Source of the DNA: Rudanella lutea DSM 19387
GTDB taxonomy: Bacteria > Bacteroidota > Bacteroidia > Cytophagales > Spirosomataceae
Reading direction: 5' to 3'
DNA length: 64,000 bases
Assembly: GCF_000383955.1 (NCBI RefSeq)
Contig: NZ_KB913013.1
Location: 3,615,694-3,679,693, forward strand
The notes beneath the pieces were generated by a model, which saw nothing but the letters and a program-made list of their open reading frames with translations, had not been told where the DNA came from and made no database searches. How positions within the stretch are numbered: position 1 is the stretch's first letter; each line of letters starts with the position of its first letter. The translations under genes were made by a program, and so were the position numbers. This document shows positions 1 through 64,000 of this stretch, piece after piece.

Positions 1-2
1 TT

Positions 3-275
3 TTTGAGAATATCGATAATATTGCTGAATATCTGGCTCAACACTCAAAGCCCCTAGTTAATGCTTTTGTAGAAAAGGTTTTTGAGAAGGTCGAGTTGCT
101 CAGAAACTTCCCGGAAATGGGTCGAATGGTGCCCGAAATTGGCATTACGAAAGTGAGGGAGCTGCTATTCAAGCAATACCGAATAGTTTATCAGCTTGTT
201 AGCCAAGATCGTATTCGAGTATTAACAGTTCAGCATAGCTCCAGCCCACTTTCGTTAGAATCGCTTTTTGCTTAA
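3..275 (+). CDS. ParE/RelE-type toxin, 3' part only
   Basis: An open frame enters from the left edge and ends at a TAA at 273-275, giving about 90 residues. The features fit the RelE/ParE toxin superfamily: an N-terminal helix with the stretch VEKVFEKVELLRNFPEMGR, then a basic beta region (VRELLFKQYRIVYQL) and a closing strand with VLTVQHSS. ParE-type toxins poison DNA gyrase and RelE-type toxins cleave mRNA on ribosomes; sequence alone does not say which this is. The start codon and any antitoxin gene, normally just upstream, are outside the window. Its last bases overlap the stop of the convergent PLP-enzyme gene. The family call is good; activity is unknown. Confidence 0.72.
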   Translation, partial: FENIDNIAEYLAQHSKPLVNAFVEKVFEKVELLRNFPEMGRMVPEIGITKVRELLFKQYRIVYQLVSQDRIRVLTVQHSSSPLSLESLFA

Positions 276-1411
276 CCGATAGCCCGTTCAAGATCGGCAA
301 TAAGATCATCGGCATCTTCAATGCCTACACTAAGCCGAATCAGGGTATCTTTCAGGCCATTGGCCTCCCGCTCGGCCTTCGGAATGCTCGCGTGGGTCAT
401 GCTGGCCGGGTGCGTACACAACGACTCAACACCCCCCAACGATTCACCCAGCGAAAACACCTCGAAACTCTCCATCACCCGAACAGCCTCGGGCAGCGAG
501 TCGCCCACGAGTTCAAACGAGACCATCCCGCCAAAGCCCCGCATTTGCCGTTTGGCTAGTTCATGACCAGGGTGGTCGGGTAGGCCAGGGTAATACACCT
601 GACTTACTTTGGGATGTTGCTGTAAATATTCGGCTACACGCTGGGCATTCTGGCAGTGCCGCTCCATGCGCACATGGAGCGTTTTGATGCCCCGCAACGC
701 CAGAAAACAATCCTGAGGCCCCGGAACCGCCCCGCAGGCGTTCTGAATAAACCGGAGTTGGTTGGCCGTTTCGTCGTCGTTGGTGATAATGGCTCCCATC
801 ACGGTGTCGGAGTGCCCCCCAATGTATTTGGTGACGGAATGCACCACAATATCGGCCCCGAGGTCGAGTGGATTTTGCAGGTAGGGTGACGCAAACGTAT
901 TGTCGACTACCAGCCGGATGTTTCGGGTTTTGGTGATCTGGGCAATAGCCGCAATATCGACAATGCGGAGCAGGGGGTTGGTGGGTGTCTCGATCCAGAC
1001 CATGCGGGTTTTGTCGGTCAGAGCTGCTTCGAGGTTCGCCGGATCGTCGAGCGATACAAACCGGAATGTCAACCCAAACTCGCTGAATACCCGAACCATG
1101 ATCCGGTACGTACCGCCATAGAGGTCGCTACTGGCAATGATCTCGTCGCCGGGTTTGAAAAGCTTCAGAATGGCGTCGGTAGCGCCAAGACCCGAGGCAA
1201 AGCAGAGGCCGTGTTGCCCATTTTCGAGGGCAGCCAGGTTGGCCTGAAGAGCGTCGCGGGTGGGGTTTTGGGTACGGGCGTACTCATACCCTTTGTGCTT
1301 GCCGGGCGACTCCTGCACGTAGGTTGATGTCTGGTAAATGGGCGTCATGATGGCGCCCGTCGTGGGGTCGGGGTGCACGCCTGCGTGTATGGCTTTGGTT
1401 CCGAATTTCAT
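272..1411 (-). CDS. Cys/Met metabolism PLP-dependent enzyme (cystathionine gamma-synthase/lyase type)
   Basis: A 379-aa fold-type I PLP enzyme of the trans-sulfuration family, normal length for the family. Visible landmarks are the N-terminal FGTKAIHAG, the YEYARTQNPTR region that forms part of the active site in neighbouring subunits, and the PLP lysine at about K195 in HSVTKYIGGHSD. Members make cystathionine from an activated homoserine (MetB) or break it to cysteine (lyase); the family cannot be split safely by eye. It is a cytoplasmic sulfur amino-acid enzyme. The gene stands alone, divergent from the DUF308 gene, with a 229-bp shared upstream region in which I could not recognise a SAM riboswitch. 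The ATG at 1409-1411 is the only good start. Confidence 0.9.
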   Translation of the reverse strand: MKFGTKAIHAGVHPDPTTGAIMTPIYQTSTYVQESPGKHKGYEYARTQNPTRDALQANLAALENGQHGLCFASGLGATDAILKLFKPGDEIIASSDLYGGTYRIMVRVFSEFGLTFRFVSLDDPANLEAALTDKTRMVWIETPTNPLLRIVDIAAIAQITKTRNIRLVVDNTFASPYLQNPLDLGADIVVHSVTKYIGGHSDTVMGAIITNDDETANQLRFIQNACGAVPGPQDCFLALRGIKTLHVRMERHCQNAQRVAEYLQQHPKVSQVYYPGLPDHPGHELAKRQMRGFGGMVSFELVGDSLPEAVRVMESFEVFSLGESLGGVESLCTHPASMTHASIPKAEREANGLKDTLIRLSVGIEDADDLIADLERAIG

Positions 1412-1640
1412 ATAGTTTGACAGTAGTTCGTTGATTAATAAGGGCCTTTTGTCGGGGTATTGTTTTAGGTTTTTTGTTTCTGGTTAGGTGCGCTCTCATC
1501 CTGATGGCTTACGTACACCCACCCAAAAACGAAGCGTCGCCGGGTTCGTTGCCTACCTAACTTAACCGTTGGCTACGCAAACAAAATAAGGTTATTTTCA
1601 GTAGAGGTTAGGTAGACTTTTTAGATAAAACTCAACGACT
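1412..1640. promoter_or_regulatory. Divergent promoter region with a widely spaced 9-bp inverted repeat
   Basis: This 229-bp spacer lies between two divergent genes, so it should hold promoters for both. It contains CTACCTAAC at 1553-1561 and its exact reverse complement GTTAGGTAG at 1607-1615, 45 nt apart. These could be paired half-sites for a regulator or a weak RNA fold. I see no SAM-I core such as a GAGGGA plus GGCAACC pair. Confidence 0.3.
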
Positions 1641-2207
1641 ATGGAAACGACACGCTCAGCTCAACGTTGGTGGCTCTTATCAGCGCGGGGCGTTATTTAT
1701 GTGCTGATTGGTGTATTCATGTTTGTGTTTTCGGCCAGCTACTCGGCGCAATCGGCCTCGATTATTGGGGTTTTGGCCGCTGTAGCAGGTATTCTGGGTT
1801 TCATTTTTGCCTTCACCAACGAACGCGCCGACCGCAATAACATCTGGGGAATCATGCACGGAGTGGCCGATATTGCCTTCGGTATTGCCATGTTTGTGTA
1901 CTCCAACGGCACCATCAAAGGGTTTGTGGATGTGCTGGGCTTTTGGGCCATGATTTATGCCTTCCTGCAATCAGTACAGGCCATGTACGTATTCATGTCG
2001 GCACGGGGCGCTACCGTAACCAACTATCCGGCCAAATACATCCACTTTGCCAACGTACTGGTGTCGGGTGGGCTTGCCTTTACGATTCTGATGCGGCCGC
2101 GTGGATTCGAAGACTCGCTGGGCATGGTCGGCATCTTCCCGATTATTCTGGGCGCACTCATCGTAGCCCTGTCGTGGCAGCTCAAAGCGCAGGCCGAACG
2201 GTATTGA
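1641..2207 (+). CDS. DUF308/HdeD-like integral membrane protein
   Basis: A 188-aa protein with about six hydrophobic helices, near residues 12-31, 39-58, 70-89, 96-115, 131-150 and 160-180, joined by very short loops. The R-G-V-I-Y-V-L-I-G start of the first helix and the repeated two-helix units rich in Gly and Ala fit the DUF308/HdeD family. In enterobacteria HdeD is linked to acid resistance, but the molecular function of the family is unknown and that role should not be carried over here. It is a single gene, divergent from the PLP enzyme and convergent with the 486-aa protein. Confidence 0.75.
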   Translation: METTRSAQRWWLLSARGVIYVLIGVFMFVFSASYSAQSASIIGVLAAVAGILGFIFAFTNERADRNNIWGIMHGVADIAFGIAMFVYSNGTIKGFVDVLGFWAMIYAFLQSVQAMYVFMSARGATVTNYPAKYIHFANVLVSGGLAFTILMRPRGFEDSLGMVGIFPIILGALIVALSWQLKAQAERY

Positions 2208-2246
2208 ATTTTGGTTTTTAGTTTATTGTTTTTGGTTTAGGGTTTG
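2208..2246 (+). repeat. Class D word repeat (TTTTTGGTTTATTG-like), one-sided
   Basis: Directly after the stop at 2207 the spacer reads as overlapping copies of a T/G-rich word (TTTTGGTTTTTAG, TTTATTG, TTTTTGGTTTAGGG). The same words recur at 4239-4298 and 60118-60490. There is no complementary arm here, so this copy should not fold as a hairpin. Confidence 0.55.
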
Positions 2247-2257
2247 AGTTGTGGCCC

Positions 2258-3718
2258 CTACGCCTGCACAGCCTGCTGGCGCACCTGCTCGCCGATGGGT
2301 ACGTACTGTACCTCGCTTGGGTAACCAAACAGATGTTTTTCCTTAATGCGTTTGGCCACGCTCTCAGGCACAAATCCCTCCCAGCCTTCTTCGCCGTTCT
2401 GAATAAGCTCAAGCACCCGGTCGGTGGAGATATGCAGGTTCTCTTCGTTGTAGTCTGTGATGCTCTCGATCTTATCGTTTTGGGTCAGATACATAAAGAG
2501 CGGGGCCAGGTGTTCCGATACGTGGAAATCTTCGCAACCGTATATGCTGCCGTCGGGCCGGAGAGTGGGGTAAATAAAGAGCTTCACTTTCCGGCTGAAC
2601 AGGTTGGCAAACGACTCCAGAATGCCACCCGGTAAGAACTCGTAGTGCGCTTCGTCGAAAATGTATTCGAGGTTCGGAATACCCATGATCAGGCCAATCT
2701 TGAGCCGGGTAAGCCGGGCCAGATAAGCCACCAATCGGTAGTACTCGTGGTAATTCGAAATCATTACCGTTTGCCCCAACGAACACAAAATATCGACCCG
2801 GTCTAGAAAGTCTTTCTCGTCGATACCCGCGTCGCTCGCTTTCAGGTTCTGTAGGGTCAGCTCCGAGAGCATCACTACTTTGCCGGGGTCTACGTCCTGT
2901 TCCTCCTTAAATTGCTTCAGGCCGTTTTCGATCATGTCGACGTGTACGTTGGTGACCGGGCGCAGTCGGCCGCGCATCACCAGAATATTCTTCTTGTACA
3001 ACGCTTCGGAGGGTTGCAGCACCCGCCCGTCGGGGCCGAAGAGGGCCGCGTCGGTAAATCCGTTCCGAACCAGTCGCAAGCTCATGAGTCGGTTGTCGAC
3101 GTCGGCAAAGTCGGGCCCGTCGAATCGTACCATATCAATCTGAATACGCTCGGGCGTCAAATCGTCCATGAGCGACTGCAACAGGGTTTCGGGCGATTTC
3201 TGGTAGTAAAAACAGCCGTAAATCAGGTTGGTGCCAATAATACCGAGGGCCTGCTGCTGCAACACGTTTTCGTTGTCGAGCATCCGCACGTGCACAATCA
3301 CGTCGTTGTAAGCCGCCTGTGGATTCACCTGAAACCGGCAGCCGAGCCAGCCGTGACTCTCATTGGTCTTCTGGTAGTTGAGGGCAACTACGGTATTGGC
3401 AAACGCAAAGAAGGTCGTGTCGGAGCCGCGTTTATCGGCTAAACGCACGTTGAGCAGGTTGTATTCGCGGTTAAGCATCTTCAGCAACCGTGACTCGCAC
3501 ACATAGCGTCCGCTGGCTTCGGGGCCGTAAATAGCGTCGCTAAATGTCATATCGTACGCCGAGATGGTTTTGGCAATCGTACCCGACGCCCCCCCCGCTT
3601 TGAAAAATATGGCCGCTGTTTCCTGGCCTGCACCGATCTCCGCGAAAGAGCCGTAAATCTTACGGTCGAGGTTGATTCGTAACGCCTTTTGTTTGGTTCC
3701 TATATTTTTCTCGTACAT
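2258..3718 (-). CDS. Conserved 486-aa protein of unknown function
   Basis: An intact soluble 486-aa frame without signal peptide or membrane helix. I do not recognise a catalytic motif. The N-terminus is strikingly Gly/Ala-rich and looks conserved (IYGSFAEIGAGQETAAIFF, then KAGGASGTIAKTISAYDM), followed by a region with many aromatic and Asn residues. I have seen close relatives in Bacteroidota carrying unrelated annotations such as nicotinate-nucleotide adenylyltransferase; the (H/T)xGH motif of that enzyme is absent here, so I do not adopt the name. The gene stands alone, convergent with DUF308 and divergent from the gamma-glutamylcyclotransferase-like gene. The ATG at 3716-3718 immediately precedes the Y-E-K-N start. 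It is certainly a real gene; its function is unknown. Confidence 0.85.
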   Translation of the reverse strand: MYEKNIGTKQKALRINLDRKIYGSFAEIGAGQETAAIFFKAGGASGTIAKTISAYDMTFSDAIYGPEASGRYVCESRLLKMLNREYNLLNVRLADKRGSDTTFFAFANTVVALNYQKTNESHGWLGCRFQVNPQAAYNDVIVHVRMLDNENVLQQQALGIIGTNLIYGCFYYQKSPETLLQSLMDDLTPERIQIDMVRFDGPDFADVDNRLMSLRLVRNGFTDAALFGPDGRVLQPSEALYKKNILVMRGRLRPVTNVHVDMIENGLKQFKEEQDVDPGKVVMLSELTLQNLKASDAGIDEKDFLDRVDILCSLGQTVMISNYHEYYRLVAYLARLTRLKIGLIMGIPNLEYIFDEAHYEFLPGGILESFANLFSRKVKLFIYPTLRPDGSIYGCEDFHVSEHLAPLFMYLTQNDKIESITDYNEENLHISTDRVLELIQNGEEGWEGFVPESVAKRIKEKHLFGYPSEVQYVPIGEQVRQQAVQA

Positions 3719-3765
3719 ACCGTCAGGTTGTTGATGCTTAAATTTACTACAAAACTAAAACCCTT

Positions 3766-4176
3766 ATGCAAAACCCGTATCAGCCGCCCACTCCCGAGTA
3801 CGTATTCGTGTACGGGACCCTGATGCAGGGTTTCGATAACCCGTACGCCCGGCGGTTGCACGAACAGAGCCAATGGGTGGGCCAAGGCCACCTGCCAGGT
3901 CGGCTGTTTCGGGTGTCGTGGTTTCCGGGCGCAGTTCCCGATCCGGCAGCCCAAACCCAAATCTGGGGTGAGGTGTACCAACTACATAACCCGACAGACA
4001 CCCTTTCGTTTCTGGACGAGTACGAAGACGTGGCCCCCGACGGAATCGGTCTGTACATTCGGCGGCAACGGTCCGTTTGGGTGGGCGAGCAACGGTTAAC
4101 CTGCTGGATGTATATATACAACGAATCCACGGCAAAACTGGTGCCGATCCCCTCGGGCGACTGGCGAAACTTGTAG
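3766..4176 (+). CDS. Gamma-glutamylcyclotransferase (AIG2/GGCT-like) family protein
   Basis: A 136-aa cytoplasmic protein of the GGCT fold. The substrate-binding loop appears as VFVYGTLMQG at residues 13-22, with the Y-G-T-L signature at 16-19, and a conserved acidic position falls in FLDEYEDV near E85/E87, where the family has its catalytic glutamate. Enzymes of this family cleave gamma-glutamyl amines or peptides to 5-oxoproline; which substrate is used here is unknown. It starts 47 bp from the divergent 486-aa gene and ends at a strong bidirectional terminator. Confidence 0.82.
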   Translation: MQNPYQPPTPEYVFVYGTLMQGFDNPYARRLHEQSQWVGQGHLPGRLFRVSWFPGAVPDPAAQTQIWGEVYQLHNPTDTLSFLDEYEDVAPDGIGLYIRRQRSVWVGEQRLTCWMYIYNESTAKLVPIPSGDWRNL

Positions 4177-4186
4177 CAACGGCTCC

Positions 4187-4238
4187 CTCAACACAGAAAA
4201 GGCAACTCCGTTCTCGGAGTTGCCTTTTCTGTGTTGAG
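4187..4238. terminator. Bidirectional intrinsic terminator, 24-bp perfect stem
   Basis: Arms 4187-4210 and 4215-4238 are exact reverse complements (24 bp) around a TTCT loop. The stem contains AAAAGG/CCTTTT so that U-rich tracts occur on both strands. It sits between convergent genes ending at 4176 and 4304, as expected for a terminator serving both. Confidence 0.88.
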
Positions 4239-4298
4239 TTTCTGGTTCATTGTTTTTGGTTTATTGTTGCCAGAAACCAAAAACGATAAACCAGAAAC
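4239..4298. repeat. Class D word hairpin
   Basis: Immediately next to the terminator. Arm 4239-4262 (starting TTTCTGGTTCATTG) pairs with 4275-4298 (AAACCAAAAACGATAAACC region) at about 21 of 24 positions, loop about 12 nt. It ends just before the S41 stop codon at 4304. Same word family as 2208-2246 and the two blocks near 60.1 and 60.5 kb. Confidence 0.6.
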
Positions 4299-4303
4299 CT
4301 GCA

Positions 4304-5758
4304 CTACTGGCTGGGTAGCTTGTCGATAAACATATTGCTGCCACCAGCTTTCCGGTCAATCGACGAGCCAATGCTGAATAGCGTTTTTGCGGGTGAGGCT
4401 ATACGACCACCCGGGCTACTGCCGGTAATTCGGGCCACAGCCGCCCGTAGTAGGGGCTCATTGTTAATGTCGCCCAACTGAGCCAGAACCAGAGGCTCGA
4501 ACACCACCTGATCGGGTGCAAAGCCAGCCGTATAGTCCGACTGCCCCAGTTTGTTGTACGACTTTGCAATGATCGGCTGCATACCCCAGTTGATTCGGCG
4601 TGGCTTACGCTTGTCTTCAATCGTGATCGACGCTACGTTTTTGCCTGATGTGGTATCGCCAATCACCTGAACCGTCATAAACGGTTTGAGGCCGTTGATA
4701 ATCAGTTCGCTGGCCGATGCCGTGCGGCTCGTAGTGAGCACAAACACGCGGTTTAGGTTAGCCCCGATGTTCTGCGGTTTGTTCAGGAAGCGTACCTGCG
4801 TGCTCCCGAAAGCGCGCGTCAGCTCGGCATTGTACTCCTGCCGGTAAAACACCTCGTTGGTATTGATGCCTTTGCCAATCAACGACGCCAGGTTGCGGGC
4901 CGAAGAGGTATAACCGCCCGGATTGTAGCGCAAGTCGAGCACCAGCTCGTTGACGCCCTGCGCTTTGAATTTGGCAAATACATTGTCGACTTTGGTGTCG
5001 TACGAGGCATCGGAGGGGCCGTTGGGGCCGGTAATGAACTGGTTGTACACGAAGTAGCCGATCTTGCGGCTGCCAATGGTGTACACGCTGTCTTTGTATA
5101 CGGGGTCGGTTACAAGCTGCACCTGGTCAATCGTGCGGGTTTGCGGATTGGTGGTGGTATTGTTGCTGGCAATAGTCGCAAACGTAAATGCCTGACTCGT
5201 AGCATCGTTAAACAGCAACGCCTGATAGTTGCTTATCGTCAGTGTCTGCCCATTAACGCCCGTAAAAATATCGCCCCGCTTTACACCCGCCCGGACGGCG
5301 GGCGAGTTTGGTTGTACATAGAGCACCTGTCCAATCACATTGTTGGTGCCTGACGGCCACCGGTAGAGCTGAAACTCCATACCGGTTGCTCTTACAATAC
5401 CCTGTAATGAGTTCTTCAACTCATCAACACTTTGCTGAATCCAGGAGAATCGGTCGCCATCGGGTCGGAGCGTACGATCCCAGCGATACACAATCGACTC
5501 AAAAAATCTCGCCGGGTCCTGATTTAAATTCGGAGTGGCCGGAATCCGGTTGTTCCAATAATAATAGATCCGCATCGAATCGAGCACCCAGTTATTTACC
5601 TCCCGGTCGGTCAAAGCGCCCGTGGTACTGGTTGGAGTGGTCGTGGTGGTAGTAGGCGACTTAAGCTCGACCTGTGGTTCTTTACAGGCGCTCAGAAGAG
5701 CCGCCCCGAGGGCTACCGACAACAGAGCCGGACGCCAGCGCATTGGTTTACATGTCAT
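4304..5758 (-). CDS. S41-family peptidase lipoprotein (C-terminal processing peptidase type)
   Basis: A 484-aa envelope protease. The N-terminus has a basic stretch, a hydrophobic segment and a lipobox L-S-A-C with Cys25, followed by a threonine-rich linker (about 36-46), so the mature protein is probably a lipoprotein. A PDZ-like region lies near 140-190 (VLYVQPNSPAVRAGVKRGD), and the S41 core follows: ELVLDLRYNPGGYTSS near 271-286, a nucleophile serine in T-A-S-A-S-E (346-351) and the general-base lysine at about K373 in T-S-G-K. Length fits Bacteroidota S41 lipoproteins. It is not obviously in an operon and is divergent from sucA. The substrate is unknown. Confidence 0.9.
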   Translation of the reverse strand: MTCKPMRWRPALLSVALGAALLSACKEPQVELKSPTTTTTTPTSTTGALTDREVNNWVLDSMRIYYYWNNRIPATPNLNQDPARFFESIVYRWDRTLRPDGDRFSWIQQSVDELKNSLQGIVRATGMEFQLYRWPSGTNNVIGQVLYVQPNSPAVRAGVKRGDIFTGVNGQTLTISNYQALLFNDATSQAFTFATIASNNTTTNPQTRTIDQVQLVTDPVYKDSVYTIGSRKIGYFVYNQFITGPNGPSDASYDTKVDNVFAKFKAQGVNELVLDLRYNPGGYTSSARNLASLIGKGINTNEVFYRQEYNAELTRAFGSTQVRFLNKPQNIGANLNRVFVLTTSRTASASELIINGLKPFMTVQVIGDTTSGKNVASITIEDKRKPRRINWGMQPIIAKSYNKLGQSDYTAGFAPDQVVFEPLVLAQLGDINNEPLLRAAVARITGSSPGGRIASPAKTLFSIGSSIDRKAGGSNMFIDKLPSQ

Positions 5759-6013
5759 ACGAGAGAAGTACGTTGATAAAGCTCGTGAGATTCACGGTTG
5801 ATGTGCCTGCATAAAAAACGATTACAACCACCGCATGGTGCATACAGTGATCATGAATTTAATTAAAAAAGGCTTAATTGTCACGCATTTAAGGAAGAGT
5901 AGATACCGTAACCAATTGTGAACAGTTTTTGTTGGATAGATAGACCCGTTAGTTTGCTTAGCGAAGAAATCTATAAAATCCAAATTTTGCGGCCTACTTT
6001 CGGGCGTAAGCTG

Positions 6014-6021
6014 TACCTTTG
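6014..6021 (+). promoter_or_regulatory. Candidate Bacteroidota -7 box (TACCTTTG) for sucA
   Basis: TACCTTTG matches TAnnTTTG, the -7 element of the Bacteroidota primary sigma factor, and lies 27 bp before the sucA ATG. A TTTG at 5986-5989 could be the -33 element, but the 24-bp gap is longer than usual. The rest of the 290-bp spacer 5759-6048 shows no gene. Confidence 0.5.
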
Positions 6022-6048
6022 CCCCTTAAATACAGAAGCGTCGCATTC

Positions 6049-8826
6049 ATGGATAACTATTCGTATATAGCCAACTCAGACGCAGCCTACGTTGACCAGT
6101 TGTACCAGGCGTACAAACAAGATCCTAATTCGGTTGACGCAAGCTGGCAGAAGTTCTTTGAAGGCTTTGATTTTTCGCTCACCTATGGCGAAAATGGCGG
6201 AAAAGCCGCCAATCGAAACAAGGAAACTACGCCGGTAGCTACCAACGGTCAGACCAAGACCCCCGTTGATGCCCGGCACAGTGAAAAAGAAGTATCGGTT
6301 GCCAGCCTGATCAAAGCCTACCGCTCCCGGGGGCACCTGCTGGCCCAGACAAACCCCATTCGGTCGCGCAAAGATCGCAACCCCCGGCTCGAACTCTCGG
6401 ACTACGCCCTCTCAGACGCAGACCTCGATACCGTATTCGAAGCAGGCAACCTGCTGGGCATTGGCCCCGCTACCCTGCGTGATATTATGGCCTCGCTGGA
6501 GAAAATCTACGCGGGCCGGATCGGCTTCGAGTACATGTACATCCGCGAGATCGACGTAAAAAACTGGCTGCGCAACAAAATTGAGAAAGAAGCGCTGGTG
6601 TTTGATCCGACTATTCAGGAGAAAACCCGGATTCTGGAAAAGCTCAACGAAGCCACTGTTTTCGAAAACTTCCTGCACACCAAATTTCTGGGTCAGAAAC
6701 GGTTTTCGCTCGAAGGAGGTGAAACCACTATTCCGGCCCTCGATGCCATTATCAACAAGGCGGCCGACATGGGCGTTGAGGAGGTAATGATCGGGATGGC
6801 GCACCGTGGCCGACTCAATGTGCTGGCTAACATCCTGGGTAAATCGTACGAAAGTATTTTCGACGGATTCGAAGGAAACGTGCCCAGCGGTATTCATGGC
6901 GATGGCGACGTGAAGTATCACCTCGGCTACGCCAGCCTGACCGAAACGCCCGCAGGTAAGCGCATTAACGTGAAACTGGCCCCCAACCCGTCGCACCTCG
7001 AAGCCGTAAACCCGGTAGTAGAAGGCTTCACGCGGGCGCAGGCCGACGAAGAATACAAAGGCGATTTCACCAAGATCATGCCGATCCTGATTCACGGCGA
7101 TGCTGCCGTAGCGGGTCAGGGGATTGTGTATGAAGTGACGCAAATGGCCAAACTACCCGGCTACCAAACCGGCGGTACGGTGCATTTTGTGATCAATAAC
7201 CAGGTGGGCTTTACCACCGACTTTGATGACGCCCGCTCGTCGATTTATTGCTCCGACGTAGCCAAAATCATCGACGCCCCGATTTTTCACGTCAACGGCG
7301 ACGATCCCGAAGCGGTGTTCTTCTGCGCTAAACTGGCTGTTGAGTTCCGCGAGATGTTCAAGCGCGACGTGTTTATCGACATGGTGTGCTACCGGCGGTA
7401 CGGCCACAATGAGTCGGACGAGCCGAAGTTTACGCAGCCGACCATGTACGCCGTGATCGACAAGCACGCCAACCCCCGCGACATCTACAACAAGCAGTTG
7501 GTAGAGCGGAGCGAGGTAGACGCGCAACTGGCGGCCAACATGGACGCCGAGTTCAAGAAATTGTTGCAGGAGCGGCTCGACCGCGTGAAGCAGAAAGCCG
7601 AGATTCCGTACAAGCCACTCCGGCTCGATCAGCAATGGGCCGAACTGCGGACGTCACAGCCCGAGGACTTCGATCAGTCGCCGGAAACGGGTGTCTCGCT
7701 CGAAACGCTCGAACGCGTAGGGCAGGCCCTGTACACGGTACCCGACAACTTCAAGCCGCTGAAGCAGATTGACAAACTCCTGCGCGACCGCAAGCAGATG
7801 CTGACCGAGTCGAAGCAGGTAAACTGGGGTACGGCCGAATTGCTCGCTTACGGCTCAATTTTGAGCGAAGGTAAAGTGGTTCGTTTGAGTGGGCAGGACG
7901 TACAGCGGGGCACGTTCTCGCACCGTCATGCTGTGCTGCACGACTCAGAAAACAACGGCCTCTACTACTCACTCGACCATATCGGGGGTGAGGGCACGGC
8001 CAAAATGCAGATTTACAACTCACTCTTGTCGGAGTATGGGGTACTGGGCTTCGAGTACGGGTACGCTATGGCGACTCCGCACGCGCTGGTGATCTGGGAG
8101 GCTCAGTTTGGTGACTTTGCCAACGGTGCCCAAACCATGATTGATCAGTTTATTGCGGCTGGTGAGTCAAAATGGGGTATTCAGAACGGCGTGGTGATGC
8201 TGTTGCCCCACGGCTACGAAGGGCAGGGTCCCGAGCACTCAAACGCCCGGCCCGAGCGTTACCTCCAACTCTCGGCTCAGTACAACATGGTGGTTTGTAA
8301 CGTAACTACACCCGCCAACCTGTTCCATATGTTGCGCCGTCAGCTGGCGTGGCCGTTCCGTAAGCCGCTGGTGGTGATGTCGCCAAAGTCATTGCTGCGC
8401 CATCCGCAGGTAATCTCACCCCTGGAAGACCTCACCAAAGGGCGGTTCCAGGAGGTACTGGGCGACCCGTACGCCGACCCGAAAAAGGTGAAGCGCGTGC
8501 TGCTCTGCACCGGCAAGATTTACTACGAATTGCTGGAGAAACAGCAGGCCGAAGGTCGTACCGACGTCGCCATTGTGCGGCTGGAGCAACTGCACCCGCT
8601 GCCGCAAAAGCAGATTGACGCGGTATTGGCTCAGTACAAGAAGGCCGAGCTGGTGTGGGTACAGGAAGAACCCCTCAACATGGGTTACTACACCTACCTG
8701 CTGCGCGAAATGCCTGAGGTGCGGTTACGCCCCGTATCGCGTCCGGCGGCTGCATCGCCTGCTACCGGCTTCGCCAAAAACCACACGCAGGAGCAAGCTG
8801 CGATCGTAGCAAAAGCATTTGAATAA
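6049..8826 (+). CDS. sucA: 2-oxoglutarate dehydrogenase E1 component
   Basis: Thiamine-diphosphate E1 subunit of the 2-oxoglutarate dehydrogenase complex in the TCA cycle. It decarboxylates 2-oxoglutarate and passes the succinyl group to the lipoyl arm of E2, encoded next. About 925 aa, normal for SucA. Recognisable features are the N-terminal Y-V-D-Q-L-Y-Q-A-Y helix, EVMIGMAHRGRLNVL, the HGDAAVAGQGIVYE motif, the ThDP-binding region ending in NNQVGFTT, and the C-terminal HGYEGQGPEHSNARPER. I start at the ATG at 6049 rather than the upstream TTG at 6019, because the protein then begins M-D-N-Y-S like relatives and the -7 box would overlap the TTG. Confidence 0.97.
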   Translation: MDNYSYIANSDAAYVDQLYQAYKQDPNSVDASWQKFFEGFDFSLTYGENGGKAANRNKETTPVATNGQTKTPVDARHSEKEVSVASLIKAYRSRGHLLAQTNPIRSRKDRNPRLELSDYALSDADLDTVFEAGNLLGIGPATLRDIMASLEKIYAGRIGFEYMYIREIDVKNWLRNKIEKEALVFDPTIQEKTRILEKLNEATVFENFLHTKFLGQKRFSLEGGETTIPALDAIINKAADMGVEEVMIGMAHRGRLNVLANILGKSYESIFDGFEGNVPSGIHGDGDVKYHLGYASLTETPAGKRINVKLAPNPSHLEAVNPVVEGFTRAQADEEYKGDFTKIMPILIHGDAAVAGQGIVYEVTQMAKLPGYQTGGTVHFVINNQVGFTTDFDDARSSIYCSDVAKIIDAPIFHVNGDDPEAVFFCAKLAVEFREMFKRDVFIDMVCYRRYGHNESDEPKFTQPTMYAVIDKHANPRDIYNKQLVERSEVDAQLAANMDAEFKKLLQERLDRVKQKAEIPYKPLRLDQQWAELRTSQPEDFDQSPETGVSLETLERVGQALYTVPDNFKPLKQIDKLLRDRKQMLTESKQVNWGTAELLAYGSILSEGKVVRLSGQDVQRGTFSHRHAVLHDSENNGLYYSLDHIGGEGTAKMQIYNSLLSEYGVLGFEYGYAMATPHALVIWEAQFGDFANGAQTMIDQFIAAGESKWGIQNGVVMLLPHGYEGQGPEHSNARPERYLQLSAQYNMVVCNVTTPANLFHMLRRQLAWPFRKPLVVMSPKSLLRHPQVISPLEDLTKGRFQEVLGDPYADPKKVKRVLLCTGKIYYELLEKQQAEGRTDVAIVRLEQLHPLPQKQIDAVLAQYKKAELVWVQEEPLNMGYYTYLLREMPEVRLRPVSRPAAASPATGFAKNHTQEQAAIVAKAFE

Positions 8827-8828
8827 GC

Positions 8829-8947
8829 AACCAACGAACAACGAACAGTGAACAACGAACAACTGACAACGACCGGATAAAGCTCCCTAAAAATTGCTTC
8901 ACCGCTCATTGTCAGTTGTTCGTTGTCAGTTGTTCACTGATAACTGA
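8829..8947. repeat. Class A word hairpin between sucA and sucB
   Basis: The left part (8829-8872) is made of repeated AACAACGAACA words. The right part (8906-8947) carries their reverse complements: 8855-8872 pairs with 8906-8923 at 17 of 18 positions, and an outer CAGTGAACA is also shared. The hairpin begins 2 bp after the sucA stop and ends 6 bp before the sucB ATG. No T-run follows it, so it is more likely an RNA processing, stability or translation-control element than a terminator. Confidence 0.75.
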
Positions 8948-8953
8948 AAAAAA

Positions 8954-10555
8954 ATGGCTGTTGAAATAAAAGTACCCGCAGTAGGCGAGTCGATCACCGA
9001 AGTAACGGTGGGCGAATGGTTGAAAAAAGAAGGTGATACGGTAAAGGTCGACGACGTGCTCTGTACGCTCGATTCAGACAAAGCGTCGTTTGAACTGCCG
9101 GCCGAAACCGAAGGCGTACTCCATATTCTGGCCCAGGCTGGCGACACCCTGCCGATTGGTGCTGTTATCTGTACCATTGAGCCCGTAGGCGCATCGGCTC
9201 CGGCCCCTGCACCGGCTCCCGAAGCGCCCAAGGCCGAGGCTCCTGCTCCTCAGCCTGTTGCGGCCCCGGCCCCCGAGCCCGCTACGCCAGCGCCGGCGGC
9301 AAGCGGTAGCCAGGTGATCGAAATGAAAGTACCAGCCGTAGGCGAGTCGATTACGGAGGTAACCATCGCATCGTGGTCGAAGAAAGACGGTGACGTGGTA
9401 GCGCTCGACGAGGTTCTCTGCGAACTGGAGTCTGACAAAGCTACGTTTGAGCTGCCCGCCGAAGCGGCCGGAACCCTCCGGATTGTGGCGCAGGCTGGCG
9501 AAACACTTCCGATTGGTGGCCTCATTGCCCGGATCGAAACTGGCGCGGCAGCTGCCCCGGCGGCTCCGGCTCCGAGTGCTCCCGCTGCTCAACCTGCGGC
9601 TGCTACCACCGCCGACGTTAATGGTCAAACGGGGTATGCCGCGCATCATGCCTCACCGGCTGCGGCCAAAATTCTGGCCGAAAAAGGGGTAGAAGCCACC
9701 GCCGTGACCGGTACCGGTGTGGGCGGGCGCATCACCAAAGAAGACGCCATGAATGCCCAGAAGGCACAGCCTGCCGCTCAACCGGCCGCTACAGCCCCCG
9801 CGCCCAAGCCAGCCGCACCGGCACCAGCTCCGGCTCCGGTAGCTGCGCCGGGTAGCCGCAACCAGCGTCGCGAAAAAATGACATCGCTGCGCCGGACCAT
9901 TGCCCGCCGGTTGGTGGCCGTGAAAAACGAAACGGCTATGCTGACAACCTTCAACGAGGTTGACATGAAGCCGATCATGGACATGCGCGGCAAGTACAAA
10001 GACAAGTTTAAGGAGAAACACGGGGTGGGCCTTGGGTTCATGTCGTTCTTCACAAAAGCGGTCTGCGTAGCCCTGAAAGAGTTCCCGGCCGTGAATGCCA
10101 TGATCGACGGTGATCAGATTGTATTCAACGACTTCTGCGATATTTCAATCGCGGTATCGTCGGAGCGGGGGTTGGTGGTTCCGGTGATTCGGAACGCTGA
10201 GCAAATGACGTTCCACGAGATCGAGAAAGAAATTGTGCGGTTAGCCGGTTTGGCCCGCGACAATAAACTGACCATCGAGCAGATGCAGGGTGGCACGTTC
10301 ACGATCACAAACGGGGGTATCTTTGGGTCGATGCTGTCGACACCGATTATCAATGCACCCCAGTCGGCTATTCTGGGTATGCACAACATTGTGGAACGTC
10401 CGGTTGTGCAGAACGGCGAAATCGTGGTGCGGCCGATCATGTACGTAGCTCTCAGCTACGATCACCGTATTATCGACGGGAAAGAGTCGGTGAGCTTCCT
10501 GGTACGGATCAAGCAACTGCTCGAAGATCCGACCCGCCTACTGCTCGACGTGTAA
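8954..10555 (+). CDS. sucB: Dihydrolipoyllysine succinyltransferase (E2 of 2-oxoglutarate dehydrogenase)
   Basis: A 533-aa E2 core subunit that accepts succinyl from SucA on a lipoyl lysine and transfers it to CoA. Domains: lipoyl 1 (about 1-78, lipoylated K43 in D-S-D-K-A-S), an Ala/Pro-rich linker, lipoyl 2 (about 120-197, K162 in E-S-D-K-A-T), a second linker, the E1/E3-binding domain (about 231-268, [17 protein letters not shown]), a third linker, and the catalytic domain from about 303 with the active-site motif SYDHRIIDG (H504, D508). Two tandem lipoyl domains are more than the single one of E. coli SucB but are common in Bacteroidota. It is co-directional with sucA across a 127-bp repeat-filled gap and is followed by its own terminator. 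Confidence 0.96.
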
Positions 10556-10580
10556 GCATACACAAGTTGAAACGAATAAC

Positions 10581-10630
10581 GCACCGAGCCGTACAGAGAA
10601 CCTCCTCTGCGCGGCTCGGTGCAGCTTTTT
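10581..10630 (+). terminator. Intrinsic terminator after sucB
   Basis: GCACCGAGCCG (10581-10591) pairs exactly with CGGCTCGGTGC (10612-10622); an inner CAGAG/CTCTG can extend the stem. Five T residues follow shortly after. It closes the sucAB unit just before the methyltransferase gene. Confidence 0.85.
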
Positions 10631-10642
10631 CTGGGTAAAAGA

Positions 10643-11215
10643 ATGGATGCTACTTATTGGAATACCCGGTACGAAGACGGCCGGACAGGTTGGGATCTGG
10701 GGCAGCTTTCGCCCCCGCTCAAAGCTATTATCGATGCCGTGACCGACAAACAGGCGGCTATCCTGATTCCGGGTGCGGGCTCGGGCTACGAGGTCGATTA
10801 TTTACTCCAACAGGGCTTTACCGATGTGACCGTAATTGACCTGGCTCCGCTCGCTATCGACCGCCTGCGCGAGCGGGTGGGTACACCGGCCGGCCTGACG
10901 ACCCTTGTCGGCAACTTTTTTGACCATCAGGGGCAGTACGACCTTATTCTGGAACAAACGTTTTTCTGCGCGCTCGACCCGGCCTTGCGGGTGGCCTATG
11001 CGCAGCACATGCGTGCCCTGCTGAAGCCCGGCGGGCGGGTAGCGGGCGTTCTGTTTGCTACCACGTTTCCGTTTGAAGGGCCACCCTTTGGCGGGTCGGT
11101 AGCGGAGTACCGCACCTTGTTCGAGCCGAATTTTGGTGCGGTACGTCTGGAGCCCTGTTTAGTATCGGTAAAGCCCCGGCTGGGCAATGAAGTCTGGGTT
11201 GAGCTGAGGGCCTAA
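10643..11215 (+). CDS. SAM-dependent methyltransferase, thiopurine/thiol methyltransferase-like
   Basis: A 190-aa class I methyltransferase. It opens with D-A-T-Y-W-N-T-R-Y and G-W-D-L-G-Q-L-S-P-P-L, typical of the thiopurine S-methyltransferase (TPMT)/thiol methyltransferase branch. The SAM-binding motif I is ILIPGAGSGYEVDYL and the acidic residue after strand 2 is in TVIDLAPLAI. Relatives methylate thiols, sulfide or halides. The GTG at 10619 lies inside the sucB terminator, so the ATG at 10643 is preferred. The gene ends in a 3-nt overlap with the stop of the convergent trehalase gene, with no terminator visible between them. Confidence 0.85.
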   Translation: MDATYWNTRYEDGRTGWDLGQLSPPLKAIIDAVTDKQAAILIPGAGSGYEVDYLLQQGFTDVTVIDLAPLAIDRLRERVGTPAGLTTLVGNFFDHQGQYDLILEQTFFCALDPALRVAYAQHMRALLKPGGRVAGVLFATTFPFEGPPFGGSVAEYRTLFEPNFGAVRLEPCLVSVKPRLGNEVWVELRA

Positions 11216-12750
11216 GACTCGCTCATTTCGGCCCAGCGCTCGGCATCCATGGCCAGATACACGCCGTTGGTCCACCCGAAGCCGTCCTGATTGGGGTATT
11301 CGCCCCCGCCCGTGGTCAGGGCGGCATCAACCACGTTGTACTTTTCCATCATCTTGCCGGTGGCCTTAAACACTTTATCGTTGAGCGCCAGCCAGCGGTT
11401 GCGGCCAAGTTGCGCGGTTTCGGTGAAGCCGTAGTTCATCAAGGCCCTGTACACAATCCACTGCAACGGTGCCCAGCCGTTAGGCCAGTCCCACTGTTGA
11501 CCTGAGTGGTTGAGGGTGGTTACCCAGCCGCCGGTCTGCAAAAATTCGTCTTTCAGGCGGTCATGTACGCGGGCCGCCTGTTCGGGCGTGGCCAGGTTAA
11601 AGAAAAGCGGAAACACACCCGCCAGTGTGAGGGCGGGGGTTTGGGTGGCCTGCACAGCATCGTAATCGTGGAAGAAACCGGTTTCGGCGTTCCAGAACGT
11701 ACGCTCAATTAAGGCATGGCGGTCGGCAGCCAGCTGCTCAAACAGGGCCGCGTGGGCATGGTCGCCGTTGTGGGCGTAAGCTTCGGAAAGGGTAGCCTCG
11801 AGTGAGTAAAGCAGGCAGTTGAGGTCTACGGGAATCAGGTCGGCGGTGTGGATGGTGGCAAGCGTATGCGCATCGGCACACCAGCGACTGCTGAAATCCC
11901 AACCCGACTCGCAGGCTGCCCGAATGTGGTTGTACAGCACCGTCGACGCAACGCCCGCCTGTTCGGCCTGTTCGTTGAGTTCAATCTCCTGCCGGTAAGC
12001 CTCAGGCCGGGGGGTGGGCGTATTGTCCCAGTACCGGTTGAGGGGCAGGCCATCGGGGAGCTGCACCGTCCGCCGGGCGCGCGGGTGGGCGTCCGACAGG
12101 TCATCTTCACCTTTGGTCCAGAAATCGTATTCTTTCTGTAGATGGGGCAGGTAGCGGAGCAGAGCCTCAGTTCCTTCAATATCGGCCAGGAGCCCCACCA
12201 TCAAGGCGAAATAGGGCGGCTGCGACCGGCTCAGGAAGTACGTCCGGTTGCCGTTTGGAATAAAGCCAAACTGATCGATAAGGTAAGCAAAGTTGTCGAC
12301 CATACTGCGAATGAGGTCGGTACGGCCGGCCTCGCGTAGCCCGAGCATGGTAAAGTAGCTATCCCAGTAAAAAATCTCCCGAAACCGCCCGCCGGGCACC
12401 ACATATGGGTGGGGCAGGGGCACTCGCGAACTGTGGGGCACGGGCGTGTCGGCGGGGCGTGTCAGGCGGTCCCAAAGCCGGTTGATGTGCTCGGTAGTTG
12501 GCAGCGAGGTGTCGCTGACAAAATCGGCGGCTATTGGTTTGGGCGTATTGAAATGCTCGAACACGAAAGCGTGCAGGTCGAAGCCGGGCGTGTCTTTCTG
12601 GGCTTCGTACCGGGCTACAATCTCAGCCGGGTCGAGTTTGGGCGTACAATCGACAAACGTTTTGGAATCGGAGAAGACCCGACCCAGTTGCACATCGACA
12701 AAAAGACGGCCAAGCAACTGATCGGGCGAGAGGGCAAGCACTTGCATCAT
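11212..12750 (-). CDS. Alpha,alpha-trehalase, GH37
   Basis: A 512-aa glycoside hydrolase of family 37, which splits trehalose into two glucoses by an inverting mechanism. Both family signatures are present: PGGRFREIFYWDSY at residues 119-132 and QWDWPNGWAP at 419-428. N-R-Y-W-D probably carries the catalytic acid and E469 in E-K-Y-N the base. No signal peptide or lipobox is seen, which suggests a cytoplasmic, TreF-like enzyme. Two consecutive ATG codons (12750, 12747) could start it. The divergent MFS gene 192 bp away is a plausible source of the substrate, and released glucose could feed a sugar kinase such as the ROK protein at 17.8 kb; both links are inference. Confidence 0.93.
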   Translation of the reverse strand: MMQVLALSPDQLLGRLFVDVQLGRVFSDSKTFVDCTPKLDPAEIVARYEAQKDTPGFDLHAFVFEHFNTPKPIAADFVSDTSLPTTEHINRLWDRLTRPADTPVPHSSRVPLPHPYVVPGGRFREIFYWDSYFTMLGLREAGRTDLIRSMVDNFAYLIDQFGFIPNGNRTYFLSRSQPPYFALMVGLLADIEGTEALLRYLPHLQKEYDFWTKGEDDLSDAHPRARRTVQLPDGLPLNRYWDNTPTPRPEAYRQEIELNEQAEQAGVASTVLYNHIRAACESGWDFSSRWCADAHTLATIHTADLIPVDLNCLLYSLEATLSEAYAHNGDHAHAALFEQLAADRHALIERTFWNAETGFFHDYDAVQATQTPALTLAGVFPLFFNLATPEQAARVHDRLKDEFLQTGGWVTTLNHSGQQWDWPNGWAPLQWIVYRALMNYGFTETAQLGRNRWLALNDKVFKATGKMMEKYNVVDAALTTGGGEYPNQDGFGWTNGVYLAMDAERWAEMSES

Positions 12751-12942
12751 GGGTACAATATGAGTGGGTCACAGCTACAAAACGCTGTGCCTGTATCGTT
12801 CGGATGGGTTAACCCAAGTTTAACGGGATCTGCGGGTACAAACAACGCAATATTTTAGATTTATTCGCTAATTCGCAGGGTAAAGAAGGGCTCAACAGGC
12901 CCGTAAAAGTACCCACGTAACGTTACTTTACCCACTTACTTC

Positions 12943-14199
12943 ATGGCTACCTGGCGCGTTAAACTTTCGCTCATTCTCAATTACTTCGTGTTTGCCATCC
13001 TGCTCAATAGTGTTGGCACGGTGATTCTTCAGGTTCAGAACAACTATGGTGTTTCGGCCACGTCGGCCAGTGTGCTCGAAGCCTTCAAAGACCTGAGCAT
13101 TGCGGTGGTGTCGTTTGGGGTGGCCTCGTACAGTGTTCGGATCGGTTACCGGCGGGCTATGCTCACGGCGCTGGGCATCGTGACGGTGGCTTGTTTGCTG
13201 ATGCCGTTATTGCCGGCATTCTGGACGACCAAACTGCTGTTTGCGGCCGTTGGGGCCAGTTTTGCCCTGATCAAAGTATCGGTGTTTGCTACCATTGGCC
13301 TCGTCAGCCCCTCAACCGATGAACACGCCAGTTTTATGAACTTTCTGGAGTCGTTTTTCATGATTGGGGTGTTGTCGGGCTATTTTCTGTTCAGTGCCTT
13401 TGTCGATGATCAGAACCTGCAATCGACGGCCTGGCTCTCGGTCTATTATGTGCTGGCGGGGGTATCGGCGCTGGCGTTTGTGCTGTTGCTGGCTACCCCG
13501 CTCGATGAGTCGAAAGTGGCTTCGGGCGCGGCCCGCCCGCTCACCGACGACCTGGGCGACATGCTCCGCCTGGTGGCCCGGCCTGTAGTGCTTGTGTTTG
13601 TGGCGTGTGCCTTTGTGTACGTGCTCATGGAGCAGGGCATTATGAGCTGGCTGCCTACGTTCAACAGCAAAATTCTGAACCTGCCCACCTCGCTTAGTAT
13701 TCAGATGGCGAGTATTCTGGCGGCTTCAACGGCCATTGGGCGGTTTCTGGCGGGGTTCATTCTGCGCAAGGTGTCGTGGTACTGGTTGCTGATGATTTGC
13801 CTGGTGGTGTCGGCGGGGCTGGTGCTGCTGGCGTTGCCCCTAGCGAGCTCGGCGGGTAGCCAAGTCGTAACGGGCTGGGCCGATGCCCCGTTGGCGGCTT
13901 TTATATTTCCGCTGATCGGCTTGTTTATTGCCCCCATTTATCCGGCCATCAATTCGGCTATTCTGAGTAGCCTGCCTCTGCGGCAACATGGGCCTATGGC
14001 GGGGCTGATTGTGGTGTTCTCGGCTTTGGGCGGCACCACGGGTTCAATTATCACGGGTCGGGTGTTTGATGCGTACGGCGGACAAACGGCGTTTTACTTC
14101 TCGTTGGTGCCAATTGGGTTGCTGCTCGTTCTGCTGACTATTTTCCAGCGCCTTGGACAGCGGCAATCGACGGTGGTTCGGGAGCGCGAGCACGCGTGA
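12943..14199 (+). CDS. MFS transporter, sugar-permease-like
   Basis: A 418-aa polytopic membrane protein with about 12 predicted helices and a central cytoplasmic loop near residues 190-205, typical of the major facilitator superfamily. It has the FEAFKDLSIA-like loop after helix 2, R-I-G-Y-R-R between helices 2 and 3, and a matching R-K-V-S in the second half. The overall pattern is reminiscent of fucose/hexose permeases, but the substrate cannot be read from sequence. It is divergent from trehalase, so trehalose or another oligosaccharide is a reasonable guess. It begins at the ATG at 12943. Confidence 0.82.
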   Translation: MATWRVKLSLILNYFVFAILLNSVGTVILQVQNNYGVSATSASVLEAFKDLSIAVVSFGVASYSVRIGYRRAMLTALGIVTVACLLMPLLPAFWTTKLLFAAVGASFALIKVSVFATIGLVSPSTDEHASFMNFLESFFMIGVLSGYFLFSAFVDDQNLQSTAWLSVYYVLAGVSALAFVLLLATPLDESKVASGAARPLTDDLGDMLRLVARPVVLVFVACAFVYVLMEQGIMSWLPTFNSKILNLPTSLSIQMASILAASTAIGRFLAGFILRKVSWYWLLMICLVVSAGLVLLALPLASSAGSQVVTGWADAPLAAFIFPLIGLFIAPIYPAINSAILSSLPLRQHGPMAGLIVVFSALGGTTGSIITGRVFDAYGGQTAFYFSLVPIGLLLVLLTIFQRLGQRQSTVVREREHA

Positions 14200-14212
14200 G
14201 CAACATGCATAC

Positions 14213-14302
14213 GTGAATGAGTAATGTAAAATGCATAATGAGTACTTGGGTTGCCTGCTGACAGTCATCCTTTTTGTTGTACATTTTACATTGTTCATTA
14301 TA
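14213..14302. repeat. Class B word hairpin, diverged copy
   Basis: Begins GTGAATGAGTAATGTAAAATG and ends with TGTACATTTTACATTGTTCA, its approximate reverse complement, with CTGCTGACAGTC in the middle where the intact copies have CTACTGATAATCAG. It lies head-to-tail with a cleaner copy starting at 14302. Confidence 0.6.
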
Positions 14303-14396
14303 AGTGAATGAACAATGTAAAATGTATTACCTACTGATAATCAGTCATCTCATTGTACATTTTACACTATTCATTTTACATTTAATTCCGTCTGAT
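14302..14396 (+). repeat. Interspersed class B element, copy 1 (about 95 bp, internally shortened)
   Basis: Runs from TAAGTGAATGAACAATG to AATTCCGTCTGA. It matches copies at 20948-21064 (reverse orientation) and 60138-60253 over its whole length, except for about 13 missing bases after AATGTAAAATGT. The centre CTACTGATAATCAG and the right half ACATTTTACACTATTCATTT are nearly identical to the other copies. Confidence 0.8.
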
Positions 14397-14407
14397 TATT
14401 TATAAAC

Positions 14408-14450
14408 AACGAGGGGGGCTGGTTCATGTGAACCAGCCCCCCTCGTTTTG
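14408..14450. terminator. Bidirectional intrinsic terminator, 19-bp perfect stem
   Basis: Arms 14408-14426 and 14429-14447 are exact reverse complements (core GAGGGGGGCTGGTTCA), with almost no loop and a TTTT tail. It separates the convergent MFS and SSS transporter genes. Confidence 0.87.
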
Positions 14451-14474
14451 GGCGCTTGCGTAGCCGGGTTTGAA

Positions 14475-16172
14475 TTACCAGAACCGGACGTACAACATCG
14501 AGAACAGCATCAGAATAATCACGATCATCGTCAGGCTCGTGGGCGAGAGTTTGAACATCTGCGCGTCGATTTCCAGACCCTTTGGGTTGACTTTCGGGCC
14601 GGCGAGGCTGATGAGCACCATCAGGGCTACGGTCATGAAAAACGATAGGCCCATAGCCACCAGGAACGGAATAACATACCCGCCCTGACCGTCGGGGAAG
14701 GCCGAGTAGAGCAAGGTTTCGGGGCCGAAAATATCGGTAGCAAAGTGGTTGAAAAACACCACGAGGGCAAAGCCACCCAACACACCCGCAATGGCAGCGG
14801 CACCGGTGGTTCGTTTCCAGAAGAAGCCCAGAATAAATACCGCAAAAATACCGGGGCTGATATAGCCGGTGTATTTCTGAATGTAGGTGAAGCCACCTTC
14901 GCCCCCAATACCGAGTGCATCGCTCCAGGCAAAGGCGATCGACACCAGCATGGCCACCAGAATGGTAGCGCGGCCAATCCAGAGCAGCCGGGCTTCGCTT
15001 GCTTCCTTATTGATGTACTTGTGGTAAATGTCGAGCGTGAAAATGGTCGAGATGGAGTTGGCTTTACCCGCCAGCGAGGCCACGATAGCCGCCGTCAGGG
15101 CTGCCACCGACATACCTTTGAGACCACTGGGCAGGAAGGTCAGCACGGCCGAGTAGGCATTGTCGCCAACCACCACACCGTCGCGCATCATTTCGGTCTG
15201 CAAACCGCCGTTTTTGTAAATCACGTAAGCCGCAATACCCGGCAACATCACAATAATCGGCATGAAGATTTTCAGAATGGCCGCAAACAGAATCCCGGTG
15301 CGGGCGGTCTGCAAATCGGCCCCGAGAGCCCGCTGCGTGATGTACTGGTTACAGCCCCAGTAGTTGAGGTTTACTACCCACTGCCCACCCAGATACATGG
15401 CAATGCCCGGCAGGGTAAGGTAGCGGTTTACCTCGGCCTGCGACGCACCGGGGCCGGGTTTCTCAAAAATCATGTGGAAATGGTCGTCGGCATCCTTAAT
15501 CATGGCCCCCAGCCCCGCAATAGCGCTGCTGCCCAACCCGAAGGTCTCGCTCACTTTGGTAAGCGCCAGGTAGGTAGTAACCAGACCACCGATAATCAAA
15601 ACCAGTACCTGTACCACGTCGGTATAACCGATTACTTTCATGCCCCCCAGGGTGATGAAGATGGCAAACAGGCTCAGCCCGATCACGATCACGTGAAAGC
15701 TGTCGCCCCCGACGAGGTTGCTGATGGCCAGAGCCCCCAGAAACAGAATAGACGTGAGGTTCACAAAAACGTACAGAAACAGCCAGAAAACCGCCATAAT
15801 CAGACTCACGGTCTCATTGTAGCGCGTGCTCAGGAACTGCGGCATGGTGTAGATTTTATTCTTCAGATAGATCGGAATAAACCACACGGCCACAATAATA
15901 AGGCTGATGGCAGCCAGCCATTCGTACACGGCAATGGCGACTCCAAACCGGAAGCCATCGCCCGACATACCGATAAACTGTTCGGCCGAAATGTTGGACG
16001 CGATCAGCGAGGCACCGATGGCCCACCAGGTGAGGGCCCCCTCGGCCAGAAAGAAGTCTTTGGTGTCGGTTTTCTTTTGTTCTTTCTGCCGGTAGATCCA
16101 GTATCCGTAGGCAGATACCCCGACGAAGTAAAGCAGGAAAATGACGTAATCGAGCGTAATCAGTTGACTCAT
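14475..16172 (-). CDS. Sodium:solute symporter (SSS/SLC5 family), sugar-type
   Basis: A membrane symporter of about 565 aa with 13-14 helices that couples Na+ entry to solute uptake. Hallmarks include FFLAEGALTWWAIGASLIASNISAEQ in helix 1, with the broken-helix S-N-I-S-A-E-Q seen in SGLT-type sugar symporters, the F-I-T-L-G-G-M-K-V-I-G-Y-T-D-V-V-Q-V motif, and W-W/Y-W-G-C-N-Q-Y-I-T-Q-R-A-L-G. These fit the glucose/galactose subgroup rather than proline or acetate carriers. I take the ATG at 16170-16172 (M-S-Q-L-I-T-L-D-Y), seven codons inside the longest frame, as SSS proteins begin directly with the first helix. It faces an M16 protease gene upstream on the same strand, 178 bp away. Confidence 0.88.
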   Translation of the reverse strand: MSQLITLDYVIFLLYFVGVSAYGYWIYRQKEQKKTDTKDFFLAEGALTWWAIGASLIASNISAEQFIGMSGDGFRFGVAIAVYEWLAAISLIIVAVWFIPIYLKNKIYTMPQFLSTRYNETVSLIMAVFWLFLYVFVNLTSILFLGALAISNLVGGDSFHVIVIGLSLFAIFITLGGMKVIGYTDVVQVLVLIIGGLVTTYLALTKVSETFGLGSSAIAGLGAMIKDADDHFHMIFEKPGPGASQAEVNRYLTLPGIAMYLGGQWVVNLNYWGCNQYITQRALGADLQTARTGILFAAILKIFMPIIVMLPGIAAYVIYKNGGLQTEMMRDGVVVGDNAYSAVLTFLPSGLKGMSVAALTAAIVASLAGKANSISTIFTLDIYHKYINKEASEARLLWIGRATILVAMLVSIAFAWSDALGIGGEGGFTYIQKYTGYISPGIFAVFILGFFWKRTTGAAAIAGVLGGFALVVFFNHFATDIFGPETLLYSAFPDGQGGYVIPFLVAMGLSFFMTVALMVLISLAGPKVNPKGLEIDAQMFKLSPTSLTMIVIILMLFSMLYVRFW

Positions 16173-16258
16173 GTAGAACGTAGGTTGGGCCAAATTTTAG
16201 TCAAAAGCAAAATTGCCTCCCATATTACGCATAAAAGCCGAAAAGGATAAAAACACAA

Positions 16259-16332
16259 ACCGGGTCAGGTGCCCGGCTTCGGTACCGGTTTGGGTGCACA
16301 AACGCAGTACAGAGGCCGGGTACCGACCCGGT
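16259..16332 (-). terminator. Hairpin after the M16 peptidase gene, possible terminator
   Basis: 16259-16278 (ACCGGGTCAGGTGCCCGG) and 16313-16332 (CCGGGTACCGACCCGGT) are imperfect reverse complements. Read on the minus strand, a short T-rich run (GTGTTTTTATCC) follows. It would end the M16 transcript before the SSS gene. The loop is long, so this is only moderately supported. Confidence 0.5.
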
Positions 16333-16350
16333 CGATAGCGGTCAGATACC

Positions 16351-17586
16351 CTATTTTTCGGGCATGAAGGTAAGATAGCTCATCTGCTCAGGGAGGAGGG
16401 TTTCCTGCGCGATGGCCTGTAGCTCGTCGGCCGTGACGGCTTTGATTTCGGCAAAAATATCGGGTAGCGACTCCACCCGGCCGATGTCCAGAATACTCTT
16501 GGCCATCATGAGCATAAAGCTCTGGTTGCTCTCTTCGGCCATAGCCAGCTGGCCCATCAGCTGCTCTTTGGTCTGGTGCAGCTGGAGCGTCGTGAGCGGT
16601 TTGTCGCGCAGTTGCTGCATTTCTTTGAGGATGAGCGTGTGGGCCCGATCCACCTTTTTGGGGTCGGTGCCGAAATAGATACCCAGAAAACCGGTGTCGA
16701 TGTAGGGCGTAAAGCTGGCGTCGATGCTATACACAAGTCCAAACTTTTCGCGCAGGTTCATATTCAGCCGTGAGTTCATACCCGGCCCACCCAGCAGGTT
16801 GACAAGCATGAAAAACGGAAGTCGCTTGGGGTCGGAGAGCGAGAACGCCGGTCGGCCGAGGGCGCATTGAGCCTGCGTAATGGGTCGCTCTACGGTTTGC
16901 CGTTGGGGGGTGTAGCTACCGGGCGGTTGCCGCTGCCGGGTGGTTTTGCGGTGGGGTATATCGGCCAGATACTTGCTGGCCATCCGCACCACCTTCGCAA
17001 AAGGGTCGTTGCTGACCGAGGCAAACACAATCCGTTCGGTATCGAAATTGTCGGCGATAAACCCCTGCAGGGCGTCGCGCGTGAACGAGTTTACGGTTTC
17101 GGGCGTGCCTAGAATATTGCTGCCGAGGGCGTGGTTCTGAAACACAAGCCCGTCGAAGTCGTCTTGCAGGGCGTCTTCGGGCGAGTCGTAGTACATGGCC
17201 ATCTCTTCCAGAATGACACCCCGTTCGCGCTCAATCTGCTTTTCGGGAAATACCGAGTGAAAGGCAATATCGGCCAGCAGTTCGGTGGCTTTTTCGAAGT
17301 GCAGCCCCAGCACCGACGCGTGAAAACAGACTTTCTCTTTGGTGGTGTAGGCATTCAGCTCCCCGCCTACGTTTTCGAGCCGGTTAATGATGTGGTGCGA
17401 CCGTCGTTTTTCGGTGCCTTTAAACGCCATATGTTCCCAGAAATGCGCCAGCCCCTGTTGTTCGGGCGTTTCGTCGCGGCTACCAATGTCGAGCATGATA
17501 CCGCAGTGGGCAATCTGGGTGTGGAGTATTTGTTTATGGACAATACGGATGCCGTTGGGCAGCGTGTGTAGTTCGTAATCTTCCAT
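16351..17586 (-). CDS. M16 family zinc peptidase (insulinase/processing-peptidase type)
   Basis: A 411-aa protein with the inverted zinc motif H-F-W-E-H at residues 48-52 and the third ligand glutamate in RGVILEEMAM (E127/E128), about 75 residues downstream as the family requires. H-T-L-P-N-G-I-R and N-A-Y-T-T-K-E are also typical, and a second non-catalytic M16 half occupies the C-terminus (GGPGMNSRLNMNLREKFGLVYSI). The length is that of the short YmxG/PqqL-like bacterial proteases. There is no signal peptide, so it is likely cytoplasmic. It stands alone, divergent from the ROK kinase. Confidence 0.92.
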   Translation of the reverse strand: MEDYELHTLPNGIRIVHKQILHTQIAHCGIMLDIGSRDETPEQQGLAHFWEHMAFKGTEKRRSHHIINRLENVGGELNAYTTKEKVCFHASVLGLHFEKATELLADIAFHSVFPEKQIERERGVILEEMAMYYDSPEDALQDDFDGLVFQNHALGSNILGTPETVNSFTRDALQGFIADNFDTERIVFASVSNDPFAKVVRMASKYLADIPHRKTTRQRQPPGSYTPQRQTVERPITQAQCALGRPAFSLSDPKRLPFFMLVNLLGGPGMNSRLNMNLREKFGLVYSIDASFTPYIDTGFLGIYFGTDPKKVDRAHTLILKEMQQLRDKPLTTLQLHQTKEQLMGQLAMAEESNQSFMLMMAKSILDIGRVESLPDIFAEIKAVTADELQAIAQETLLPEQMSYLTFMPEK

Positions 17587-17817
17587 TCTGTAGGATCAAG
17601 CCGACCGTGCCGGATTCGGGAAACATTCGGTCCCTGTTCGGTTTCTGCCGTCATCTAACAACCCCAAACCGACGCTAAAAATTTCCGAAGAGGGGCACAT
17701 TCCAAATGGGGCAACTGCCCGGTACTCACCTTGCGTACACCAAACGATAGGTATGTACCCAAACGAAAGTGCTTAACAACCATTGAACCCCCAAACGAAA
17801 AACCACAAACCTTATTC

Positions 17818-18720
17818 ATGCAAACAGCGATTGGTATCGACCTGGGCGGCACCTGGATCAAAGGGGTGCTAATGAACCTTGAGACGGGCGAAATGCTGAA
17901 ACAACTTTACCAGCCAACCACGGGCGAAAAAGACTGGAAAGAAGCCGTCCGCGACTCGGTAGGGGCGCTACGGCAGGAGGCCACGGCCTTACACTCCGAC
18001 GCGCAGGTGCGGGCCGTGGGGTTGTCGGCACCGGGGTTGCCCAATGCGGCCAACGATGCCATTGCCTTCATGCCGGGTCGGTTGCAGGGGCTCGAAAACT
18101 TTCACTGGGGGCATTTTCTGAACACGCCGGTGCGGGTGGTCAACGATGCGCACGCGGCTTTGCTGGCCGAAAGTTGCTTTGGCGCGGCTAAGGGCTTGCC
18201 CAATGTGCTGATGCTCACGCTTGGTACGGGGGTAGGCGGGGGCATTCTGATCGGCGGGAAGCTGTACCAGGGTAATTTCCAGAAAGCGGGGCATTTGGGG
18301 CATATCACGGTCGACGCTGATGGCGAGCGCGACATTACGGGAATGCCTGGTAGCCTCGAAGATGCCATCGGCAACGCCACGGTTGAGCTGCGGTCACTGG
18401 GGCGGTTCAGCAGTACGTATCAGCTGCTCGAAGCCTACAAGCAGGGTGATTATCTGGCGCAGTGGGTTTGGCTCAGCTCGGTGCGTAAACTGGCCATCGG
18501 GCTTAGTTCGCTCATCAACTGTTTCTCGCCCGACATGGTGGTGTTGGGTGGGGGTATCACGCAGGCCGAAGATAACCTGTTGCTCCCGTTGGCTACGTTT
18601 ATGGAGCAGTACGAGTGGCGCCCCGGTGGCCACACGACGCCCATCCGGCTGGCGCAGTTTGGCGATATGGCCGGGGCTATCGGTGCCGCCAGCTTTGCGA
18701 TTCAGGCTATGGATTTCTGA
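17818..18720 (+). CDS. ROK-family sugar kinase lacking the usual cysteine zinc site
   Basis: A 300-aa protein with the phosphate-binding motif D-L-G-G-T-W-I-K-G at 8-16, the catalytic aspartate at D110 in R-V-V-N-D-A-H-A-A, the adenosine-side motif LGTGVGGGI at 135-143, and the sugar-binding G-H-L-G-H region near 158-162. ROK sugar kinases normally follow this with a CxCGxxGCxE zinc site; here the stretch reads G-E-R-D-I-T-G-M-P-G-S-L-E with no cysteines, so the zinc site is absent. Glucokinase or an amino-sugar kinase is likely. The ATG at 17818 gives the proper family N-terminus. A SIS isomerase follows at 19150 on the same strand, with the GxxExxY gene in between. Confidence 0.87.
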   Translation: MQTAIGIDLGGTWIKGVLMNLETGEMLKQLYQPTTGEKDWKEAVRDSVGALRQEATALHSDAQVRAVGLSAPGLPNAANDAIAFMPGRLQGLENFHWGHFLNTPVRVVNDAHAALLAESCFGAAKGLPNVLMLTLGTGVGGGILIGGKLYQGNFQKAGHLGHITVDADGERDITGMPGSLEDAIGNATVELRSLGRFSSTYQLLEAYKQGDYLAQWVWLSSVRKLAIGLSSLINCFSPDMVVLGGGITQAEDNLLLPLATFMEQYEWRPGGHTTPIRLAQFGDMAGAIGAASFAIQAMDF

Positions 18721-18751
18721 TAGCAGCGCAGGGGAAAGGAGAGCAGGGGTT

Positions 18752-18799
18752 GAATAAGAACACGGATTGAACCGATTGAAGGGATGTGAACGGATTTTT
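18752..18799 (+). repeat. ACACGGATT-type repeat, left of the GxxExxY gene
   Basis: Contains GAACACGGATTGAACCGATT and GTGAACGGATTTTT. The reverse complement of 19117-19144 contains GAACACGGATTAAACGGATTT, so the gene at 18826 is bounded by an inverted, partly decayed copy of the same word. Confidence 0.6.
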
Positions 18800-18825
18800 A
18801 GTACTGATTTTTTACTGAAAGGCTT

Positions 18826-19128
18826 ATGAACGAAAATAGCGATCTGTTGCATAAGGAGACGACGGAAGTAGTGATTGCAGCTTACTACAAAGTCTATAAT
18901 AAACTTGGGTACGGCTTTCTGGAAAAGGTTTACGAAAATGCGTTAGCGCATGAGCTAAGGCTACAGGGCATTCAGTGTGAGACTCAGCAGGCGATCAACG
19001 TATTCTATGAAACAGAACGAGTAGGTTCTTATTTCGCTGATCTCGTAGTGGAAGACTGTGTTGTTGTCGAGCTGAAAGCTGCTGAAACGATTTTACCAGA
19101 GCATGAACATCAGCTTAAATCCGTTTAA
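18826..19128 (+). CDS. GxxExxY family protein, C-terminally shortened
   Basis: A 100-aa protein with the naming motif in K-L-G-Y-G-F-L-E-K-V-Y-E-N-A (G34 x x E37 x x Y40) and the later Y-F-A-D-L-V-V-E-D and V-V-V-E-L-K-A lines, which resemble a PD-(D/E)xK nuclease core (D, then E-x-K). Family members are usually about 120-130 aa and continue after HExQLxxY with a closing LLxNFG region; here the frame stops at H-E-H-Q-L-K-S-V because a copy of the ATCCGTTTAATCCGTG repeat replaces the end. The function of the family is unknown. The gene interrupts a kinase/isomerase pair and is flanked by inverted repeats, suggesting it came in as a unit. It is probably a degenerate copy. Confidence 0.8.
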   Translation: MNENSDLLHKETTEVVIAAYYKVYNKLGYGFLEKVYENALAHELRLQGIQCETQQAINVFYETERVGSYFADLVVEDCVVVELKAAETILPEHEHQLKSV

Positions 19129-19144
19129 TCCGTGTTCCCTTCAA
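19117..19144 (+). repeat. ATCCGTTTAATCCGTGTTC repeat, right of the GxxExxY gene
   Basis: The unit AATCCGT occurs twice in tandem (AAATCCGTTTAATCCGTG). It contains the stop codon of the GxxExxY gene and ends 5 bp before the SIS start codon. It is the inverted counterpart of 18752-18799. Confidence 0.6.
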
Positions 19145-19149
19145 ACGCA

Positions 19150-19944
19150 ATGATCACCGACTATTTACAAAAGTGCAGAGCCATTCTCGACACCGTCGAA
19201 GCCCAGCAATCCCAGATCGAACAGGCCGCCCGGCTCTTTGCCAACACCATACTCGCCGGCCGCATGGTCCACGTATTCGGGTCGGGGCACAGCCGGATCA
19301 TGGTCGAAGAAATGTGGCCCCGGTACGGCTCGTTTCCGGGTTTCAACCCCATTGTGGAGTTGTCGCTTACGTTTCATAACCTCGTGGTAGGCGCCAACGG
19401 GCAACGGCAGGCCATGTTTCTCGAAAATGTGCCCGGCCTCGCCGACCGTATCCTGCGTAACTTCGACCTCTCGGAGCAGGACACGGCGCTGGTTATTTCA
19501 TCGTCGGGTTGCAACGTAGTGCCCATTGAGATGGCCGAACTATTCCAGCAGCGGGGGGTGAAGGTGGTGGCCCTGATCACCAAAGACCATGCCGCCCAAA
19601 GTACCAGCAAGCGGGCCGATGGCAAAAAGCTAAGCGACTTTGCCGACCTGATTCTCGACACGGGGGCGCCCGTGGGCGATGCCATGGTGCAGGTGCCGGG
19701 GCTCGATACGCCCGTGGCGCCCGGCAGTACGGTGGGTGGGGCCGTAATTGTGAACACCATTAAGGTCGAGGTGGCCCGTCTGCTCACCGAAGCCGGGCAT
19801 CCGCCCCGTGTGCTCAGTGCCGGGGCCGTAGTAGGCGCCGAGCGGGCCGTTGAACTCTTCGAGGCCGCTTACGACGAACATGCGCACCGGCTGGCCAAAC
19901 TCTACGCGCAGGTGGGCGTACCGAGTTATGTGAGTGGTTCTTAA
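19150..19944 (+). CDS. SIS-domain sugar-phosphate isomerase/binding protein (UPF0309-like)
   Basis: A 264-aa cytoplasmic protein with one SIS domain. The phosphate-sugar loop is H-V-F-G-S-G-H-S-R at residues 41-49, and the second SIS signature is VISSSGCNVVPIEMAE near 120-135, followed by V-V-A-L-I-T-K-D-H. The size and the W-P-R-Y-G-S insertion after the first motif fit the UPF0309/sugar-isomerase subgroup that often accompanies sugar kinases or N-acetylhexosamine genes. The ATG at 19150 is chosen over a TTG at 19132, which lies in the repeat. Together with the upstream ROK kinase it suggests a small amino-sugar catabolic unit; the substrate is not determined. Confidence 0.85.
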   Translation: MITDYLQKCRAILDTVEAQQSQIEQAARLFANTILAGRMVHVFGSGHSRIMVEEMWPRYGSFPGFNPIVELSLTFHNLVVGANGQRQAMFLENVPGLADRILRNFDLSEQDTALVISSSGCNVVPIEMAELFQQRGVKVVALITKDHAAQSTSKRADGKKLSDFADLILDTGAPVGDAMVQVPGLDTPVAPGSTVGGAVIVNTIKVEVARLLTEAGHPPRVLSAGAVVGAERAVELFEAAYDEHAHRLAKLYAQVGVPSYVSGS

Positions 19945-19953
19945 CTTTACTCC

Positions 19954-20346
19954 ATGAAATACGTATTCTTTATCGCCTGCCTACTGGGGCTGACGCCCGC
20001 CCTCCGCGCCCAGCAGGAGGCTCCCGAAAAAGTGGTGCAACGGCAGCTCGAAGCGTATAACGCACAGAATCTGGCGGCTTTTGTAGCTACCTATGCCGAC
20101 AGCATCGAGATTTACCGATTCCCCAACAAGCTACAAATGCAGGGTAAGGCGGCCCTCGAAAAGTCGTACGGTGAACTGTTCAAAAACAACCCGAACAATT
20201 ACGCGGCACTGCTGGGCCGGATTGTGCAGGGAAACACCGTAATTGATCAGGAAAAAGTAACCGGCCGGGGCGACCGCGAGGTGCGGGCTACGGCTATTTA
20301 CGAAGTAAAAAACGGACTGATCCGGCGCGTGTGGTTCGTGTATTGA
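19954..20346 (+). CDS. Secreted SnoaL/NTF2-like protein
   Basis: A 130-aa protein with a signal peptide (M-K-Y-V-F-F-I-A-C-L-L-G-L, cleavage likely after ALRAQ) followed by an NTF2-like alpha+beta cone. The pattern VVQRQLEAYNAQNLAAF then YADSIEIYRFPNKLQMQGKAAL is the common start of SnoaL/DUF4440-type domains, and the last strands read ATAIYEVKNGLIRRVWFVY. These folds bind small hydrophobic ligands; no catalytic residues can be assigned here. It lies 9 bp after the SIS gene and 2 bp before a GNAT gene, so co-transcription is likely. Confidence 0.75.
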   Translation: MKYVFFIACLLGLTPALRAQQEAPEKVVQRQLEAYNAQNLAAFVATYADSIEIYRFPNKLQMQGKAALEKSYGELFKNNPNNYAALLGRIVQGNTVIDQEKVTGRGDREVRATAIYEVKNGLIRRVWFVY

Positions 20347-20348
20347 GT

Positions 20349-20882
20349 ATGATCCAAACCCCACGACTGACCATTCGGCCGCTGACCCTCGAGCAGCTTC
20401 AACTGCACGTAGCCGATAGTACCGGGCTCGAAGCGTCGCTTGGTTTGCAACCCGGCCACCGCGAAGTGACCGAGCCACTCCTGTCGGTAATTACGCATTT
20501 TACAGTGCCGCGCCTGAAAGACCCCGCCCTTGATCCGCTCTACCACACCATCTGGATTGCGGTTGACCGCGACCGGCAGCAGATTGTGGCCGATGCCAAA
20601 TTCAAAGGCGAGCCCGACGAAACCGGCACCATTGAAATTGGGTATGGCACGTACCCGGCTTTTCAGGGACAGGGCTACATGACCGAGATGGTACGCGGGC
20701 TCCTGGGCTGGGCATTTGCGCAACCGGGGGTGTTGCGCGTGATGGCCGATACCGATGCCGACAACCTGGCCTCACAGCGGGTGTTGCAAAAGGTCGGTTT
20801 CCGGTTCATGGAAAAAACGGACGACTTACTTTGGTGGGAATATCCGGTAACTCAGGAGTTAGTATTCAATGAACGGGAGTAA
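20349..20882 (+). CDS. GNAT-family N-acetyltransferase
   Basis: A 177-aa acetyltransferase. It opens with the RimJ/RimL-like Q-T-P-R-L-T-I-R-P-L and has the acetyl-CoA loop G-Y-G-T-Y-P-A-F-Q-G-Q-G-Y-M-T-E (Q-x-x-G-x-G/A variant), followed by A-D-T-D-A-D-N-L-A-S-Q-R-V-L-Q-K-V-G-F, the standard end of the fold. The substrate, a small molecule or a protein N-terminus, is unknown. The start at 20349 is used because the longer frame runs into the preceding gene. Confidence 0.88.
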   Translation: MIQTPRLTIRPLTLEQLQLHVADSTGLEASLGLQPGHREVTEPLLSVITHFTVPRLKDPALDPLYHTIWIAVDRDRQQIVADAKFKGEPDETGTIEIGYGTYPAFQGQGYMTEMVRGLLGWAFAQPGVLRVMADTDADNLASQRVLQKVGFRFMEKTDDLLWWEYPVTQELVFNERE

Positions 20883-20947
20883 TGGTATCTTGACGATCAC
20901 TTTAGCGCCCTCGATGCGTTGACGGAGTTGTTTACGTATCTGGATAT

Positions 20948-21064
20948 AAGTCAGACAGAATTAAATGTAAAGTGAAAAGTGTAAAATGTACAATGATATA
21001 GCTGATTATCAGTAGGTAACGCAATTGTACATTATACGTTTTACATTGTTCATTCACTTAAAAT
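20948..21064 (-). repeat. Interspersed class B element, copy 2 (about 115 bp, reverse orientation)
   Basis: Read on the minus strand it begins TTTTAAGTGAATGAACAATG and ends AATTCTGTCTGACTT. Compared with copy 3 (60138-60253) it is colinear with only scattered substitutions. It occupies most of the 279-bp spacer 20883-21161; the rest holds no gene that I can see. Confidence 0.82.
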
Positions 21065-21161
21065 GGGCTCCTGTGTACAAGCAACAGGGTAATCCGTTAA
21101 CCAAAGCCATTGACGAGCTTGACGAGTTGAAATGGTTTTCAATCCCTAAACCCCAAACACC

Positions 21162-22190
21162 TTGCAACCTGTACCCATCAAAACAACCGTAGTGGGCTCC
21201 ATGCCCTTTCCCGGCTGGCTCGAATTTGCGAGCCAAAACCTGAACGCCTTCGGCCCGGCCGACATTCAGGAGATGATTGAAGATGCCGTGATTGCGTCGA
21301 TTCACGATCAGGTATCGGCCGGTCTCGACGTCATCACCGACGGCGAACAAACCCGGTTCGATTTCAACCTGTCGTTTTACGGCTATATCCGGGGTATTCA
21401 GAACAACGATACCGAGTTGCGCCGGTTTGGCCCGCCCGCCCACGATCAGCGTGGTAAGCACAACATTGTGGAGCCGCTCACGGCCCCGCGCGGGTTGGGG
21501 GTAGTCGAGGAGTACGAGCGTCTGAAACGACTCGCCCCCGCCGGGCAGGGCGTTAAGGTGTCTATTCCGGGGCCTTACACGCTCAGCGGCCGGTTGCTGC
21601 CGGGGCATCATTACAAAGATCGATGGGATGTGACCGAGGCTCTGTTGCCGCTGGTGCGGAAGGAGATCGAAGACCTCGTAGCATTGGGTGTGCCCGAAAT
21701 TTGCGTCGATGAGCCGTCGATGTCGTGTTATGCCTACCGCGAAGACACCAAGCGGTTTGTCGATATTTTCAACCGGACGGTGGCTCCGGGCGTGGGCAAA
21801 ACCCGCCTGTCTATGCACCTCTGCTTTGGGAATTACAAAGGCCGGTCGGTGGGGAAAAAGACCATCGCACCCATGTTGCCCGATTTTCTGGACATGACCG
21901 TCGATGAGTTGCACTCGGAGATGACCATCCTGAATTTCTCGGAAATACACTTGCTGGAGCGTTTTGCCGAGCGGTTCGACGTAGCCGTGGGGGTAATTGA
22001 CGTAAAAAGTTATTACATCGAAACCCCCGACGATGTGGCCGGGCGCATCCGGCAATGCCTTCGGTACGTACCCGCCGATAAGTTGGCTGTAGCGCCCGAT
22101 TGCGGCCTTAGTCAGACAGCGCGCTGGGCCGCAAAGCAGAAATTAACCAACATGGTAGCCGGTGCCAAACTCGTTCGGGCTTCGTTATAA
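21162..22190 (+). CDS. Stand-alone cobalamin-independent methionine synthase C-terminal-like protein
   Basis: A 342-aa barrel protein related to the catalytic C-terminal half of MetE. Zinc ligands appear in order: H219 and C221 in S-M-H-L-C-F-G-N, an acidic residue at about E261 in N-F-S-E-I-H, and C314 in A-P-D-C-G-L-S-Q-T. V-I-T-D-G-E-Q-T-R and the V-V-G-S near the N-terminus are also characteristic. It lacks the N-terminal MetE half, like archaeal core-MetE proteins, so the methyl donor may not be methyl-tetrahydrofolate. The best start is a TTG at 21162; the first in-frame ATG would remove the conserved T-T-V-V-G-S. The gene is single, following a class B repeat. Confidence 0.85.
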   Translation: MQPVPIKTTVVGSMPFPGWLEFASQNLNAFGPADIQEMIEDAVIASIHDQVSAGLDVITDGEQTRFDFNLSFYGYIRGIQNNDTELRRFGPPAHDQRGKHNIVEPLTAPRGLGVVEEYERLKRLAPAGQGVKVSIPGPYTLSGRLLPGHHYKDRWDVTEALLPLVRKEIEDLVALGVPEICVDEPSMSCYAYREDTKRFVDIFNRTVAPGVGKTRLSMHLCFGNYKGRSVGKKTIAPMLPDFLDMTVDELHSEMTILNFSEIHLLERFAERFDVAVGVIDVKSYYIETPDDVAGRIRQCLRYVPADKLAVAPDCGLSQTARWAAKQKLTNMVAGAKLVRASL

Positions 22191-22234
22191 TCGGCTCTTT
22201 GCAAAATTTTCGCGTTCATTTACGGCTATACGGT

Positions 22235-22242
22235 TATTTTTG
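22235..22242 (+). promoter_or_regulatory. Candidate -7 box (TATTTTTG) for pyk
   Basis: TATTTTTG fits TAnnTTTG and lies 40 bp before the pyk ATG. A TTTC about 23 bp upstream could be a weak -33 element. Confidence 0.45.
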
Positions 22243-22282
22243 TCCCCGTTGTTGGTGAAATCGACCCAAGCATAGCGTCCTC

Positions 22283-23719
22283 ATGTCCAAGAAAACCAAG
22301 ATTGTTGCCACTGTTGGCCCGGCTTCCGAAGCGAAAGATCAGTTGCTGGCGCTGGCAAAAGCCGGAGTAAATGTTTTTCGTCTGAATTTTTCCCACGGAA
22401 CCCACGAAGATCACTTAGAGCGCGTTAAACGTATTCGCGAACTGAATGAGGAGTACAACCTGAACCTGTGCATTTTGCAGGATTTGCAGGGGCCCAAAAT
22501 CCGGATTGGTAACGTCGAGAACAAAGATGGCGTGATGCTGCTGCCGGGAAGTCGGCTGACGTTTACCAACGATGATATTATCGGGAATTCCGAACGCGTG
22601 AGTACACCCTACAAGGATATGTACAAAGACGTTCACCCCGGCGAGCGAATCCTGATGGACGACGGCAAGCTGGAAGTGCGCGTGATCGAAACGCAGGGTA
22701 CCGACGTAATTACGGAAGTCGTTTACGGCGGCCCCATGAAGTCGAAGAAAGGGGTAAACCTGCCCAATACGAAGGTGTCGATGCCGGCCGTGACCGAAAA
22801 AGACTGGGCCGACCTCGACTTTGGCCTCGAAAACGATGTAGAGTGGATTGCCCTCTCGTTTGTCCGCGAAGCGTCAGAAATCCTCGAAATTAAAGAATAC
22901 ATCCGGTCGAAAGGCAAAAAGTCGCGCGTGATTGCTAAAATCGAGAAGCCCGAAGCCATTGCCAATATCGATGAGATTGTAGCCGCTACCGATGGCCTGA
23001 TGGTAGCCCGCGGTGACCTCGGTGTGGAACTACCGGCCGAAGAGGTACCGATGATCCAGAAAATGCTGGTGGAAAAGTGCAACCGGGCCGCCAAGCCCGT
23101 GATTGTGGCGACGCAGATGCTCGAAAGCATGATTGACGCGCCCCGCCCCACCCGCGCCGAAATTAACGACATTGCCAACTCGGTACTCGACGGAGCCGAT
23201 GCCGTCATGCTCAGCGCCGAAACGGCGTCGGGTAAGTACCCGATTCTGGCCGTCGAGAGTATGGCCAACACCATTCGTCAGGTAGAGGCTTCGACCGACA
23301 AAATTTATTTCCGGTACCACGCCCACGTCAACGAGGAGCCGACCGAGAACGTCCTGAACGACAACGTGGTAATGAGCGCCTGCCGACTGGCCCGCGATAC
23401 CAAAGCCAAAGCCGTGATCGGCATTACAACCTCGGGTTACACGGCCTTCCGGTTGTCGCACCACCGCCCCAAAGCCGATTTGTACATTTTCTCGGCCGAT
23501 GCGCGCCTGCGGAATCAGCTTGGGTTGTATTGGGGGGTGCAGGTGCTGCCCTACGCGCCCGACGCCGACAGCACGATTGATCAGACCGTTGATAAGATCA
23601 AGGATGTGTTGCTGGAGCAGGGTGCCCTCGAAGCCGGCGACATCTTTATCAATACCCTGAGTATGCCACTGGCTAAGCGTAGCAAAACCAATACGGTGAA
23701 GCTGAGCGTAGTTGACTAA
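22283..23719 (+). CDS. pyk: Pyruvate kinase
   Basis: A 478-aa glycolytic enzyme making pyruvate and ATP from phosphoenolpyruvate and ADP. It begins K-T-K-I-V-A-T-V-G-P-A-S, has the N-F-S-H-G-T active-site strand, the catalytic segment RVIAKIEKPEAIANIDEI (the motif around the catalytic lysine), the M-V-A-R-G-D-L-G-V-E-L metal/phosphate region and M-L-E-S-M with the A-E-T-A-S-G-K-Y-P loop. The B domain (about 70-170) and C-terminal domain are complete. It is a single gene with its own promoter box and terminator. Confidence 0.97.
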   Translation: MSKKTKIVATVGPASEAKDQLLALAKAGVNVFRLNFSHGTHEDHLERVKRIRELNEEYNLNLCILQDLQGPKIRIGNVENKDGVMLLPGSRLTFTNDDIIGNSERVSTPYKDMYKDVHPGERILMDDGKLEVRVIETQGTDVITEVVYGGPMKSKKGVNLPNTKVSMPAVTEKDWADLDFGLENDVEWIALSFVREASEILEIKEYIRSKGKKSRVIAKIEKPEAIANIDEIVAATDGLMVARGDLGVELPAEEVPMIQKMLVEKCNRAAKPVIVATQMLESMIDAPRPTRAEINDIANSVLDGADAVMLSAETASGKYPILAVESMANTIRQVEASTDKIYFRYHAHVNEEPTENVLNDNVVMSACRLARDTKAKAVIGITTSGYTAFRLSHHRPKADLYIFSADARLRNQLGLYWGVQVLPYAPDADSTIDQTVDKIKDVLLEQGALEAGDIFINTLSMPLAKRSKTNTVKLSVVD

Positions 23720-23737
23720 CGGTTTTCAGCTGAATAC

Positions 23738-23775
23738 AAAACCTGCCAGTTCGTAAGAGCTTGCAGGTTTTTTTG
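23738..23775 (+). terminator. Intrinsic terminator after pyk
   Basis: AAAACCTGC (23738-23746) pairs exactly with GCAGGTTTT (23763-23771), followed by a T-run to 23774. A TATCTTG sequence directly behind it may be the promoter of the SpoIIM cluster. Confidence 0.8.
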
Positions 23776-23801
23776 TATCTTGACTGCTTAACCGTGGCCT
23801 C

Positions 23802-24761
23802 ATGCGCGAAGCAGCTTTTATCCGGCGCAACACCGAAAAGTGGCGCTCGTACGAAGAAAACCCAACCACCGACCCCGACGAGCTCACCGACCGGTACATT
23901 GAACTGACCGACGACCTTTCGTACGCGCGGACCTTCTACCCCGATTCCAACATTACCAAATACCTCAACAGCGTGGCCGGCCGCATGCACCGGGGTCTGA
24001 TGCAGAACAAACGCGATGATCAGAACCGGTTTGTCCAATTCTGGACGCACGAGTTGCCCATGTTGTTTCGGCAGTCGCACCGGCTGTTGCTGGTGTCGGC
24101 GGTGTTTTTTGGGCTGGCCTGCGCGGTGGGGTGGCTGTCGGCGGCCAATGACAGTACGTTTGTGCGCCTTATTCTGGGCGACGGCTACGTAAACATGACC
24201 CTCGAAAACATCAAAAAAGGTGACCCCCTGGGTGTTTATAGCCGCGAAGACGGGGCCAGTATGTTTTTGGCCATTACCGTGAACAACATCGGGGTGTCGC
24301 TGCGCACGTTTGTGGCGGGGGTGCTGGCATCGTTCGGCACCATCGTGATCCTGTTTTACAACGGTGTGATGCTGGGAGCCTTTCAGTATTTCTTTTACGA
24401 GCGGGGCCTGTTACTGGAGTCGGTACTGAAAATCTGGATTCACGGTACTCTCGAAATTTCGGCCATCGTCATTGCCGGTTGCGCGGGCCTGACCGTGGGC
24501 AACAGTATCCTGTTTCCGGGGACGTACTCCCGGCTCGAATCGTTTAAACGGGGGGCCAAACAAGGTCTGAAAATCGCTATTGGCCTGATTCCAATTTTCG
24601 TGGTGGCCGGTTTTCTCGAAAGTTACGTGACCCGGCTCACGCTGCCGCCTGTAATTAGTGCGGCTATTATTGCGGTGTCGGCCGGGTTCATTGGCTGGTA
24701 TTTTATCTGGTATCCAATTCAGTTAAACAACGAGCAAGGAACAACGAACAGTACTCACTAA
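23802..24761 (+). CDS. SpoIIM-family (DUF95) membrane protein
   Basis: A 319-aa protein: a soluble, charged N-terminal third (F-I-R-R-N-T-E-K-W, then R-T-F-Y-P-D-S-N-I-T-K-Y-L-N), followed by about six to seven helices starting near residue 98. The N-N-I-G-V-S-L-R-T-F-V-A-G-V-L and H-G-T-L-E-I-S-A-I-V-I-A-G-C-A-G lines are typical of the SpoIIM/DUF95 family. In Bacillus SpoIIM takes part in engulfment, but non-sporulating Bacteroidota carry it with DUF4129, DUF4350, MoxR and DUF58 genes, as here. It is first in the cluster. The last eight codons (E-Q-G-T-T-N-S-T-H end) are supplied by the left arm of a class A hairpin and are probably not part of the original protein. Confidence 0.85.
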   Translation: MREAAFIRRNTEKWRSYEENPTTDPDELTDRYIELTDDLSYARTFYPDSNITKYLNSVAGRMHRGLMQNKRDDQNRFVQFWTHELPMLFRQSHRLLLVSAVFFGLACAVGWLSAANDSTFVRLILGDGYVNMTLENIKKGDPLGVYSREDGASMFLAITVNNIGVSLRTFVAGVLASFGTIVILFYNGVMLGAFQYFFYERGLLLESVLKIWIHGTLEISAIVIAGCAGLTVGNSILFPGTYSRLESFKRGAKQGLKIAIGLIPIFVVAGFLESYVTRLTLPPVISAAIIAVSAGFIGWYFIWYPIQLNNEQGTTNSTH

Positions 24762-24799
24762 TGCAAAGCTCGCCTGTTCGTTGTTCCTTGCTCGTTGTT
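24726..24799. repeat. Class A word hairpin, 26-bp perfect arms
   Basis: 24726-24751 (starting AACAACGAGCAAGGAACAAC) and 24774-24799 are exact reverse complements, with a 22-nt loop. The left arm lies inside the 3' end of the SpoIIM gene and the loop contains its stop codon. The right arm ends 14 bp before the next ATG. Confidence 0.85.
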
Positions 24800-24813
24800 C
24801 ACTGTTCATTGTT

Positions 24814-25656
24814 ATGATGCAGCTTTATCAGCAGCGCGATTTTGGCGCGAAAATCAACGCTACCTTTCGCTACCTCGTGCAGCATTTCCGCAGCCTGGGG
24901 CTGTCCCTGTTGTACATTGCGGGGCCGGTGGTGCTGGTGGCGGGTATAGCGAGTGGGCTGAGCGAATCGTCGGTGCGGGGTAACCAGTTTGGGCTGTTCA
25001 GCCGGGCGTCGCTGCTGAGTTTTGGGGCGTACCTGCTGGCGTTCTGGCTGGTGCCGATGGTCACCTACGGGCACATGAGTGTGTACGGGCGGGGCGAGGT
25101 GCCGGTGCTGGTCGGGGCGGTCTGGCGTGAAGTTCGCCGGGGGTTCGGGCGGGCCGTTGTAGCTATTGGTCTGTACGGGCTGGCCTATGGATTGGGGTCG
25201 GTGTTCTTTTTCGTGCCGGGTCTTTACTTCGGCGTCACGCTCTCGCTCATGCTGCCGATTGTGTTTCTGGAAAACAGTGGGCCGTTCGATGCGCTGGGCC
25301 GGAGTATGACCCTGATTCAGAACAACTGGTGGTCAACGCTGGGGCTGCTGGTGGTGATGGGGCTCGTGTACGTATCTCTGTTGAGCCTGATTGTGGTGCC
25401 TACCTTTCTTTGGGAAATTGTACGCAACGTGTTTCAGCTGCCTGCCCTGCCTCCGCTGGCCCTCGCGTTTCTGGGCGCTTTGCTGGTGCTGGCCCTGCTG
25501 TTGTTTTCGGTGGTGGTGGTGCTGGCTGTGGGCTTTCAGTACCTGAATCTGGTTGAAAAACGGGAGCATATCGGCCTGATTACCCGCATCGACTCCATCG
25601 GTACGGCCGCACCCGAAACAACTCCATCACACACAGACGATGAATGGTATGCGTAA
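24814..25656 (+). CDS. Polytopic membrane protein of the SpoIIM-MoxR cluster
   Basis: A 280-aa protein with about six strongly hydrophobic segments (near 34-54, 71-89, 112-145, 175-205, 215-245) and a soluble tail. The P-M-V-T-Y-G and L-F-L-E-N-S-G-P-F-D-A-L-G-R-S lines resemble the membrane domains associated with glycerophosphodiester phosphodiesterases and the DUF4013/DUF975 type, but I cannot assign a family firmly. The ATG at 24814 is preferred to a TTG at 24781 that lies within the repeat arm. Its end overlaps the DUF4129 gene by 17 bp, so the two are surely co-transcribed. It probably works in the same membrane assembly as the SpoIIM protein. Confidence 0.78.
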   Translation: MMQLYQQRDFGAKINATFRYLVQHFRSLGLSLLYIAGPVVLVAGIASGLSESSVRGNQFGLFSRASLLSFGAYLLAFWLVPMVTYGHMSVYGRGEVPVLVGAVWREVRRGFGRAVVAIGLYGLAYGLGSVFFFVPGLYFGVTLSLMLPIVFLENSGPFDALGRSMTLIQNNWWSTLGLLVVMGLVYVSLLSLIVVPTFLWEIVRNVFQLPALPPLALAFLGALLVLALLLFSVVVVLAVGFQYLNLVEKREHIGLITRIDSIGTAAPETTPSHTDDEWYA

Positions 25657-26494
25657 GCTCGTGTTTTACGGTGTGCTCCTCGTGCTGGGGCTGGGTAGTC
25701 CGGTGGCGGCCCAACGCGCTTCGACCGACTCGACGGTGGTGGCCGATAGCAGCCGACGCGAAACGGATACCCTCGAAACCGACGAACTGGACGAATATTT
25801 TGTGGATGGTGTGCCCGAAAACCCGTCGGATACGGTAGCGGTAAACGCCCCCGACGACCGCTCAACCCCGGCCGTGCGTTACCCCACCGCTGAGCAACTA
25901 AACGAATACCGGCAAGACCGTGCGTACCAATACGGCGACGATGTACCCCCGCCCGAAAGCTTCATCGGTAAATTGCTGAACTGGTTTTTTCGGAATCTGC
26001 GTGAGTTTTTCGCCAGTCCGTCGTACCAGAATTTCTGGCGGTACGTCATTCTGCTGGCCGTGGCGGCTCTGGTGGTGTACCTCGGCGTGAAGGCCGAATT
26101 TCTGGGGTTCCTGTCGACTGGCCGGGGTGGCCGGACGACGCTCGACTACGAAACCCTGACCGAAGATATTCACCGGATCGACTTTGCGAAGGAGCTGGAA
26201 GCTGCCACCGAAAAAGGGAATTTCCGGTTGGCCGTGCGGCTACTGTACCTGCAAGCGCTGAAGCAACTGGCCGACCGCCGACTCATTGACTGGAAGCCCG
26301 ACAAAACGAATCAGCAGTACGCCTACGAGCTGGCCGGGCAACCGTTTGGCCCTATGTTCAACACCCTCACCCGCGATTTTGAGTACGTCTGGTACGGTAA
26401 CTTTCCGGTCGGCAAAGAGCAGTTTGCCCAGATTCAGGAGCAGTTCGGTTTGTTTGGTCGTCAGTTGCCCACCCTAAACCCGGCCCGCTCATGA
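25640..26494 (+). CDS. DUF4129 domain-containing membrane-anchored protein
   Basis: A 284-aa protein with a signal peptide (residues 1-25, cleaved near S-P-V-A-A-Q), an acidic Ser/Thr/Asp-rich extracytoplasmic stretch (about 26-105), one transmembrane helix (about 132-154, VILLAVAALVVYLGVKA), and a C-terminal DUF4129 domain (about 185-275) with LAVRLLYLQALKQLADR and FEYVWYGNFPV. In other bacteria DUF4129 sits at the end of transglutaminase-like membrane proteins encoded beside MoxR and DUF58. It overlaps its neighbours at both ends (17 bp and 4 bp). Confidence 0.85.
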   Translation: MNGMRKLVFYGVLLVLGLGSPVAAQRASTDSTVVADSSRRETDTLETDELDEYFVDGVPENPSDTVAVNAPDDRSTPAVRYPTAEQLNEYRQDRAYQYGDDVPPPESFIGKLLNWFFRNLREFFASPSYQNFWRYVILLAVAALVVYLGVKAEFLGFLSTGRGGRTTLDYETLTEDIHRIDFAKELEAATEKGNFRLAVRLLYLQALKQLADRRLIDWKPDKTNQQYAYELAGQPFGPMFNTLTRDFEYVWYGNFPVGKEQFAQIQEQFGLFGRQLPTLNPARS

Positions 26495-27678
26495 AATTCA
26501 ACCGCTACTTTTTCATCCTGCTGGCGTTTGTGCTGGCCTATGGGCTGTTTGAGTTTTACCGTCCCAAACCCATTGACTGGTCGGCATCCTACCGCAACAC
26601 CGACAAGATTCCGTTCGGTACGCGGGCTTTGTATGAGTTGCTGCCCTCGGTGATGGGGCAGGCTTCGGTAAAAAGCGTGCGGTTACCAGTGTACAATTTT
26701 CTGACCGAGTTGAAACCCGTAACCCCCAGTAATTACGTGTTTGTGGCTCGCTCGCTCCGGTTCGATGATACCGATGTGCGGCAGTTGCTCCGGTACGTAG
26801 GGCGGGGCAACGCGGCCTTTTTATCGGCCTATTATTTCCCCGATACCCTCGGCCGGGTGTTGGGCTTCCGGGCGTTGGTGAAACCGCCCCGGCTCAAAGA
26901 CACCCTGCTGACTAACCAGTTTACCAACCCTGCTCTGCAAAAGCGCGGAGGCTATAATTTTTTTCACGACGACGGGCGCAACTATCTCGTTACCAAAGAC
27001 GCCCGCAACACGGTAGTGCTGGCCCGCAACAGCCGTAACGAGCCGACGTACATCCAGATTCGCTACGGTAAGGGCTTTTTTTACATTCATAACCTGCCGC
27101 TGGCCCTGACCAATTTCTTTGTGCTCGACCGTAAAACGAGCGACTACGCGTTCAAAACGCTGTCGTACCTGCCCGCCCGCCCAACCTATTGGGACGAGTA
27201 CCAGAAACAGGGTCGCTTCGACGACGATGAGCAGTCTATTTTTCGGTACGTGCTGAGTCAGCCCGCCCTGACGTGGGCGTATTACCTGCTGGTAGTGGGA
27301 CTGCTTCTGTACGCGTTGCTGGCGGGCAAGCGCACCCAACGCGTGATTCCGGTGGTGGAGCCCCCTCGTAATACCTCGCTTGAATTTGTGCAGACCGTGG
27401 GCCGGGTGTATTACCAGCAAGGCGACCATAACCACTTGGGGCAGAAGATGATTCAGTTTTTTCTGGCTCACCTGCGCGAACGCTACGGGCTGGTCACCAC
27501 CACGCTCGATTCTGAATTTGCCGAAGCCCTCAGCCGCCGAACGGGCGTTGAACTATCCGACGCGCAGGATCTGGTACAGGCCTTGCAGGCGGCCCGGCGC
27601 ACCGTAACCCTTTCAGAAGAAGATGTGCTGATTCTGAACGGAAAAATTGAGAACTTTCGGCAGGCAGTGGCCAATTGA
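26491..27678 (+). CDS. DUF4350 domain-containing protein
   Basis: A 395-aa protein with an N-terminal membrane anchor (about 6-24), an extracytoplasmic DUF4350 domain beginning I-D-W-S-A-S-Y-R-N-T-D-K-I-P-F-G-T-R-A-L, a second helix near 266-285 (AYYLLVVGLLLYALLAGK) and a helical cytoplasmic tail. DUF4350 is related in fold to glutamine-amidotransferase-like or GldG-type domains, and no catalytic activity has been shown. Its ATG overlaps the DUF4129 stop (ATGA-type coupling). The constant association of DUF4129, DUF4350, MoxR and DUF58 suggests one complex. Confidence 0.85.
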   Translation: MKFNRYFFILLAFVLAYGLFEFYRPKPIDWSASYRNTDKIPFGTRALYELLPSVMGQASVKSVRLPVYNFLTELKPVTPSNYVFVARSLRFDDTDVRQLLRYVGRGNAAFLSAYYFPDTLGRVLGFRALVKPPRLKDTLLTNQFTNPALQKRGGYNFFHDDGRNYLVTKDARNTVVLARNSRNEPTYIQIRYGKGFFYIHNLPLALTNFFVLDRKTSDYAFKTLSYLPARPTYWDEYQKQGRFDDDEQSIFRYVLSQPALTWAYYLLVVGLLLYALLAGKRTQRVIPVVEPPRNTSLEFVQTVGRVYYQQGDHNHLGQKMIQFFLAHLRERYGLVTTTLDSEFAEALSRRTGVELSDAQDLVQALQAARRTVTLSEEDVLILNGKIENFRQAVAN

Positions 27679-27726
27679 CGGCCCTTTCTGCTCTCCTTTT
27701 GTCTGGACTTCCGACTAACCACGTAT

Positions 27727-28695
27727 ATGTTCGAATCCCGTATTGATTTACAAAGTCTAACCGATACCGTCGCCACCATCCGCGCCGAGGTGGGCAACGT
27801 GCTCGTTGGGCAATCGCATACGCTCGACCTGCTGCTGACGGCCCTGCTCGCCGACGGGCATGTGCTTCTGGAAGGCGTGCCGGGTGTAGCAAAAACCCTC
27901 ACGGCCAAGCTGCTGGCAAAAACCATTTCGGTGCAATTCAGCCGGATTCAGTTTACCCCCGACCTGATGCCTTCCGATGTGCTCGGTACGTCGGTGTTTC
28001 AACCCAAAACGGGGGAGTTTCTGTTTCGGCCGGGGCCGGTGTTTGCCAACATCGTACTCATCGACGAAATAAACCGCGCCCCGGCCAAAACGCAGGCGGC
28101 CCTGTTTGAGGTTATGGAAGAACGGCAGGTTACCAACGACGGCACCACCTACCACCTCGACCCGCCCTTTATGGTGCTGGCCACCCAAAACCCGGTGGAG
28201 CAGGAGGGAACCTACCGGCTTCCCGAGGCCCAACTCGACCGATTTCTGTTCAAAATTGTGGTCGATTACCCCGAAGCCGACGATGAGGTGGCTATTCTGC
28301 GCGGGCACCATCAGCGCCGACACCTGACCGATGCCATTGCGGCCGTGCAGGCCGTGCTCACCGCCGACCAATTGACTCAGTTGCGCGACAGTGTGCAGCG
28401 CGTGCATGTGGAAGACAATCTGTTTGGCTACATCGCGCAGATTGTACGCGACACTCGGTCCAATAAATCGTTATATCTGGGGGCCTCGCCCCGGGCGTCG
28501 GTGGCCTTGCTCAACAGTGCCAAAGCCCTGGCAACGTTGCGGGGTCGTGATTTTGTAACGCCCGAAGATGTGCAGGAGCTGGCTTACCCGGTACTCCGGC
28601 ATCGGGTGTTGCTTACGCCCGAACGCGAGATGGAGGGCGGCACCGCCGACGAGGTAATTGGGCAGATAGTGGAACGGATTGAGGTGCCCCGGTAA
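27727..28695 (+). CDS. MoxR-family AAA+ ATPase
   Basis: A 322-aa AAA+ protein. Walker A is G-V-P-G-V-A-K-T at residues 50-57, the MoxR-specific R-I-Q-F-T-P-D-L-M-P-S-D follows at 73-84, Walker B is V-L-I-D-E-I-N-R at 110-117, and sensor 1 lies in A-T-Q-N-P-V-E-Q-E-G-T-Y-x-L-P-E-A-Q-L-D-R-F. MoxR ATPases act as chaperones that load or activate partners containing von Willebrand-type or DUF58 domains, which is what the end of this cluster encodes. Cytoplasmic. It starts 48 bp after the DUF4350 gene. Confidence 0.94.
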   Translation: MFESRIDLQSLTDTVATIRAEVGNVLVGQSHTLDLLLTALLADGHVLLEGVPGVAKTLTAKLLAKTISVQFSRIQFTPDLMPSDVLGTSVFQPKTGEFLFRPGPVFANIVLIDEINRAPAKTQAALFEVMEERQVTNDGTTYHLDPPFMVLATQNPVEQEGTYRLPEAQLDRFLFKIVVDYPEADDEVAILRGHHQRRHLTDAIAAVQAVLTADQLTQLRDSVQRVHVEDNLFGYIAQIVRDTRSNKSLYLGASPRASVALLNSAKALATLRGRDFVTPEDVQELAYPVLRHRVLLTPEREMEGGTADEVIGQIVERIEVPR

Positions 28696-28720
28696 GTGAA
28701 CGCATACCCAGTAATAACGA

Positions 28721-29824
28721 ATGAAAACGGTACAAACGGATGGGTTACGAATAAGTCAGCGAAGACCGGTGCGGGTTTTTCTGGGTATTTGGGGCCTATT
28801 GCTGGCCTATTTAGCCCCCGCCCAGCCACTCACGCGTGAGGCCCTCACCGGACGCTGGATTGGGGTGGCTATCGAGTACGACCTGGATCGGGTTTGCCCA
28901 CTTGTCGCCTACATGGACCTGCGCCCCGACAGTACCTGGCAGTTGGGGCGGCTCGATAACACCGACGAGCCCCGAACGGGTACGTGGGCGCTGACCGGGC
29001 CGGTGTTGCGGCTCGATACCACGCACTACGCGCCGGGCCTGGTTACACTCCAGGGGAATCAGCTACGCATTGGGCAGGTGGTGCCCCTGACGTTCCGGCG
29101 GTTTCGGGCTGTGACTATGGACAAGCAGGTGGTGTGGCAACGGCTGGCGGGGCAGGTATGGCAATCGGACCGGGTAGAGTATCTGTTTGCGGCCGATGGG
29201 CGGGTGGGCCTTCGGAATCGGCAAACCCGGACCCAAACCGCCCATTATGCCCAACTGACCGAACTGGATGGATCGGTGTTTTTGCTCATTCGGGGCAGTG
29301 CCGGTCAGCAATCTGGCGATGTGCGCGAGTGCTGGCAGGTGGTGAGCAATGAGGTGGGTACCATCCGGTTGGTTGGCAGCTCAGGGCCCGACAGTTGCCA
29401 CGAAACCCTCCGTTGGGTGCGGGCCTTAGGGTCGGGCGAACCCCTCGGCCCGACGGGGTTTCAGACCTGCGCCAACTGTATGCGGGCCAACTTTGGTATG
29501 TTTTCGGTAAACCCGGCAAGTCTGCGGAAAACAACCGCCCTGTTGCGCCAACAATACAAACCTGTCGATGTGCCCGATGCGACGGGTTTAATTCGGGTGT
29601 CGTTTGTGCAAAACTGTCAGGGCGAGCGCGGACCGTTGCAATTTCAGGAATATAGCGCCGACTACAAACGGCGTCTGTTTGATAAACGAATAACCGATCA
29701 GCTGCGGATGCTGATCAATAGTCAGTTGCCGGGTAGCTTGTTTAGCGATCCCGACCGGCAATACGATATCGATGTTTCATTGACGATTCGGCTCTCGAAT
29801 GGTCAGATTACGGACGTCTTCTGA
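28721..29824 (+). CDS. Exported protein of unknown function with a CxxC motif (SpoIIM-MoxR cluster)
   Basis: A 367-aa protein with an N-terminal hydrophobic segment (about 19-35, ending Y-L-A-P-A-Q) that looks like a signal peptide. The first part repeats a beta-rich pattern, L-T-G-R-W-I-G-V and later R-T-G-T-W-A-L-T-G, reminiscent of lipocalin-like domains. A second region contains Q-T-C-A-N-C-M-R-A-N-F-G, a C-x-x-C pair that could form a disulfide or bind metal or haem-like ligands, and the last 90 residues (VRVSFVQNCQGERGPL region) resemble a TonB-C-like or energy-transducer beta fold only loosely. I recognise no family. It sits 25 bp after moxR and its stop overlaps the next ATG, so it belongs to the operon. 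Confidence 0.75.
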   Translation: MKTVQTDGLRISQRRPVRVFLGIWGLLLAYLAPAQPLTREALTGRWIGVAIEYDLDRVCPLVAYMDLRPDSTWQLGRLDNTDEPRTGTWALTGPVLRLDTTHYAPGLVTLQGNQLRIGQVVPLTFRRFRAVTMDKQVVWQRLAGQVWQSDRVEYLFAADGRVGLRNRQTRTQTAHYAQLTELDGSVFLLIRGSAGQQSGDVRECWQVVSNEVGTIRLVGSSGPDSCHETLRWVRALGSGEPLGPTGFQTCANCMRANFGMFSVNPASLRKTTALLRQQYKPVDVPDATGLIRVSFVQNCQGERGPLQFQEYSADYKRRLFDKRITDQLRMLINSQLPGSLFSDPDRQYDIDVSLTIRLSNGQITDVF

Positions 29825-30654
29825 TGAAAGCCTCATTGCTCCTGTTTCTGGCCATTTGCCCGCTGCTGGCATACCCGCAGCGGGGGCGTGTCGGTCTGAT
29901 TCGGCCGGGTGACTCGACGGTGGAACTGGCCTGGCTTTTGACTCTTAACCGGAATACGCAGACCGTTTATTGGGGCGTTGGCCCTAAAAAAATGCTCGCC
30001 CGGCTTGATACCACGGCTGCCGTTACGGGCGAAACCCTGAGCCGGAAAGCCATGGCGTATCTGACGCAGGGCGACTACGAAAAAGGGGTTGCACTGCTCG
30101 AAAAAAGCACCCAAATCGACCCGAAACAGTATCGCAACGCCGGAAGCGTTTACCTCTACACCCTCCGCGATTATGACCGGGCCCTCCATTACCTCAATGC
30201 GTTTGACGCGCTCACGCCCGGCTTCGACGATACCGACGGTATTTATCCGGTTAGCTACCATAAAGGCCTTGCCCAGCGTAATTTGGGGCACCATGCCGAA
30301 GCTATTCGGGAGTTTAGTATCGGTATTGATTCGCTCGCCAAAAAACACGGAGCCGAGTGGGTCAACTACAAACAGTACGTGAGCCGGGCCATCGCGTATC
30401 TGGCCCTACAACAACCCGACAAAGCCTTGGCTGATCTGGAACAGGCGGCCAAAAACGCCACTTCCGAAAGCCCGCTGGTCTTGTTTTACCAGGCCCGGGC
30501 GTACCGGCAGATGGGTCGCCCGACCGATGCCCGCCGGGCGTTGCAGGATGCGCAGTTTTTCTGGCAGGCCAACCGCGTAAAAGGCATCACCCAACCCGAA
30601 GATTCGAACAACCCGGTTACGGAAGAAGACATCGAAGCTGAATTAAGTAACTGA
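29824..30654 (+). CDS. Exported TPR-repeat protein (SpoIIM-MoxR cluster)
   Basis: A 276-aa protein with a signal peptide (about 1-18, ending L-A-Y-P-Q) and three to five tetratricopeptide repeats from about residue 78 on. Examples are K-A-M-A-Y-L-T-Q-G-D-Y-E-K-G-V-A-L-L-E-K and L-A-Q-R-N-L-G-H-H-A-E-A-I-R-E-F, with the canonical W/L-G-Y-A-P spacing. TPR proteins act as scaffolds; here one in the periplasm could bridge the membrane parts of the cluster. It is coupled to the preceding gene by overlapping stop and start (TGATG) and is 30 bp from the DUF58 gene. Confidence 0.85.
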   Translation: MKASLLLFLAICPLLAYPQRGRVGLIRPGDSTVELAWLLTLNRNTQTVYWGVGPKKMLARLDTTAAVTGETLSRKAMAYLTQGDYEKGVALLEKSTQIDPKQYRNAGSVYLYTLRDYDRALHYLNAFDALTPGFDDTDGIYPVSYHKGLAQRNLGHHAEAIREFSIGIDSLAKKHGAEWVNYKQYVSRAIAYLALQQPDKALADLEQAAKNATSESPLVLFYQARAYRQMGRPTDARRALQDAQFFWQANRVKGITQPEDSNNPVTEEDIEAELSN

Positions 30655-30684
30655 TTACCTCCTGACCCCGCTACCGCCCTCCCT

Positions 30685-32037
30685 ATGACCTTTATTCGTG
30701 CCCTGTACGTCTCAATCCGGTTCTGGCTTACCTGGCTGGGGTTTGCCGTAGCGTTTGTGTTGGCGTATGCCTTTCCCGTTTTGTTGCCTTTGGTGCAGGT
30801 GGCTCTGGCTGTGTTTGGGTTGCTGGTGCTGATCGAGGCCCTTTTGTTGTTTCGGCCAACGGGGCCAAATGCTTTGTTTGCCCGACGCGAAGCCCCCGAC
30901 CGGTTCAGCAATGGCGACGCGAACCCGGTGACGATTTTTCTGGAAAGCCGCTACCCGTTCAGAACACCGGTCGACGTAATTGACGAAATTCCGGTGCAGT
31001 TTCAACGGCGCGACGTCTTGTTTCGGGCCACGCTGAGCCCCCGCGAGTCGCAGTTGATTCGGTATCAGTTGCGGCCTACCCGCCGGGGTGAGTACCGGTT
31101 TGGTGCGCTCAACGTGTTTGTGATGACGCCCCTGCAATTGCTCAAACGCCGGTTTCGGTTCGATGCCGACCAGATGGTGCCCGTGTACCCATCGTTTTTA
31201 CAGATGCGCCAGTACGAGTTGCTGGCCGCTACCAACCGACTGAACGAAGTAGGCATCAAACGGATCCGCCGAATTGGGCATAGCATGGAGTTTGAACAGG
31301 TGCGCCCCTACACACCCGGCGACGATATTCGGACGATCAATCACCGGGCTACGGCCCGCCGAACCAACCCGGCCGGTATCGAACTCATGGTGAATGCCTA
31401 TCAGGACGAACGCTCGCAGCCGGTGTATTGCCTCATCGACAAGGGCCGTGTGATGCGTGCACCGTTTGAGGGGCTCACCCTGCTCGATTACGCCATCAAT
31501 GCGTCGTTGGTGTTGAGCAACATTGCCCTGCTCAAGCAAGATCGGGCGGGTATTCTGACCTTCGCCAACGAGGTGAATCAGGTGTTGCCCGCCGAACGCA
31601 AGCCGGGGCAGCTTCAGAAAATTCTGGAACTGCTGTACCGGCAGCGAACCGGCTTTCTCGAAACCGACTACGAGTCGCTGACCCTCACGGTGCGCCATAC
31701 CATCCGGCAACGGAGCCTGTTGCTGTTGTTTACTAATTTCGACACGGCCAATGCCCTCCACCGGCAGTTGCCGTATCTGCGCCGGATGGCCAAAGATCAC
31801 TTGCTGCTGGTTGTCTTTTTCGAGAATACCGAACTGCGTAGCCTGCTCGACAAACCCGCTCTGACCACCGAGGAGGTGTACATGAAAACCATTGGCGAGA
31901 AGTTTAGCTTCGAAAAGCGGCAGATTGTGCGGCAGTTGCAGCAGTACGGCATTCAGACCATCCTGACGGCCCCCCAAAACCTGACCGCCAACACCGTAAA
32001 CAAGTACCTCGAACTAAAAGCCCGGGGCATGATTTGA
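30685..32037 (+). CDS. DUF58 domain protein (MoxR partner)
   Basis: A 450-aa protein. Two adjacent membrane helices lie near residues 15-55, then a beta-rich extracytoplasmic or membrane-proximal part, and the DUF58 core with the invariant line GHSMEFEQVRPYTPGDDIR near 197-215, followed by D-x-x-x-I-N-H-R-A-T-A-R-R. The domain after it resembles a von Willebrand A fold (P-V-Y-C-L-I-D-K-G-R-V-M, where a classical MIDAS would have D-x-S-x-S; here it is D-K-G-R-V, so metal binding is doubtful). DUF58 proteins pair with MoxR ATPases. It is the last gene of the cluster. Confidence 0.92.
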   Translation: MTFIRALYVSIRFWLTWLGFAVAFVLAYAFPVLLPLVQVALAVFGLLVLIEALLLFRPTGPNALFARREAPDRFSNGDANPVTIFLESRYPFRTPVDVIDEIPVQFQRRDVLFRATLSPRESQLIRYQLRPTRRGEYRFGALNVFVMTPLQLLKRRFRFDADQMVPVYPSFLQMRQYELLAATNRLNEVGIKRIRRIGHSMEFEQVRPYTPGDDIRTINHRATARRTNPAGIELMVNAYQDERSQPVYCLIDKGRVMRAPFEGLTLLDYAINASLVLSNIALLKQDRAGILTFANEVNQVLPAERKPGQLQKILELLYRQRTGFLETDYESLTLTVRHTIRQRSLLLLFTNFDTANALHRQLPYLRRMAKDHLLLVVFFENTELRSLLDKPALTTEEVYMKTIGEKFSFEKRQIVRQLQQYGIQTILTAPQNLTANTVNKYLELKARGMI

Positions 32038-32040
32038 CTC

Positions 32041-32130
32041 TTCAGTGCTGAATTTTAGATGTTGGACACCAGACGATAGACTTTTTTACAGAATGGTAGT
32101 ACGTCTAACGTCTGAATGTCCAGTACTGAA
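32041..32130. repeat. Class F word hairpin (GGACATTCAGACGTTAGAC-like)
   Basis: Left words TTCAGTGCTG (32041-32050) and GGACACCAGACGATAGAC (about 32064-32081) recur as reverse complements in GTCTAACGTCTGAATGTCC and AGTACTGAA (32103-32130). It starts 3 bp after the DUF58 stop and ends 24 bp before the GNAT ATG. Confidence 0.7.
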
Positions 32131-32154
32131 ATTTGTTTCCTAACTTTTTGAAGA

Positions 32155-32715
32155 ATGCCACGTATCCGTTTTGCAACCCCTTCCGATTTTCCGACTATTG
32201 AACACATTGCCCGCCAAACCTGGCCCGTCACGTTTGGCGAGATTCTATCGGCTGATCAAATTGAATACATGCTTGGCTGGATGTACAGTCAGGCGTCGCT
32301 GACCGAGCAGGTTGACCAGAAAGGCCATGTTTTTCTGATTGCCCAAACCGACACGGGTGAGCCGGTGGGGTATGTGTCGTATGAGCTGAATTACGGGCAG
32401 AGCGATCCCTCCGGTGGCGTTTCTCCAAACGAACTACCATCTGTACCAGCCCCGCCAGTAATCACCAAAATTCACAAGCTCTATTTGCTGCCCCAAACCC
32501 AGGGGCAGGGTCTCGGGCGGTTGCTGATTGAGGAGGTTGGGCGCCGGGCGCAGGCAGCAGGTAACACCGCCCTTGCCCTGAACGTGAATCGCCAGAACCG
32601 GGCCGTGCAGTTTTACGAGCGTCTGGGCTTTAGCATCGCTAAAACCGAAGATATCGATATCGGTAACGGCTTTCTGATGCAGGATTACGTCATGCTGAAA
32701 TCCCTGAGCGCATGA
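32155..32715 (+). CDS. GNAT-family N-acetyltransferase
   Basis: A 186-aa acetyltransferase: R-I-R-F-A-T-P-S-D-F-P-T-I at the N-terminus; the acetyl-CoA-binding signature I-H-K-L-Y-L-L-P-Q-T-Q-G-Q-G-L-G-R-L-L (Q-x-x-G-x-G) near 105-125; then the family end L-N-V-N-R-Q-N-R-A-V-Q-F-Y-E-R-L-G-F. The insertion rich in Ser/Pro at about 84-103 is unusual and probably a surface loop. The substrate is unknown. It overlaps the following M20 gene by 4 bp (ATGA). Confidence 0.9.
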   Translation: MPRIRFATPSDFPTIEHIARQTWPVTFGEILSADQIEYMLGWMYSQASLTEQVDQKGHVFLIAQTDTGEPVGYVSYELNYGQSDPSGGVSPNELPSVPAPPVITKIHKLYLLPQTQGQGLGRLLIEEVGRRAQAAGNTALALNVNRQNRAVQFYERLGFSIAKTEDIDIGNGFLMQDYVMLKSLSA

Positions 32716-34184
32716 AAAAAATAGTTACGATTCTGGCTGGGGGGCTTTTGGGGCTCATCGCCCTGTTGCTGGTCAATACGTTCCGGTTTAGCTCGAAACA
32801 ACTGACCGACGTACCCCCGGCTCCCGCGCTAAACAACTTCTCGCCCGATTCGGCGGCTGCGCGGCTGGCCGAGGCTATCCGGTGCCGTACGGTGTCGTAC
32901 ACCGATTATTCGCTCACCGATACCACGCAGTTCGACAAGTTTATTGCCCTCATTCGGCGGCAATTTCCCCGGCTCCACAGCCGACTCACGCTACAAACCG
33001 TGAATCAATACGGCCTGCTGTACACCTGGACGGGCAAAAATCCGGCCTTGCCTCCGGTGTTGCTGCTAGGGCATTACGATGTGGTGCCGGTGATTCAGGG
33101 TACCGAGCGACTCTGGAAACGACCGCCTTTTGCGGGCCTGATTGAAGGTGGCTACGTGTACGGGCGCGGCACGGTCGACGATAAAACAACGGTGATGGGT
33201 CTGCTCGAAGCGGTGGAGTACCTGCTAGGTACCAACTATCAACCCGACCGAACCGTGATGCTTGCCTTTGGGCAGGACGAAGAAACCCTGGGGCAACGCG
33301 GTGCCCAGTCGATAGCGGCTTTGTTAGAAAAACAGGGCGTGCGGCCCGCCATGGTGATTGACGAAGGTGGTACGGTGAAAATGGACGGGATTCCGGGTTT
33401 TGAAAAGCCGGTGGCTCTGGTGGGTATTGGCGAGAAAGGCTACGTTAGTCTGGAGCTGACCGCCACGGGCGAAGGCGGCCACTCGTCTATGCCTCCTCGC
33501 CAAACCAGTATCGGTATTGTGGCGGCTGCGGTGGCTAAACTGGAACAAAACCCGTTTCCGGCCCGGCTCGATGCCGGTATTGAGCAACTGTTTGGCTACG
33601 TAGGCCCCGAAATGGGCTTCGGCAACCGGCTGGTATTTGCCAATGTGTGGCTGTTTGCGCCCGTGGTGAAACAAATTTTGAGTGGCTCCACCGCGGGTGA
33701 TGCTACCCAACGGACCACAACGGCGGCTACCATTATGCGAGCGGGCCAAAAAGACAATGTGTTGCCCATCGACGCCACCGTGACCGTTAACTTTCGGATT
33801 CTACCCGGCGAAACCGCGCAAACGGTCACCGAACGGGTCAAACAAGTCATTGACGATGAGCGGGTATCAGTTACCGTGCTGGGCAAACTGAACAACCCTT
33901 CGTCTCTGTCGGATCCCGATGCGCCCGCATTTGGGCAGTTACATCGGAGCATCCGGGCGGTGTTTCCCGAGGCTGTGGTGGCTCCCTACCTGATGCTGGG
34001 CGCTACTGACGCCCGTTTTTACCGGAGTATCTGTCCGAATGTGTATCGGTTTATGCCTATTCGGATGACCGATGAAACACTGAAACTACCCCACGGGACC
34101 AACGAACGGGTTTCGGTGAAAGACTACGCCGACATGGTCAGGTTTTACGTAACGCTCATCCAGAATACGCAAGGGGGTAACTGA
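32712..34184 (+). CDS. M20-family metallopeptidase, carboxypeptidase S-like, membrane-anchored
   Basis: A 490-aa protein. The first 25 residues form an uncleaved anchor or signal segment (TILAGGLLGLIALLLVN). Metal-binding landmarks are L-L-G-H-Y-D-V-V-P-V (first His/Asp), G-R-G-T-V-D-D-K (bridging Asp), G-Q-D-E-E-T-L-G (catalytic Glu and ligand) and a C-terminal P-H-G-T-N-E (last His). A dimerisation domain starts at G-E-G-G-H-S-S-M-P-P. It resembles yeast Cps1 and mammalian PM20D1, which cleave or form N-acyl amino acids. It is translationally coupled to the GNAT gene. Confidence 0.92.
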   Translation: MKKIVTILAGGLLGLIALLLVNTFRFSSKQLTDVPPAPALNNFSPDSAAARLAEAIRCRTVSYTDYSLTDTTQFDKFIALIRRQFPRLHSRLTLQTVNQYGLLYTWTGKNPALPPVLLLGHYDVVPVIQGTERLWKRPPFAGLIEGGYVYGRGTVDDKTTVMGLLEAVEYLLGTNYQPDRTVMLAFGQDEETLGQRGAQSIAALLEKQGVRPAMVIDEGGTVKMDGIPGFEKPVALVGIGEKGYVSLELTATGEGGHSSMPPRQTSIGIVAAAVAKLEQNPFPARLDAGIEQLFGYVGPEMGFGNRLVFANVWLFAPVVKQILSGSTAGDATQRTTTAATIMRAGQKDNVLPIDATVTVNFRILPGETAQTVTERVKQVIDDERVSVTVLGKLNNPSSLSDPDAPAFGQLHRSIRAVFPEAVVAPYLMLGATDARFYRSICPNVYRFMPIRMTDETLKLPHGTNERVSVKDYADMVRFYVTLIQNTQGGN

Positions 34185-34200
34185 CAGAGCATTAAAAACA

Positions 34201-34234
34201 AAAAAACTCGAACGAGGCCTCGTTCGAGTTTTTT
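34201..34234. terminator. Bidirectional terminator, 17-bp perfect palindrome
   Basis: 34201-34217 (AAAAAACTCGAACGAGG) and 34218-34234 are exact reverse complements with no spacer, giving A- and T-runs on both sides. It separates the convergent M20 gene and the small gene downstream of tatC. Confidence 0.88.
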
Positions 34235-34261
34235 CTGAAATATAAAGCCAATCGCGACCGG

Positions 34262-34483
34262 TTAGTTGTTCGTGTCGCTCCCTTTGATGGATTCGTAACT
34301 TGATTTCAGGCGGCCCATTTCCTTAGCCAGAAACGTTTGCAGTTCGGCGTTGAAAACATCCTTCTGATCGTCGGGTAGCGACGCGTACAAATCTTTCAGT
34401 TCCTGATTAATAGCGGCCCGTTCTTCGTCGGTAGCTGCGTTGATGGAACGGTAATGGTATTGGCGAAAATTGAATGTTGACAT
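34262..34483 (-). CDS. Small conserved protein encoded directly after tatC
   Basis: A 73-aa hydrophilic protein, mostly alpha-helical and rich in Glu, Asp, Lys and Gln (E-E-R-A-A-I-N-Q-E-L-K-D-L-Y and D-Q-K-D-V-F-N-A-E-L-Q-T-F-L), with no signal or membrane segment. The start at 34483 gives M-S-T-F-N-F-R-Q-Y; the longer frame runs into tatC. It begins 1 bp after the tatC stop, so it is in the same transcript. The balanced helices suggest a small dimer. I recognise no family and assign no function; a TatA subunit is excluded because no hydrophobic helix is present. Confidence 0.7.
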   Translation of the reverse strand: MSTFNFRQYHYRSINAATDEERAAINQELKDLYASLPDDQKDVFNAELQTFLAKEMGRLKSSYESIKGSDTNN

Positions 34484-34484
34484 A

Positions 34485-35402
34485 CTACGAAAAGTCAGAA
34501 TTCTGCACGTCGTTCTTCGCATTCTCGGCAAGCTCTTTTAACCGTGCGCGTTCAATAGAGCCCGATACCCAGATACTTACCTCGTACAAAATAGCCAGGG
34601 GCAATGACACCAGCACCTGACTGTAAATATCCGGCGAAGGGGTAATCAGACCCGAAATAATCAGGATTACGATGAACGCGTGTTTCCGGTACGCCCGCAT
34701 AAACGAAGGAGTAAGTACTCCTACTTTCGAGAGCACGAAGGCCACTACCGGCATCTGGAACATAATGGCGCAACCCACGCAAAGCGTAATCAGGGTACCA
34801 ATGTACGACGTGATATCGTACTGGTTCTGAATGGATTCGTCGAGCTGGTAATTGGCTAGGAAGTTGATGGCTAAGGGCGATACAATGTAATACCCGAAGA
34901 AAAGACCCATCAAAAATAGCATCGACACATAGAACGTAGCTCCGCGGGCGGCTCGCCGTTCGCTGGTGCGCAGACCCGGTTTAATAAATCGCCACAACTC
35001 CCAGAACGCGTACGGAAACGCGAAGCACAACCCGATGATTACCGCTGATGTAATACTCATGGTAAACTGATCGGCCATGCCCAGGGCCTGTAATTTAAAA
35101 TCCAGCTTCTTTACACACAGGTCGGCATAGCCCGTAAAATCGGCCAGCTTACACATTTGCTGGTAGGTCCAGAAGTCCGGGCGGCTGGGTCCTAAAATAA
35201 CGACCCGGTAAATGTCTTTGATGAAAATAAACGCAACCAGACCAAATACCAGAATGGCCGCGAGGGCCCGGATAATGTGCCAGCGGAGCTCTTCCAGATG
35301 TTCCAGAAACGACATCTCGGTCCCATCTTCATGGGGTTCGTCCTGATGTTCCTGGGTTGGCTCGTCGTATGGGTACTCGTTGAAATCTTGGTCGAGTGGC
35401 AT
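34485..35402 (-). CDS. tatC: Sec-independent (twin-arginine) translocase subunit TatC
   Basis: A 305-aa integral membrane protein with six helices that binds twin-arginine signal peptides of folded exported proteins. Recognisable: M-S-F-L-E-H-L-E-E-L-R-W-H-I-I-R-A at about 30-46, F-A-F-P-Y-A-F-W-E-L-W-R-F-I-K-P-G-L-R near the third helix with the conserved F-x-x-P region, and an E-R-R-A-A-R-G loop. An acidic N-terminal extension of about 28 residues precedes the core. The ATG at 35402 is chosen; further upstream the frame is class C repeat sequence. tatA is not in the window. Confidence 0.95.
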   Translation of the reverse strand: MPLDQDFNEYPYDEPTQEHQDEPHEDGTEMSFLEHLEELRWHIIRALAAILVFGLVAFIFIKDIYRVVILGPSRPDFWTYQQMCKLADFTGYADLCVKKLDFKLQALGMADQFTMSITSAVIIGLCFAFPYAFWELWRFIKPGLRTSERRAARGATFYVSMLFLMGLFFGYYIVSPLAINFLANYQLDESIQNQYDITSYIGTLITLCVGCAIMFQMPVVAFVLSKVGVLTPSFMRAYRKHAFIVILIISGLITPSPDIYSQVLVSLPLAILYEVSIWVSGSIERARLKELAENAKNDVQNSDFS

Positions 35403-35407
35403 TTTGT

Positions 35408-35490
35408 AAAGAGTGAAAGGTGAAAGAGTGAAAGAGTGATTGGGGTGAGCGTTCACCGCTCTTTCACTCTTTCACTCTTTCACTCTTTAA
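35408..35490. repeat. Class C word hairpin (GAAAGAGTGAAAGAG) between glyA and tatC
   Basis: Left arm about 35408-35439, right arm about 35459-35490. The two are reverse complements over about 30 positions, with one base missing. On the minus strand it fills the spacer from the glyA stop (35493) to 6 bp before the tatC start (35402). Confidence 0.8.
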
Positions 35491-35492
35491 GT

Positions 35493-36800
35493 TTAAGCAT
35501 ACAACGGAAACGCCTTCATCCATTCGTTGATTTCCTCTTTAATGGATGAAAGGCGGCTGTCGTTGTCGTGGTTCATCAGCACTTCGTCGATATATACGAC
35601 GATCTGCTCCATATCCGATTCTTTCATGCCCCGGGTAGTCATGGCGGCCGTTCCGACCCGCATACCTGAGGTTACCATCGGCGACTTATCGTCGAACGGA
35701 ACCATGTTCTTGTTGATCGTGATATCGGCCTTGATGAGGGAATTTTCGGCCAGCTTACCGGTCAGGTTAGTGGCGTTGCCCCCTTTGGTACGGAGGTCGA
35801 TGAGCATCAGGTGGTTGTCGGTGCCGCCCGAAATAATCGAGTAACCCCGGTCTACAAACGCTCGGGCCATGGCCTGCGCGTTGGCCTTTACCTGCTGGGT
35901 GTATTCGGCGTACTCATCGCTCAAAGCTTCGCCAAACGCAACGGCTTTGGCCGCAATAATGTGCTCGAGCGGGCCGCCCTGCGTACCGGGGAACACCCCC
36001 GAATCGAGAAGCGACGACATCAGGCGCAGCTCACCTTTGGGGGTCTTGATGCCAAACGGATTTTCGAAGTCATTGCGCATCATGATCAGACCCCCGCGTG
36101 GGCCCCGGAGGGTCTTGTGGGTAGTAGTGGTAACAATGTGGCAATGATCGAAGGGATCGTTGAGGAGTTTCTTGGCAATCAAACCCGATGGGTGCGAAAT
36201 ATCAGCCAGCAAAAGGGCGCCAATCTGATCGGCAATGGCCCGGAGCCGGGCGTAGTCCCAATCGCGGCTGTAAGCAGAGGCCCCGCAGATCATCAGTTTG
36301 GGGCGCTCGCGCATGGCCGTTTCTTCTACTTTGTCGTAGTTGATAACACCGGTTTCGCGCTCTACGCCGTAGAACGTCGGCCGGAAGTACTTACCCGAAA
36401 TGTTCACGGGTGATCCGTGTGTCAGGTGGCCACCGTGCGAGAGGTCGAAGCCCAAGATGGTGTCACCGGGTTGCAGGCAGGCCAGAAAAACGGCCGTGTT
36501 GGCGTTGGCACCTGAGTGGGGTTGAACGTTGGCCCAGGTAGCGCCGAAGAGTTCTTTTACCCGGTCGATGGCCAGTTGTTCGATCTGGTCAACTACTTCA
36601 CAGCCACCGTAGTAGCGTTTGCCCGGCAAGCCCTCGGCGTATTTGTTGGTAAGCACGCTCCCGGCGGCTTCCATGACGGCGGGCGAAACGAAGTTTTCGG
36701 AAGCAATCAGCTCAATACCCGATTCTTGCCGGTGCTGTTCTTTGGCAATGAGGTCAAATACCTGCGCATCGCGGGTGCTAGCGGTCGTTGCAGTGATCAT
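35493..36800 (-). CDS. glyA: Serine hydroxymethyltransferase
   Basis: A 435-aa PLP enzyme interconverting serine and glycine with transfer of a one-carbon unit to tetrahydrofolate. Conserved lines: [12 protein letters not shown] at 28-39, [15 protein letters not shown] at 52-66, [10 protein letters not shown], the D200 and H203 pair in A-D-I-S-H, and the PLP lysine K229 in [12 protein letters not shown]. The ATG at 36800 gives M-I-T-A-T-T; the longer frame adds an improbable leader. It is transcribed toward tatC. Confidence 0.96.
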
Positions 36801-36970
36801 AGTTGGACGCGAAAAAGATGCAGGAGCAGCCAAACGTCTGCTCGATTAACTGGCTATCGCCCACAAAAATAAAGGTTTTCGGGCAGGTATGCGAACGATG
36901 CATCCGAGATCGGCCGGAGATTTAATGGTTAATTGGGTTGGGCCGGGTCAAGCATCCGATTTCAACGTCA

Positions 36971-37867
36971 TCATGCGGGCCATTTGTCGGCCTGCTGACG
37001 GCGGGGAAGCCGGTTTCGGGCGGCAATCTGGTACTTGAGCGGGGTGGTATTGGTATGGAGCCGAAACTGCCGGTGGAAGTGCGAAATGTTGTTGAAGCCG
37101 CATTCAAGGGCTACCTGCCCCACGCTCAGGTCGGCCTGCGCCAGAAGTTTGCGGGCGTGGCTGATTCGGAGTTCGTTGAGGTATTCGACAAAAGATTTGC
37201 TGGTACGCCGACGGAAATACCGGCAGAAGGCCGCCGGAGCCATGCCCGCTACTGAGGCAATCTGGTCAATGCTGATCTCACCCTTAAAATGGCTCAGCAT
37301 ATAGTCGAGAACCCGTTTCATGCGTTCGGTTTCGGCCTCGCTCACTGAGAGCTGATACCCATCGCTCGCGAGCAACACAAAATCGGTGTCGCGGCTGAGT
37401 TCGTTGAGCAACGTCAGAAAAGCGAGCAGCCGGTCCATCCCCTGCCGGTGAAGCAACTGCTCCATGTGCGGGCGCACTCGCCCCGATGTTGCCGCCGAAA
37501 AGCGTAGCCCGTACTGCGCCCGTTTGAGCATTTGGCAAATCGCTTCGGCCTCGGGCAGGTGTTTCAGGATGGTATCTTCAAACGTAGCCGGAAACTGAAC
37601 AACAACGGCTTCGGCGGGGGCCTCGGCCGGTAGCATGTCATCGTTACGCCAGAAATGCGGTAGGTTTGGGCCCACCAGCACCAGATCGTCGGCGTCGAAA
37701 GCGCCGATATGATCGCCCACAAACCGTTTGCCGCTGCTTCGGACAATACAGGTTAGCTCGTACTCCGGGTGGTAGTGCCAGGGGGCATCGAACTGAGGCA
37801 TGCGCACCTGCTTTACCAGCAGAGAGCTCTGCTCGCCAATCGTAACCTTCTCAAAAAGTGCTTTCAT
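36971..37867 (-). CDS. AraC-family transcriptional regulator with N-terminal cupin
   Basis: A 298-aa regulator. The N-terminal part (about 1-100) is a cupin sensor, with W-H-Y-H-P-E-Y-E-L-T carrying the typical histidines and D-A-D-D-L-V-L-V-G-P-N-L-P-H-F-W. The C-terminal part (about 190-285) is a double helix-turn-helix AraC domain, with S-I-D-Q-I-A-S-V-A-G-M-A-P-A-A-F-C-R-Y-F-R-R and V-A-L-E-C-G-F-N-N-I-S-H-F-H-R-Q-F-R. Such proteins usually sense sugars or small metabolites. It is divergent from a PhyH-type dioxygenase gene with a 204-bp shared region, so that gene is its most likely target. Confidence 0.92.
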   Translation of the reverse strand: MKALFEKVTIGEQSSLLVKQVRMPQFDAPWHYHPEYELTCIVRSSGKRFVGDHIGAFDADDLVLVGPNLPHFWRNDDMLPAEAPAEAVVVQFPATFEDTILKHLPEAEAICQMLKRAQYGLRFSAATSGRVRPHMEQLLHRQGMDRLLAFLTLLNELSRDTDFVLLASDGYQLSVSEAETERMKRVLDYMLSHFKGEISIDQIASVAGMAPAAFCRYFRRRTSKSFVEYLNELRISHARKLLAQADLSVGQVALECGFNNISHFHRQFRLHTNTTPLKYQIAARNRLPRRQQADKWPA

Positions 37868-38071
37868 GGCAGGGTCGGAATAACCAGAATGGCTACACGG
37901 AAGCCAATTGGTACATATTGTAGCATTTTAACGTACAAAAGAGCGGTATTTTTTTGGGCTTGTCAAGATCGTACATAAATGCGCAAAGAGGTCGAATATT
38001 TTCTTAGAATTGTTCAAATAAATTTGCCCTATCAATGAAGAATGTATAATTTGACGGGCTAATAGACACGT
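37868..38071. promoter_or_regulatory. Divergent promoter region of the AraC and PhyH genes
   Basis: A 204-bp spacer between divergent genes. TAAATTTG at 38019-38026 fits the TAnnTTTG -7 element for the PhyH gene (ATG 38072). I see no clear AraC half-site repeat. Confidence 0.4.
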
Positions 38072-38905
38072 ATGATTGTTCAAACGGATAAAAAGGCACT
38101 TTTGGAGGAGTTGAACACCCCCTATCAGGTACCGGCCGAAGCCATCGACACGTATCGCACCAAAGGGTATGTGAAGCTCAAGCAGGTACTGAGTCCGGCT
38201 GTGCTGGAGTATTATGGGTCTATTATTAGTGAGCAGGTTGTTCGGCTCAACACACTCACCAAGCCCATGGAGGAGCGTACCACGTATGAGCGAGCTTTTT
38301 TGCAGATCATGAACCTCTGGCGCGAAGACGACGAGGTAAAGGAGTTTGTGTTTTCGCGTCGGTTGGCCCAAATCGCTACGGATCTGATGGAAGTGAACGG
38401 TGTGCGGCTTTACCACGATCAGGCTTTGTACAAAGAGCCGTCGGGGGGGATTACGCCCTGGCATGCCGATCAGTTTTACTGGCCACTGGCTTCGCCCAAG
38501 ACCATTACTGTCTGGATTCCGTTGCAGGAAACGCCCATGCAGATGGGCCCCCTGGCTTTTGCCGAAGGGAGTCAGCACGTTGAAATTGGGCGCGACATTG
38601 AAATTAGTGACGATAGTGAGCGGATTTTATCGGACGAATTGCAACGGCAAAATTTTCCGATGAACGACACGCCCTTTGACCTGGGGGAGGTGAGCTATCA
38701 TGCCGGCTGGACGTTCCACCGGGCCGGGCCTAACACCTCCGACCGGCCCCGGAAAGTAATGACCATGATTTACATGGATCAGGATCAGGTGGTTATGCAG
38801 CCTCGCAACAGCTATCAGGTGGCCGATTTGGCGGCCTGGCTCGACAATGCGCCGGTAGGTAGCAAACCGAGTAGTTATCTGAACCCCGTATTATTTAGCT
38901 ATTAA
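38072..38905 (+). CDS. Phytanoyl-CoA dioxygenase (PhyH) family protein
   Basis: A 277-aa Fe(II)/2-oxoglutarate oxygenase. The iron ligands are H131 and D133 in P-W-H-A-D-Q-F-Y-W and H216 in T-F-H-R-A-G-P-N, followed by an arginine (R225/R227) positioned to bind 2-oxoglutarate. Y-K-E-P-S-G-G-I-T-P-W and T-V-W-I-P-L are family-typical. Bacterial relatives hydroxylate varied small molecules, so the substrate is open. Its neighbour is a divergent AraC regulator, suggesting substrate-induced expression. It ends before a strong terminator. Confidence 0.9.
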   Translation: MIVQTDKKALLEELNTPYQVPAEAIDTYRTKGYVKLKQVLSPAVLEYYGSIISEQVVRLNTLTKPMEERTTYERAFLQIMNLWREDDEVKEFVFSRRLAQIATDLMEVNGVRLYHDQALYKEPSGGITPWHADQFYWPLASPKTITVWIPLQETPMQMGPLAFAEGSQHVEIGRDIEISDDSERILSDELQRQNFPMNDTPFDLGEVSYHAGWTFHRAGPNTSDRPRKVMTMIYMDQDQVVMQPRNSYQVADLAAWLDNAPVGSKPSSYLNPVLFSY

Positions 38906-38933
38906 CAGTTACTTCATAGGTTGGTAATGCATA

Positions 38934-38967
38934 CACCGCCCGGAATGCTTTCCGGGCGGTGTTTTTT
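38934..38967 (+). terminator. Intrinsic terminator after the PhyH gene
   Basis: CACCGCCCGGAA (38934-38945) pairs exactly with TTCCGGGCGGTG (38950-38961), loop TGCT, followed by TTTTTT to 38967. Confidence 0.92.
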
Positions 38968-39002
38968 ATGTTAAAACCGAACCTGTGCCTGATGGTCTTA
39001 CT

Positions 39003-39032
39003 TTTGCTACACGTTCAATGGAAATAATTTTG
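39003..39032 (+). promoter_or_regulatory. Bacteroidota promoter of the DsbD-like gene
   Basis: TTTG at 39003-39006, 18 bp, then TAATTTTG at 39025-39032: a good match to the -33 TTTG / -7 TAnnTTTG pattern, 54 bp before the ATG at 39087. The -7 box lies in the centre of the palindrome 39009-39044. Confidence 0.65.
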
Positions 39033-39044
39033 CATTGAACGTGT
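39009..39044. promoter_or_regulatory. 12-bp inverted repeat around the -7 box (operator candidate)
   Basis: ACACGTTCAATG (39009-39020) and CATTGAACGTGT (39033-39044) are exact reverse complements, 12 bp apart, centred on the promoter -7 element. No T-run follows, so it is not a terminator. A dimeric regulator bound here would block the promoter. Confidence 0.6.
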
Positions 39045-39086
39045 TATGAAATGCGTATGGCTTGTACCTACTACAAATCACCAACC

Positions 39087-41189
39087 ATGAAGACATTGCC
39101 AGCCCTCTGGGCGCTTTTGATATTGCCTCTTTTATCGCTGGGTCAAATTCAGAAAAATCCGGCTACCTGGTCGTTTAGCCTCGACAAGCCGACTGCCAAT
39201 GCGGGCGACATTGTGACGGTACGTATAAAAGCTGTTATTGACGATGGCTGGTACGTGTACTCCAATGATTTTGATCCAAACCTGGGTCCCAACATTGCCG
39301 TTGTTACCATTAACCCAAGTGCCAACTACGAAGCCGTAGGCAAGGCTACACCGGTAGGGGCCAAGGAAAAATACGAAGAAATATGGCCCGGCAATGTGCG
39401 ATATTTTACCAGGGAGGCTCTGTTTCTGCAAAAAGTAAAGATCAAAAAGGCAGGGACCGTGATTGCCGGGAACATCAATTTCTCGACCTGCTCAACCAAA
39501 GACGGTACCTGCCTGCCCCCTGCCGATGCCCCGTTTGAACTGACGGTTCAGGCCGGAGCGGCTACGGGCCCGGCGAGTGCTACAGCGACCAAGCCGCTGA
39601 GTGCTTCTATCACGACGGCAACGGCCGTAGCGGCTACCTCAGCCGAAACCGATACGGCGGCTACAGTAGACAATGCCGAAACTTCGTCGGCGGCCCCTGT
39701 TGTGGCCGACCCGACCGAGTCGCTTACGGCGGTAGAAGGCACCGAAACCGACGCGGCCGATGGCTCACTCTGGGCGTTTGTGCTCACAGCTTTTCTGTCG
39801 GGGTTAGTGGCTTTGCTCACGCCCTGCGTGTTTCCGATTATCCCGATGACGGTCAGTTTCTTCACCAACCAGAAAGGTGGAGCCTGGAAAGCCCTGCTGT
39901 ATGGTTTATCCATTATTGGCATTTACGTGCTCATTGGCACCATCGTGTCGCGGATCAACGGCCCAGCCTTCGCCAACTTTGTGAGTACGCACTGGTTGCC
40001 CAACGTCTTATTTTTTGCCGTCTTTTTTGTGTTCGGCCTGTCGTTTCTGGGGTTGTTCGAGATTGTGCTGCCCAGCTCGCTGGTCAATAAGGCCGATGCC
40101 CAGGCCGAGCGCGGTGGAGTAGTGGGGATTCTGTTTATGGCCTTCACGCTGGTGCTGGTTTCGTTTTCGTGCACGGGGCCTATTGTGGGAAGCCTGCTGG
40201 TGGCTTCGGCGGGGGGCGAGGTGATCAAACCTATTGTGGGTATGGCAGCTTTCTCGTCGGCGTTTGCTATTCCGTTTACCCTGTTTGCTTTGTTTCCGCA
40301 GTGGCTCAAGAGCCTGCCCAAATCGGGCGGCTGGCTCAACTCAGTCAAAGTGGTACTGGGTTTTCTGGAACTGGCGCTGGCTCTTAAATTCCTGAGTATT
40401 GCCGATCAGGTGTACCACTGGGGTCTGCTCGACCGGGAAGTATTTCTGGCGTTCTGGGTCGTTATTTTTGCCCTGATTGGCTTTTATCTGCTCGGCAAAA
40501 TCCGGTTGCCGCACGACAGCGAAACCAAAATGGTGAGTGTGCCCCGGTTGTTGCTGGCTATTTTGACCTTTGCCTTTGTGGTGTACATGGTGCCGGGCTT
40601 GTGGGGCGCTCCGCTCAAGGCGTTGGCGGGTTATCTGCCCCCCGAAACCTCACAGGACTTTAACATCAGTAGACAGTCAACAACGAACAACGAACAGTCG
40701 GCAACGAACAGCGGGGGCGCCCGTCGGCATGGGCAATTATTTAGCCTGCCCCACGGTCTGAACGGTTTCTTCGATTACAAAGAGGCTTTGGCCTACGCTA
40801 AAACGGTAAACAAGCCGGTATTTATCGACTTCACGGGTCACGGCTGCGTCAACTGCCGCGAAATGGAAGCCCGTGTGTGGTCGGAGGCACCGGTGTTGTC
40901 GCGGCTTCAGAACGACTATGTGGTGGTGGCGCTGTACGTTGATGATAAAACGGAGTTGCCGCAGTCGGAGTGGTACACCTCGACCTACGATCAGAAAGAG
41001 AAAAAGACGATTGGTGCCCAGAACGCCGACCTTCAGATTGTGAAATACAACAACAACGCCCAGCCGCACTACTGCCTTGTAGACCACGAAGGGAACCTGC
41101 TTGTGCGGCCGAAGAATTATGATCTGAATGCGAATAACTTCGCGAAGTTCCTCGACGCGGGCAAGGCGAAGTTTGCGGAAAAGGGGTAA
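39087..41189 (+). CDS. DsbD-like protein-disulfide reductase (thiol transporter) with in-frame repeat insertion
   Basis: A 700-aa envelope protein carrying electrons from cytoplasmic thioredoxin to periplasmic disulfides. Order: signal peptide (1-20), N-terminal DsbD-alpha-like domain with C135 and C142, a Ser/Thr/Ala linker (about 155-225), an eight-helix core (about 228-505) with the redox cysteines C247 in L-T-P-C-V-F-P and C362 in S-F-S-C-T-G-P, and a C-terminal thioredoxin domain (about 560-700) with C587 and C590 in H-G-C-V-N-C. Residues 529-544, between core and thioredoxin domain, are read from a class A repeat. The ATG at 39087 is chosen for a proper signal peptide. Confidence 0.93.
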   Translation: MKTLPALWALLILPLLSLGQIQKNPATWSFSLDKPTANAGDIVTVRIKAVIDDGWYVYSNDFDPNLGPNIAVVTINPSANYEAVGKATPVGAKEKYEEIWPGNVRYFTREALFLQKVKIKKAGTVIAGNINFSTCSTKDGTCLPPADAPFELTVQAGAATGPASATATKPLSASITTATAVAATSAETDTAATVDNAETSSAAPVVADPTESLTAVEGTETDAADGSLWAFVLTAFLSGLVALLTPCVFPIIPMTVSFFTNQKGGAWKALLYGLSIIGIYVLIGTIVSRINGPAFANFVSTHWLPNVLFFAVFFVFGLSFLGLFEIVLPSSLVNKADAQAERGGVVGILFMAFTLVLVSFSCTGPIVGSLLVASAGGEVIKPIVGMAAFSSAFAIPFTLFALFPQWLKSLPKSGGWLNSVKVVLGFLELALALKFLSIADQVYHWGLLDREVFLAFWVVIFALIGFYLLGKIRLPHDSETKMVSVPRLLLAILTFAFVVYMVPGLWGAPLKALAGYLPPETSQDFNISRQSTTNNEQSATNSGGARRHGQLFSLPHGLNGFFDYKEALAYAKTVNKPVFIDFTGHGCVNCREMEARVWSEAPVLSRLQNDYVVVALYVDDKTELPQSEWYTSTYDQKEKKTIGAQNADLQIVKYNNNAQPHYCLVDHEGNLLVRPKNYDLNANNFAKFLDAGKAKFAEKG
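40671..40718 (+). repeat. Class A word repeat inside the DsbD-like coding sequence
   Basis: AACAACGAACAACGAACAG and GCAACGAACAG, the words of the intergenic class A hairpins at 8.8, 24.7 and 44.8 kb, occur here within the gene, translated in frame as Q-S-T-T-N-N-E-Q-S-A-T-N-S. Only one arm is present. Confidence 0.75.
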
Positions 41190-41214
41190 TTTATCAGACA
41201 GCTATTTCGGTAAA

Positions 41215-41248
41215 AAAGAAAGCCGGGTCCAAGTGGCCCGGCTTCTTT
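41215..41248 (+). terminator. Probable terminator after the DsbD-like gene
   Basis: AGCCGGG (41221-41227) pairs with CCCGGCT (41237-41243), extended by CC/GG across a one-base bulge, with an A-run before and TTCTTT after. It lies between convergent genes. Confidence 0.7.
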
Positions 41249-41370
41249 GATTCAGTTCGTAGGTTCAACAAAAACAATCTTTCATAAGGGGATGAGCAGC
41301 ATTGATTCACTCAAGCACTCATTCGCTCAATATATCTTGCGTACTTCTGACGCTGTATTTCGGGTCACGG

Positions 41371-42066
41371 TTACTGTCCAATCGGGAACGAGTAGCCGAG
41401 CGATACACTAACCCCGCGGTTGCGAACGGGCAGCTGCACTACAGGTACCTCGATCTGGCGGGTGAGGCCATGCACGTAGCGGCCTTCGAGGACAAATTGT
41501 CCGGCACCGGCATTGAAAGCCAGGCCCAGGCCACCTACGCCACTTACATCCCAGCGGTTCATAACCCCGCCCAGCGGCACATTCAGATCAAACGGCTGCG
41601 TGCGAAACAGACCTTCGGCCCGGGCGCGCACCCGGCTGTCGGCGGCATAACTTACGGCTGGTCCGGCAATCAGGTATGGCTGTACTGAACTTTCGGTACT
41701 GGCCAGGTTGATCTTGGCCAGCAGGGGCAGATCAATATTGCGGGTTTGGAGGGCAATACGGGCACCCAACGGCACGGGTACGCCCAGCACATCAAACGAG
41801 AAGCTTTCGCGCAGGACCAACCCTTTCTGTGAGTAACCCAGTTCGGGCCGGAACGATACGCGCTCGCTCACCGGAATGTCGAGAAACAAGGCTCCCTGTG
41901 GGCCGGGCGACAGCTGGAAGCTGGGCGAATAATTGTCCAGAATAGCGGGTTTTGAGACGGTTCCCCAATGGGCGCCCCCACGGACGCCAAACTGTACTTG
42001 TGCAAAGGTTGAAGTGGTGGTGAAGAGGCCGATTGCCGCAGCAAAGGCGAGTACGATTCGTTTCAT
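41371..42066 (-). CDS. Outer-membrane beta-barrel protein (PorT/OmpA-like barrel)
   Basis: A 231-aa protein with a signal peptide (A-F-A-A-A-I-G-L-F-T-T-T-S-T-F-A-Q, about 1-23) followed by a barrel of about eight alternating strands. Y-S-Q-K-G-L with F-R-P-E-L-G and the late G-L-A-F-N-A-G-A-G and V-S-L-G-Y-S-F final strand match the porin-family/outer-membrane beta-barrel domain widespread in Bacteroidota (PorT-like). The function, often of unknown type or linked to gliding and secretion, cannot be inferred. The ATG at 42066 is used; the longer frame runs into the divergent promoter region. It is convergent with the DsbD-like gene. Confidence 0.85.
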   Translation of the reverse strand: MKRIVLAFAAAIGLFTTTSTFAQVQFGVRGGAHWGTVSKPAILDNYSPSFQLSPGPQGALFLDIPVSERVSFRPELGYSQKGLVLRESFSFDVLGVPVPLGARIALQTRNIDLPLLAKINLASTESSVQPYLIAGPAVSYAADSRVRARAEGLFRTQPFDLNVPLGGVMNRWDVSGVGGLGLAFNAGAGQFVLEGRYVHGLTRQIEVPVVQLPVRNRGVSVSLGYSFPIGQ

Positions 42067-42203
42067 GGGAAGCAGATTCTTTAGTGCCAGCCCCGTCAGG
42101 CAAAATTCGTTTGGCCGGGTGTTTCTGGCTGTTTCTGGTTCTTTGACGAGCGCCGTGCGAAAAGGATTAACCGGGTAGGAAATTTTTTTTCTGTCTTTGT
42201 GCG

Positions 42204-42241
42204 ATACAAGCCCGTTCACAAACAATGTACAGGGCTTGTAT
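42204..42241. promoter_or_regulatory. 10-bp inverted repeat upstream of the acyltransferase gene
   Basis: ATACAAGCCC (42204-42213) and GGGCTTGTAT (42232-42241) are exact reverse complements separated by 18 nt, 27 bp before the ATG at 42269. It could be an operator or an RNA hairpin in the leader. Confidence 0.45.
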
Positions 42242-42268
42242 ATTTACACTTTACGCGACAGCCCATTG

Positions 42269-43084
42269 ATGATGAAATACGTTAAGCCAACCAAATTCAG
42301 TTATTTACCCAAGCCGCTTGCCCTGCTCGATGTGCTGGGCCTGTTTGAGTGCGATCCGTTTGGTAATTCACTGTTGGTGAAACGAATCCTGATCGGAACC
42401 ATTGGTTGGTTTACCTACGCGCGGTACACGGTAGTAAACCGAATTGAGATTGAGGGGACGGAAAATATCGAGAACCTACCGATTAATAACGTGCTATTCC
42501 TGTCCAATCACCAGACCTACTTTGCCGACGTTATTGCCTTCTTCCACATCTTCTGTTCGGTGAAATGGGGCTTCAAAAATACCCTGCTGCCGCCCATGTA
42601 CCTGTTTGGCCCACGAGCCCGTAACTATTACGTGGCTGCTTCGGAAACGATGAAAAAGGGGGTTCTGGCCCGTCTGTTCAGCATGGGCGGAGCGATCACG
42701 GTAGAGCGGTCGTGGCGGGCCGATGGGCGCGATGTTAAACGGGAGGTAGATACCTCCGCGGGTGAGAAGGTCGGTAAGGCACTTGCCCACGGCTGGGTGG
42801 TGAGTTTCCCGCAGGGGACCACCAGCCCGTATGCCCCTGTACGCAAGGGCACGGCCCACATGATTATGCAGAATCAGCCCATTGTAGTGCCTATCGTGAT
42901 CAACGGGTTTCGGCGGGCGTTCGATAAAAAGGGGCTCCGGTTTAAGAAGCGCAACACCCTGTTGACAGTGCGGATTAAGCCCCCGCTTCAGATCGACCCC
43001 AACGACTCAGTCGATGATATTGTGGCCAAAGTACGAGCGGCCATCGAACAGGACGTGCCGGATTGGGTGGGAAGTAAGGAGTAG
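42269..43084 (+). CDS. 1-acyl-sn-glycerol-3-phosphate acyltransferase family protein (PlsC-like)
   Basis: A 271-aa (or 270-aa, two adjacent ATG codons at 42269 and 42272) membrane-associated acyltransferase. Block I is S-N-H-Q-T-Y-F-A-D (N-H-x4-D, catalytic His and Asp); block III is V-S-F-P-Q-G-T-T-S, in which the usual E of F-P-E-G-T is Q, a difference seen in some side branches. V-P-I-V-I-N-G-F forms block IV. It probably acylates lysophospholipid or a related lipid at the inner membrane. The upstream frame extension is not credible because it crosses the promoter palindrome. Confidence 0.88.
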   Translation: MMKYVKPTKFSYLPKPLALLDVLGLFECDPFGNSLLVKRILIGTIGWFTYARYTVVNRIEIEGTENIENLPINNVLFLSNHQTYFADVIAFFHIFCSVKWGFKNTLLPPMYLFGPRARNYYVAASETMKKGVLARLFSMGGAITVERSWRADGRDVKREVDTSAGEKVGKALAHGWVVSFPQGTTSPYAPVRKGTAHMIMQNQPIVVPIVINGFRRAFDKKGLRFKKRNTLLTVRIKPPLQIDPNDSVDDIVAKVRAAIEQDVPDWVGSKE

Positions 43085-43089
43085 TCGGC

Positions 43090-44175
43090 TTACTTCTCTT
43101 TCCCCGCCAGCTGCCCGCAGGCGGCATCAATATCTTTACCCCGGCTCCGGCGAATATTGACCGTTACGCCCTTTGCGTCGAGAAAACCGGCAAACTTGTC
43201 GAGCGTTTGTGGATCGGTATTGGTGAAATTGGCCTCCGCAATTGGGTTGTACTCAATGATGTTAATCTTGGCCGGCACCCGCTTCGTAAACTCCCACAAC
43301 TCTTTAGCGTCTTGCAGGGTATCGTTGAAGTTGTAAAAAACGATGTATTCAAACGTGACGCGCGTACCCGTTTTGCGGTAGAAGTAATTGAGCGATTCGG
43401 CCAGGTTCTTGAGCGAGTTGCTCTCGTTGATGGGCATAATCTGGTTCCGCTTTACGTCGTTGGCCGCGTGTAACGACAGGGCCAGGTTAAACTTCACCTG
43501 ATCGTCGCCCAGTTGTTTGATCATCTTCGCAATACCAGCCGTCGATACCGTAATCCGCTTCGCCGACATACCCAGCCCATCGGGCGAGGTTATCCGATCG
43601 ACGGATTCGAGCACGTTTTTGTAGTTCAGCAAAGGCTCGCCCATGCCCATGTACACAATGTTGGTAAGCGGAGCCTCGTAGTTGGCCTTAGCCTGCCGGT
43701 CAATGGCCACCACCTGATCGTAAATCTCGGCTGCGTCGAGGTTTCGTTTACGGTCCATGTAACCCGTTGCGCAAAACTTGCACGTGAGCGAGCACCCGAC
43801 CTGACTCGACACACAGGCGGTCATGCGCGGGCCGCCCGTTGCGTCGGTGCGCTCACGGTCCTGAAGGGTGTCGTCGTTGCGCAAAGCCGGAATCAGCACT
43901 CCTTCCACCAGGTTGCCGTCGAACAACCGAAACGATGATTTGATGGTGCCGTCGTTACTGCGTTGTTCGGTAGCAACTGACAAAGGCCGGATTTCAAATG
44001 CCATTTCGAGCTTCTCGCGCAAAGGCACCGACAGGTTGCTCATCTGCCCAAACGAGTGCGCCGACTTTTTCCAGAGCCATTCGTGTACCTGTTTGGCCCG
44101 AAAGCCCTGCTCGCCGTTTTGCACAAACCAGTCTTTGATTTGCGTAGGGGTGAGTTTGCGGATGTCTTGTTTCAT
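43090..44175 (-). CDS. rlmN: Dual-specificity RNA methyltransferase RlmN
   Basis: A 361-aa radical-SAM enzyme that methylates C2 of A2503 in 23S rRNA and of A37 in some tRNAs. The [4Fe-4S] cluster cysteines are C128, C132 and C135 (C-S-L-T-C-K-F-C). The two methyl-transfer cysteines are C121, seven residues before the cluster, and C353 near the C-terminus (D-I-D-A-A-C-G-Q). N-I-V-Y-M-G-M-G-E-P-L-L-N-Y and S-L-H-A-A-N-D are also diagnostic. It is last in a minus-strand run after cvpA- and yqeY-like genes, and a class C hairpin covers the space before its start. Confidence 0.97.
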   Translation of the reverse strand: MKQDIRKLTPTQIKDWFVQNGEQGFRAKQVHEWLWKKSAHSFGQMSNLSVPLREKLEMAFEIRPLSVATEQRSNDGTIKSSFRLFDGNLVEGVLIPALRNDDTLQDRERTDATGGPRMTACVSSQVGCSLTCKFCATGYMDRKRNLDAAEIYDQVVAIDRQAKANYEAPLTNIVYMGMGEPLLNYKNVLESVDRITSPDGLGMSAKRITVSTAGIAKMIKQLGDDQVKFNLALSLHAANDVKRNQIMPINESNSLKNLAESLNYFYRKTGTRVTFEYIVFYNFNDTLQDAKELWEFTKRVPAKINIIEYNPIAEANFTNTDPQTLDKFAGFLDAKGVTVNIRRSRGKDIDAACGQLAGKEK

Positions 44176-44179
44176 GAAG

Positions 44180-44252
44180 AAAGAGTGAGAGAGTGAAAGA
44201 GCGAATAAGGGACTGTTCTTGAGTCAAACGTTTACTCTTTCACTCTTTCACT
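44180..44252. repeat. Class C word hairpin between the CvpA-like gene and rlmN
   Basis: GAGAGAGTGAAAGAGCGAA (left, within 44180-44208) pairs imperfectly with TTTACTCTTTCACTCTTTCA (44230-44249). On the minus strand it begins inside the last codons of the CvpA-like gene (its C-terminus I-S-E-R-V-K-E is written in repeat words) and ends 5 bp before the rlmN ATG. Confidence 0.7.
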
Positions 44253-44762
44253 AATTTTTTTTCCCGCTTCGAGGCCTTTAGGAACCCACACGGCGGCTAC
44301 GTCCATCACTTTGGGGGCTACCGGCCGAATAAGGGGATATAAATACGTGTCTTTGGTTTGTTGGGGGGGCATTTGCACGCCCATATAGCTGAACAACCAG
44401 AGCATCACACTAATTCCAAACACCCACGTAAAGATGCCAACAGCGGCTCCGGCAAACCGATCGAAACTGCCGAGCAACGTTTGCCGGAGCGATTGGCGCA
44501 GCGAGTAGCCCATCCGGTTGACCATAAAGACAACCGGGAAGAAGATAATGGAGAAGCCGAGCCACGGCAAAAATTTGCGGGCCAGCTCGCGGCTGATATA
44601 CGGGGCAAGCAGGTCGATGCCGAAGCTCAGAAACTTAAGCCCGACCACCATTGCCACCACAAAGGCAATTACGGCCACCACCTCGACCAGCAGCCCCTTG
44701 CGGTACCCGTTCCAGGCACCCCAAATCAGTGGAATCAGAATCAGAATGTCGAGGGTCTTCAT
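44232..44762 (-). CDS. CvpA-family membrane protein
   Basis: A 176-aa protein with four hydrophobic helices (about 4-20, 27-47, 64-84, 103-125). It opens D-I-L-I-L-I-P-L-I-W-G-A-W-N-G-Y-R-K-G-L-L, the standard CvpA start with a conserved G-x-x-x-G-x-x-x-G pattern, followed by a conserved F-D-R-F-A-G-A-A-V-G-I loop. CvpA is tied to colicin V export and envelope stress in E. coli; its biochemical role is unknown. The start at 44762 fits the family, and the longer frame would reach into the class A repeat. The C-terminal residues are encoded by repeat sequence. Confidence 0.88.
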   Translation of the reverse strand: MKTLDILILIPLIWGAWNGYRKGLLVEVVAVIAFVVAMVVGLKFLSFGIDLLAPYISRELARKFLPWLGFSIIFFPVVFMVNRMGYSLRQSLRQTLLGSFDRFAGAAVGIFTWVFGISVMLWLFSYMGVQMPPQQTKDTYLYPLIRPVAPKVMDVAAVWVPKGLEAGKKISERVKE

Positions 44763-44764
44763 AG

Positions 44765-44842
44765 CAATGAACAATAAACAACGAACAGTGCATAAGGGCT
44801 GTTCGTTGTTTATTGTTCGTTGTTAGCTGTTCGTTGTTTATT
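44765..44842. repeat. Class A word hairpin between the YqeY-like and CvpA-like genes
   Basis: 44765-44788 (CAATGAACAATAAACAACG...) pairs with 44799-44822 at 23 of 24 positions, with a second copy of the right word at 44826-44842 (CTGTTCGTTGTTTATTG). It fills the interval from the YqeY-like stop, which lies inside the word, to 3 bp before the CvpA-like ATG. Confidence 0.82.
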
Positions 44843-45287
44843 GCAGTAGTGACTTCACCATAGCCGAAATCGCCTTTCCTTCGGCTATACCGGCCAGTTC
44901 TTTGGTGGCTACCCCCATTACTTTACCCATGTCTGAGGGGGCCGAGGCACCCACGCGGCCGATAATGTCCTGAAGCCTGGCCCGGAGTTCGTCTTCGGTC
45001 AGTTGCTTGGGCAGGTACTTTTCGATCACCGCGATTTCGGCTTCTTCGGTGGCGAGCAAATCCGCGCGGCCTTGTTGCCGGAAAATATCCGCCGAGTCTT
45101 TGCGCTGCTTCACGGCTTTGGTCAGCAGCTTCAGCTCGTCTTCGGGTTTCAGGCCGTCGCCCGCGCCCTCTTTGGTTTCTTCGAGCAGAATAAGGGATTT
45201 AATAGCGCGGAGAGCCCGCAGTTTATCGGCTTCTTTGGCCAGCATGGCCTGCTTGATATCGGCGTCGATCTGTTGTTTCAGTGACAT
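44838..45287 (-). CDS. GatB/YqeY family protein
   Basis: A 149-aa helical protein of the YqeY family, which shares its domain with the tail of the GatB amidotransferase subunit and the tRNA-binding side of that complex. The hallmark is L-K-Q-Q-I-D-A-D-I-K-Q-A-M-L-A-K-E at the start, then R-A-L-R-A-I-K-S-L-I-L, E-I-A-V-I-E-K-Y-L-P-K-Q-L-T-E-D-E-L and G-K-V-M-G-V-A near the C-terminus. The physiological role is uncertain, with a link to tRNA or translation presumed from the domain. The start at 45287 removes a repeat-encoded leader. Confidence 0.93.
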   Translation of the reverse strand: MSLKQQIDADIKQAMLAKEADKLRALRAIKSLILLEETKEGAGDGLKPEDELKLLTKAVKQRKDSADIFRQQGRADLLATEEAEIAVIEKYLPKQLTEDELRARLQDIIGRVGASAPSDMGKVMGVATKELAGIAEGKAISAMVKSLLQ

Positions 45288-45297
45288 GAATGAAAAA

Positions 45298-45357
45298 CGA
45301 AAGAGTGAAAGAGCGAAAGAGTGATAAAAGTCGCTCATTTGCTCTTTCACTCTTTCG
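45298..45357. repeat. Class C word hairpin, 17-bp perfect arms
   Basis: CGAAAGAGTGAAAGAGC (45298-45314) and GCTCTTTCACTCTTTCG (45341-45357) are exact reverse complements. It stands 10 bp before the YqeY-like ATG in the divergent region shared with the DinB gene. Confidence 0.82.
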
Positions 45358-45379
45358 CCATTGATTTTGGCAAAGTTAC

Positions 45380-45387
45380 TACTTTTG
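45380..45387 (+). promoter_or_regulatory. Candidate -7 box (TACTTTTG) for the DinB gene
   Basis: TACTTTTG fits TAnnTTTG, 34 bp before the ATG at 45422. The -33 element would fall in the class C hairpin and is not clear. Confidence 0.4.
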
Positions 45388-45421
45388 ACCGCTTACGTTG
45401 CAGCCGTCGAAGCACAACCCC

Positions 45422-45961
45422 ATGATCGTTTCTGAAATCCAACAAACCCTGACCGACCGCTACCGGGCCTTTTTGTGGCTGACCAACCCGCTGACCGATG
45501 CCCAGTTTTACGCGCCACTGGGCGATGATAAATGGTCGGTTGCCGAAACCGTGCAGCATTTGTACCTCAGTGCCCGGCCCGTGGCTCGGTTGTTGGCTGG
45601 CCCTCGGGAGGTGCTTCATCAGTTTGGCCAACCCGGTAGGCCCTCACGCTCGTATGCGCAACTGGTAGCTGATTATCGGAAGGCCCTTGCCGATAATGGC
45701 ATCAAAGCCCCCGCAAGCATGAGCGCCCGGGCAGAGGACCTCGCCGAGCGAATGACGGTAGAAAATAATTTCGCGGCCGTTCATCAGCGTGTGGTCGATG
45801 CGTTGACAAACTGGACTGACGACGATCTGGAAAACTATCAGCTTCCGCACCCGGCTATGGGGTTGTTGACCCTTCGGGAGATGCTGTATTTTACGGCTTA
45901 TCATCTGCTGCATCACCTGGAACCTACCCGGAACTACCTTTCGGAAAAGGGATTAGACTAA
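45422..45961 (+). CDS. DinB-family protein (DUF664-like metal-binding four-helix bundle)
   Basis: A 179-aa four-helix-bundle protein. Y-A-P-L-G-D-D-K-W-S-V-A-E-T-V-Q-H-L-Y-L-S carries the first histidine of the metal site typical of the DinB/YfiT superfamily, and Y-F-T-A-Y-H-L-L-H-H-L-E-P-T-R carries the second group of histidines. Such proteins bind a divalent metal, and some are thiol transferases such as bacillithiol S-transferase; activity here is unknown. The ATG at 45422 is preferred to a TTG 24 bp earlier. It is followed by engB only 30 bp downstream. Confidence 0.85.
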   Translation: MIVSEIQQTLTDRYRAFLWLTNPLTDAQFYAPLGDDKWSVAETVQHLYLSARPVARLLAGPREVLHQFGQPGRPSRSYAQLVADYRKALADNGIKAPASMSARAEDLAERMTVENNFAAVHQRVVDALTNWTDDDLENYQLPHPAMGLLTLREMLYFTAYHLLHHLEPTRNYLSEKGLD

Positions 45962-45966
45962 CTTTG
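45959..45966 (+). promoter_or_regulatory. Candidate -7 box (TAACTTTG) for engB
   Basis: TAACTTTG, overlapping the DinB stop codon, fits TAnnTTTG and lies 25 bp before the engB ATG. TTTC at 45939-45942 is a possible weak -33 element. Confidence 0.5.
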
Positions 45967-45991
45967 TGGCCAATTCAACTCTGAAAGTGCC

Positions 45992-46618
45992 ATGCAAGTC
46001 AAATCCGCGGAATTCCTCATCAGCAATACCGACCCGGCCAAGTGCCCTAACCCCGATAAACCCGAGTATGCGTTTATTGGGCGGTCCAACGTGGGGAAGT
46101 CGTCGTTGATCAACATGCTCGTCAGCCGGCACGGGCTGGCCAAAACGTCGCAAACGCCGGGGAAAACGCAGCTTATCAACCACTTTATCATCAACAAAGA
46201 GTGGTATCTGGTCGATTTGCCGGGTTACGGTTTCGCGCAGGTGGGCAAAGGCACCCGGGCGGGTTTCGTGCGTATGATTGATACGTACCTGACTACCCGC
46301 CCCAACCTGATCTGCACCTTTGTGCTGGTTGATTCGCGCATTGCCCCGCAAAAAATTGATCTCGATTTCATGACCCGGCTGGGTGAGCAGGGCATTCCGT
46401 TTGTGATCGTGTTCACCAAAACCGAAAAGCTGAAGTCGGGAGGGCTGCAAAACGTGCAGGAGCGCTATAAAGCGGCCTTGCAGGAGATTGGCTGGGAAGA
46501 AATACCCCAAATGTTTCTGACATCGGCCGTGAACCGGGCGGGCCAGAAAGAGCTGCTCGATTTTATTGAGCCCCTCAACCGCGACTTTGTGATTCCGGCC
46601 GAGAAAAAGCCCTGGTAA
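45992..46618 (+). CDS. engB: Ribosome biogenesis GTPase YsxC/EngB
   Basis: A 208-aa GTPase needed for assembly of the large ribosomal subunit. G1 is F-I-G-R-S-N-V-G-K-S-S-L-I-N at 29-42, G2 includes a conserved K-T-S-Q-T-P-G-K-T, G3 is D-L-P-G-Y-G-F-A, and the G4 position reads F-T-K-T-E-K (T-K-x-E in place of the usual T-K-x-D, as in other EngB proteins of this group). The last part, F-L-T-S-A-V-N-R-A-G, is G5. It precedes a small gene by 10 bp. Confidence 0.96.
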   Translation: MQVKSAEFLISNTDPAKCPNPDKPEYAFIGRSNVGKSSLINMLVSRHGLAKTSQTPGKTQLINHFIINKEWYLVDLPGYGFAQVGKGTRAGFVRMIDTYLTTRPNLICTFVLVDSRIAPQKIDLDFMTRLGEQGIPFVIVFTKTEKLKSGGLQNVQERYKAALQEIGWEEIPQMFLTSAVNRAGQKELLDFIEPLNRDFVIPAEKKPW

Positions 46619-46628
46619 CCGACCGCCA

Positions 46629-46838
46629 ATGACTGCTGACCAACTCACCGAGTTTTTTCACGATGTGCTCATTTCGATGCACGAAAACATCCGCGACTTA
46701 CAGGGCAAGAAAGTGTACGCCGACCCACAGGAACAGGATTACCTCAGCGGGCGGCTGTTTAGCTACCACGAGGTGCTTCAGATCATGAAGTTCTCGGCCC
46801 GCGAAGCCGGACTCGACGAGAAAGAGTTGGGCCTGTAA
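46629..46838 (+). CDS. Small hypothetical protein downstream of engB
   Basis: A 69-aa soluble, acidic, helical protein with M-T-A-D-Q-L-T-E-F-F at the start and R-L-F-S-Y-H-E-V-L-Q-I-M-K near the middle. There is no signal or membrane segment and I know no family. It starts 10 bp after engB and is likely co-transcribed with it. A transcript break could follow, since the next gene has its own promoter box. Codon use matches the neighbours, so I believe it is real. Confidence 0.65.
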   Translation: MTADQLTEFFHDVLISMHENIRDLQGKKVYADPQEQDYLSGRLFSYHEVLQIMKFSAREAGLDEKELGL

Positions 46839-46919
46839 GCTACTATGGGGTTGCCGTAGAGCGCAAACGATTCCGGGCGGTAACCGATTCGGTTTCGCCT
46901 AAAACTGCGTACGGCTTCG

Positions 46920-46927
46920 TATCTTCG
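46920..46927 (+). promoter_or_regulatory. Candidate -7 box (TATCTTCG) for the DUF5606 gene
   Basis: TATCTTCG differs from TAnnTTTG at one base and lies 65 bp before the ATG at 46993. A TTTCG near 46893 could be the -33 part. Confidence 0.35.
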
Positions 46928-46992
46928 CGACTTATTTTAACAATTCAGAGACAATACACCTAGCTCCACCGACGTTATCGGTTTAGTTGAAT

Positions 46993-47448
46993 ATGGAAGC
47001 ATTACGTCAGATTGCCAATATCAGCGGATTCAGCGGACTCTATCGCATTCTTAAACCCAGCCGTTCGGGCGTCATTGTCGAATCGCTCGATGAGAAGAAA
47101 GAGAAAACCATGATGGGGCCAACCGCCCGTGTCTCGGTTCTGAACGATATTTCAATGTACGTCGATACCCCCGATCAGTCGGTGGCACTCGGCGAGGTGC
47201 TGCGGGCCGTAGCCGACAAGTTTGGCGACAGCGTGCCCGTAACCCCCAAAAGCAGCGATGCCGAACTCGCCAACTTTATGGGCGAGGTGCTCCCCGAGTA
47301 CGACCGGGAGCGCGTTCGGACATCCGACATCAAGAAACTGGTCAGCTGGTACGGTATTTTGCGCCAGCATGCCCCCGAAGTGTTTGAGGCAAAAGCCGAC
47401 GAGTCGGCCGCCGAAACAAATGAGGCTGACGAGGCACCGGCTCAATAG
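46993..47448 (+). CDS. DUF5606 domain-containing protein
   Basis: A 151-aa soluble protein. The N-terminal 60 residues (I-A-N-I-S-G-F-S-G-L-Y-R-I-L-K-P-S-R-S-G-V-I-V-E-S-L-D) are the DUF5606 beta-domain, found mostly in Bacteroidota; a helical middle contains L-V-S-W-Y-G-I-L-R-Q-H-A-P-E-V-F; and the tail is acidic and Ala/Glu-rich, probably disordered. The function is unknown. The Gly-rich small-barrel-like start is reminiscent of RNA-binding folds, which is only a suggestion. ATG at 46993. Confidence 0.88.
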   Translation: MEALRQIANISGFSGLYRILKPSRSGVIVESLDEKKEKTMMGPTARVSVLNDISMYVDTPDQSVALGEVLRAVADKFGDSVPVTPKSSDAELANFMGEVLPEYDRERVRTSDIKKLVSWYGILRQHAPEVFEAKADESAAETNEADEAPAQ

Positions 47449-47494
47449 CCCGTTCGTCGTTAGTCATATCGGTCTCCATTTTTCAGTGAGAACG

Positions 47495-47530
47495 AAAAAG
47501 CCGCGAAACGCCCCTGGCTCGCGGCTTTTT
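47495..47530 (+). terminator. Intrinsic terminator after the DUF5606 gene
   Basis: AAAAAGCCGCGA (47495-47506) pairs exactly with TCGCGGCTTTTT (47519-47530), 12-nt loop, ending in a T-run. The following promoter box for the RDD gene begins 3 bp later. Confidence 0.9.
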
Positions 47531-47532
47531 TT

Positions 47533-47540
47533 TATGTTTG
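47533..47540 (+). promoter_or_regulatory. Candidate -7 box (TATGTTTG) for the RDD gene
   Basis: TATGTTTG fits TAnnTTTG, 33 bp before the ATG at 47574, directly behind the DUF5606 terminator. Confidence 0.5.
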
Positions 47541-47573
47541 TACTTCACTCTGCGTGAGGTAAACAACACCCGT

Positions 47574-48278
47574 ATGCCCGTCACGATCCGAACCTCCCAG
47601 AACGTTGTGCTTGAGTACGAGCCCGCCAGCCTTGGCGAGCGGTTTGTGGCTACCCTGATCGATTACCTCATTTTTCTGGGCTGGGTGATTCTGACGGCCT
47701 ACATAGCCTCGCAGGGCGGTCGGATGCTGGGGAACTACTACTGGTTTTTTGTGGTGCTGGCTCCTATTCTGTTCTACGACCTACTCACCGAATGGCTGCT
47801 CAACGGGCAGAGCCTGGGTAAACTGGCCATGAATATCCGGGTGGTTAAGCTCGATGGGTCGCGGCCGGGCCTGGGCGATTACCTGCTTCGCTGGCTGTTT
47901 CGACTGGTGGATACACGCGTGCTCAATGGCGTGGTGGCGATGGTGGCCGTGGCCGCCAACGACCGGGGGCAGCGGCTGGGCGATGTGGCCGCCGGCACAA
48001 CGGTGGTCAAAATTAAACCGGCTATCACGCTCGACGATGTGCTCCATACGCTGCTGCCCGACGACTACCGCGTCCAATTCCCCGACGTCATTGTCCTCAC
48101 CGATCGGGATCTCAATAGTATCCGTGACACCCTCCGGACAGGCCACCCGGTGCTGCTGGACCGGGCCGCTACCCGCGTTAAATCCGTGACCGGGGTTTCG
48201 TCGCCAATGCCTGCCGAGTTATTTTTGCAGACCGTCGTGGCCGACCATCAGTTTATGACCACGCGAGGAGTTCAATAA
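47574..48278 (+). CDS. RDD-family membrane protein
   Basis: A 234-aa protein with the RDD signature R-F-V-A-T-L-I-D-Y near residue 22 (R, then D, D), about three to four helices (about 25-45, 55-75, a third near 105-130) and a cytoplasmic tail. V-V-K-L-D-G-S-R-P-G-L-G-D and A-G-T-T-V-V-K-I are typical. In many Bacteroidota an RDD gene belongs to the SpoIIM-DUF4129-MoxR-DUF58 cluster; here it is 15 kb away from that cluster, alone behind its own promoter box. The M-P-V-T-I-R-T-S-Q-N-V-V-L-E-Y start is the RDD partner type found with SpoIIM. Confidence 0.9.
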   Translation: MPVTIRTSQNVVLEYEPASLGERFVATLIDYLIFLGWVILTAYIASQGGRMLGNYYWFFVVLAPILFYDLLTEWLLNGQSLGKLAMNIRVVKLDGSRPGLGDYLLRWLFRLVDTRVLNGVVAMVAVAANDRGQRLGDVAAGTTVVKIKPAITLDDVLHTLLPDDYRVQFPDVIVLTDRDLNSIRDTLRTGHPVLLDRAATRVKSVTGVSSPMPAELFLQTVVADHQFMTTRGVQ

Positions 48279-48345
48279 TGTAGAATGTACCATGCGTAAC
48301 GATAGCTGGTCATTATACATTACTCCTTATTCATTGTACATTCAG
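48275..48345. repeat. Class B-like words between the RDD and M20 genes
   Basis: GAATGTACCATG (48283-48294) pairs with CATTGTACATTC (48332-48343) at 11 of 12 positions; ATAATGTAG and CATTATACATTACTCC are further variants of the class B word. The region starts inside the RDD stop codon and ends 2 bp before the next ATG. Confidence 0.5.
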
Positions 48346-48347
48346 CT

Positions 48348-49544
48348 ATGATAGACAGCATAAAATCCCTCGCCCAGCAGTTCGCCGACGATGCCGTGGC
48401 TACCCGCCGACACCTGCACGCGCATCCCGAATTGTCGTTTCATGAGTACCAAACAGCCCGCTACGTGGCCGATCAGCTCAAGGCCATCGGCCTGACTCCG
48501 CAGGAGGGCGTTGCCAATACGGGCGTGGTGGCTCTGATCGAAGGGCGCAAGCCGGGCCCGACCAGCCACCGGGTGGTGGGTCTCCGGGCCGATATGGATG
48601 CCTTACCGATTCACGAAGCGAACAATGTACCGTACAAATCGACCGTGGAGGGAGTCATGCACGCCTGTGGTCACGATGTGCATACGGCTAGTCTGCTCAC
48701 CACGGCCCGGATTCTGAACACCCTGCGCGATGAATTTTCGGGGACGGTGAAGCTGGTGTTTCAGCCTGCCGAGGAGAAAGCCCCCGGTGGGGCGTCGCTC
48801 ATGATTGCCGATGGTGTACTCCAGAACCCGGCTCCGGTTGGCATGCTCGGTCAACACGTAGCCCCCAACATTCCGGTGGGCAAAATCGGATTCCGCGAGG
48901 GCATGTACATGGCCAGTACCGATGAATTGTACCTGACCGTGCGCGGTAAAGGCGGGCACGGTGCCATGCCCGACCAACTGATTGACCCGGTTCTGATTGC
49001 ATCGCACATTATTGTGGCTTTGCAACAGATCATCAGCCGCAACCGGCCCCCGGCGAGCCCATCGGTGCTGTCGTTTGGGCGGTTTATTGCCGATGGCGTT
49101 ACCAACGTGATTCCCAACGAGGTAAAAATTGAAGGGACTTTCCGCTGCATGAATGAAGAATGGCGGGAAGAAGGCCTGCGCCGGATGCAGAAGCTGGCCG
49201 AGGGCATGGCCGAGGCCATGGGTGGCTCCTGCGAGTTTACCCGCGTGAAAGGCTACCCATTTCTCCAGAACCATCCCGAACTAACCCGCCGGACGCGGGC
49301 GTCGGCCGTAGCGTACATGGGTGCCGAAAACGTGGTCGACCTTGACCTCTGGATGGCGGGCGAAGACTTTGCGTTTTACTCGCAGGTGGTCGATTCGTGC
49401 TTTTATCGGCTGGGCACCCGCAACGAGTCGCGCGGAATTGTGTCGGGTGTACACACGCCTACGTTCGACATCGACGAGTCGGCGCTTACGGTTGGCCCCG
49501 GCCTCATGGCGTGGCTGGCGGTTGAGGAGCTGGGCAACAAATAA
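48348..49544 (+). CDS. M20-family amidohydrolase (N-acyl-L-amino acid / hippurate hydrolase type)
   Basis: A 398-aa cytoplasmic metallohydrolase. R-R-H-L-H-A-H-P-E-L-S-F at the start, the metal-site cysteine and histidine in M-H-A-C-G-H-D-V-H-T-A-S, F-Q-P-A-E-E-K with the catalytic Glu, R-G-K-G-G-H-G-A-M-P at the dimerisation domain entry, and S-G-V-H-T-P-T-F-D near the end make it an amidohydrolase of the IAA-amino acid/hippurate/N-acetyl-diaminopimelate type. It probably removes an N-acyl group from an amino acid. Single gene with a repeat on each side. Confidence 0.93.
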   Translation: MIDSIKSLAQQFADDAVATRRHLHAHPELSFHEYQTARYVADQLKAIGLTPQEGVANTGVVALIEGRKPGPTSHRVVGLRADMDALPIHEANNVPYKSTVEGVMHACGHDVHTASLLTTARILNTLRDEFSGTVKLVFQPAEEKAPGGASLMIADGVLQNPAPVGMLGQHVAPNIPVGKIGFREGMYMASTDELYLTVRGKGGHGAMPDQLIDPVLIASHIIVALQQIISRNRPPASPSVLSFGRFIADGVTNVIPNEVKIEGTFRCMNEEWREEGLRRMQKLAEGMAEAMGGSCEFTRVKGYPFLQNHPELTRRTRASAVAYMGAENVVDLDLWMAGEDFAFYSQVVDSCFYRLGTRNESRGIVSGVHTPTFDIDESALTVGPGLMAWLAVEELGNK

Positions 49545-49646
49545 TCAGAAATAGCGAAAGCGATAACGAGCGAAAGAGTGGGGAGGGGCATGAAAGCTGA
49601 GTAGTAAGTAATACTTTCGCTTTTCATCATCAAAAACTCCTGTATC

Positions 49647-50156
49647 ATGAAGATACCCCACAGGCTGTCGCTTGTTATCGCTTTGGGCATTATGCTGCTC
49701 AGTGCTGGCTGCTCAACCAGTTCTATTTACGTGGTGCGCCACGCCGAACGGCTCAACGACTCCGACACCACGAGCCTGTCGGCCGCGGGTCTGCTGCGGG
49801 CGCGGGCATTGGCCGGTTTGCTGGCCAACGCGCAAATTGACAGTATCTACATCACGCCGTACCGCCGTACCGAGCAAACGGCCGCTCCGTTGGCCACTCA
49901 ACTGGGCCTACCCCTCACCCGCTATCCGGCATCGCCCGTAACGGCCATTACCGGTCGGTTACGTCAGCTGCGGGGCAAAAATGCGCTCGTAGTGGGCCAT
50001 AGCAACACCATTCTGGAAATTGCCCGCGGGCTGGGCACTACCCCGTCTATCCAAAAAATAGAGCACGCCGACTATCAAAATCTCCTGTTCATCCGGATGC
50101 GTCGTACACCTTTTGGGCAACGTGCGCATCTTTACGAGCAGAAAATAAACCCGTAA
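49647..50156 (+). CDS. Histidine phosphatase family lipoprotein
   Basis: A 169-aa protein. A lipobox L-S-A-G-C at 18-22 predicts lipidation at C22 and export. The phosphohistidine motif is Y-V-V-R-H-A-E-R (R31, H32), the second catalytic His is in V-V-G-H-S-N-T, and R-R-T-E-Q-T-A-A-P-L supplies another arginine. It is shorter than most phosphoglycerate-mutase-like enzymes but has the complete catalytic set. Its substrate, likely a small phosphate ester in the envelope, is unknown. It is followed by a small secreted protein, 21 bp away. Confidence 0.88.
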   Translation: MKIPHRLSLVIALGIMLLSAGCSTSSIYVVRHAERLNDSDTTSLSAAGLLRARALAGLLANAQIDSIYITPYRRTEQTAAPLATQLGLPLTRYPASPVTAITGRLRQLRGKNALVVGHSNTILEIARGLGTTPSIQKIEHADYQNLLFIRMRRTPFGQRAHLYEQKINP

Positions 50157-50177
50157 CCAAATCACAATCCCCTGATT

Positions 50178-50654
50178 ATGCTTCGAATAGGTTTTTTGCT
50201 GCTCTGCCTCATGGGTAGCAGTTTGGCTGGCTTTGGGCAAAAGGCCACGGTCAAACGTACACCCAAAACGGCCACCTCTCCGCTCACCTACAAAGGACGG
50301 GTGATAACCGTAACCACCGGAGGAGGTTTTACCGGCCGGTCTACGTCGTATAGTTTGCAGGACGACGGTCGGCTCTACGGCAAGCGCAGTACCGATGCCG
50401 CATACGCGCTACTCGGCAAACAATCGGCCCCGAATACCCGGCGGGTGTTTTGGTCGCTGGAAGACCGGTGTAAAATCAAAACAACCCAGTTTGATAACCC
50501 CGGCAACACGTACAAAGCCGTAAGCTGGCGCAAAGGCACCGAAACGTACACCGTAACCTGGGGCAGCCCCAAAGACAGTGTGCCCGACAGTTACGAGAAA
50601 TTCTACAGTGCATTTATGGCGACGATTCCGGCCAATATGCGCCTGAAAAAGTAA
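50178..50654 (+). CDS. Secreted protein of unknown function
   Basis: A 158-aa protein with a signal peptide (L-R-I-G-F-L-L-L-C-L-M-G-S-S-L-A-G-F-G-Q, cleavage near residue 20) and a basic, beta-rich mature part (V-I-T-V-T-T-G-G-G-F-T-G-R, then S-Y-S-L-Q-D-D-G-R-L-Y-G-K). The tail F-Y-S-A-F-M-A-T-I-P-A-N is helical. I recognise no family. It is probably co-transcribed with the phosphatase lipoprotein, and may serve in the same envelope process. Confidence 0.65.
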   Translation: MLRIGFLLLCLMGSSLAGFGQKATVKRTPKTATSPLTYKGRVITVTTGGGFTGRSTSYSLQDDGRLYGKRSTDAAYALLGKQSAPNTRRVFWSLEDRCKIKTTQFDNPGNTYKAVSWRKGTETYTVTWGSPKDSVPDSYEKFYSAFMATIPANMRLKK

Positions 50655-50731
50655 ACGAGTACCCCGGTTCCGGCCTAGGTTCCGGGTAAGCATTCCCCTG
50701 AGTACCCACCCCGTCACTACCACCAACTTTT

Positions 50732-53700
50732 ATGAAACCCGTTTACCTCTCTTTTTTATGCCTGGCCGGCACAGCGGTGCTGGCACAACCCCCCTCGGTC
50801 CAACCGCCAGCCGCCGGGTTCCGAATGAAACACAAAACCGAGCGCCCGGTCGATAACCTGTCCCGGCGAATCGGGGCCGACGAAGCGCCCATCCCCGTGT
50901 CGCGGAGCCGAAAGCAAGCGCTGATGAGCAACGTGGCGACCCAGAAAGGTCTGCAACCTCTCCGGCTACGCGTGGTTCGCGATGGGACAACGGGCTTGCC
51001 TATCTACATCGAAAACCGCGCCGTAGCTAAGCTGGCTCCCCGCAAACCTGGCGTGGGGGCACCCTTGTCGGGTGCGCAGGCCCGCACGAGCGCCGTAGCC
51101 GTTACGTTTCAGTTCCTGGATCAGGTGCGGGGGCTACTCAACATCGACAAGCCCGCGTCGTCGTTTGAAGTCCGGCAAGCCGAAACCGACGCCATGGGCC
51201 AAACCCACGTTCGCCTGACGCAGACGTACAAAGGGGTGCCAGTATTCGGGGCCGAACTGGTGGCTCACCTGACCGAGGGCGTGGTGGGGCTGCTCAACGG
51301 GCAGTACCAAACCGTGGCCGACGGCATCAATACGACCCCAAAACTCTCGATGAAGCAGGCCGTGTCGCGGGCGCTGACCGATGTGGGTAAAACGGGTGTA
51401 GTGCGTACGTTTGGTAGCAATCTGCTGAATCTGGAGCAGGCTAAAGGCGACCTTTGCCTGTATCCCGTCGGGGCAACGCACCGGCTGGCCTACGAGCTGA
51501 CCATCCGGCCGAGTATGGTGCAGCGGTGGGCGTACTGGGTGGACGCCGAAACGGGCGAGGTACTCGACAAGGCCAACACCACCTGTAGCTTTGCCGGGCC
51601 TATCAAAGCCACGGCCCGCGACCTCAATGGCGTGTCGCGGACGTTCTCGACGTACCAGAAAACGACCAGTCAGCATTTCCTGATCGATGCGTCGCGCTCG
51701 ATGTTCAACAACGCTGCATCGACTATTCCTGACAAAACGGTGGGTGGTCTGGTCACGGTAGACTCGCGCAATACCTACGGCGACAACCAGAAATTCTGGC
51801 ACATCAGCTCATCGAACAACACCGACTGGACACCCACGGCGGTGTCGGCTCATTACAACGCGGGGCTGGCCTACGATTATTTCCGCAACACCCACGCCCG
51901 TAACTCGCTCAATGGCAAGGGCGGAACGATGATTTCGGTGGTCAACGTAGCCGACGAAGACGACGGAACCGCGATGGATAATGCCTACTGGAACGGCGAG
52001 TTTATCGCGTACGGTAACGGTAAAACGCTCTTTAAACCGCTGGGTGGTAGCCTCGATGTGGCGGGGCACGAAATGACGCATGGCGTGATCGAAAACTCGG
52101 CCAATCTGGTCTATAAAAGTCAGTCGGGAGCCATCAATGAGTCGATGGCCGATGTGTTTGGTGTCATGATCGACCGGGATGACTGGACCTTAGGCGAGGA
52201 AATCATCAAATCGACCCGGTACACGCAGGGTGCTTTGCGGAGCTTGGCCAACCCAAATCAGGGTGGTAAGAATGACTACGGCTGGCAGCCTAAAACGATG
52301 GCCGAATACCAGAATATGGCTGCCGACGACGATAACGGGGGCGTGCACGTCAACAGCGGGATTCCCAACTACGCGTTTTACCTGTTTGCCACCAGTGTAA
52401 GCAAAGAAAAGGCCGAAAAAGTGTATTACCGTGCCCTGACGAACTACCTCACCCGAACGTCGAAGTTTCTTGACCTGCGTTTGGCGGTTATCAAAGCGGC
52501 CTCCGACCTGCACGGGGCCAACAGCGCCGAGGTGGCCGCGGCCAAATCGGCGTTCGATAGGGTAGGGATTGTGGAAAGCACCCAAACCACTCCCGACCCC
52601 AAAACCGACATTCCCGTGGCGCAGGGGCAGGATCTGATGCTGCTCTACGGCACCGACAAAAAACTGTATTCGACGGTTGTGGGCTCCAATAAGTTTGATC
52701 TGAAAAGTAGTCAGGGTATGACACACCGCCCCAGCGTGACCGACGACGGTAAGTTTGCCTATTACGTGTCGCCCGACAAACGCATCCGGGCCGTGAGCCT
52801 GACCGGTACGCCTACCGAAACGGTTATTTCGAACGAGACCCGCTGGGACAACGTCGCTATTTCGAAAGATGGTACCAAACTGGCGGCTCTTTCGGCCGAG
52901 GCCGAACCCAAAGTCTACGTGTACAGCTTCGACCGGAAAGTCTGGAAAACCTTTACCCTGTACAACCCTACCTACAGCGAGGGCATTACGAACGGCGACG
53001 TGCAGTATGCCGACTCGTTTGAGTGGGATCTGACGGGCGAAAACCTCATTTATGATGCCTACAACGAGCTGACCAACGCCGACGGCGACGATATCAGTTA
53101 CTGGGATGTGGGCTTTATCAACGTCTGGGACAACAAGACGAAAAACTTTGCGTCGGGCGAAATCGAAAAGCTGTTTTCGAGCCTGGAAGATGGGGAGAGT
53201 GTCGGGAATCCGTCGTATGCCAAAAACTCGCCCAACATCATTGCCTTCGATTATTTTTATGAAGACGATGACGAATACTACATCGTAGCCGCCGATGTGG
53301 ACAAAGGTGAGCTTGAAGCGGTTTACGAAAACAATACCCTTGGCTTCCCGAGTTATTCGCGGCTCGACAACCGGCTGGTGTTCACGGTCGAAACCGACGC
53401 GGGGGTTGAAAATATAGCCGCTATTAATCTGGCCGCCGATAAAATCACCCCTTCGGGCTCGGTGCAGACCCTGGTCAACCGGGCTAAATGGCCGGTTTGG
53501 TACACCCAGGCGACCCGTACGATCCCAACCAAAACGGCTCAGACAATCTCGTTCAACAGCCTGCCCGACCGGTATGCCAATGAACCCGAGTTTACGCTGG
53601 CGGCTACCTCATCGGCTGGGTTGGCGGTGCAATACTCGGTGCGGTCGGGGCCGGCCGAGCTCAATGGCAACAAGGTGCGCGTTACGGGACCCGGCACCGT

Positions 53701-54040
53701 GGTGATTCGGGCGTATCAGGACGGCAACAACCAATTTTATGCCGCTACCCCCGTCGACCGGACGTTTACCGTACTGGCGGTGCTGGGCCTTGAACCCGAC
53801 TGGGCTACTGCCTTAAAACTATACCCCAACCCCGCCCCGGCGCAGGTAATGGTAGAGGTTCCCCCGACTGTAATCATCGACCGGATTACGCTCAGTAGCC
53901 TGACCGGCACGCAACTGATGGAGCAACCTGTGCGGAGTCATCGGGCTACGCTTTCGGTGGCGCATCTGCCAAAAGGTGTTTACCTCGTGACCCTCGAAAC
54001 GGCCAAAGGCATGGTGAGCCGAAAGCTGGTTAAGGAGTAA
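50732..54040 (+). CDS. Secreted M4 (thermolysin-like) metalloprotease with PD40-like propeller and T9SS-type tail
   Basis: A 1102-aa secreted protease. Order: signal peptide (1-20); FTP and PepSY-like propeptide (about 100-285); M4 peptidase core (about 300-615) with zinc motif H-E-M-T-H at 446-450 and third ligand E470 in N-E-S-M-A-D, exactly 19 residues later; a WD40/PD40-like set of blades (about 630-920; D-G-T-K-L-A-A-L and similar lines, with an acidic E-D-D-D-E-Y-Y); an Ig-like or MBG-like beta domain (about 930-1010); and an 80-residue C-terminal region with L-K-L-Y-P-N-P-A and K-G-V-Y-L-V, typical of type IX secretion sorting domains. It is far longer than thermolysin (about 550 aa precursor). 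Confidence 0.93.
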   Translation: MKPVYLSFLCLAGTAVLAQPPSVQPPAAGFRMKHKTERPVDNLSRRIGADEAPIPVSRSRKQALMSNVATQKGLQPLRLRVVRDGTTGLPIYIENRAVAKLAPRKPGVGAPLSGAQARTSAVAVTFQFLDQVRGLLNIDKPASSFEVRQAETDAMGQTHVRLTQTYKGVPVFGAELVAHLTEGVVGLLNGQYQTVADGINTTPKLSMKQAVSRALTDVGKTGVVRTFGSNLLNLEQAKGDLCLYPVGATHRLAYELTIRPSMVQRWAYWVDAETGEVLDKANTTCSFAGPIKATARDLNGVSRTFSTYQKTTSQHFLIDASRSMFNNAASTIPDKTVGGLVTVDSRNTYGDNQKFWHISSSNNTDWTPTAVSAHYNAGLAYDYFRNTHARNSLNGKGGTMISVVNVADEDDGTAMDNAYWNGEFIAYGNGKTLFKPLGGSLDVAGHEMTHGVIENSANLVYKSQSGAINESMADVFGVMIDRDDWTLGEEIIKSTRYTQGALRSLANPNQGGKNDYGWQPKTMAEYQNMAADDDNGGVHVNSGIPNYAFYLFATSVSKEKAEKVYYRALTNYLTRTSKFLDLRLAVIKAASDLHGANSAEVAAAKSAFDRVGIVESTQTTPDPKTDIPVAQGQDLMLLYGTDKKLYSTVVGSNKFDLKSSQGMTHRPSVTDDGKFAYYVSPDKRIRAVSLTGTPTETVISNETRWDNVAISKDGTKLAALSAEAEPKVYVYSFDRKVWKTFTLYNPTYSEGITNGDVQYADSFEWDLTGENLIYDAYNELTNADGDDISYWDVGFINVWDNKTKNFASGEIEKLFSSLEDGESVGNPSYAKNSPNIIAFDYFYEDDDEYYIVAADVDKGELEAVYENNTLGFPSYSRLDNRLVFTVETDAGVENIAAINLAADKITPSGSVQTLVNRAKWPVWYTQATRTIPTKTAQTISFNSLPDRYANEPEFTLAATSSAGLAVQYSVRSGPAELNGNKVRVTGPGTVVIRAYQDGNNQFYAATPVDRTFTVLAVLGLEPDWATALKLYPNPAPAQVMVEVPPTVIIDRITLSSLTGTQLMEQPVRSHRATLSVAHLPKGVYLVTLETAKGMVSRKLVKE

Positions 54041-54083
54041 AACACCGGGGGCGGCACCACATTGGTGCCGCCCCCGGTGTTTT
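54039..54083. terminator. Bidirectional terminator, 21-bp perfect stem
   Basis: 54039-54059 and 54063-54083 are exact reverse complements (core ACACCGGGGGCGGCACC) with a CAT loop and A/T runs at both ends. It overlaps the M4 stop codon and faces the convergent TonB-domain gene. Confidence 0.9.
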
Positions 54084-54145
54084 AGGCTAACAGTGTGAGT
54101 GCGCAGGCGGGCCGCATAGCCTACCCATCACTCCAAAAAACGGGG

Positions 54146-54754
54146 TTACTTCGCCTGTTGCTTTAAAGCCTCTGGTTCCAGCTCAAACGCAATCGGGAGA
54201 ACATAACGCACATTGAGCGGTTTCCCGTCCTGGCTGCCCGGTTTCCATTTGGGCATCCGGCTCGTGACACGGATCGCTTCTTCATCGCACCCAAAGCCGA
54301 TTCCCTTGAGAACCTTCGCGTCGGCAATGCCACCGTCTTGCGTAACCACAAAGCTCATAAATACCCGGCCCTGAACATTGGCTCGTTGGGCCGCAGCCGG
54401 GTAGCGCAGGTTCTCCTGAAGATACTTACTGAGGCCATCCATTCCGCCGGGAAACTCAGGTTGTTTTTCCACAACCGTGAAAATTTCGCCCTTTATCTGC
54501 GTCAGTTTCAGGGATTGGTCTACCTTCTCCCGATTGTTGACCGCCTGATCAATTTCCTTCTCTACCTGCGTACACATGAGCAACAGCCCCGCAAATGCCA
54601 GTACAAACGGATAGCGCCAGAGCGCGCGGGGTGAGGAGTTTGGTTTGGTAAGCATCTGTACGCGTTGTTTGAGTTCGGAGAGACGGAGAAATGAGTTGGT
54701 GAGTTCGTAACCGGGTACGTTAGTGTTTGGCCGGTTCTGCTGGTTTGGTTTCAT
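54146..54754 (-). CDS. TonB C-terminal domain protein, apparently derived from an M56-type protein
   Basis: A 202-aa protein from the ATG at 54754, which lies inside the 3' end of the M56 gene (35-bp overlap, another frame). Residues 18-62 (E-L-T-N-S-F-L-R-L-S-E-L-K-Q-R-V and R-A-L-W-R-Y-P-F-V-L) align with residues 232-278 of the upstream M56 protein (A-L-T-N-S-F-F-K-P-S-L-L-V-P-R-L), the stretch after the peptidase core including the last membrane helix. The rest (about 105-195) is a TonB C-terminal domain (L-R-Y-P-A-A-A-Q-R-A-N-V-Q-G-R-V). It looks like the back half of an M56-TonB fusion without its peptidase. It is probably translated by coupling to the M56 gene. Confidence 0.8.
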   Translation of the reverse strand: MKPNQQNRPNTNVPGYELTNSFLRLSELKQRVQMLTKPNSSPRALWRYPFVLAFAGLLLMCTQVEKEIDQAVNNREKVDQSLKLTQIKGEIFTVVEKQPEFPGGMDGLSKYLQENLRYPAAAQRANVQGRVFMSFVVTQDGGIADAKVLKGIGFGCDEEAIRVTSRMPKWKPGSQDGKPLNVRYVLPIAFELEPEALKQQAK

Positions 54755-56258
54755 CTTTCTTGCCTGTTTTTGTGGTGACAATAACGACGCCATGCGTGCC
54801 CTTCTCGCCATAAATAGCGTAAGCCGAAGAGCCTTTCAACACATTAATTGACTCGATTTCCTTGGGGTTAAGTTCGCTCAGTCCTACCTCTGATTGCTGG
54901 ACTATACCATCCACAATAAACAGGGGAGGTGGAGTGCCGAGCCCAGCCGAATTGCCACGAATCCGAATCTGGACAGGGCTACTATTGGTATCACCGACCG
55001 CCATTCTACGTTGCCCCACAATCCTGTGCTCCTGAACAGTAATAATATCTTCTGCCCGCCCTTGTGTTGAAATCGGGTCTGTAGTTTGACGAGACACCGG
55101 TTGTTTTTTGCCCGAAGGCGACGCAGACTTTTGCGAGGCCGGCCGCCCACTCTGTGGGGCTAACCGTATCATAATTTCTTTCCCGGCTTGTGCCACTACT
55201 TCCTGTGATACGAACCCGGCAAAACTGACCACCAATCGGGTACCCGGCTTTGTGTAAATTTCAAATTGACCATTCCGGTCGGTAATGGTGCCCTGTGTGG
55301 CATTACTCACGATCACGTGGGCGCCGGGGAGCGCTTTGTGGTCAGATCCCACCACGCGCCCTTTTATGGGGCTTGGCTTTTGCGTCTGAAATGGCTCCAC
55401 GATCAAGTGTTCCATTTCGGGCCGGGCGGCCGTCAGCGCCAGCGTAACCAACGTAACCGGTAGCACGAGCGCATACTTGCCCAGTGCCCAGCGGTTGGTG
55501 GTCCGGCGTTGCAGCATACGAAGCCTGGGCACCAGCAGAGAAGGCTTGAAGAACGAGTTGGTAAGCGCTTCGGGTCCGTCGCCGAGGGCGTAGGTCACCA
55601 GATACCGGGCATAGTCGGCCCGGTGCGTAGCTGAAGCGCCCGCATCGGCCAGAAACTCGTGTACTTGCCGAATGGACGCCCGGTATGCCAACAGCACCGG
55701 GTTGTACCAGAACAGGGTCTGCATGACCTCAAAAAAGAGCACGTCGGCACTGTGCCATTGCCGGATGTGCACTAGCTCGTGGGCCCGAACAGCCTCCACC
55801 TGCCGGTCGGCGGGGCTCAGTACCATGTATCGGAAAAACGAGAACGTAGGCGTTTGCGGGTCTGATGGCTGTACCAGCGTATAGTCCTCCAGCGTTTGTT
55901 GGGGGTGTTGATGAATGTAGTCGAATAGCCGCGTTGTTCGCCAGGTGAGCCGAACCAGCAACGCCAGCGCTACCAGCCCGTAAGCCCACCAACCCAGGGC
56001 CACCCAGTCGGGGCCGGTGGGGGTTGCCTCGGCCCGAACGGGCGTAAGGGTAGGCAGTTGAACCGGCGTAGCGGGCAAAGCCGCCACCGTCTCGGTGGGC
56101 AGTTCAACCAACGGTAAGACGAGTGAGAGCACGGCCGAAGCCAGCAGATAGGCCCGGTTGAGGCCGAAAAACGTGTGCCGCCGGAGCAGCAGGTAGTAAC
56201 ACCCAAAAAAGAGCAGCAGGTATAAATTGGTGCGGATAAAATAGTCCAAGGCGGTCAT
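54720..56258 (-). CDS. BlaR1-like M56 peptidase fused to a carboxypeptidase-like and a TonB-receptor plug domain
   Basis: A 512-aa membrane protein. Three to four helices surround an M56 (BlaR1/MecR1) metallopeptidase core with the zinc motif H-E-L-V-H at 160-164 and a further Glu at about E201 (V-H-E-F-L-A-D). A final helix lies at about 260-277. The exported tail has a carboxypeptidase-regulatory-like beta domain (about 297-365, K-G-R-V-V-G-S-D-H-K-A-L-P-G-A-H-V) and a domain resembling the TonB-dependent receptor plug (about 425-498, R-I-R-G-N-S-A-G, P-L-F-I-V-D-G, S-I-N-V-L-K-G-S-S-A). M56 peptidases sense a signal and inactivate the BlaI repressor, encoded immediately upstream with a 4-bp overlap. 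Confidence 0.88.
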   Translation of the reverse strand: MTALDYFIRTNLYLLLFFGCYYLLLRRHTFFGLNRAYLLASAVLSLVLPLVELPTETVAALPATPVQLPTLTPVRAEATPTGPDWVALGWWAYGLVALALLVRLTWRTTRLFDYIHQHPQQTLEDYTLVQPSDPQTPTFSFFRYMVLSPADRQVEAVRAHELVHIRQWHSADVLFFEVMQTLFWYNPVLLAYRASIRQVHEFLADAGASATHRADYARYLVTYALGDGPEALTNSFFKPSLLVPRLRMLQRRTTNRWALGKYALVLPVTLVTLALTAARPEMEHLIVEPFQTQKPSPIKGRVVGSDHKALPGAHVIVSNATQGTITDRNGQFEIYTKPGTRLVVSFAGFVSQEVVAQAGKEIMIRLAPQSGRPASQKSASPSGKKQPVSRQTTDPISTQGRAEDIITVQEHRIVGQRRMAVGDTNSSPVQIRIRGNSAGLGTPPPLFIVDGIVQQSEVGLSELNPKEIESINVLKGSSAYAIYGEKGTHGVVIVTTKTGKKDETKPAEPAKH

Positions 56259-56629
56259 GGCTCGGTTTTGTTTTGGTTTAGTAGCCGGATTATTTCATCG
56301 GCTTCGTTCAGGCTTAGGTTTTTCTCTTTCACAAAAAACGACACCAGCTTTTTGAGCGAGTTGTCGAAGTAGTTGCTCATGAGCTGCTCGGTCTGGAAAC
56401 GCCGATACTGCTCTTCCGTAATCAGGGCGTAGTATTCGTGCGTTTTGCCGTACGCAGTGTAGCCCACCAGCCCTTTCTTTTCCAGAATCCGGATAATCGT
56501 CGAAACCGTATTGTAGGCTGGCTTAGGCTCGGGGAGCTGCGCCAGTACATCCTTTACAAATGCGCGGTCCAGCTGCCAAAGCACCCGCATAATTTCCTCC
56601 TCCGCTTTGGTGAGTTCACGTACTTCCAT
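56255..56629 (-). CDS. BlaI/MecI/CopY-family transcriptional repressor
   Basis: A 124-aa winged-helix repressor. E-V-R-E-L-T-K-A-E-E-E-I-M-R-V-L-W-Q-L and Y-N-T-V-S-T-I-I-R-I-L-E-K-K-G-L-V-G are the classic BlaI/MecI helix-turn-helix, and Y-F-D-N-S-L-K-K-L-V-S-F-F is the dimer region. It is followed, with overlapping stop and start, by the M56 peptidase, the normal order of this sensor/repressor pair. In this lineage the pair is not necessarily linked to beta-lactam resistance; no beta-lactamase gene is next to it. The target operators are probably the palindromes at 56651-56693. The start at 56629 matches the family. Confidence 0.93.
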   Translation of the reverse strand: MEVRELTKAEEEIMRVLWQLDRAFVKDVLAQLPEPKPAYNTVSTIIRILEKKGLVGYTAYGKTHEYYALITEEQYRRFQTEQLMSNYFDNSLKKLVSFFVKEKNLSLNEADEIIRLLNQNKTEP

Positions 56630-56650
56630 ACCGATTATCAATGAGTTACG

Positions 56651-56693
56651 ACGTTATAACGTAGTTTTTAGTTTCAAAACTAATAATTTAGTT
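56651..56693. promoter_or_regulatory. Operator candidates upstream of the BlaI-M56 unit and the divergent S41 gene
   Basis: ACGTTATAACGT (56651-56662) is a perfect palindrome. TTAGTTT-CA-AAACTAA (56668-56683) has 7-bp arms, and a further TTAGTT stands at 56688-56693, so the half-site TTAGTT occurs three times in alternating orientation. This layout suits a BlaI-type dimer. Direct proof is lacking. Confidence 0.5.
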
Positions 56694-56831
56694 ATTTGTT
56701 TCAAATTTTTTTAACCAAATTTTATTTATACCATCAAGCAAGTAGATTGATAATTAATTGGCCTGCTTTTATATTCACAGAATAATTTATGCTAGCCCGA
56801 CCGACGTAGGTTAGTAACCGTAACGTACTCC

Positions 56832-58331
56832 ATGAAGCAGGTTATTGTCGTTTGCCTGATTACTATATTCGTTCAGTTAGCCGGGGCGGTGTCGGGACAA
56901 ACCCTGACCCCCTCCGAAGCACGGGAGGATATTGAGTTTCTGAAACGTCGGCTCGATCAGCTCCACCCGGCTATTGGGCATTACACGCCCCGCGCCCGCT
57001 ACGAACGCCTGTACGACTCGCTTTATAATCAGCTGAACACGTCGGTCGAGTATCTGCATTTTTTTCGGCATGTGAGTCCGCTCGTGAGCGCCCTCAAAGA
57101 CGGCCATACCAACCTGAACCATCGGCGGTCGTATATCGACAAGCACACCCGCTATTTTCCGTTTTTTATCCGTGACGCTGGTACTGGGTATTTCGTGACC
57201 CACAATGTCTCGGCCGATACAACCCTCCGGCGCGGCACCGAACTGCTCACGATCGACGGGCGGACGGTGGCGAGTATTCATCAGGAATTGATGGAAAACG
57301 ACCGGTCGGGCTCCGATGGCGACAACCTGACGGGCCGGCGGCAGTGGAGTTTGCACCAGTTTGCCGACTACTACGCGGCCTGGTTTTCGGCCGTCGATTC
57401 GCTCACCATTACGTACCGACTGGCCAATGATTCTCTGCGACTTATTCGTAAAACCCGGATTCCGTGTGTTACGCTTCAGCAATTTCGGGCTACCATGCAA
57501 AAGCGCTACAGCCACGAAACCGAGTACCACAGCAATCTGTCGGTACGGGTAGTAGATACCCTGTCGCGGACGGCCGTTCTGCGCGTTTCTACGTTTATGG
57601 GTGCGAAACGACACGACCCCTTTCAGTTGGCTTATAAGCGTCGGTTGAAGAAGGCCTTCCGCCAGATTCAGGACCAGAAAATAGAAAACCTCGTGGTCGA
57701 CTTGCAGCATAATGGCGGGGGTATGGTGCTCAACTCGGCGCGGTTGCTGCAATACTGGATGCCCGAGAAGTTTACGATCATGCAGCGTGAGCAACTCAAA
57801 AAAGCGGCTCGGGCCGAATTGGTGACCCGCTGGAATCCGTTTTCGGCCCTTCAGTTTTCCATGCAGTACAAGTCCGACGGTCGGGGTGGTTTTTCGAGCC
57901 GCTCGCACAAGCGGCAGTTCCGGCCCCGGCGTACGCTGGCCTACAAAGGCAATCTGTATTTTCTGATGAATGGGGCCTCGTTTTCGGCGGCTACATCGGT
58001 GCTGGCGAAGTCGTTGGACGCGGGTGTAGGTACGTTTGTGGGCGAAGCCTGCGGGGGCGCGTACTGGGGCGATTTTGCCGGTCATTTCAAAACTGTGACT
58101 CTACCCAACTCCCGGATTCAGGTGCGTATTCCGCTCAAGAAACTCACCCATGCCGTTGACCCGGAGCGGGCCAATGGCTTTACGGTGGAGCCCGATTATA
58201 CCGTTGGCCGCACCTACGACGACCTCTTGCACAACCGAGACTATACACTTACCAAAACGCTTGAATTGATCCGTCGTGGTTTTGTGGCCCGTAAGCCCAT
58301 GGTGGTGCGGCCGTTGCAAGCTTCGCGCTGA
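56832..58331 (+). CDS. S41-family peptidase (tail-specific protease-like), secreted
   Basis: A 499-aa protein with a signal peptide (V-I-V-V-C-L-I-T-I-F-V-Q-L-A-G-A-V-S-G-Q, cleavage near 22), then a helical N-terminal region (L-D-Q-L-H-P-A-I-G-H-Y-T) found in Bacteroidota S41 proteins, a degenerate PDZ-like part (L-L-T-I-D-G-R-T-V-A-S-I), and the S41 fold with N-L-V-V-D-L-Q-H-N-G-G-G and the nucleophile likely S385 in G-A-S-F-S-A-A-T-S (381-389). It lies divergent from the BlaI repressor across a region of candidate operators, so it may be part of that regulon. It is separate from the S41 lipoprotein at 4.3 kb. Confidence 0.9.
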   Translation: MKQVIVVCLITIFVQLAGAVSGQTLTPSEAREDIEFLKRRLDQLHPAIGHYTPRARYERLYDSLYNQLNTSVEYLHFFRHVSPLVSALKDGHTNLNHRRSYIDKHTRYFPFFIRDAGTGYFVTHNVSADTTLRRGTELLTIDGRTVASIHQELMENDRSGSDGDNLTGRRQWSLHQFADYYAAWFSAVDSLTITYRLANDSLRLIRKTRIPCVTLQQFRATMQKRYSHETEYHSNLSVRVVDTLSRTAVLRVSTFMGAKRHDPFQLAYKRRLKKAFRQIQDQKIENLVVDLQHNGGGMVLNSARLLQYWMPEKFTIMQREQLKKAARAELVTRWNPFSALQFSMQYKSDGRGGFSSRSHKRQFRPRRTLAYKGNLYFLMNGASFSAATSVLAKSLDAGVGTFVGEACGGAYWGDFAGHFKTVTLPNSRIQVRIPLKKLTHAVDPERANGFTVEPDYTVGRTYDDLLHNRDYTLTKTLELIRRGFVARKPMVVRPLQASR

Positions 58332-58348
58332 TTGCGTACTTTTATCCT

Positions 58349-58879
58349 GTGTATTGTATCGTAGACGTTGAAACGACCGGGGGCGTGAAGGGGCCCAGTC
58401 GGATTACTGAAATCGCCATGTTTCGCCACAACGGCCACGAGGTCGTTGATGTCTTTCACACCTTACTGAATCCCGAATGCCCTATTCCGCCGTTTATTCA
58501 ACACCTCACGGGGATAAACCACCAGATGGTTGCCGACGCTCCGCGCTTTGAGCAGGTGGCCGACGAGGTCATTCGGATGTCGCAGGGGGCTATTTTTGTG
58601 GCGCACAACGTTGCGTTCGATTTCAACTTTGTCAAGAAAGAGCTGGAGTGGTTAGACTACCCATTTTTCCGCCGAACACTCTGCACCGTTCGTACCAGCC
58701 GAAAAATATTCCCCGGCCTGCCTTCATACAGCCTGGGCAAGTTGTGCAATTCGCTCGAAATTCCGCTCGACAACCGGCACCGTGCCCACGGTGATGCGGC
58801 CGCTACGGTGCAGCTCTTTGAGCGACTCATGGCCAACGACCGACACAGCCTGATTCCGCGCCCGACGGTCATACTCTGA
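58349..58879 (+). CDS. DnaQ-like 3'-5' exonuclease (DEDDh)
   Basis: A 176-aa exonuclease of the DNA polymerase III epsilon type. The metal ligands appear in Y-C-I-V-D-V-E-T-T-G (D6, E8), H-N-V-A-F-D-F-N-F (Asp) and H-R-A-H-G-D-A (His and Asp). There is no GIY-YIG or BRCT extension as in longer relatives. It probably trims single-stranded 3' ends. The best start is the GTG at 58349, because the protein must begin within a few residues of the D-x-E strand; the S41 stop is 18 bp upstream. Confidence 0.88.
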   Translation: MYCIVDVETTGGVKGPSRITEIAMFRHNGHEVVDVFHTLLNPECPIPPFIQHLTGINHQMVADAPRFEQVADEVIRMSQGAIFVAHNVAFDFNFVKKELEWLDYPFFRRTLCTVRTSRKIFPGLPSYSLGKLCNSLEIPLDNRHRAHGDAAATVQLFERLMANDRHSLIPRPTVIL

Positions 58880-58948
58880 TCCGGGAAAAAGCCCTTACCA
58901 ACAGTTACCCGACCTGATGTGTTGTATGCCTGAATCAACCGTCACGTT

Positions 58949-60127
58949 ATGGAAACAAATCCGACAGCCGGGCTATCGCCCGCCGGAGAACTTTTACCCG
59001 ATATTGGGCTGGGTGTTATTGGCATGGGGGGCTTCGGGCTGTTTGCGGTCCAGCAGTTTATGCAAACACCCAACGTCAAACTGGTGGCCATTGCGGGCTC
59101 CAGACGAGAGGAAGCCAAAACCGCAGCCCGGCGTTTTGGGGCCGAACACCTCGACTCGCTGGATGAGCTACTGAGCCACCCCGACATCAATTTAATTTAT
59201 ATTGCCACGCCCCCGTTTCTGCATTTTGAGCAGGCTATGCGCGCACTCGATGCAGGTAAGCACGTCATTTGCGAGAAACCCCTCGCCATGAATCCTGAGG
59301 AAGGGCGGCTTATGCTTGAGAAGGCGGCTCAGAAAGGTCTGCTGATGGTAACGAACCTGATGCAACGCTACAACCCTATGTTCGAACGGGTGAAACGGTT
59401 GATTGATCTGAACCTGCTGGGCGAGGTGCTGCATGGGTACTTTGAAAATTACGCGGGCGATGAAGGGCTCTCGCCCGAACACTGGTTTTGGGATCGCACC
59501 AAAAGCGGGGGTATTTTCGTAGAGCATGGGGTCCATTTCTTCGATATGTTCAGCGGGTGGCTGGGTCAGGGAAAGGTGCTGTCGGCGCAGGTGACCAAAC
59601 GGCCGGATAGCGCGGATATCGAAGATCAGGTGAGCTGTACGGTTGCGTACGGCGACGAGCAGACCGGTTTGAAAACGGTCAATTTTTACCACGGTTTCAC
59701 ACAAACGGGCCGCATGGACCGGCAGGAAATGCGTATTCTGTTTGAGCGGGGCGACATTACATTGTACGAGTGGGTGCCTACCCGACTCGTGCTGCGGGCG
59801 GTGGTCGATGAAGAAACCACCCGCGAGCTGATGACGCTGTTTCCGGGGGCGCAGTTGAACGTAACGGCCAACTTCGGTGGGAAAGACCGGGTATTGCGCG
59901 GGCGGCACAAAGATTTTGAAGCGTATCAGCAGATTGAACTCCGGTACGGGTTCGGCGACGATAAACTGCACCTGTACAGCGAATTACTCCGGCTTATGTT
60001 CCGCGATCAGGTGAGTGCGGTGTATTTCCCTGAAACACACCGCAAAATCACGAACGAAAACGGTCTCGACTCGCTCATCGTAGCTGCCGAAGCCGATCGG
60101 CTTGCGCGAAAAGGGTTTATGGTTTAG
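58949..60127 (+). CDS. Gfo/Idh/MocA family oxidoreductase
   Basis: A 392-aa NAD(P)-dependent dehydrogenase. The Rossmann start is G-V-I-G-M-G-G-F-G-L-F near residues 24-34, the D-V-V-I-x-A-T-P-type strand reads N-L-I-Y-I-A-T-P-P, and the family line E-K-P-L-A-M-N holds the catalytic Lys. The second domain (from about 130) is alpha/beta. Substrates of this family are sugars, inositols or related compounds and cannot be told here. It is a single gene. Words resembling the class D repeat begin at its stop codon. Confidence 0.9.
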   Translation: METNPTAGLSPAGELLPDIGLGVIGMGGFGLFAVQQFMQTPNVKLVAIAGSRREEAKTAARRFGAEHLDSLDELLSHPDINLIYIATPPFLHFEQAMRALDAGKHVICEKPLAMNPEEGRLMLEKAAQKGLLMVTNLMQRYNPMFERVKRLIDLNLLGEVLHGYFENYAGDEGLSPEHWFWDRTKSGGIFVEHGVHFFDMFSGWLGQGKVLSAQVTKRPDSADIEDQVSCTVAYGDEQTGLKTVNFYHGFTQTGRMDRQEMRILFERGDITLYEWVPTRLVLRAVVDEETTRELMTLFPGAQLNVTANFGGKDRVLRGRHKDFEAYQQIELRYGFGDDKLHLYSELLRLMFRDQVSAVYFPETHRKITNENGLDSLIVAAEADRLARKGFMV

Positions 60128-60141
60128 CGTTTTTGGTTTTT
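60118..60141 (+). repeat. Class D word block at the end of the Gfo/Idh/MocA gene
   Basis: GTTTAGCGTTTTTGGTTTTTAA, including the gene's stop codon, is a class D word. A reversed block is found 330 bp further on, at about 60461-60490. Confidence 0.5.
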
Positions 60142-60253
60142 AAGTGAATGAACAATGTAAAATGTATAATGAACAATTGTATTAGCTTCTGATAATCAGC
60201 CGTCTCATTGTACATTTTACACTATTCATTTTACATTTAATTCTGTCTGACTA
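60138..60253 (+). repeat. Interspersed class B element, copy 3 (about 115 bp)
   Basis: Begins TTTAAGTGAATGAACAATG and ends AATTCTGTCTGACT. It is nearly colinear with copy 2 (20948-21064, reverse) and with copy 1 (14302-14396) apart from the latter's internal gap. Its two halves are partial reverse complements, so it can fold on itself. Confidence 0.82.
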
Positions 60254-60460
60254 CTTAGTTGTAGGCTGCTGTTGGTTAGGTGTATTGAGTGTTGTTCAAT
60301 TGAGTCCTGGTCTTACGTACTGCCTTCAACCACGGCTAAGGTCTTCTGTTTTGTTACCTTCAACCCCTGCCAGGGTTTGACGCTCTTGTTTAATGATTTA
60401 GAAAAAGCAACAAGCCAATCACTCAATACAGCCAGGTGCGTAGTTTCCTGCCACGGTCAA

Positions 60461-60490
60461 CTAAAAACAATAAACCAAAAACTAAAAACG
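60461..60490. repeat. Class D word block, reverse orientation
   Basis: CTAAAAACAATAAACCAAAA followed by ACTAAAAACG is the reverse complement of the class D words at 60118-60141 and 2208-2246. It lies just before the terminator. Confidence 0.55.
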
Positions 60491-60530
60491 GTTGCCGCGT
60501 CGGGTGAAACCCAATGCAGCAACCGTTTTT
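60484..60530. terminator. Bidirectional terminator between the Gfo/Idh/MocA gene and gmd
   Basis: AAAAACGGTTGC (60484-60495) pairs exactly with GCAACCGTTTTT (60519-60530); an inner GGGT/ACCC can extend the fold. A- and T-runs flank it. Confidence 0.85.
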
Positions 60531-60568
60531 TATGAAAGACCTGGGTGAGCTTGTTGCCCGCCCGTTTG

Positions 60569-61681
60569 TTATTCGAAGTAGTTCAGTACGCGGTGACCGC
60601 TCTTCTCCAGCAGCTGATCTTTGCGGAACAGGGCAACGTCAGCGTGAACCATGTCCTGAACCAGTGCCTTCAGATCGTACTTGGGCTTCCAGTTCAGCTT
60701 CGTCATTGCCTTGGTGGGGTCACCCAGGAGCAAGTCTACTTCCGTCGGGCGGAAATAACGCTCGTCGATAGCTACGACCTCCTGACCCACCGCTACCGGG
60801 AAGTCGGGGTTGCTGGAGTTAACCACTACACCTTTTTCATTGACACCTTCACCTTCAAACACAACCTCAACGCCGATTTCGGCAAACGCCATCTTCACGA
60901 AATCGCGGATGTGGGTAGTTTGGCCGGTGGCAATCACAAAATCTTCGGGTTTCTCCTGTTGCAGAATAAGCCACATAGCCTCTACATAATCTTTGGCATG
61001 ACCCCAGTCGCGCTGTGCGTCGAGGTTGCCGAGGAATACCTTGTCTTGCAGGCCCAGACCGATACGGGCTACTGCGCGCGTAATTTTCCGGGTTACGAAT
61101 GTCTCACCCCGCAGTGGCGACTCGTGGTTAAACAGAATCCCGTTGCAGGCATACATATTGTACGCTTCGCGGTAGTTGACCGTGATCCAGTAGCCATACA
61201 GCTTGGCAACGGCATACGGCGAGCGTGGGTAAAACGGCGTCAGCTCCGACTGAGCGTGGCCCTGCACCCCACCATACAGCTCCGACGTCGAAGCCTGATA
61301 AATGCGCGTTTTGTCCGTCATACCCAGCAACCGAACGGCTTCCAGAATCCGCAGCGTACCGATACCGTCGACCTGAGCCGTGTATTCGGGCTCGTCGAAG
61401 CTCACGCGCACGTGCGACATGGCGCCGAGGTTGTAGATCTCATCGGGTTGTACTTCTTGAATAATCCGGATAATATTCGTAGAGTCGGCCAGGTCACCGT
61501 AGTGCAGGTGAAACCGAACATTGGTCTCGTGGGGATCTTCGTAAATGTGATCAATACGTTGCGTATTGAACATAGAGCTCCGGCGCTTGATGCCGTGCAC
61601 TTCGTAACCTTTTTCCAGCAGCAGTTCGGCCAGATAGGCGCCGTCTTGCCCTGTGATACCTGTAATTAACGCTTTCTTCAT
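60569..61681 (-). CDS. gmd: GDP-mannose 4,6-dehydratase
   Basis: A 370-aa short-chain dehydrogenase (extended type) that turns GDP-mannose into GDP-4-keto-6-deoxymannose, the first step to GDP-fucose and related sugars for surface polysaccharides. NADP-binding motif [12 protein letters not shown] at about 6-17; catalytic Y-x-x-x-K in S-P-Y-A-V-A-K, with Thr/Ser in Q-A-S-T-S-E-L-Y-G; and N-H-E-S-P-L-R-G in the sugar-binding part. A GDP-fucose synthase gene, the usual partner, is not next to it. Single gene. Confidence 0.97.
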
Positions 61682-61767
61682 ACGTGTATAGGACGCTGAA
61701 ATCCTTTTTGGTACTAATTCAAGATTGCCGGGACGAAAGTAAGGCTAAAAAATGAAATTTCTGACAT

Positions 61768-62346
61768 TTATTTTATCGATAGGCTTCGTCGGACATCAAT
61801 TTTGTCGGGTTGAAGCATAGCCGAGGGCATCATCTGTTTGATTTGCCCAAAATACCGTTCGGCGTCCATCCGCCGGATAAAGTCACCAACTTTGAGTTTA
61901 TACGTTGGCTGATTGTAACTTAAGTAAGCAGTGAGCTCCGGAAAGTTCTGGTAAACCTGGAGTTTGGTGGCTTCGGCCTGTTGGCGTTCGTTGCCTACGT
62001 ACACCTGAATTCGGTAGCCCGATGCGTAACGCAACGACCGGTTTTTATCCGCAATCGATGTTAGTTGTTCGTCTACTTTACGATTAATGTGTAAAGCTTC
62101 CGCCGATCCGACAGTAGTAATTTTCCGGGATTCGGTTGATGCCGAACTGGTACTGGTAGCCGAACCGGTTTTGGTGGTCGCCCCCGGCCGGGTGCCCATG
62201 TTGCTGTACACGGGTCGGGCCTCCGATAAATCTTCGTTGTAGGCGTTATAATCGCCGGTACGGTTCGAAGAGGGCAGCGTTTTGGGAGCACAGGCTGTGA
62301 ACAAAAACACCATTAGGCTGACCCAAAGGGCTGAAAACGATTTCAT
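61768..62346 (-). CDS. SPOR-domain lipoprotein
   Basis: A 192-aa protein with a lipobox F-T-A-C (Cys19), a Ser/Thr-rich low-complexity middle (about 50-80), and a C-terminal SPOR domain (about 105-185; G-Y-R-I-Q-V-Y-V-G-N-E-R and K-L-K-V-G-D-F) that binds peptidoglycan with stripped stem peptides, as at division sites. It probably tethers to, or senses, the cell wall. It is divergent from murB, another cell-wall gene. Confidence 0.85.
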   Translation of the reverse strand: MKSFSALWVSLMVFLFTACAPKTLPSSNRTGDYNAYNEDLSEARPVYSNMGTRPGATTKTGSATSTSSASTESRKITTVGSAEALHINRKVDEQLTSIADKNRSLRYASGYRIQVYVGNERQQAEATKLQVYQNFPELTAYLSYNQPTYKLKVGDFIRRMDAERYFGQIKQMMPSAMLQPDKIDVRRSLSIK

Positions 62347-62446
62347 GTGTGTGTTTTAAGCTGATTGCAAACTTACAGAATATTTTGATGGTCAGGATTG
62401 TCAGCTTCCGAAACCGCCCAAACGGTCGGGCCATCGCCTTTTTCGT

Positions 62447-62454
62447 TACTTTTG
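62447..62454 (+). promoter_or_regulatory. Candidate -7 box (TACTTTTG) for murB
   Basis: TACTTTTG fits TAnnTTTG, 26 bp before the ATG at 62481. No clear TTTG lies 18-21 bp upstream. Confidence 0.45.
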
Positions 62455-62480
62455 CGACCTATCGTATCGACTGATTGCGT

Positions 62481-63509
62481 ATGCTGAACGTTCAAAGTAA
62501 CGTTTCTCTGAAACCCTACAATACATTTGGTATTCATGCCAATGCCCGCTACTGGGCCGAAATTCAGGACCCGGCTGATTTGCAAACGCTGCTGCACCTG
62601 AACGAGTACGTTGCCGTGCCGAAGCTGATTCTGGGCGGAGGGAGTAACCTGCTGCTGACGGGCGACGTTGAGGGTATGGTCATCCGGATGAATATTCAGG
62701 GAATTGAACTGGTGCGTCAGGATGAACGCCATTACTGGGTGAAAGCCGGGGCGGGGGTCAACTGGCACGAGTTTGTGATGTACTGCGTGAAGCGCGGGTA
62801 TGCGGGGCTCGAAAATCTGTCGTTGATTCCGGGCACGGTGGGGGCCGCCCCCATGCAAAATATTGGGGCCTATGGTGTCGAGATTGAGCAGGTATTTGAG
62901 TCGTTGGAAGCGCTGAACCGGCAAACGGGTGAGATTCGCACGTTTACCCACGCCGAGTGTCAGTTCGGATACCGCGAGAGCGTGTTCAAGCACGAGCTGA
63001 GAGATCAATACATTATCACGAGCGTGACGTTTCAACTCGATAAAACGCCCACGTTTCATACCACGTACGGGGCCATTGCCGAAACCCTGGCCGAGATGGG
63101 CGTTACCGACGAGACGCTGTCGATCAAGGCTGTTTCCGATGCCGTGATTCGTATTCGGCGAAGTAAGCTACCTGACCCGGCCGAGATCGGCAATGCTGGC
63201 AGCTTCTTCAAAAATCCTGAAATTCCGAAAGAACAGTTTGAGGCACTGCGCCAGGAGTGGCCGGATATGCCGGGCTACCCTCTGGCCGATACCGACCGGG
63301 TAAAGGTGCCGGCTGGCTGGCTAATTGAACGCTGTGGCTGGAAGGGCTACCGAACCGGCGATGCGGGCGTACACGCACGACAGGCGCTGGTGCTGGTCAA
63401 CTACGGAAAAGCCACCGGCCACGAAATTCTGGCTCTGGCGCATGAAGTACAGCGCTCTGTGGGCGAAAAATTCGGTATCTCGATCAACCCAGAGGTCAAT
63501 CTGTTCTAA
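62481..63509 (+). CDS. murB: UDP-N-acetylenolpyruvoylglucosamine reductase
   Basis: A 342-aa FAD enzyme that reduces enolpyruvyl-UDP-GlcNAc to UDP-N-acetylmuramic acid, the second committed step of peptidoglycan precursor synthesis. L-I-L-G-G-G-S-N-L-L-L (FAD pyrophosphate loop), S-L-I-P-G-T-V-G-A-A-P-M-Q-N-I-G-A-Y-G (type I MurB signature), R-x-S-K-L-P-D-P and the serine proton donor region G-N-A-G-S-F-F-K-N-P are all present. ATG at 62481 (a TTG lies 6 bp upstream). Probably cytoplasmic. Confidence 0.97.
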   Translation: MLNVQSNVSLKPYNTFGIHANARYWAEIQDPADLQTLLHLNEYVAVPKLILGGGSNLLLTGDVEGMVIRMNIQGIELVRQDERHYWVKAGAGVNWHEFVMYCVKRGYAGLENLSLIPGTVGAAPMQNIGAYGVEIEQVFESLEALNRQTGEIRTFTHAECQFGYRESVFKHELRDQYIITSVTFQLDKTPTFHTTYGAIAETLAEMGVTDETLSIKAVSDAVIRIRRSKLPDPAEIGNAGSFFKNPEIPKEQFEALRQEWPDMPGYPLADTDRVKVPAGWLIERCGWKGYRTGDAGVHARQALVLVNYGKATGHEILALAHEVQRSVGEKFGISINPEVNLF

Positions 63510-63564
63510 CCAGAGACCTCTGGCAAACCTTGTCAACCTGGGCCGAATGAGGTGCCAGATACCC

Positions 63565-63600
63565 AAAAAGGGGCTGCCGAAATACCGGCAACCCCTTTTT
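63565..63600. terminator. Bidirectional terminator after murB
   Basis: 63565-63579 (AAAAAGGGGCTGCCG) and 63586-63600 (CGGCAACCCCTTTTT) are reverse complements with one mismatch; loop about 6 nt, with T-rich flanks. It lies between murB and the convergent M28 gene. Confidence 0.87.
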
Positions 63601-63621
63601 CTTCTTTCTACAATCGACCGT

Positions 63622-64000
63622 CTACCGCGCCGACTGCATAGCCGGGGTCTTGACGGGCAGACGGGCGTCGCGCATGGCGGTATTGTACACAAAAGCGGCT
63701 ACCACCGTGGCGGCCTGTTTCAGGTCGTCGGGCTGGAGGTGGTCGTATGTATCCATGTTGGTGTGGTGCGTGCGCGTGTCGTACTCAATCCGATCCTGAA
63801 TAAAGCCGAATCCGTTCAGGCCCGCCCGGTCGAACGAGACGTGATCGGTTCCGCCACTGCTGCGGGGGGCAACGGTGGTTGCACCGAGGTCATGAAAGGG
63901 TTTGAGCCACTCGGCGAAAATAGGTCCGGCCGCTTCGTTTCCCTGTAAATAGATGCCGCGAATTTTGCCCGTTCCGTTGTCCACATTGTAGTATGCCACC
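63622..64000 (-). CDS. M28-family zinc peptidase, C-terminal part (cut by window end)
   Basis: The last 126 residues or so of a co-catalytic zinc aminopeptidase. [22 protein letters not shown] with [11 protein letters not shown] (the late metal-ligand His) are characteristic of M28 peptidases. The tail is basic. The N-terminal part, including signal peptide and other metal ligands, is outside the window. Probably secreted, as is usual for this family in Bacteroidota. Confidence 0.85.

Follow-up and report, generated by a model that had tools for sequence, protein, structure and literature searches.

Many spacers between genes in Rudanella and its relatives carry long inverted repeats composed of degenerate 7- or 8-nt words. 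We consider it slightly more probable than otherwise that these are stop-anchored RNA hairpins, lying between cistrons and at gene 3' ends in a large-genome clade of Spirosomaceae, that insulate and protect the upstream message, and that the fold matters whereas the word does not. The observations behind this reading are the excess of hairpins over shuffled spacers, their location, their nearness to stop codons, the scarcity of promoter motifs in the spacers that they occupy flush, their retention with changed sequence, a shift of word dialect, arms of mixed words and loops not shared between loci. The window analyzed is a 64,000-nt stretch of Rudanella lutea DSM 19387 DNA on the 6.33-Mb contig of a four-contig, 6.55-Mb assembly (W; G000), in which at least eight spacers had been predicted to consist of a repeated word followed by its reverse complement.

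For each window repeat, the score of the best self-complementary alignment was compared with those of 1000 dinucleotide shuffles of that segment. All eight beat at least 998 of their shuffles (the observed score was equalled by 0/1000 for six repeats, 2/1000 for 32041-32130 and 1/1000 for 48275-48345) and are thus real inverted repeats beyond chance. Folding z-scores were -5.2 to -11.4 in seven repeats and -2.0 at 48275, and when 120-nt segments were stepped through the window a score of 39 or more was reached by 1/802 deep-coding segments versus 27/263 other segments. No Rfam family reached its gathering threshold within the window. The original prediction was upheld in that the spacers have a layout in common and not their words, and in that all eight inverted repeats are present, although word structure is weak at 32041-32130. 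The predicted lack of a T-tract applied to word hairpins, which have no terminator T run, and the longest T run near the 3' end was 1-3 nt in seven of the window hairpins and 5 nt at 45298.

The sucA-sucB spacer (8824..8956, + strand; stop codon 8824-8826, start codon 8954-8956; Pfam flanks OxoGdeHyase_C and 2-oxoacid_dh) holds a heptamer hairpin of ACAACGA/ACAGTGA words with arms at 8843-8883 and 8896-8935. Its inverted repeat (IR) score of 65 was matched by 0/1000 shuffles, its MFE is -44.5 versus -20.6 for shuffled sequence, and a single TAACTGA unit is found at 8941-8947. An ACAACGA hairpin at 24726..24799 (+) has arms at 24726-24751 and 24774-24799 that are complementary at 26/26 positions; the left arm lies within the 3' end of a SpoIIM-family ORF (23802-24761) and the right arm before the start, at 24814, of a membrane-protein gene (Pfam GPDPase_memb, below cut-off). 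Between a DUF58 gene and a GNAT gene, 32041..32130 (+) belongs to a family of dispersed palindromes whose ends are of the TCAGTACTGG type, and its word structure is weak. A GAAAGAGT octamer hairpin at 35407..35489 (-; arms 35489-35459 and 35436-35407) separates glyA (SHMT, 35493-36800, -) from tatC (34485-35402, -), and another at 44177..44259 (-; arms 44259-44235 and 44201-44177) separates cvpA (44232-44762, -) from rlmN (43090-44175, -), its first arm lying within the cvpA C-terminus. The ACAACGA heptamer hairpin at 44760..44840 (-; arms 44825-44799 and 44788-44762) stands between yqeY (44838-45287, -) and cvpA, and a GAAAGAG(T/C) octamer hairpin lies upstream of yqeY at 45289..45366 (-). 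The last of the eight, a weak AATGTA/ACATT repeat at 48274..48345 (+) flanked by RDD and M20 peptidase genes, has an outer arm that starts at the stop codon, and as 48275-48345 it is the weakest of the window repeats.

Two details of the predicted placement had to be revised. The spacer at 45298-45357, upstream of yqeY, is divergent by our own gene calls, hence not all eight lie in stop-to-start spacers. Moreover, the fold was said to begin at or inside the upstream stop codon, whereas at 24726 and 44180 the outer arm is inside the upstream ORF. Comparison with the sister species shows that the final codons of the SpoIIM-family gene and of cvpA have given way to word arrays (24726-24761 and 44235-44259), and thus the folds there begin ahead of the stop. 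The resulting C-terminal tails are species-specific (...NNEQGTTNSTH in the SpoIIM-family protein, ...ISERVKE in CvpA), the SpoIIM tail being ...QLNNEQGTTNSTH in the window versus ...KLNSGSEQ in the sister species. If the reading given at the outset is right, annotators would also have to reckon with arrays of words written over stop codons and C-terminal ends.

To ask how general the hairpins are, genes were called in W and in the sister-species genome of R. paleaurantiibacter (P; G001, which from its contig numbers and coordinates appears to be identical to assembly G003) by a simple caller that used coding scores and chose its own starts, and spacers of 30-400 nt were scored for their best IR. 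The thresholds (IR≥39; periodicity p≤0.02) were set by us, IR counts include ordinary terminators, and the scans begin at the stop codon and so miss hairpins intruding into ORFs. In 800 kb of W, 81/274 co-directional, 46/66 convergent and 6/80 divergent spacers had IR≥39, with only 0.4, 0.0 and 0.4 in the respective shuffles; in 760 kb of P the counts were 76/266, 51/69 and 6/80 (shuffles 0.6, 0.0 and 0.2). Earlier 400-kb samples of both genomes gave a similar picture. The prediction of a genome-wide class withstood this shuffled-spacer control, both genomes lying far above chance.

Short-loop hairpins with T runs (T run ≥4, loop ≤8) were set aside as ordinary terminators. By junction type, W has 35 co-directional, 10 convergent and 2 divergent word hairpins; for P the numbers are 26, 5 and 2. 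Unlike intrinsic terminators, which combine a GC-rich stem and a short loop with a U-tract, co-directional word hairpins have a mean T run of 2.4 (versus 5.4) and a median loop of 27 nt (versus 4), a contrast partly built into the definition of the terminator class. Their placement also differs: the medians are 5 nt past the stop and 13 nt before the next start, versus 21 and 94 nt for terminators.

Among all non-terminator co-directional hairpins the distance to the stop (d5) was less than that to the start (d3) in 110/134, one tie being left out, the median d5 being 8 nt and the median d3 24 nt. A d5 of 15 nt or less was found in 86/135, where uniform placement predicts 71.1; elements inserted into short spacers would in part show such stop-nearness. 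Hairpins at convergent ends are also near stops (median 15 nt). The original emphasis on the ribosome-binding region is thus not borne out, and we rejected anchoring to the start codon or ribosome-binding site as the main rule, since the stop is the closer in 110/134. The downstream start is nonetheless often near. In 62/135 non-terminator co-directional hairpins, hereafter called flush, the base of the stem lies no more than 25 nt from the stop and 30 nt from the start. Such geometry would suit a translational bridge, in which the stem joins stop and start and passes terminating ribosomes to the next start across a long spacer, and coupling of this sort has been suggested for cyanobacterial STRR hairpins (PMC2670836). 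However, hairpins are also close to stops at convergent ends, where there is no next start, and the distance to the start is looser than that to the stop; we regard a bridge as highly improbable.

Sequence within the flush spacers was then considered. We take TAnnTTTG to be the Bacteroidota -7 promoter motif. It occurs in hairpin-free co-directional spacers at 1.43 per kb in the sense and 0.13 per kb in the antisense direction, and is an insensitive marker, being present in 57/180 divergent-side sequences. Spacers with a flush hairpin carried the motif in 3/64 cases; the frequency was 63/276 in spacers of 60-250 nt that lack hairpins (p=2.7e-4), 16/73 where the hairpin is not flush and 4/85 in spacers shorter than 60 nt. 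Given this scarcity, flush-hairpin spacers resemble intra-operon spacers. This bears on the proposal that the hairpins are transcription terminators that work without a U-tract. Their density is highest at convergent junctions (46/66 in W), they occupy the same junction types as ordinary terminators, and such a role is plausible at convergent ends; in co-directional pairs a promoter inside the upstream gene could serve the downstream one. Yet flush hairpins, with the motif in 3/64, leave scant room for a downstream promoter and nevertheless occupy the sucA-sucB and glyA-tatC junctions. Together with the 13-nt approach to the start and the short T runs and long loops given above, this makes termination quite improbable as the general role.

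Three other features of the spacers were tried and rejected. An A-rich leader before the start was evident in the first 19 flush word hairpins (A 0.41 versus 0.25) and weak in a larger set of 64 flush hairpins (0.30 versus 0.25). Extra stop codons in all frames amounted to 2.24 frames versus 1.97 in shuffles, a difference too small to be of use. The 5' arm has more A than T in 27/36 flush word hairpins of the two Rudanella genomes; the sucA-sucB hairpins run opposite (T > A in 12/16), and hence there is no general arm-orientation rule.

Periodicity was significant in 37% of 216 hairpins with arms of at least 18 nt, versus 2% expected. Among 80 word hairpins from 1.56 Mb of W plus P, where only periods 6-9 were tried, the period was 7 in 62, 8 in 16 and another value in 2; a wider trial of periods 5-10 gave 7 in 24, 8 in 10, 9 in 2 and 10 in 2. 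Hairpin arms are AT-rich (median GC 0.36). The word families differ in their junctions: purine-only AGG hairpins are mostly convergent (convergent to co-directional 7:1 in W and 8:3 in P), whereas the heptamer and octamer families are mostly co-directional (5:32 and 3:24). By eye, several AGG-hairpin loops hold ACGCTTGCG or its complement. A REP-like family, GCTGACGC...CCTTCGACAGGCTCAGGCTGAC, was seen in the sampled DNA at convergent junctions only (5/5 in W, 3/3 in P). The pattern GAACARYGAACARYGA had 116 matches in W, 43 in G003 and 20 in G039, and zero in three genomes of other genera.

The two arms of a hairpin match more closely than a common word requires. In 61 ungapped word hairpins the arms matched at 0.876 of positions, versus 0.760 with word order permuted in one arm, and the observed value was the higher in 56/61; hence the arms correspond word by word. 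Point compensation was also counted. Word hairpins had 14 double changes, of which 7 were Watson-Crick versus 3.8 expected, and sliding the partners by 2 gave 7/533. Compensation was clear in other hairpins, with 11 Watson-Crick double changes versus 1.0 expected (slid control 2/668), and was seen in terminators, 8 versus 0.8, although their slid control gave 7/249. As proof of selection on word hairpins we rejected point compensation, which did not rise clearly above the slid control. Changes in word hairpins seem to come in steps larger than single points. Stems can arise and be made complementary again by template switching during replication, as described in PMC8794818.

The predicted exchange of words at a retained hairpin was borne out by comparisons both with the sister species and among genera. 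W and P have a median protein identity of 97.6%, and their SucB proteins are 97% identical. Of 517 syntenic junctions, 395 could be classified and 122 were dropped because the spacer, including stop and start codons, fell outside 30-500 nt. Hairpins were called different when 9-mer sharing was <0.15 with identity <0.70, again thresholds of our own; 'same' takes in some swaps of related words (578934) and 'different' takes in related octamers (451095) and palindromes without words. With that reading of the classes, co-directional junctions were same in 46, different in 13, W only in 13, P only in 12 and without hairpins in 169, and the 13 different cases compare with 3.1 expected under independent occupancy (p=1.8e-7). 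Convergent junctions gave 30, 9, 3, 6 and 15 (5.5 different expected, p=0.013) and divergent junctions 4, 1, 2, 1 and 71 (p=0.079). Of the eight window positions, P matches W in its word only at yqeY-cvpA and is empty at the DUF58 spacer; the other six hold another word or palindrome. These six include related octamers at glyA-tatC and upstream of yqeY, where GAATGAGT/GAATTAGC words occupy the position, and scores below 39 at SpoIIM and cvpA-rlmN.

The glyA-tatC and yqeY-cvpA junctions were compared in 21 genomes of five genera, sets that are phylogenetically dependent. At glyA-tatC a hairpin of IR≥39 was present in 20/21 genomes; 12/20 carry variants of one GANNGAGYG octamer and 8 do not, and 42/190 hairpin pairs have a 10-mer in common between arms. 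At yqeY-cvpA the threshold was reached in 15/20 measurable genomes (one 704-nt spacer was dropped) and 18 were above all 20 shuffles, with GANNGAGYG-octamer variants in 4/15 hairpins and a common arm 10-mer in 10/105 pairs. For sucA-sucB we took the 30 genomes with the best SucB matches, which include Spirosoma, Fibrella/Fibrivirga and Larkinella (spacers identical to named loci): 16 reached 39, 25 were above all 20 shuffles, and the 16 hairpins had a common arm 10-mer in 9/120 pairs. Given related octamers at some junctions and changed words at others, both drift by descent and replacement have been at work, and some of the retained hairpins reflect no more than common descent of a drifting word.

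A second sucA-sucB set comprised 28 spacers, four of them from genomes of the first set, and one more genome had no sucA match. Among the 24 new spacers one (G009, genus g8) reached 39, and G047 and G018 also exceeded all 20 shuffles. The sucA-sucB hairpin was absent in Runella and most other sampled genera of the family, in which many spacers are short. This suggests that the hairpin was gained in, or lost outside, one clade. In 80-kb samples of ten genera, inverted repeats were found mainly in g4, g8 and g16; the word test was passed by four hairpins, two in g8 and two in g16, and by none of the 11 hairpins in the 80 kb of g4 (Spirosoma-type). One record, NZ_JAPQNS010000003.1, is titled Flavobacterium sp. 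SUN052 and encodes a SucB 79% identical to that of the window, next to an ACAGTGA spacer like those of Rudanella; the record may carry a wrong name or be a mixture.

The principal alternative is that the palindromes are selfish or purely mutational, with REP/MITE-like elements, slippage and template switching filling tolerated spacers to no function, and with rarity in divergent spacers reflecting purifying selection for promoters. Several observations favor it. Hairpins of W at 305307 and 492099 (800-kb frame) and in the DUF58 spacer are missing from the sister species, the 32041..32130 element cleanly so, its spacer there being about 30 nt. Conversely, a TCAGTACTGG element in P is flanked by the 10-bp direct repeat ATCTTGACAA, present in W as the single copy ATCTTGACGA. 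Matches to PF01797 (RAYT/IS200-type transposase), a REP-type transposase family, number four in W and two in G003, and were found in 5/6 genomes; REP/BIME elements are mobilized by a linked RAYT. At W 236575 / P 175540 (400-kb frames) the inserted palindrome of P, with its 10-bp direct repeat, has TCAGTACTGGACATT ends; a further copy sits inside an AATG-word hairpin, and an imprecise direct repeat was seen at another TCAGTACTGG-family insertion. A MITE would show terminal inverted repeats together with a target-site duplication; such flanking repeats were seen for the TCAGTACTGG family and not at octamer or ACAACGA hairpins.

Loops distinguish the families. The W loop pairs that scored above all 50 shuffles were 5/10 in the CTTCGACAGGCTC REP-like family and 3/3 in the TCAGTACTGG family, both made up of dispersed copies, and 5/45 in the AATG-word family, whose ends were judged by eye and whose partly shared loops speak for the selfish alternative. 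The remaining families gave 0/15 (octamer), 1/28 (ACARYGA), 1/45 (CTGAAAA) and 2/21 (AGG). An early permissive clustering had joined octamer hairpins, and ACAACGA hairpins, via their loops; the later loop-only test disagreed. As octamer and ACARYGA loops are unlike between loci, hairpins of these two families did not spread as copies of a single element, and a single mobile element behind all words was rejected, loops being unshared in the octamer, ACARYGA and CTGAAAA families. These loops, and the hairpins retained at the same junctions with changed sequences, argue against the selfish alternative, which we consider rather unlikely. A neutral hot spot plus neutral arm copying could also have produced such a pattern.

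Replacement of words is most readily followed for the octamer. Whole-genome hits to GAAAGAGYGAAAGAGYGA versus GAATKAGYGAATKAGYGA were 103 versus 20 in W, 9 versus 39 in G003, 5 versus 29 in G039 and 2 versus 9 in G055, and reversed-pattern controls gave 0 in all eight genomes searched. Counted as loci, the ratio GAAAGAGY:GAATGAGY is at least 57:13 in W (from the 100/103 GAAAGAG hits listed), and, counted by hand, 6:24 in G003 and 4:19 in G039. The W dialect differs from those of G003 (p=8.7e-9) and G039 (p=5.1e-8), which are alike, and hence GAATGAGY is probably ancestral, the switch to GAAAGAGY having occurred in W. At the syntenic junctions 451095, 460980 and 578934, W has GAAAGAG opposite units of different type in P; at 669882 the P units opposite GAAAGAG are degenerate, by eye, and 251884 is alike in both. 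Two W loci (L276 and L277) have both octamer words within one hairpin, as in-place replacement would leave. A bolder interpretation is that a genome-wide concerted process, possibly a dedicated reader/writer, holds dispersed hairpins of a genome to similar words, giving every lineage a dialect of its own; W would have exchanged GAATGAGY for GAAAGAGY (at least 57 loci) after its split from P, with mixed-word hairpins as intermediates. We consider such a process quite unlikely.

Taken as a whole, the stop position, rarity in divergent spacers, lack of a T-tract, promoter-poor flush cases and persistence of hairpins whose sequence is rewritten suggest that they act at the RNA level, downstream of translation. 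In the reading that we favor, insulation plus 3' protection by word hairpins, which we hold with moderate confidence, the hairpin would be transcribed together with the upstream gene and fold just past its stop codon. There it would hinder post-termination ribosomes from sliding into the next ORF and stop 3'-to-5' exonucleases, so that the upstream message would be insulated and protected, both within operons and at convergent gene ends. Copy-number slippage and drift would alter the words inside an arm, template switching during replication would copy one arm onto the other, and occasionally a palindromic element would insert or a whole hairpin be swapped. Transcription through the hairpin, the effects on ribosomes and exonucleases and template switching as the copying step are what we infer from the pattern. 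The two proposals made originally, mRNA protection or decoupling and the footprint of a process that writes palindromes, are compatible with each other, and both fit.

If this reading is true, Rudanella offers a natural experiment, a single genus that preserves an RNA structure and rewrites its sequence, separating selection on the fold from selection on the sequence. The origin of long near-perfect stems by slippage plus template switching would become testable with close genomes. Bacteroidota make little use of Shine-Dalgarno sequences, and intercistronic hairpins might be a standard operon part in such a phylum.

The original prediction knew of no established name for these elements, but there are precedents: STRR (PMC2670836), RTS (PMC7518266) and REPs within 15 nt of stops (PMC12306157). 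STRR of cyanobacteria are described as tandemly repeated units, in most cases 7 bp long, that lie between co-directional genes such as hupS and hupL and are able to fold as hairpins, with transcript stability or translation coupling as suggested roles (PMC2670836). The Rudanella spacers similarly contain tandem degenerate intergenic units of about 7 bp (period 7 in 62/80). They differ from STRR as described there in belonging to another phylum, in that their repeats are found as palindromes of period 7 or 8, and in that words are replaced both at junctions and genome-wide. A Nostoc spacer repeat, ttgtcagttgtcagttgtca, given in PMC2408588 resembles the TTGTCAGTTGTTC arm of the window by eye only. 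TAACTGA heptamers form intergenic arrays of direct repeats in Beggiatoaceae, cyanobacteria and some Bacteroidetes, and indels between close Cyanothece strains are mostly 7-nt steps (PMC4679880). Intergenic heptamer arrays are thus common to both systems. However, the TAACTGA arrays are direct repeats of one fixed heptamer without a predicted fold of their own, the Beggiatoa copies lying mostly just upstream of starts (PMC4679880), whereas Rudanella arrays are palindromic and nearer stops.

REP/BIME sequences are also palindromes by gene 3' ends, intercistronic or terminal, and a REP no more than 15 nt from a stop is said to cause ribosome stalling (PMC12306157); Rudanella hairpins are likewise rare in divergent spacers. 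Unlike REP/BIME, which repeat a conserved palindromic consensus of 20-40 nt in many copies, they have no consensus common to loci, and consist of tandem words in AT-rich arms with loops of about 27 nt that are replaced rather than conserved. Accordingly, most pairs of hairpins at orthologous junctions are without a common 10-mer (9/120, 42/190 and 10/105 have one). RTS are stable mRNA structures just past stops, proposed to be translational insulators, and are described as lowering re-initiation in a synthetic E. coli operon and as depleted, not enriched, after mid-operon genes (PMC7518266). Rudanella folds share the position just downstream of the stop (median d5 8 nt), and the -120..+30 region around the next start has a mean MFE of -47.3 in 19 flush cases versus -35.3 in 181 without a hairpin, whereas RTS, as set out in that source, are defined by folding bias, without repeat structure. 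The component parts are therefore of known kinds, namely STRR, REP, RTS and template switching. What is new, relative to the open-access literature searched, is their combination, the retention of hairpins at individual junctions with replacement of their sequence, and the dialect shift.
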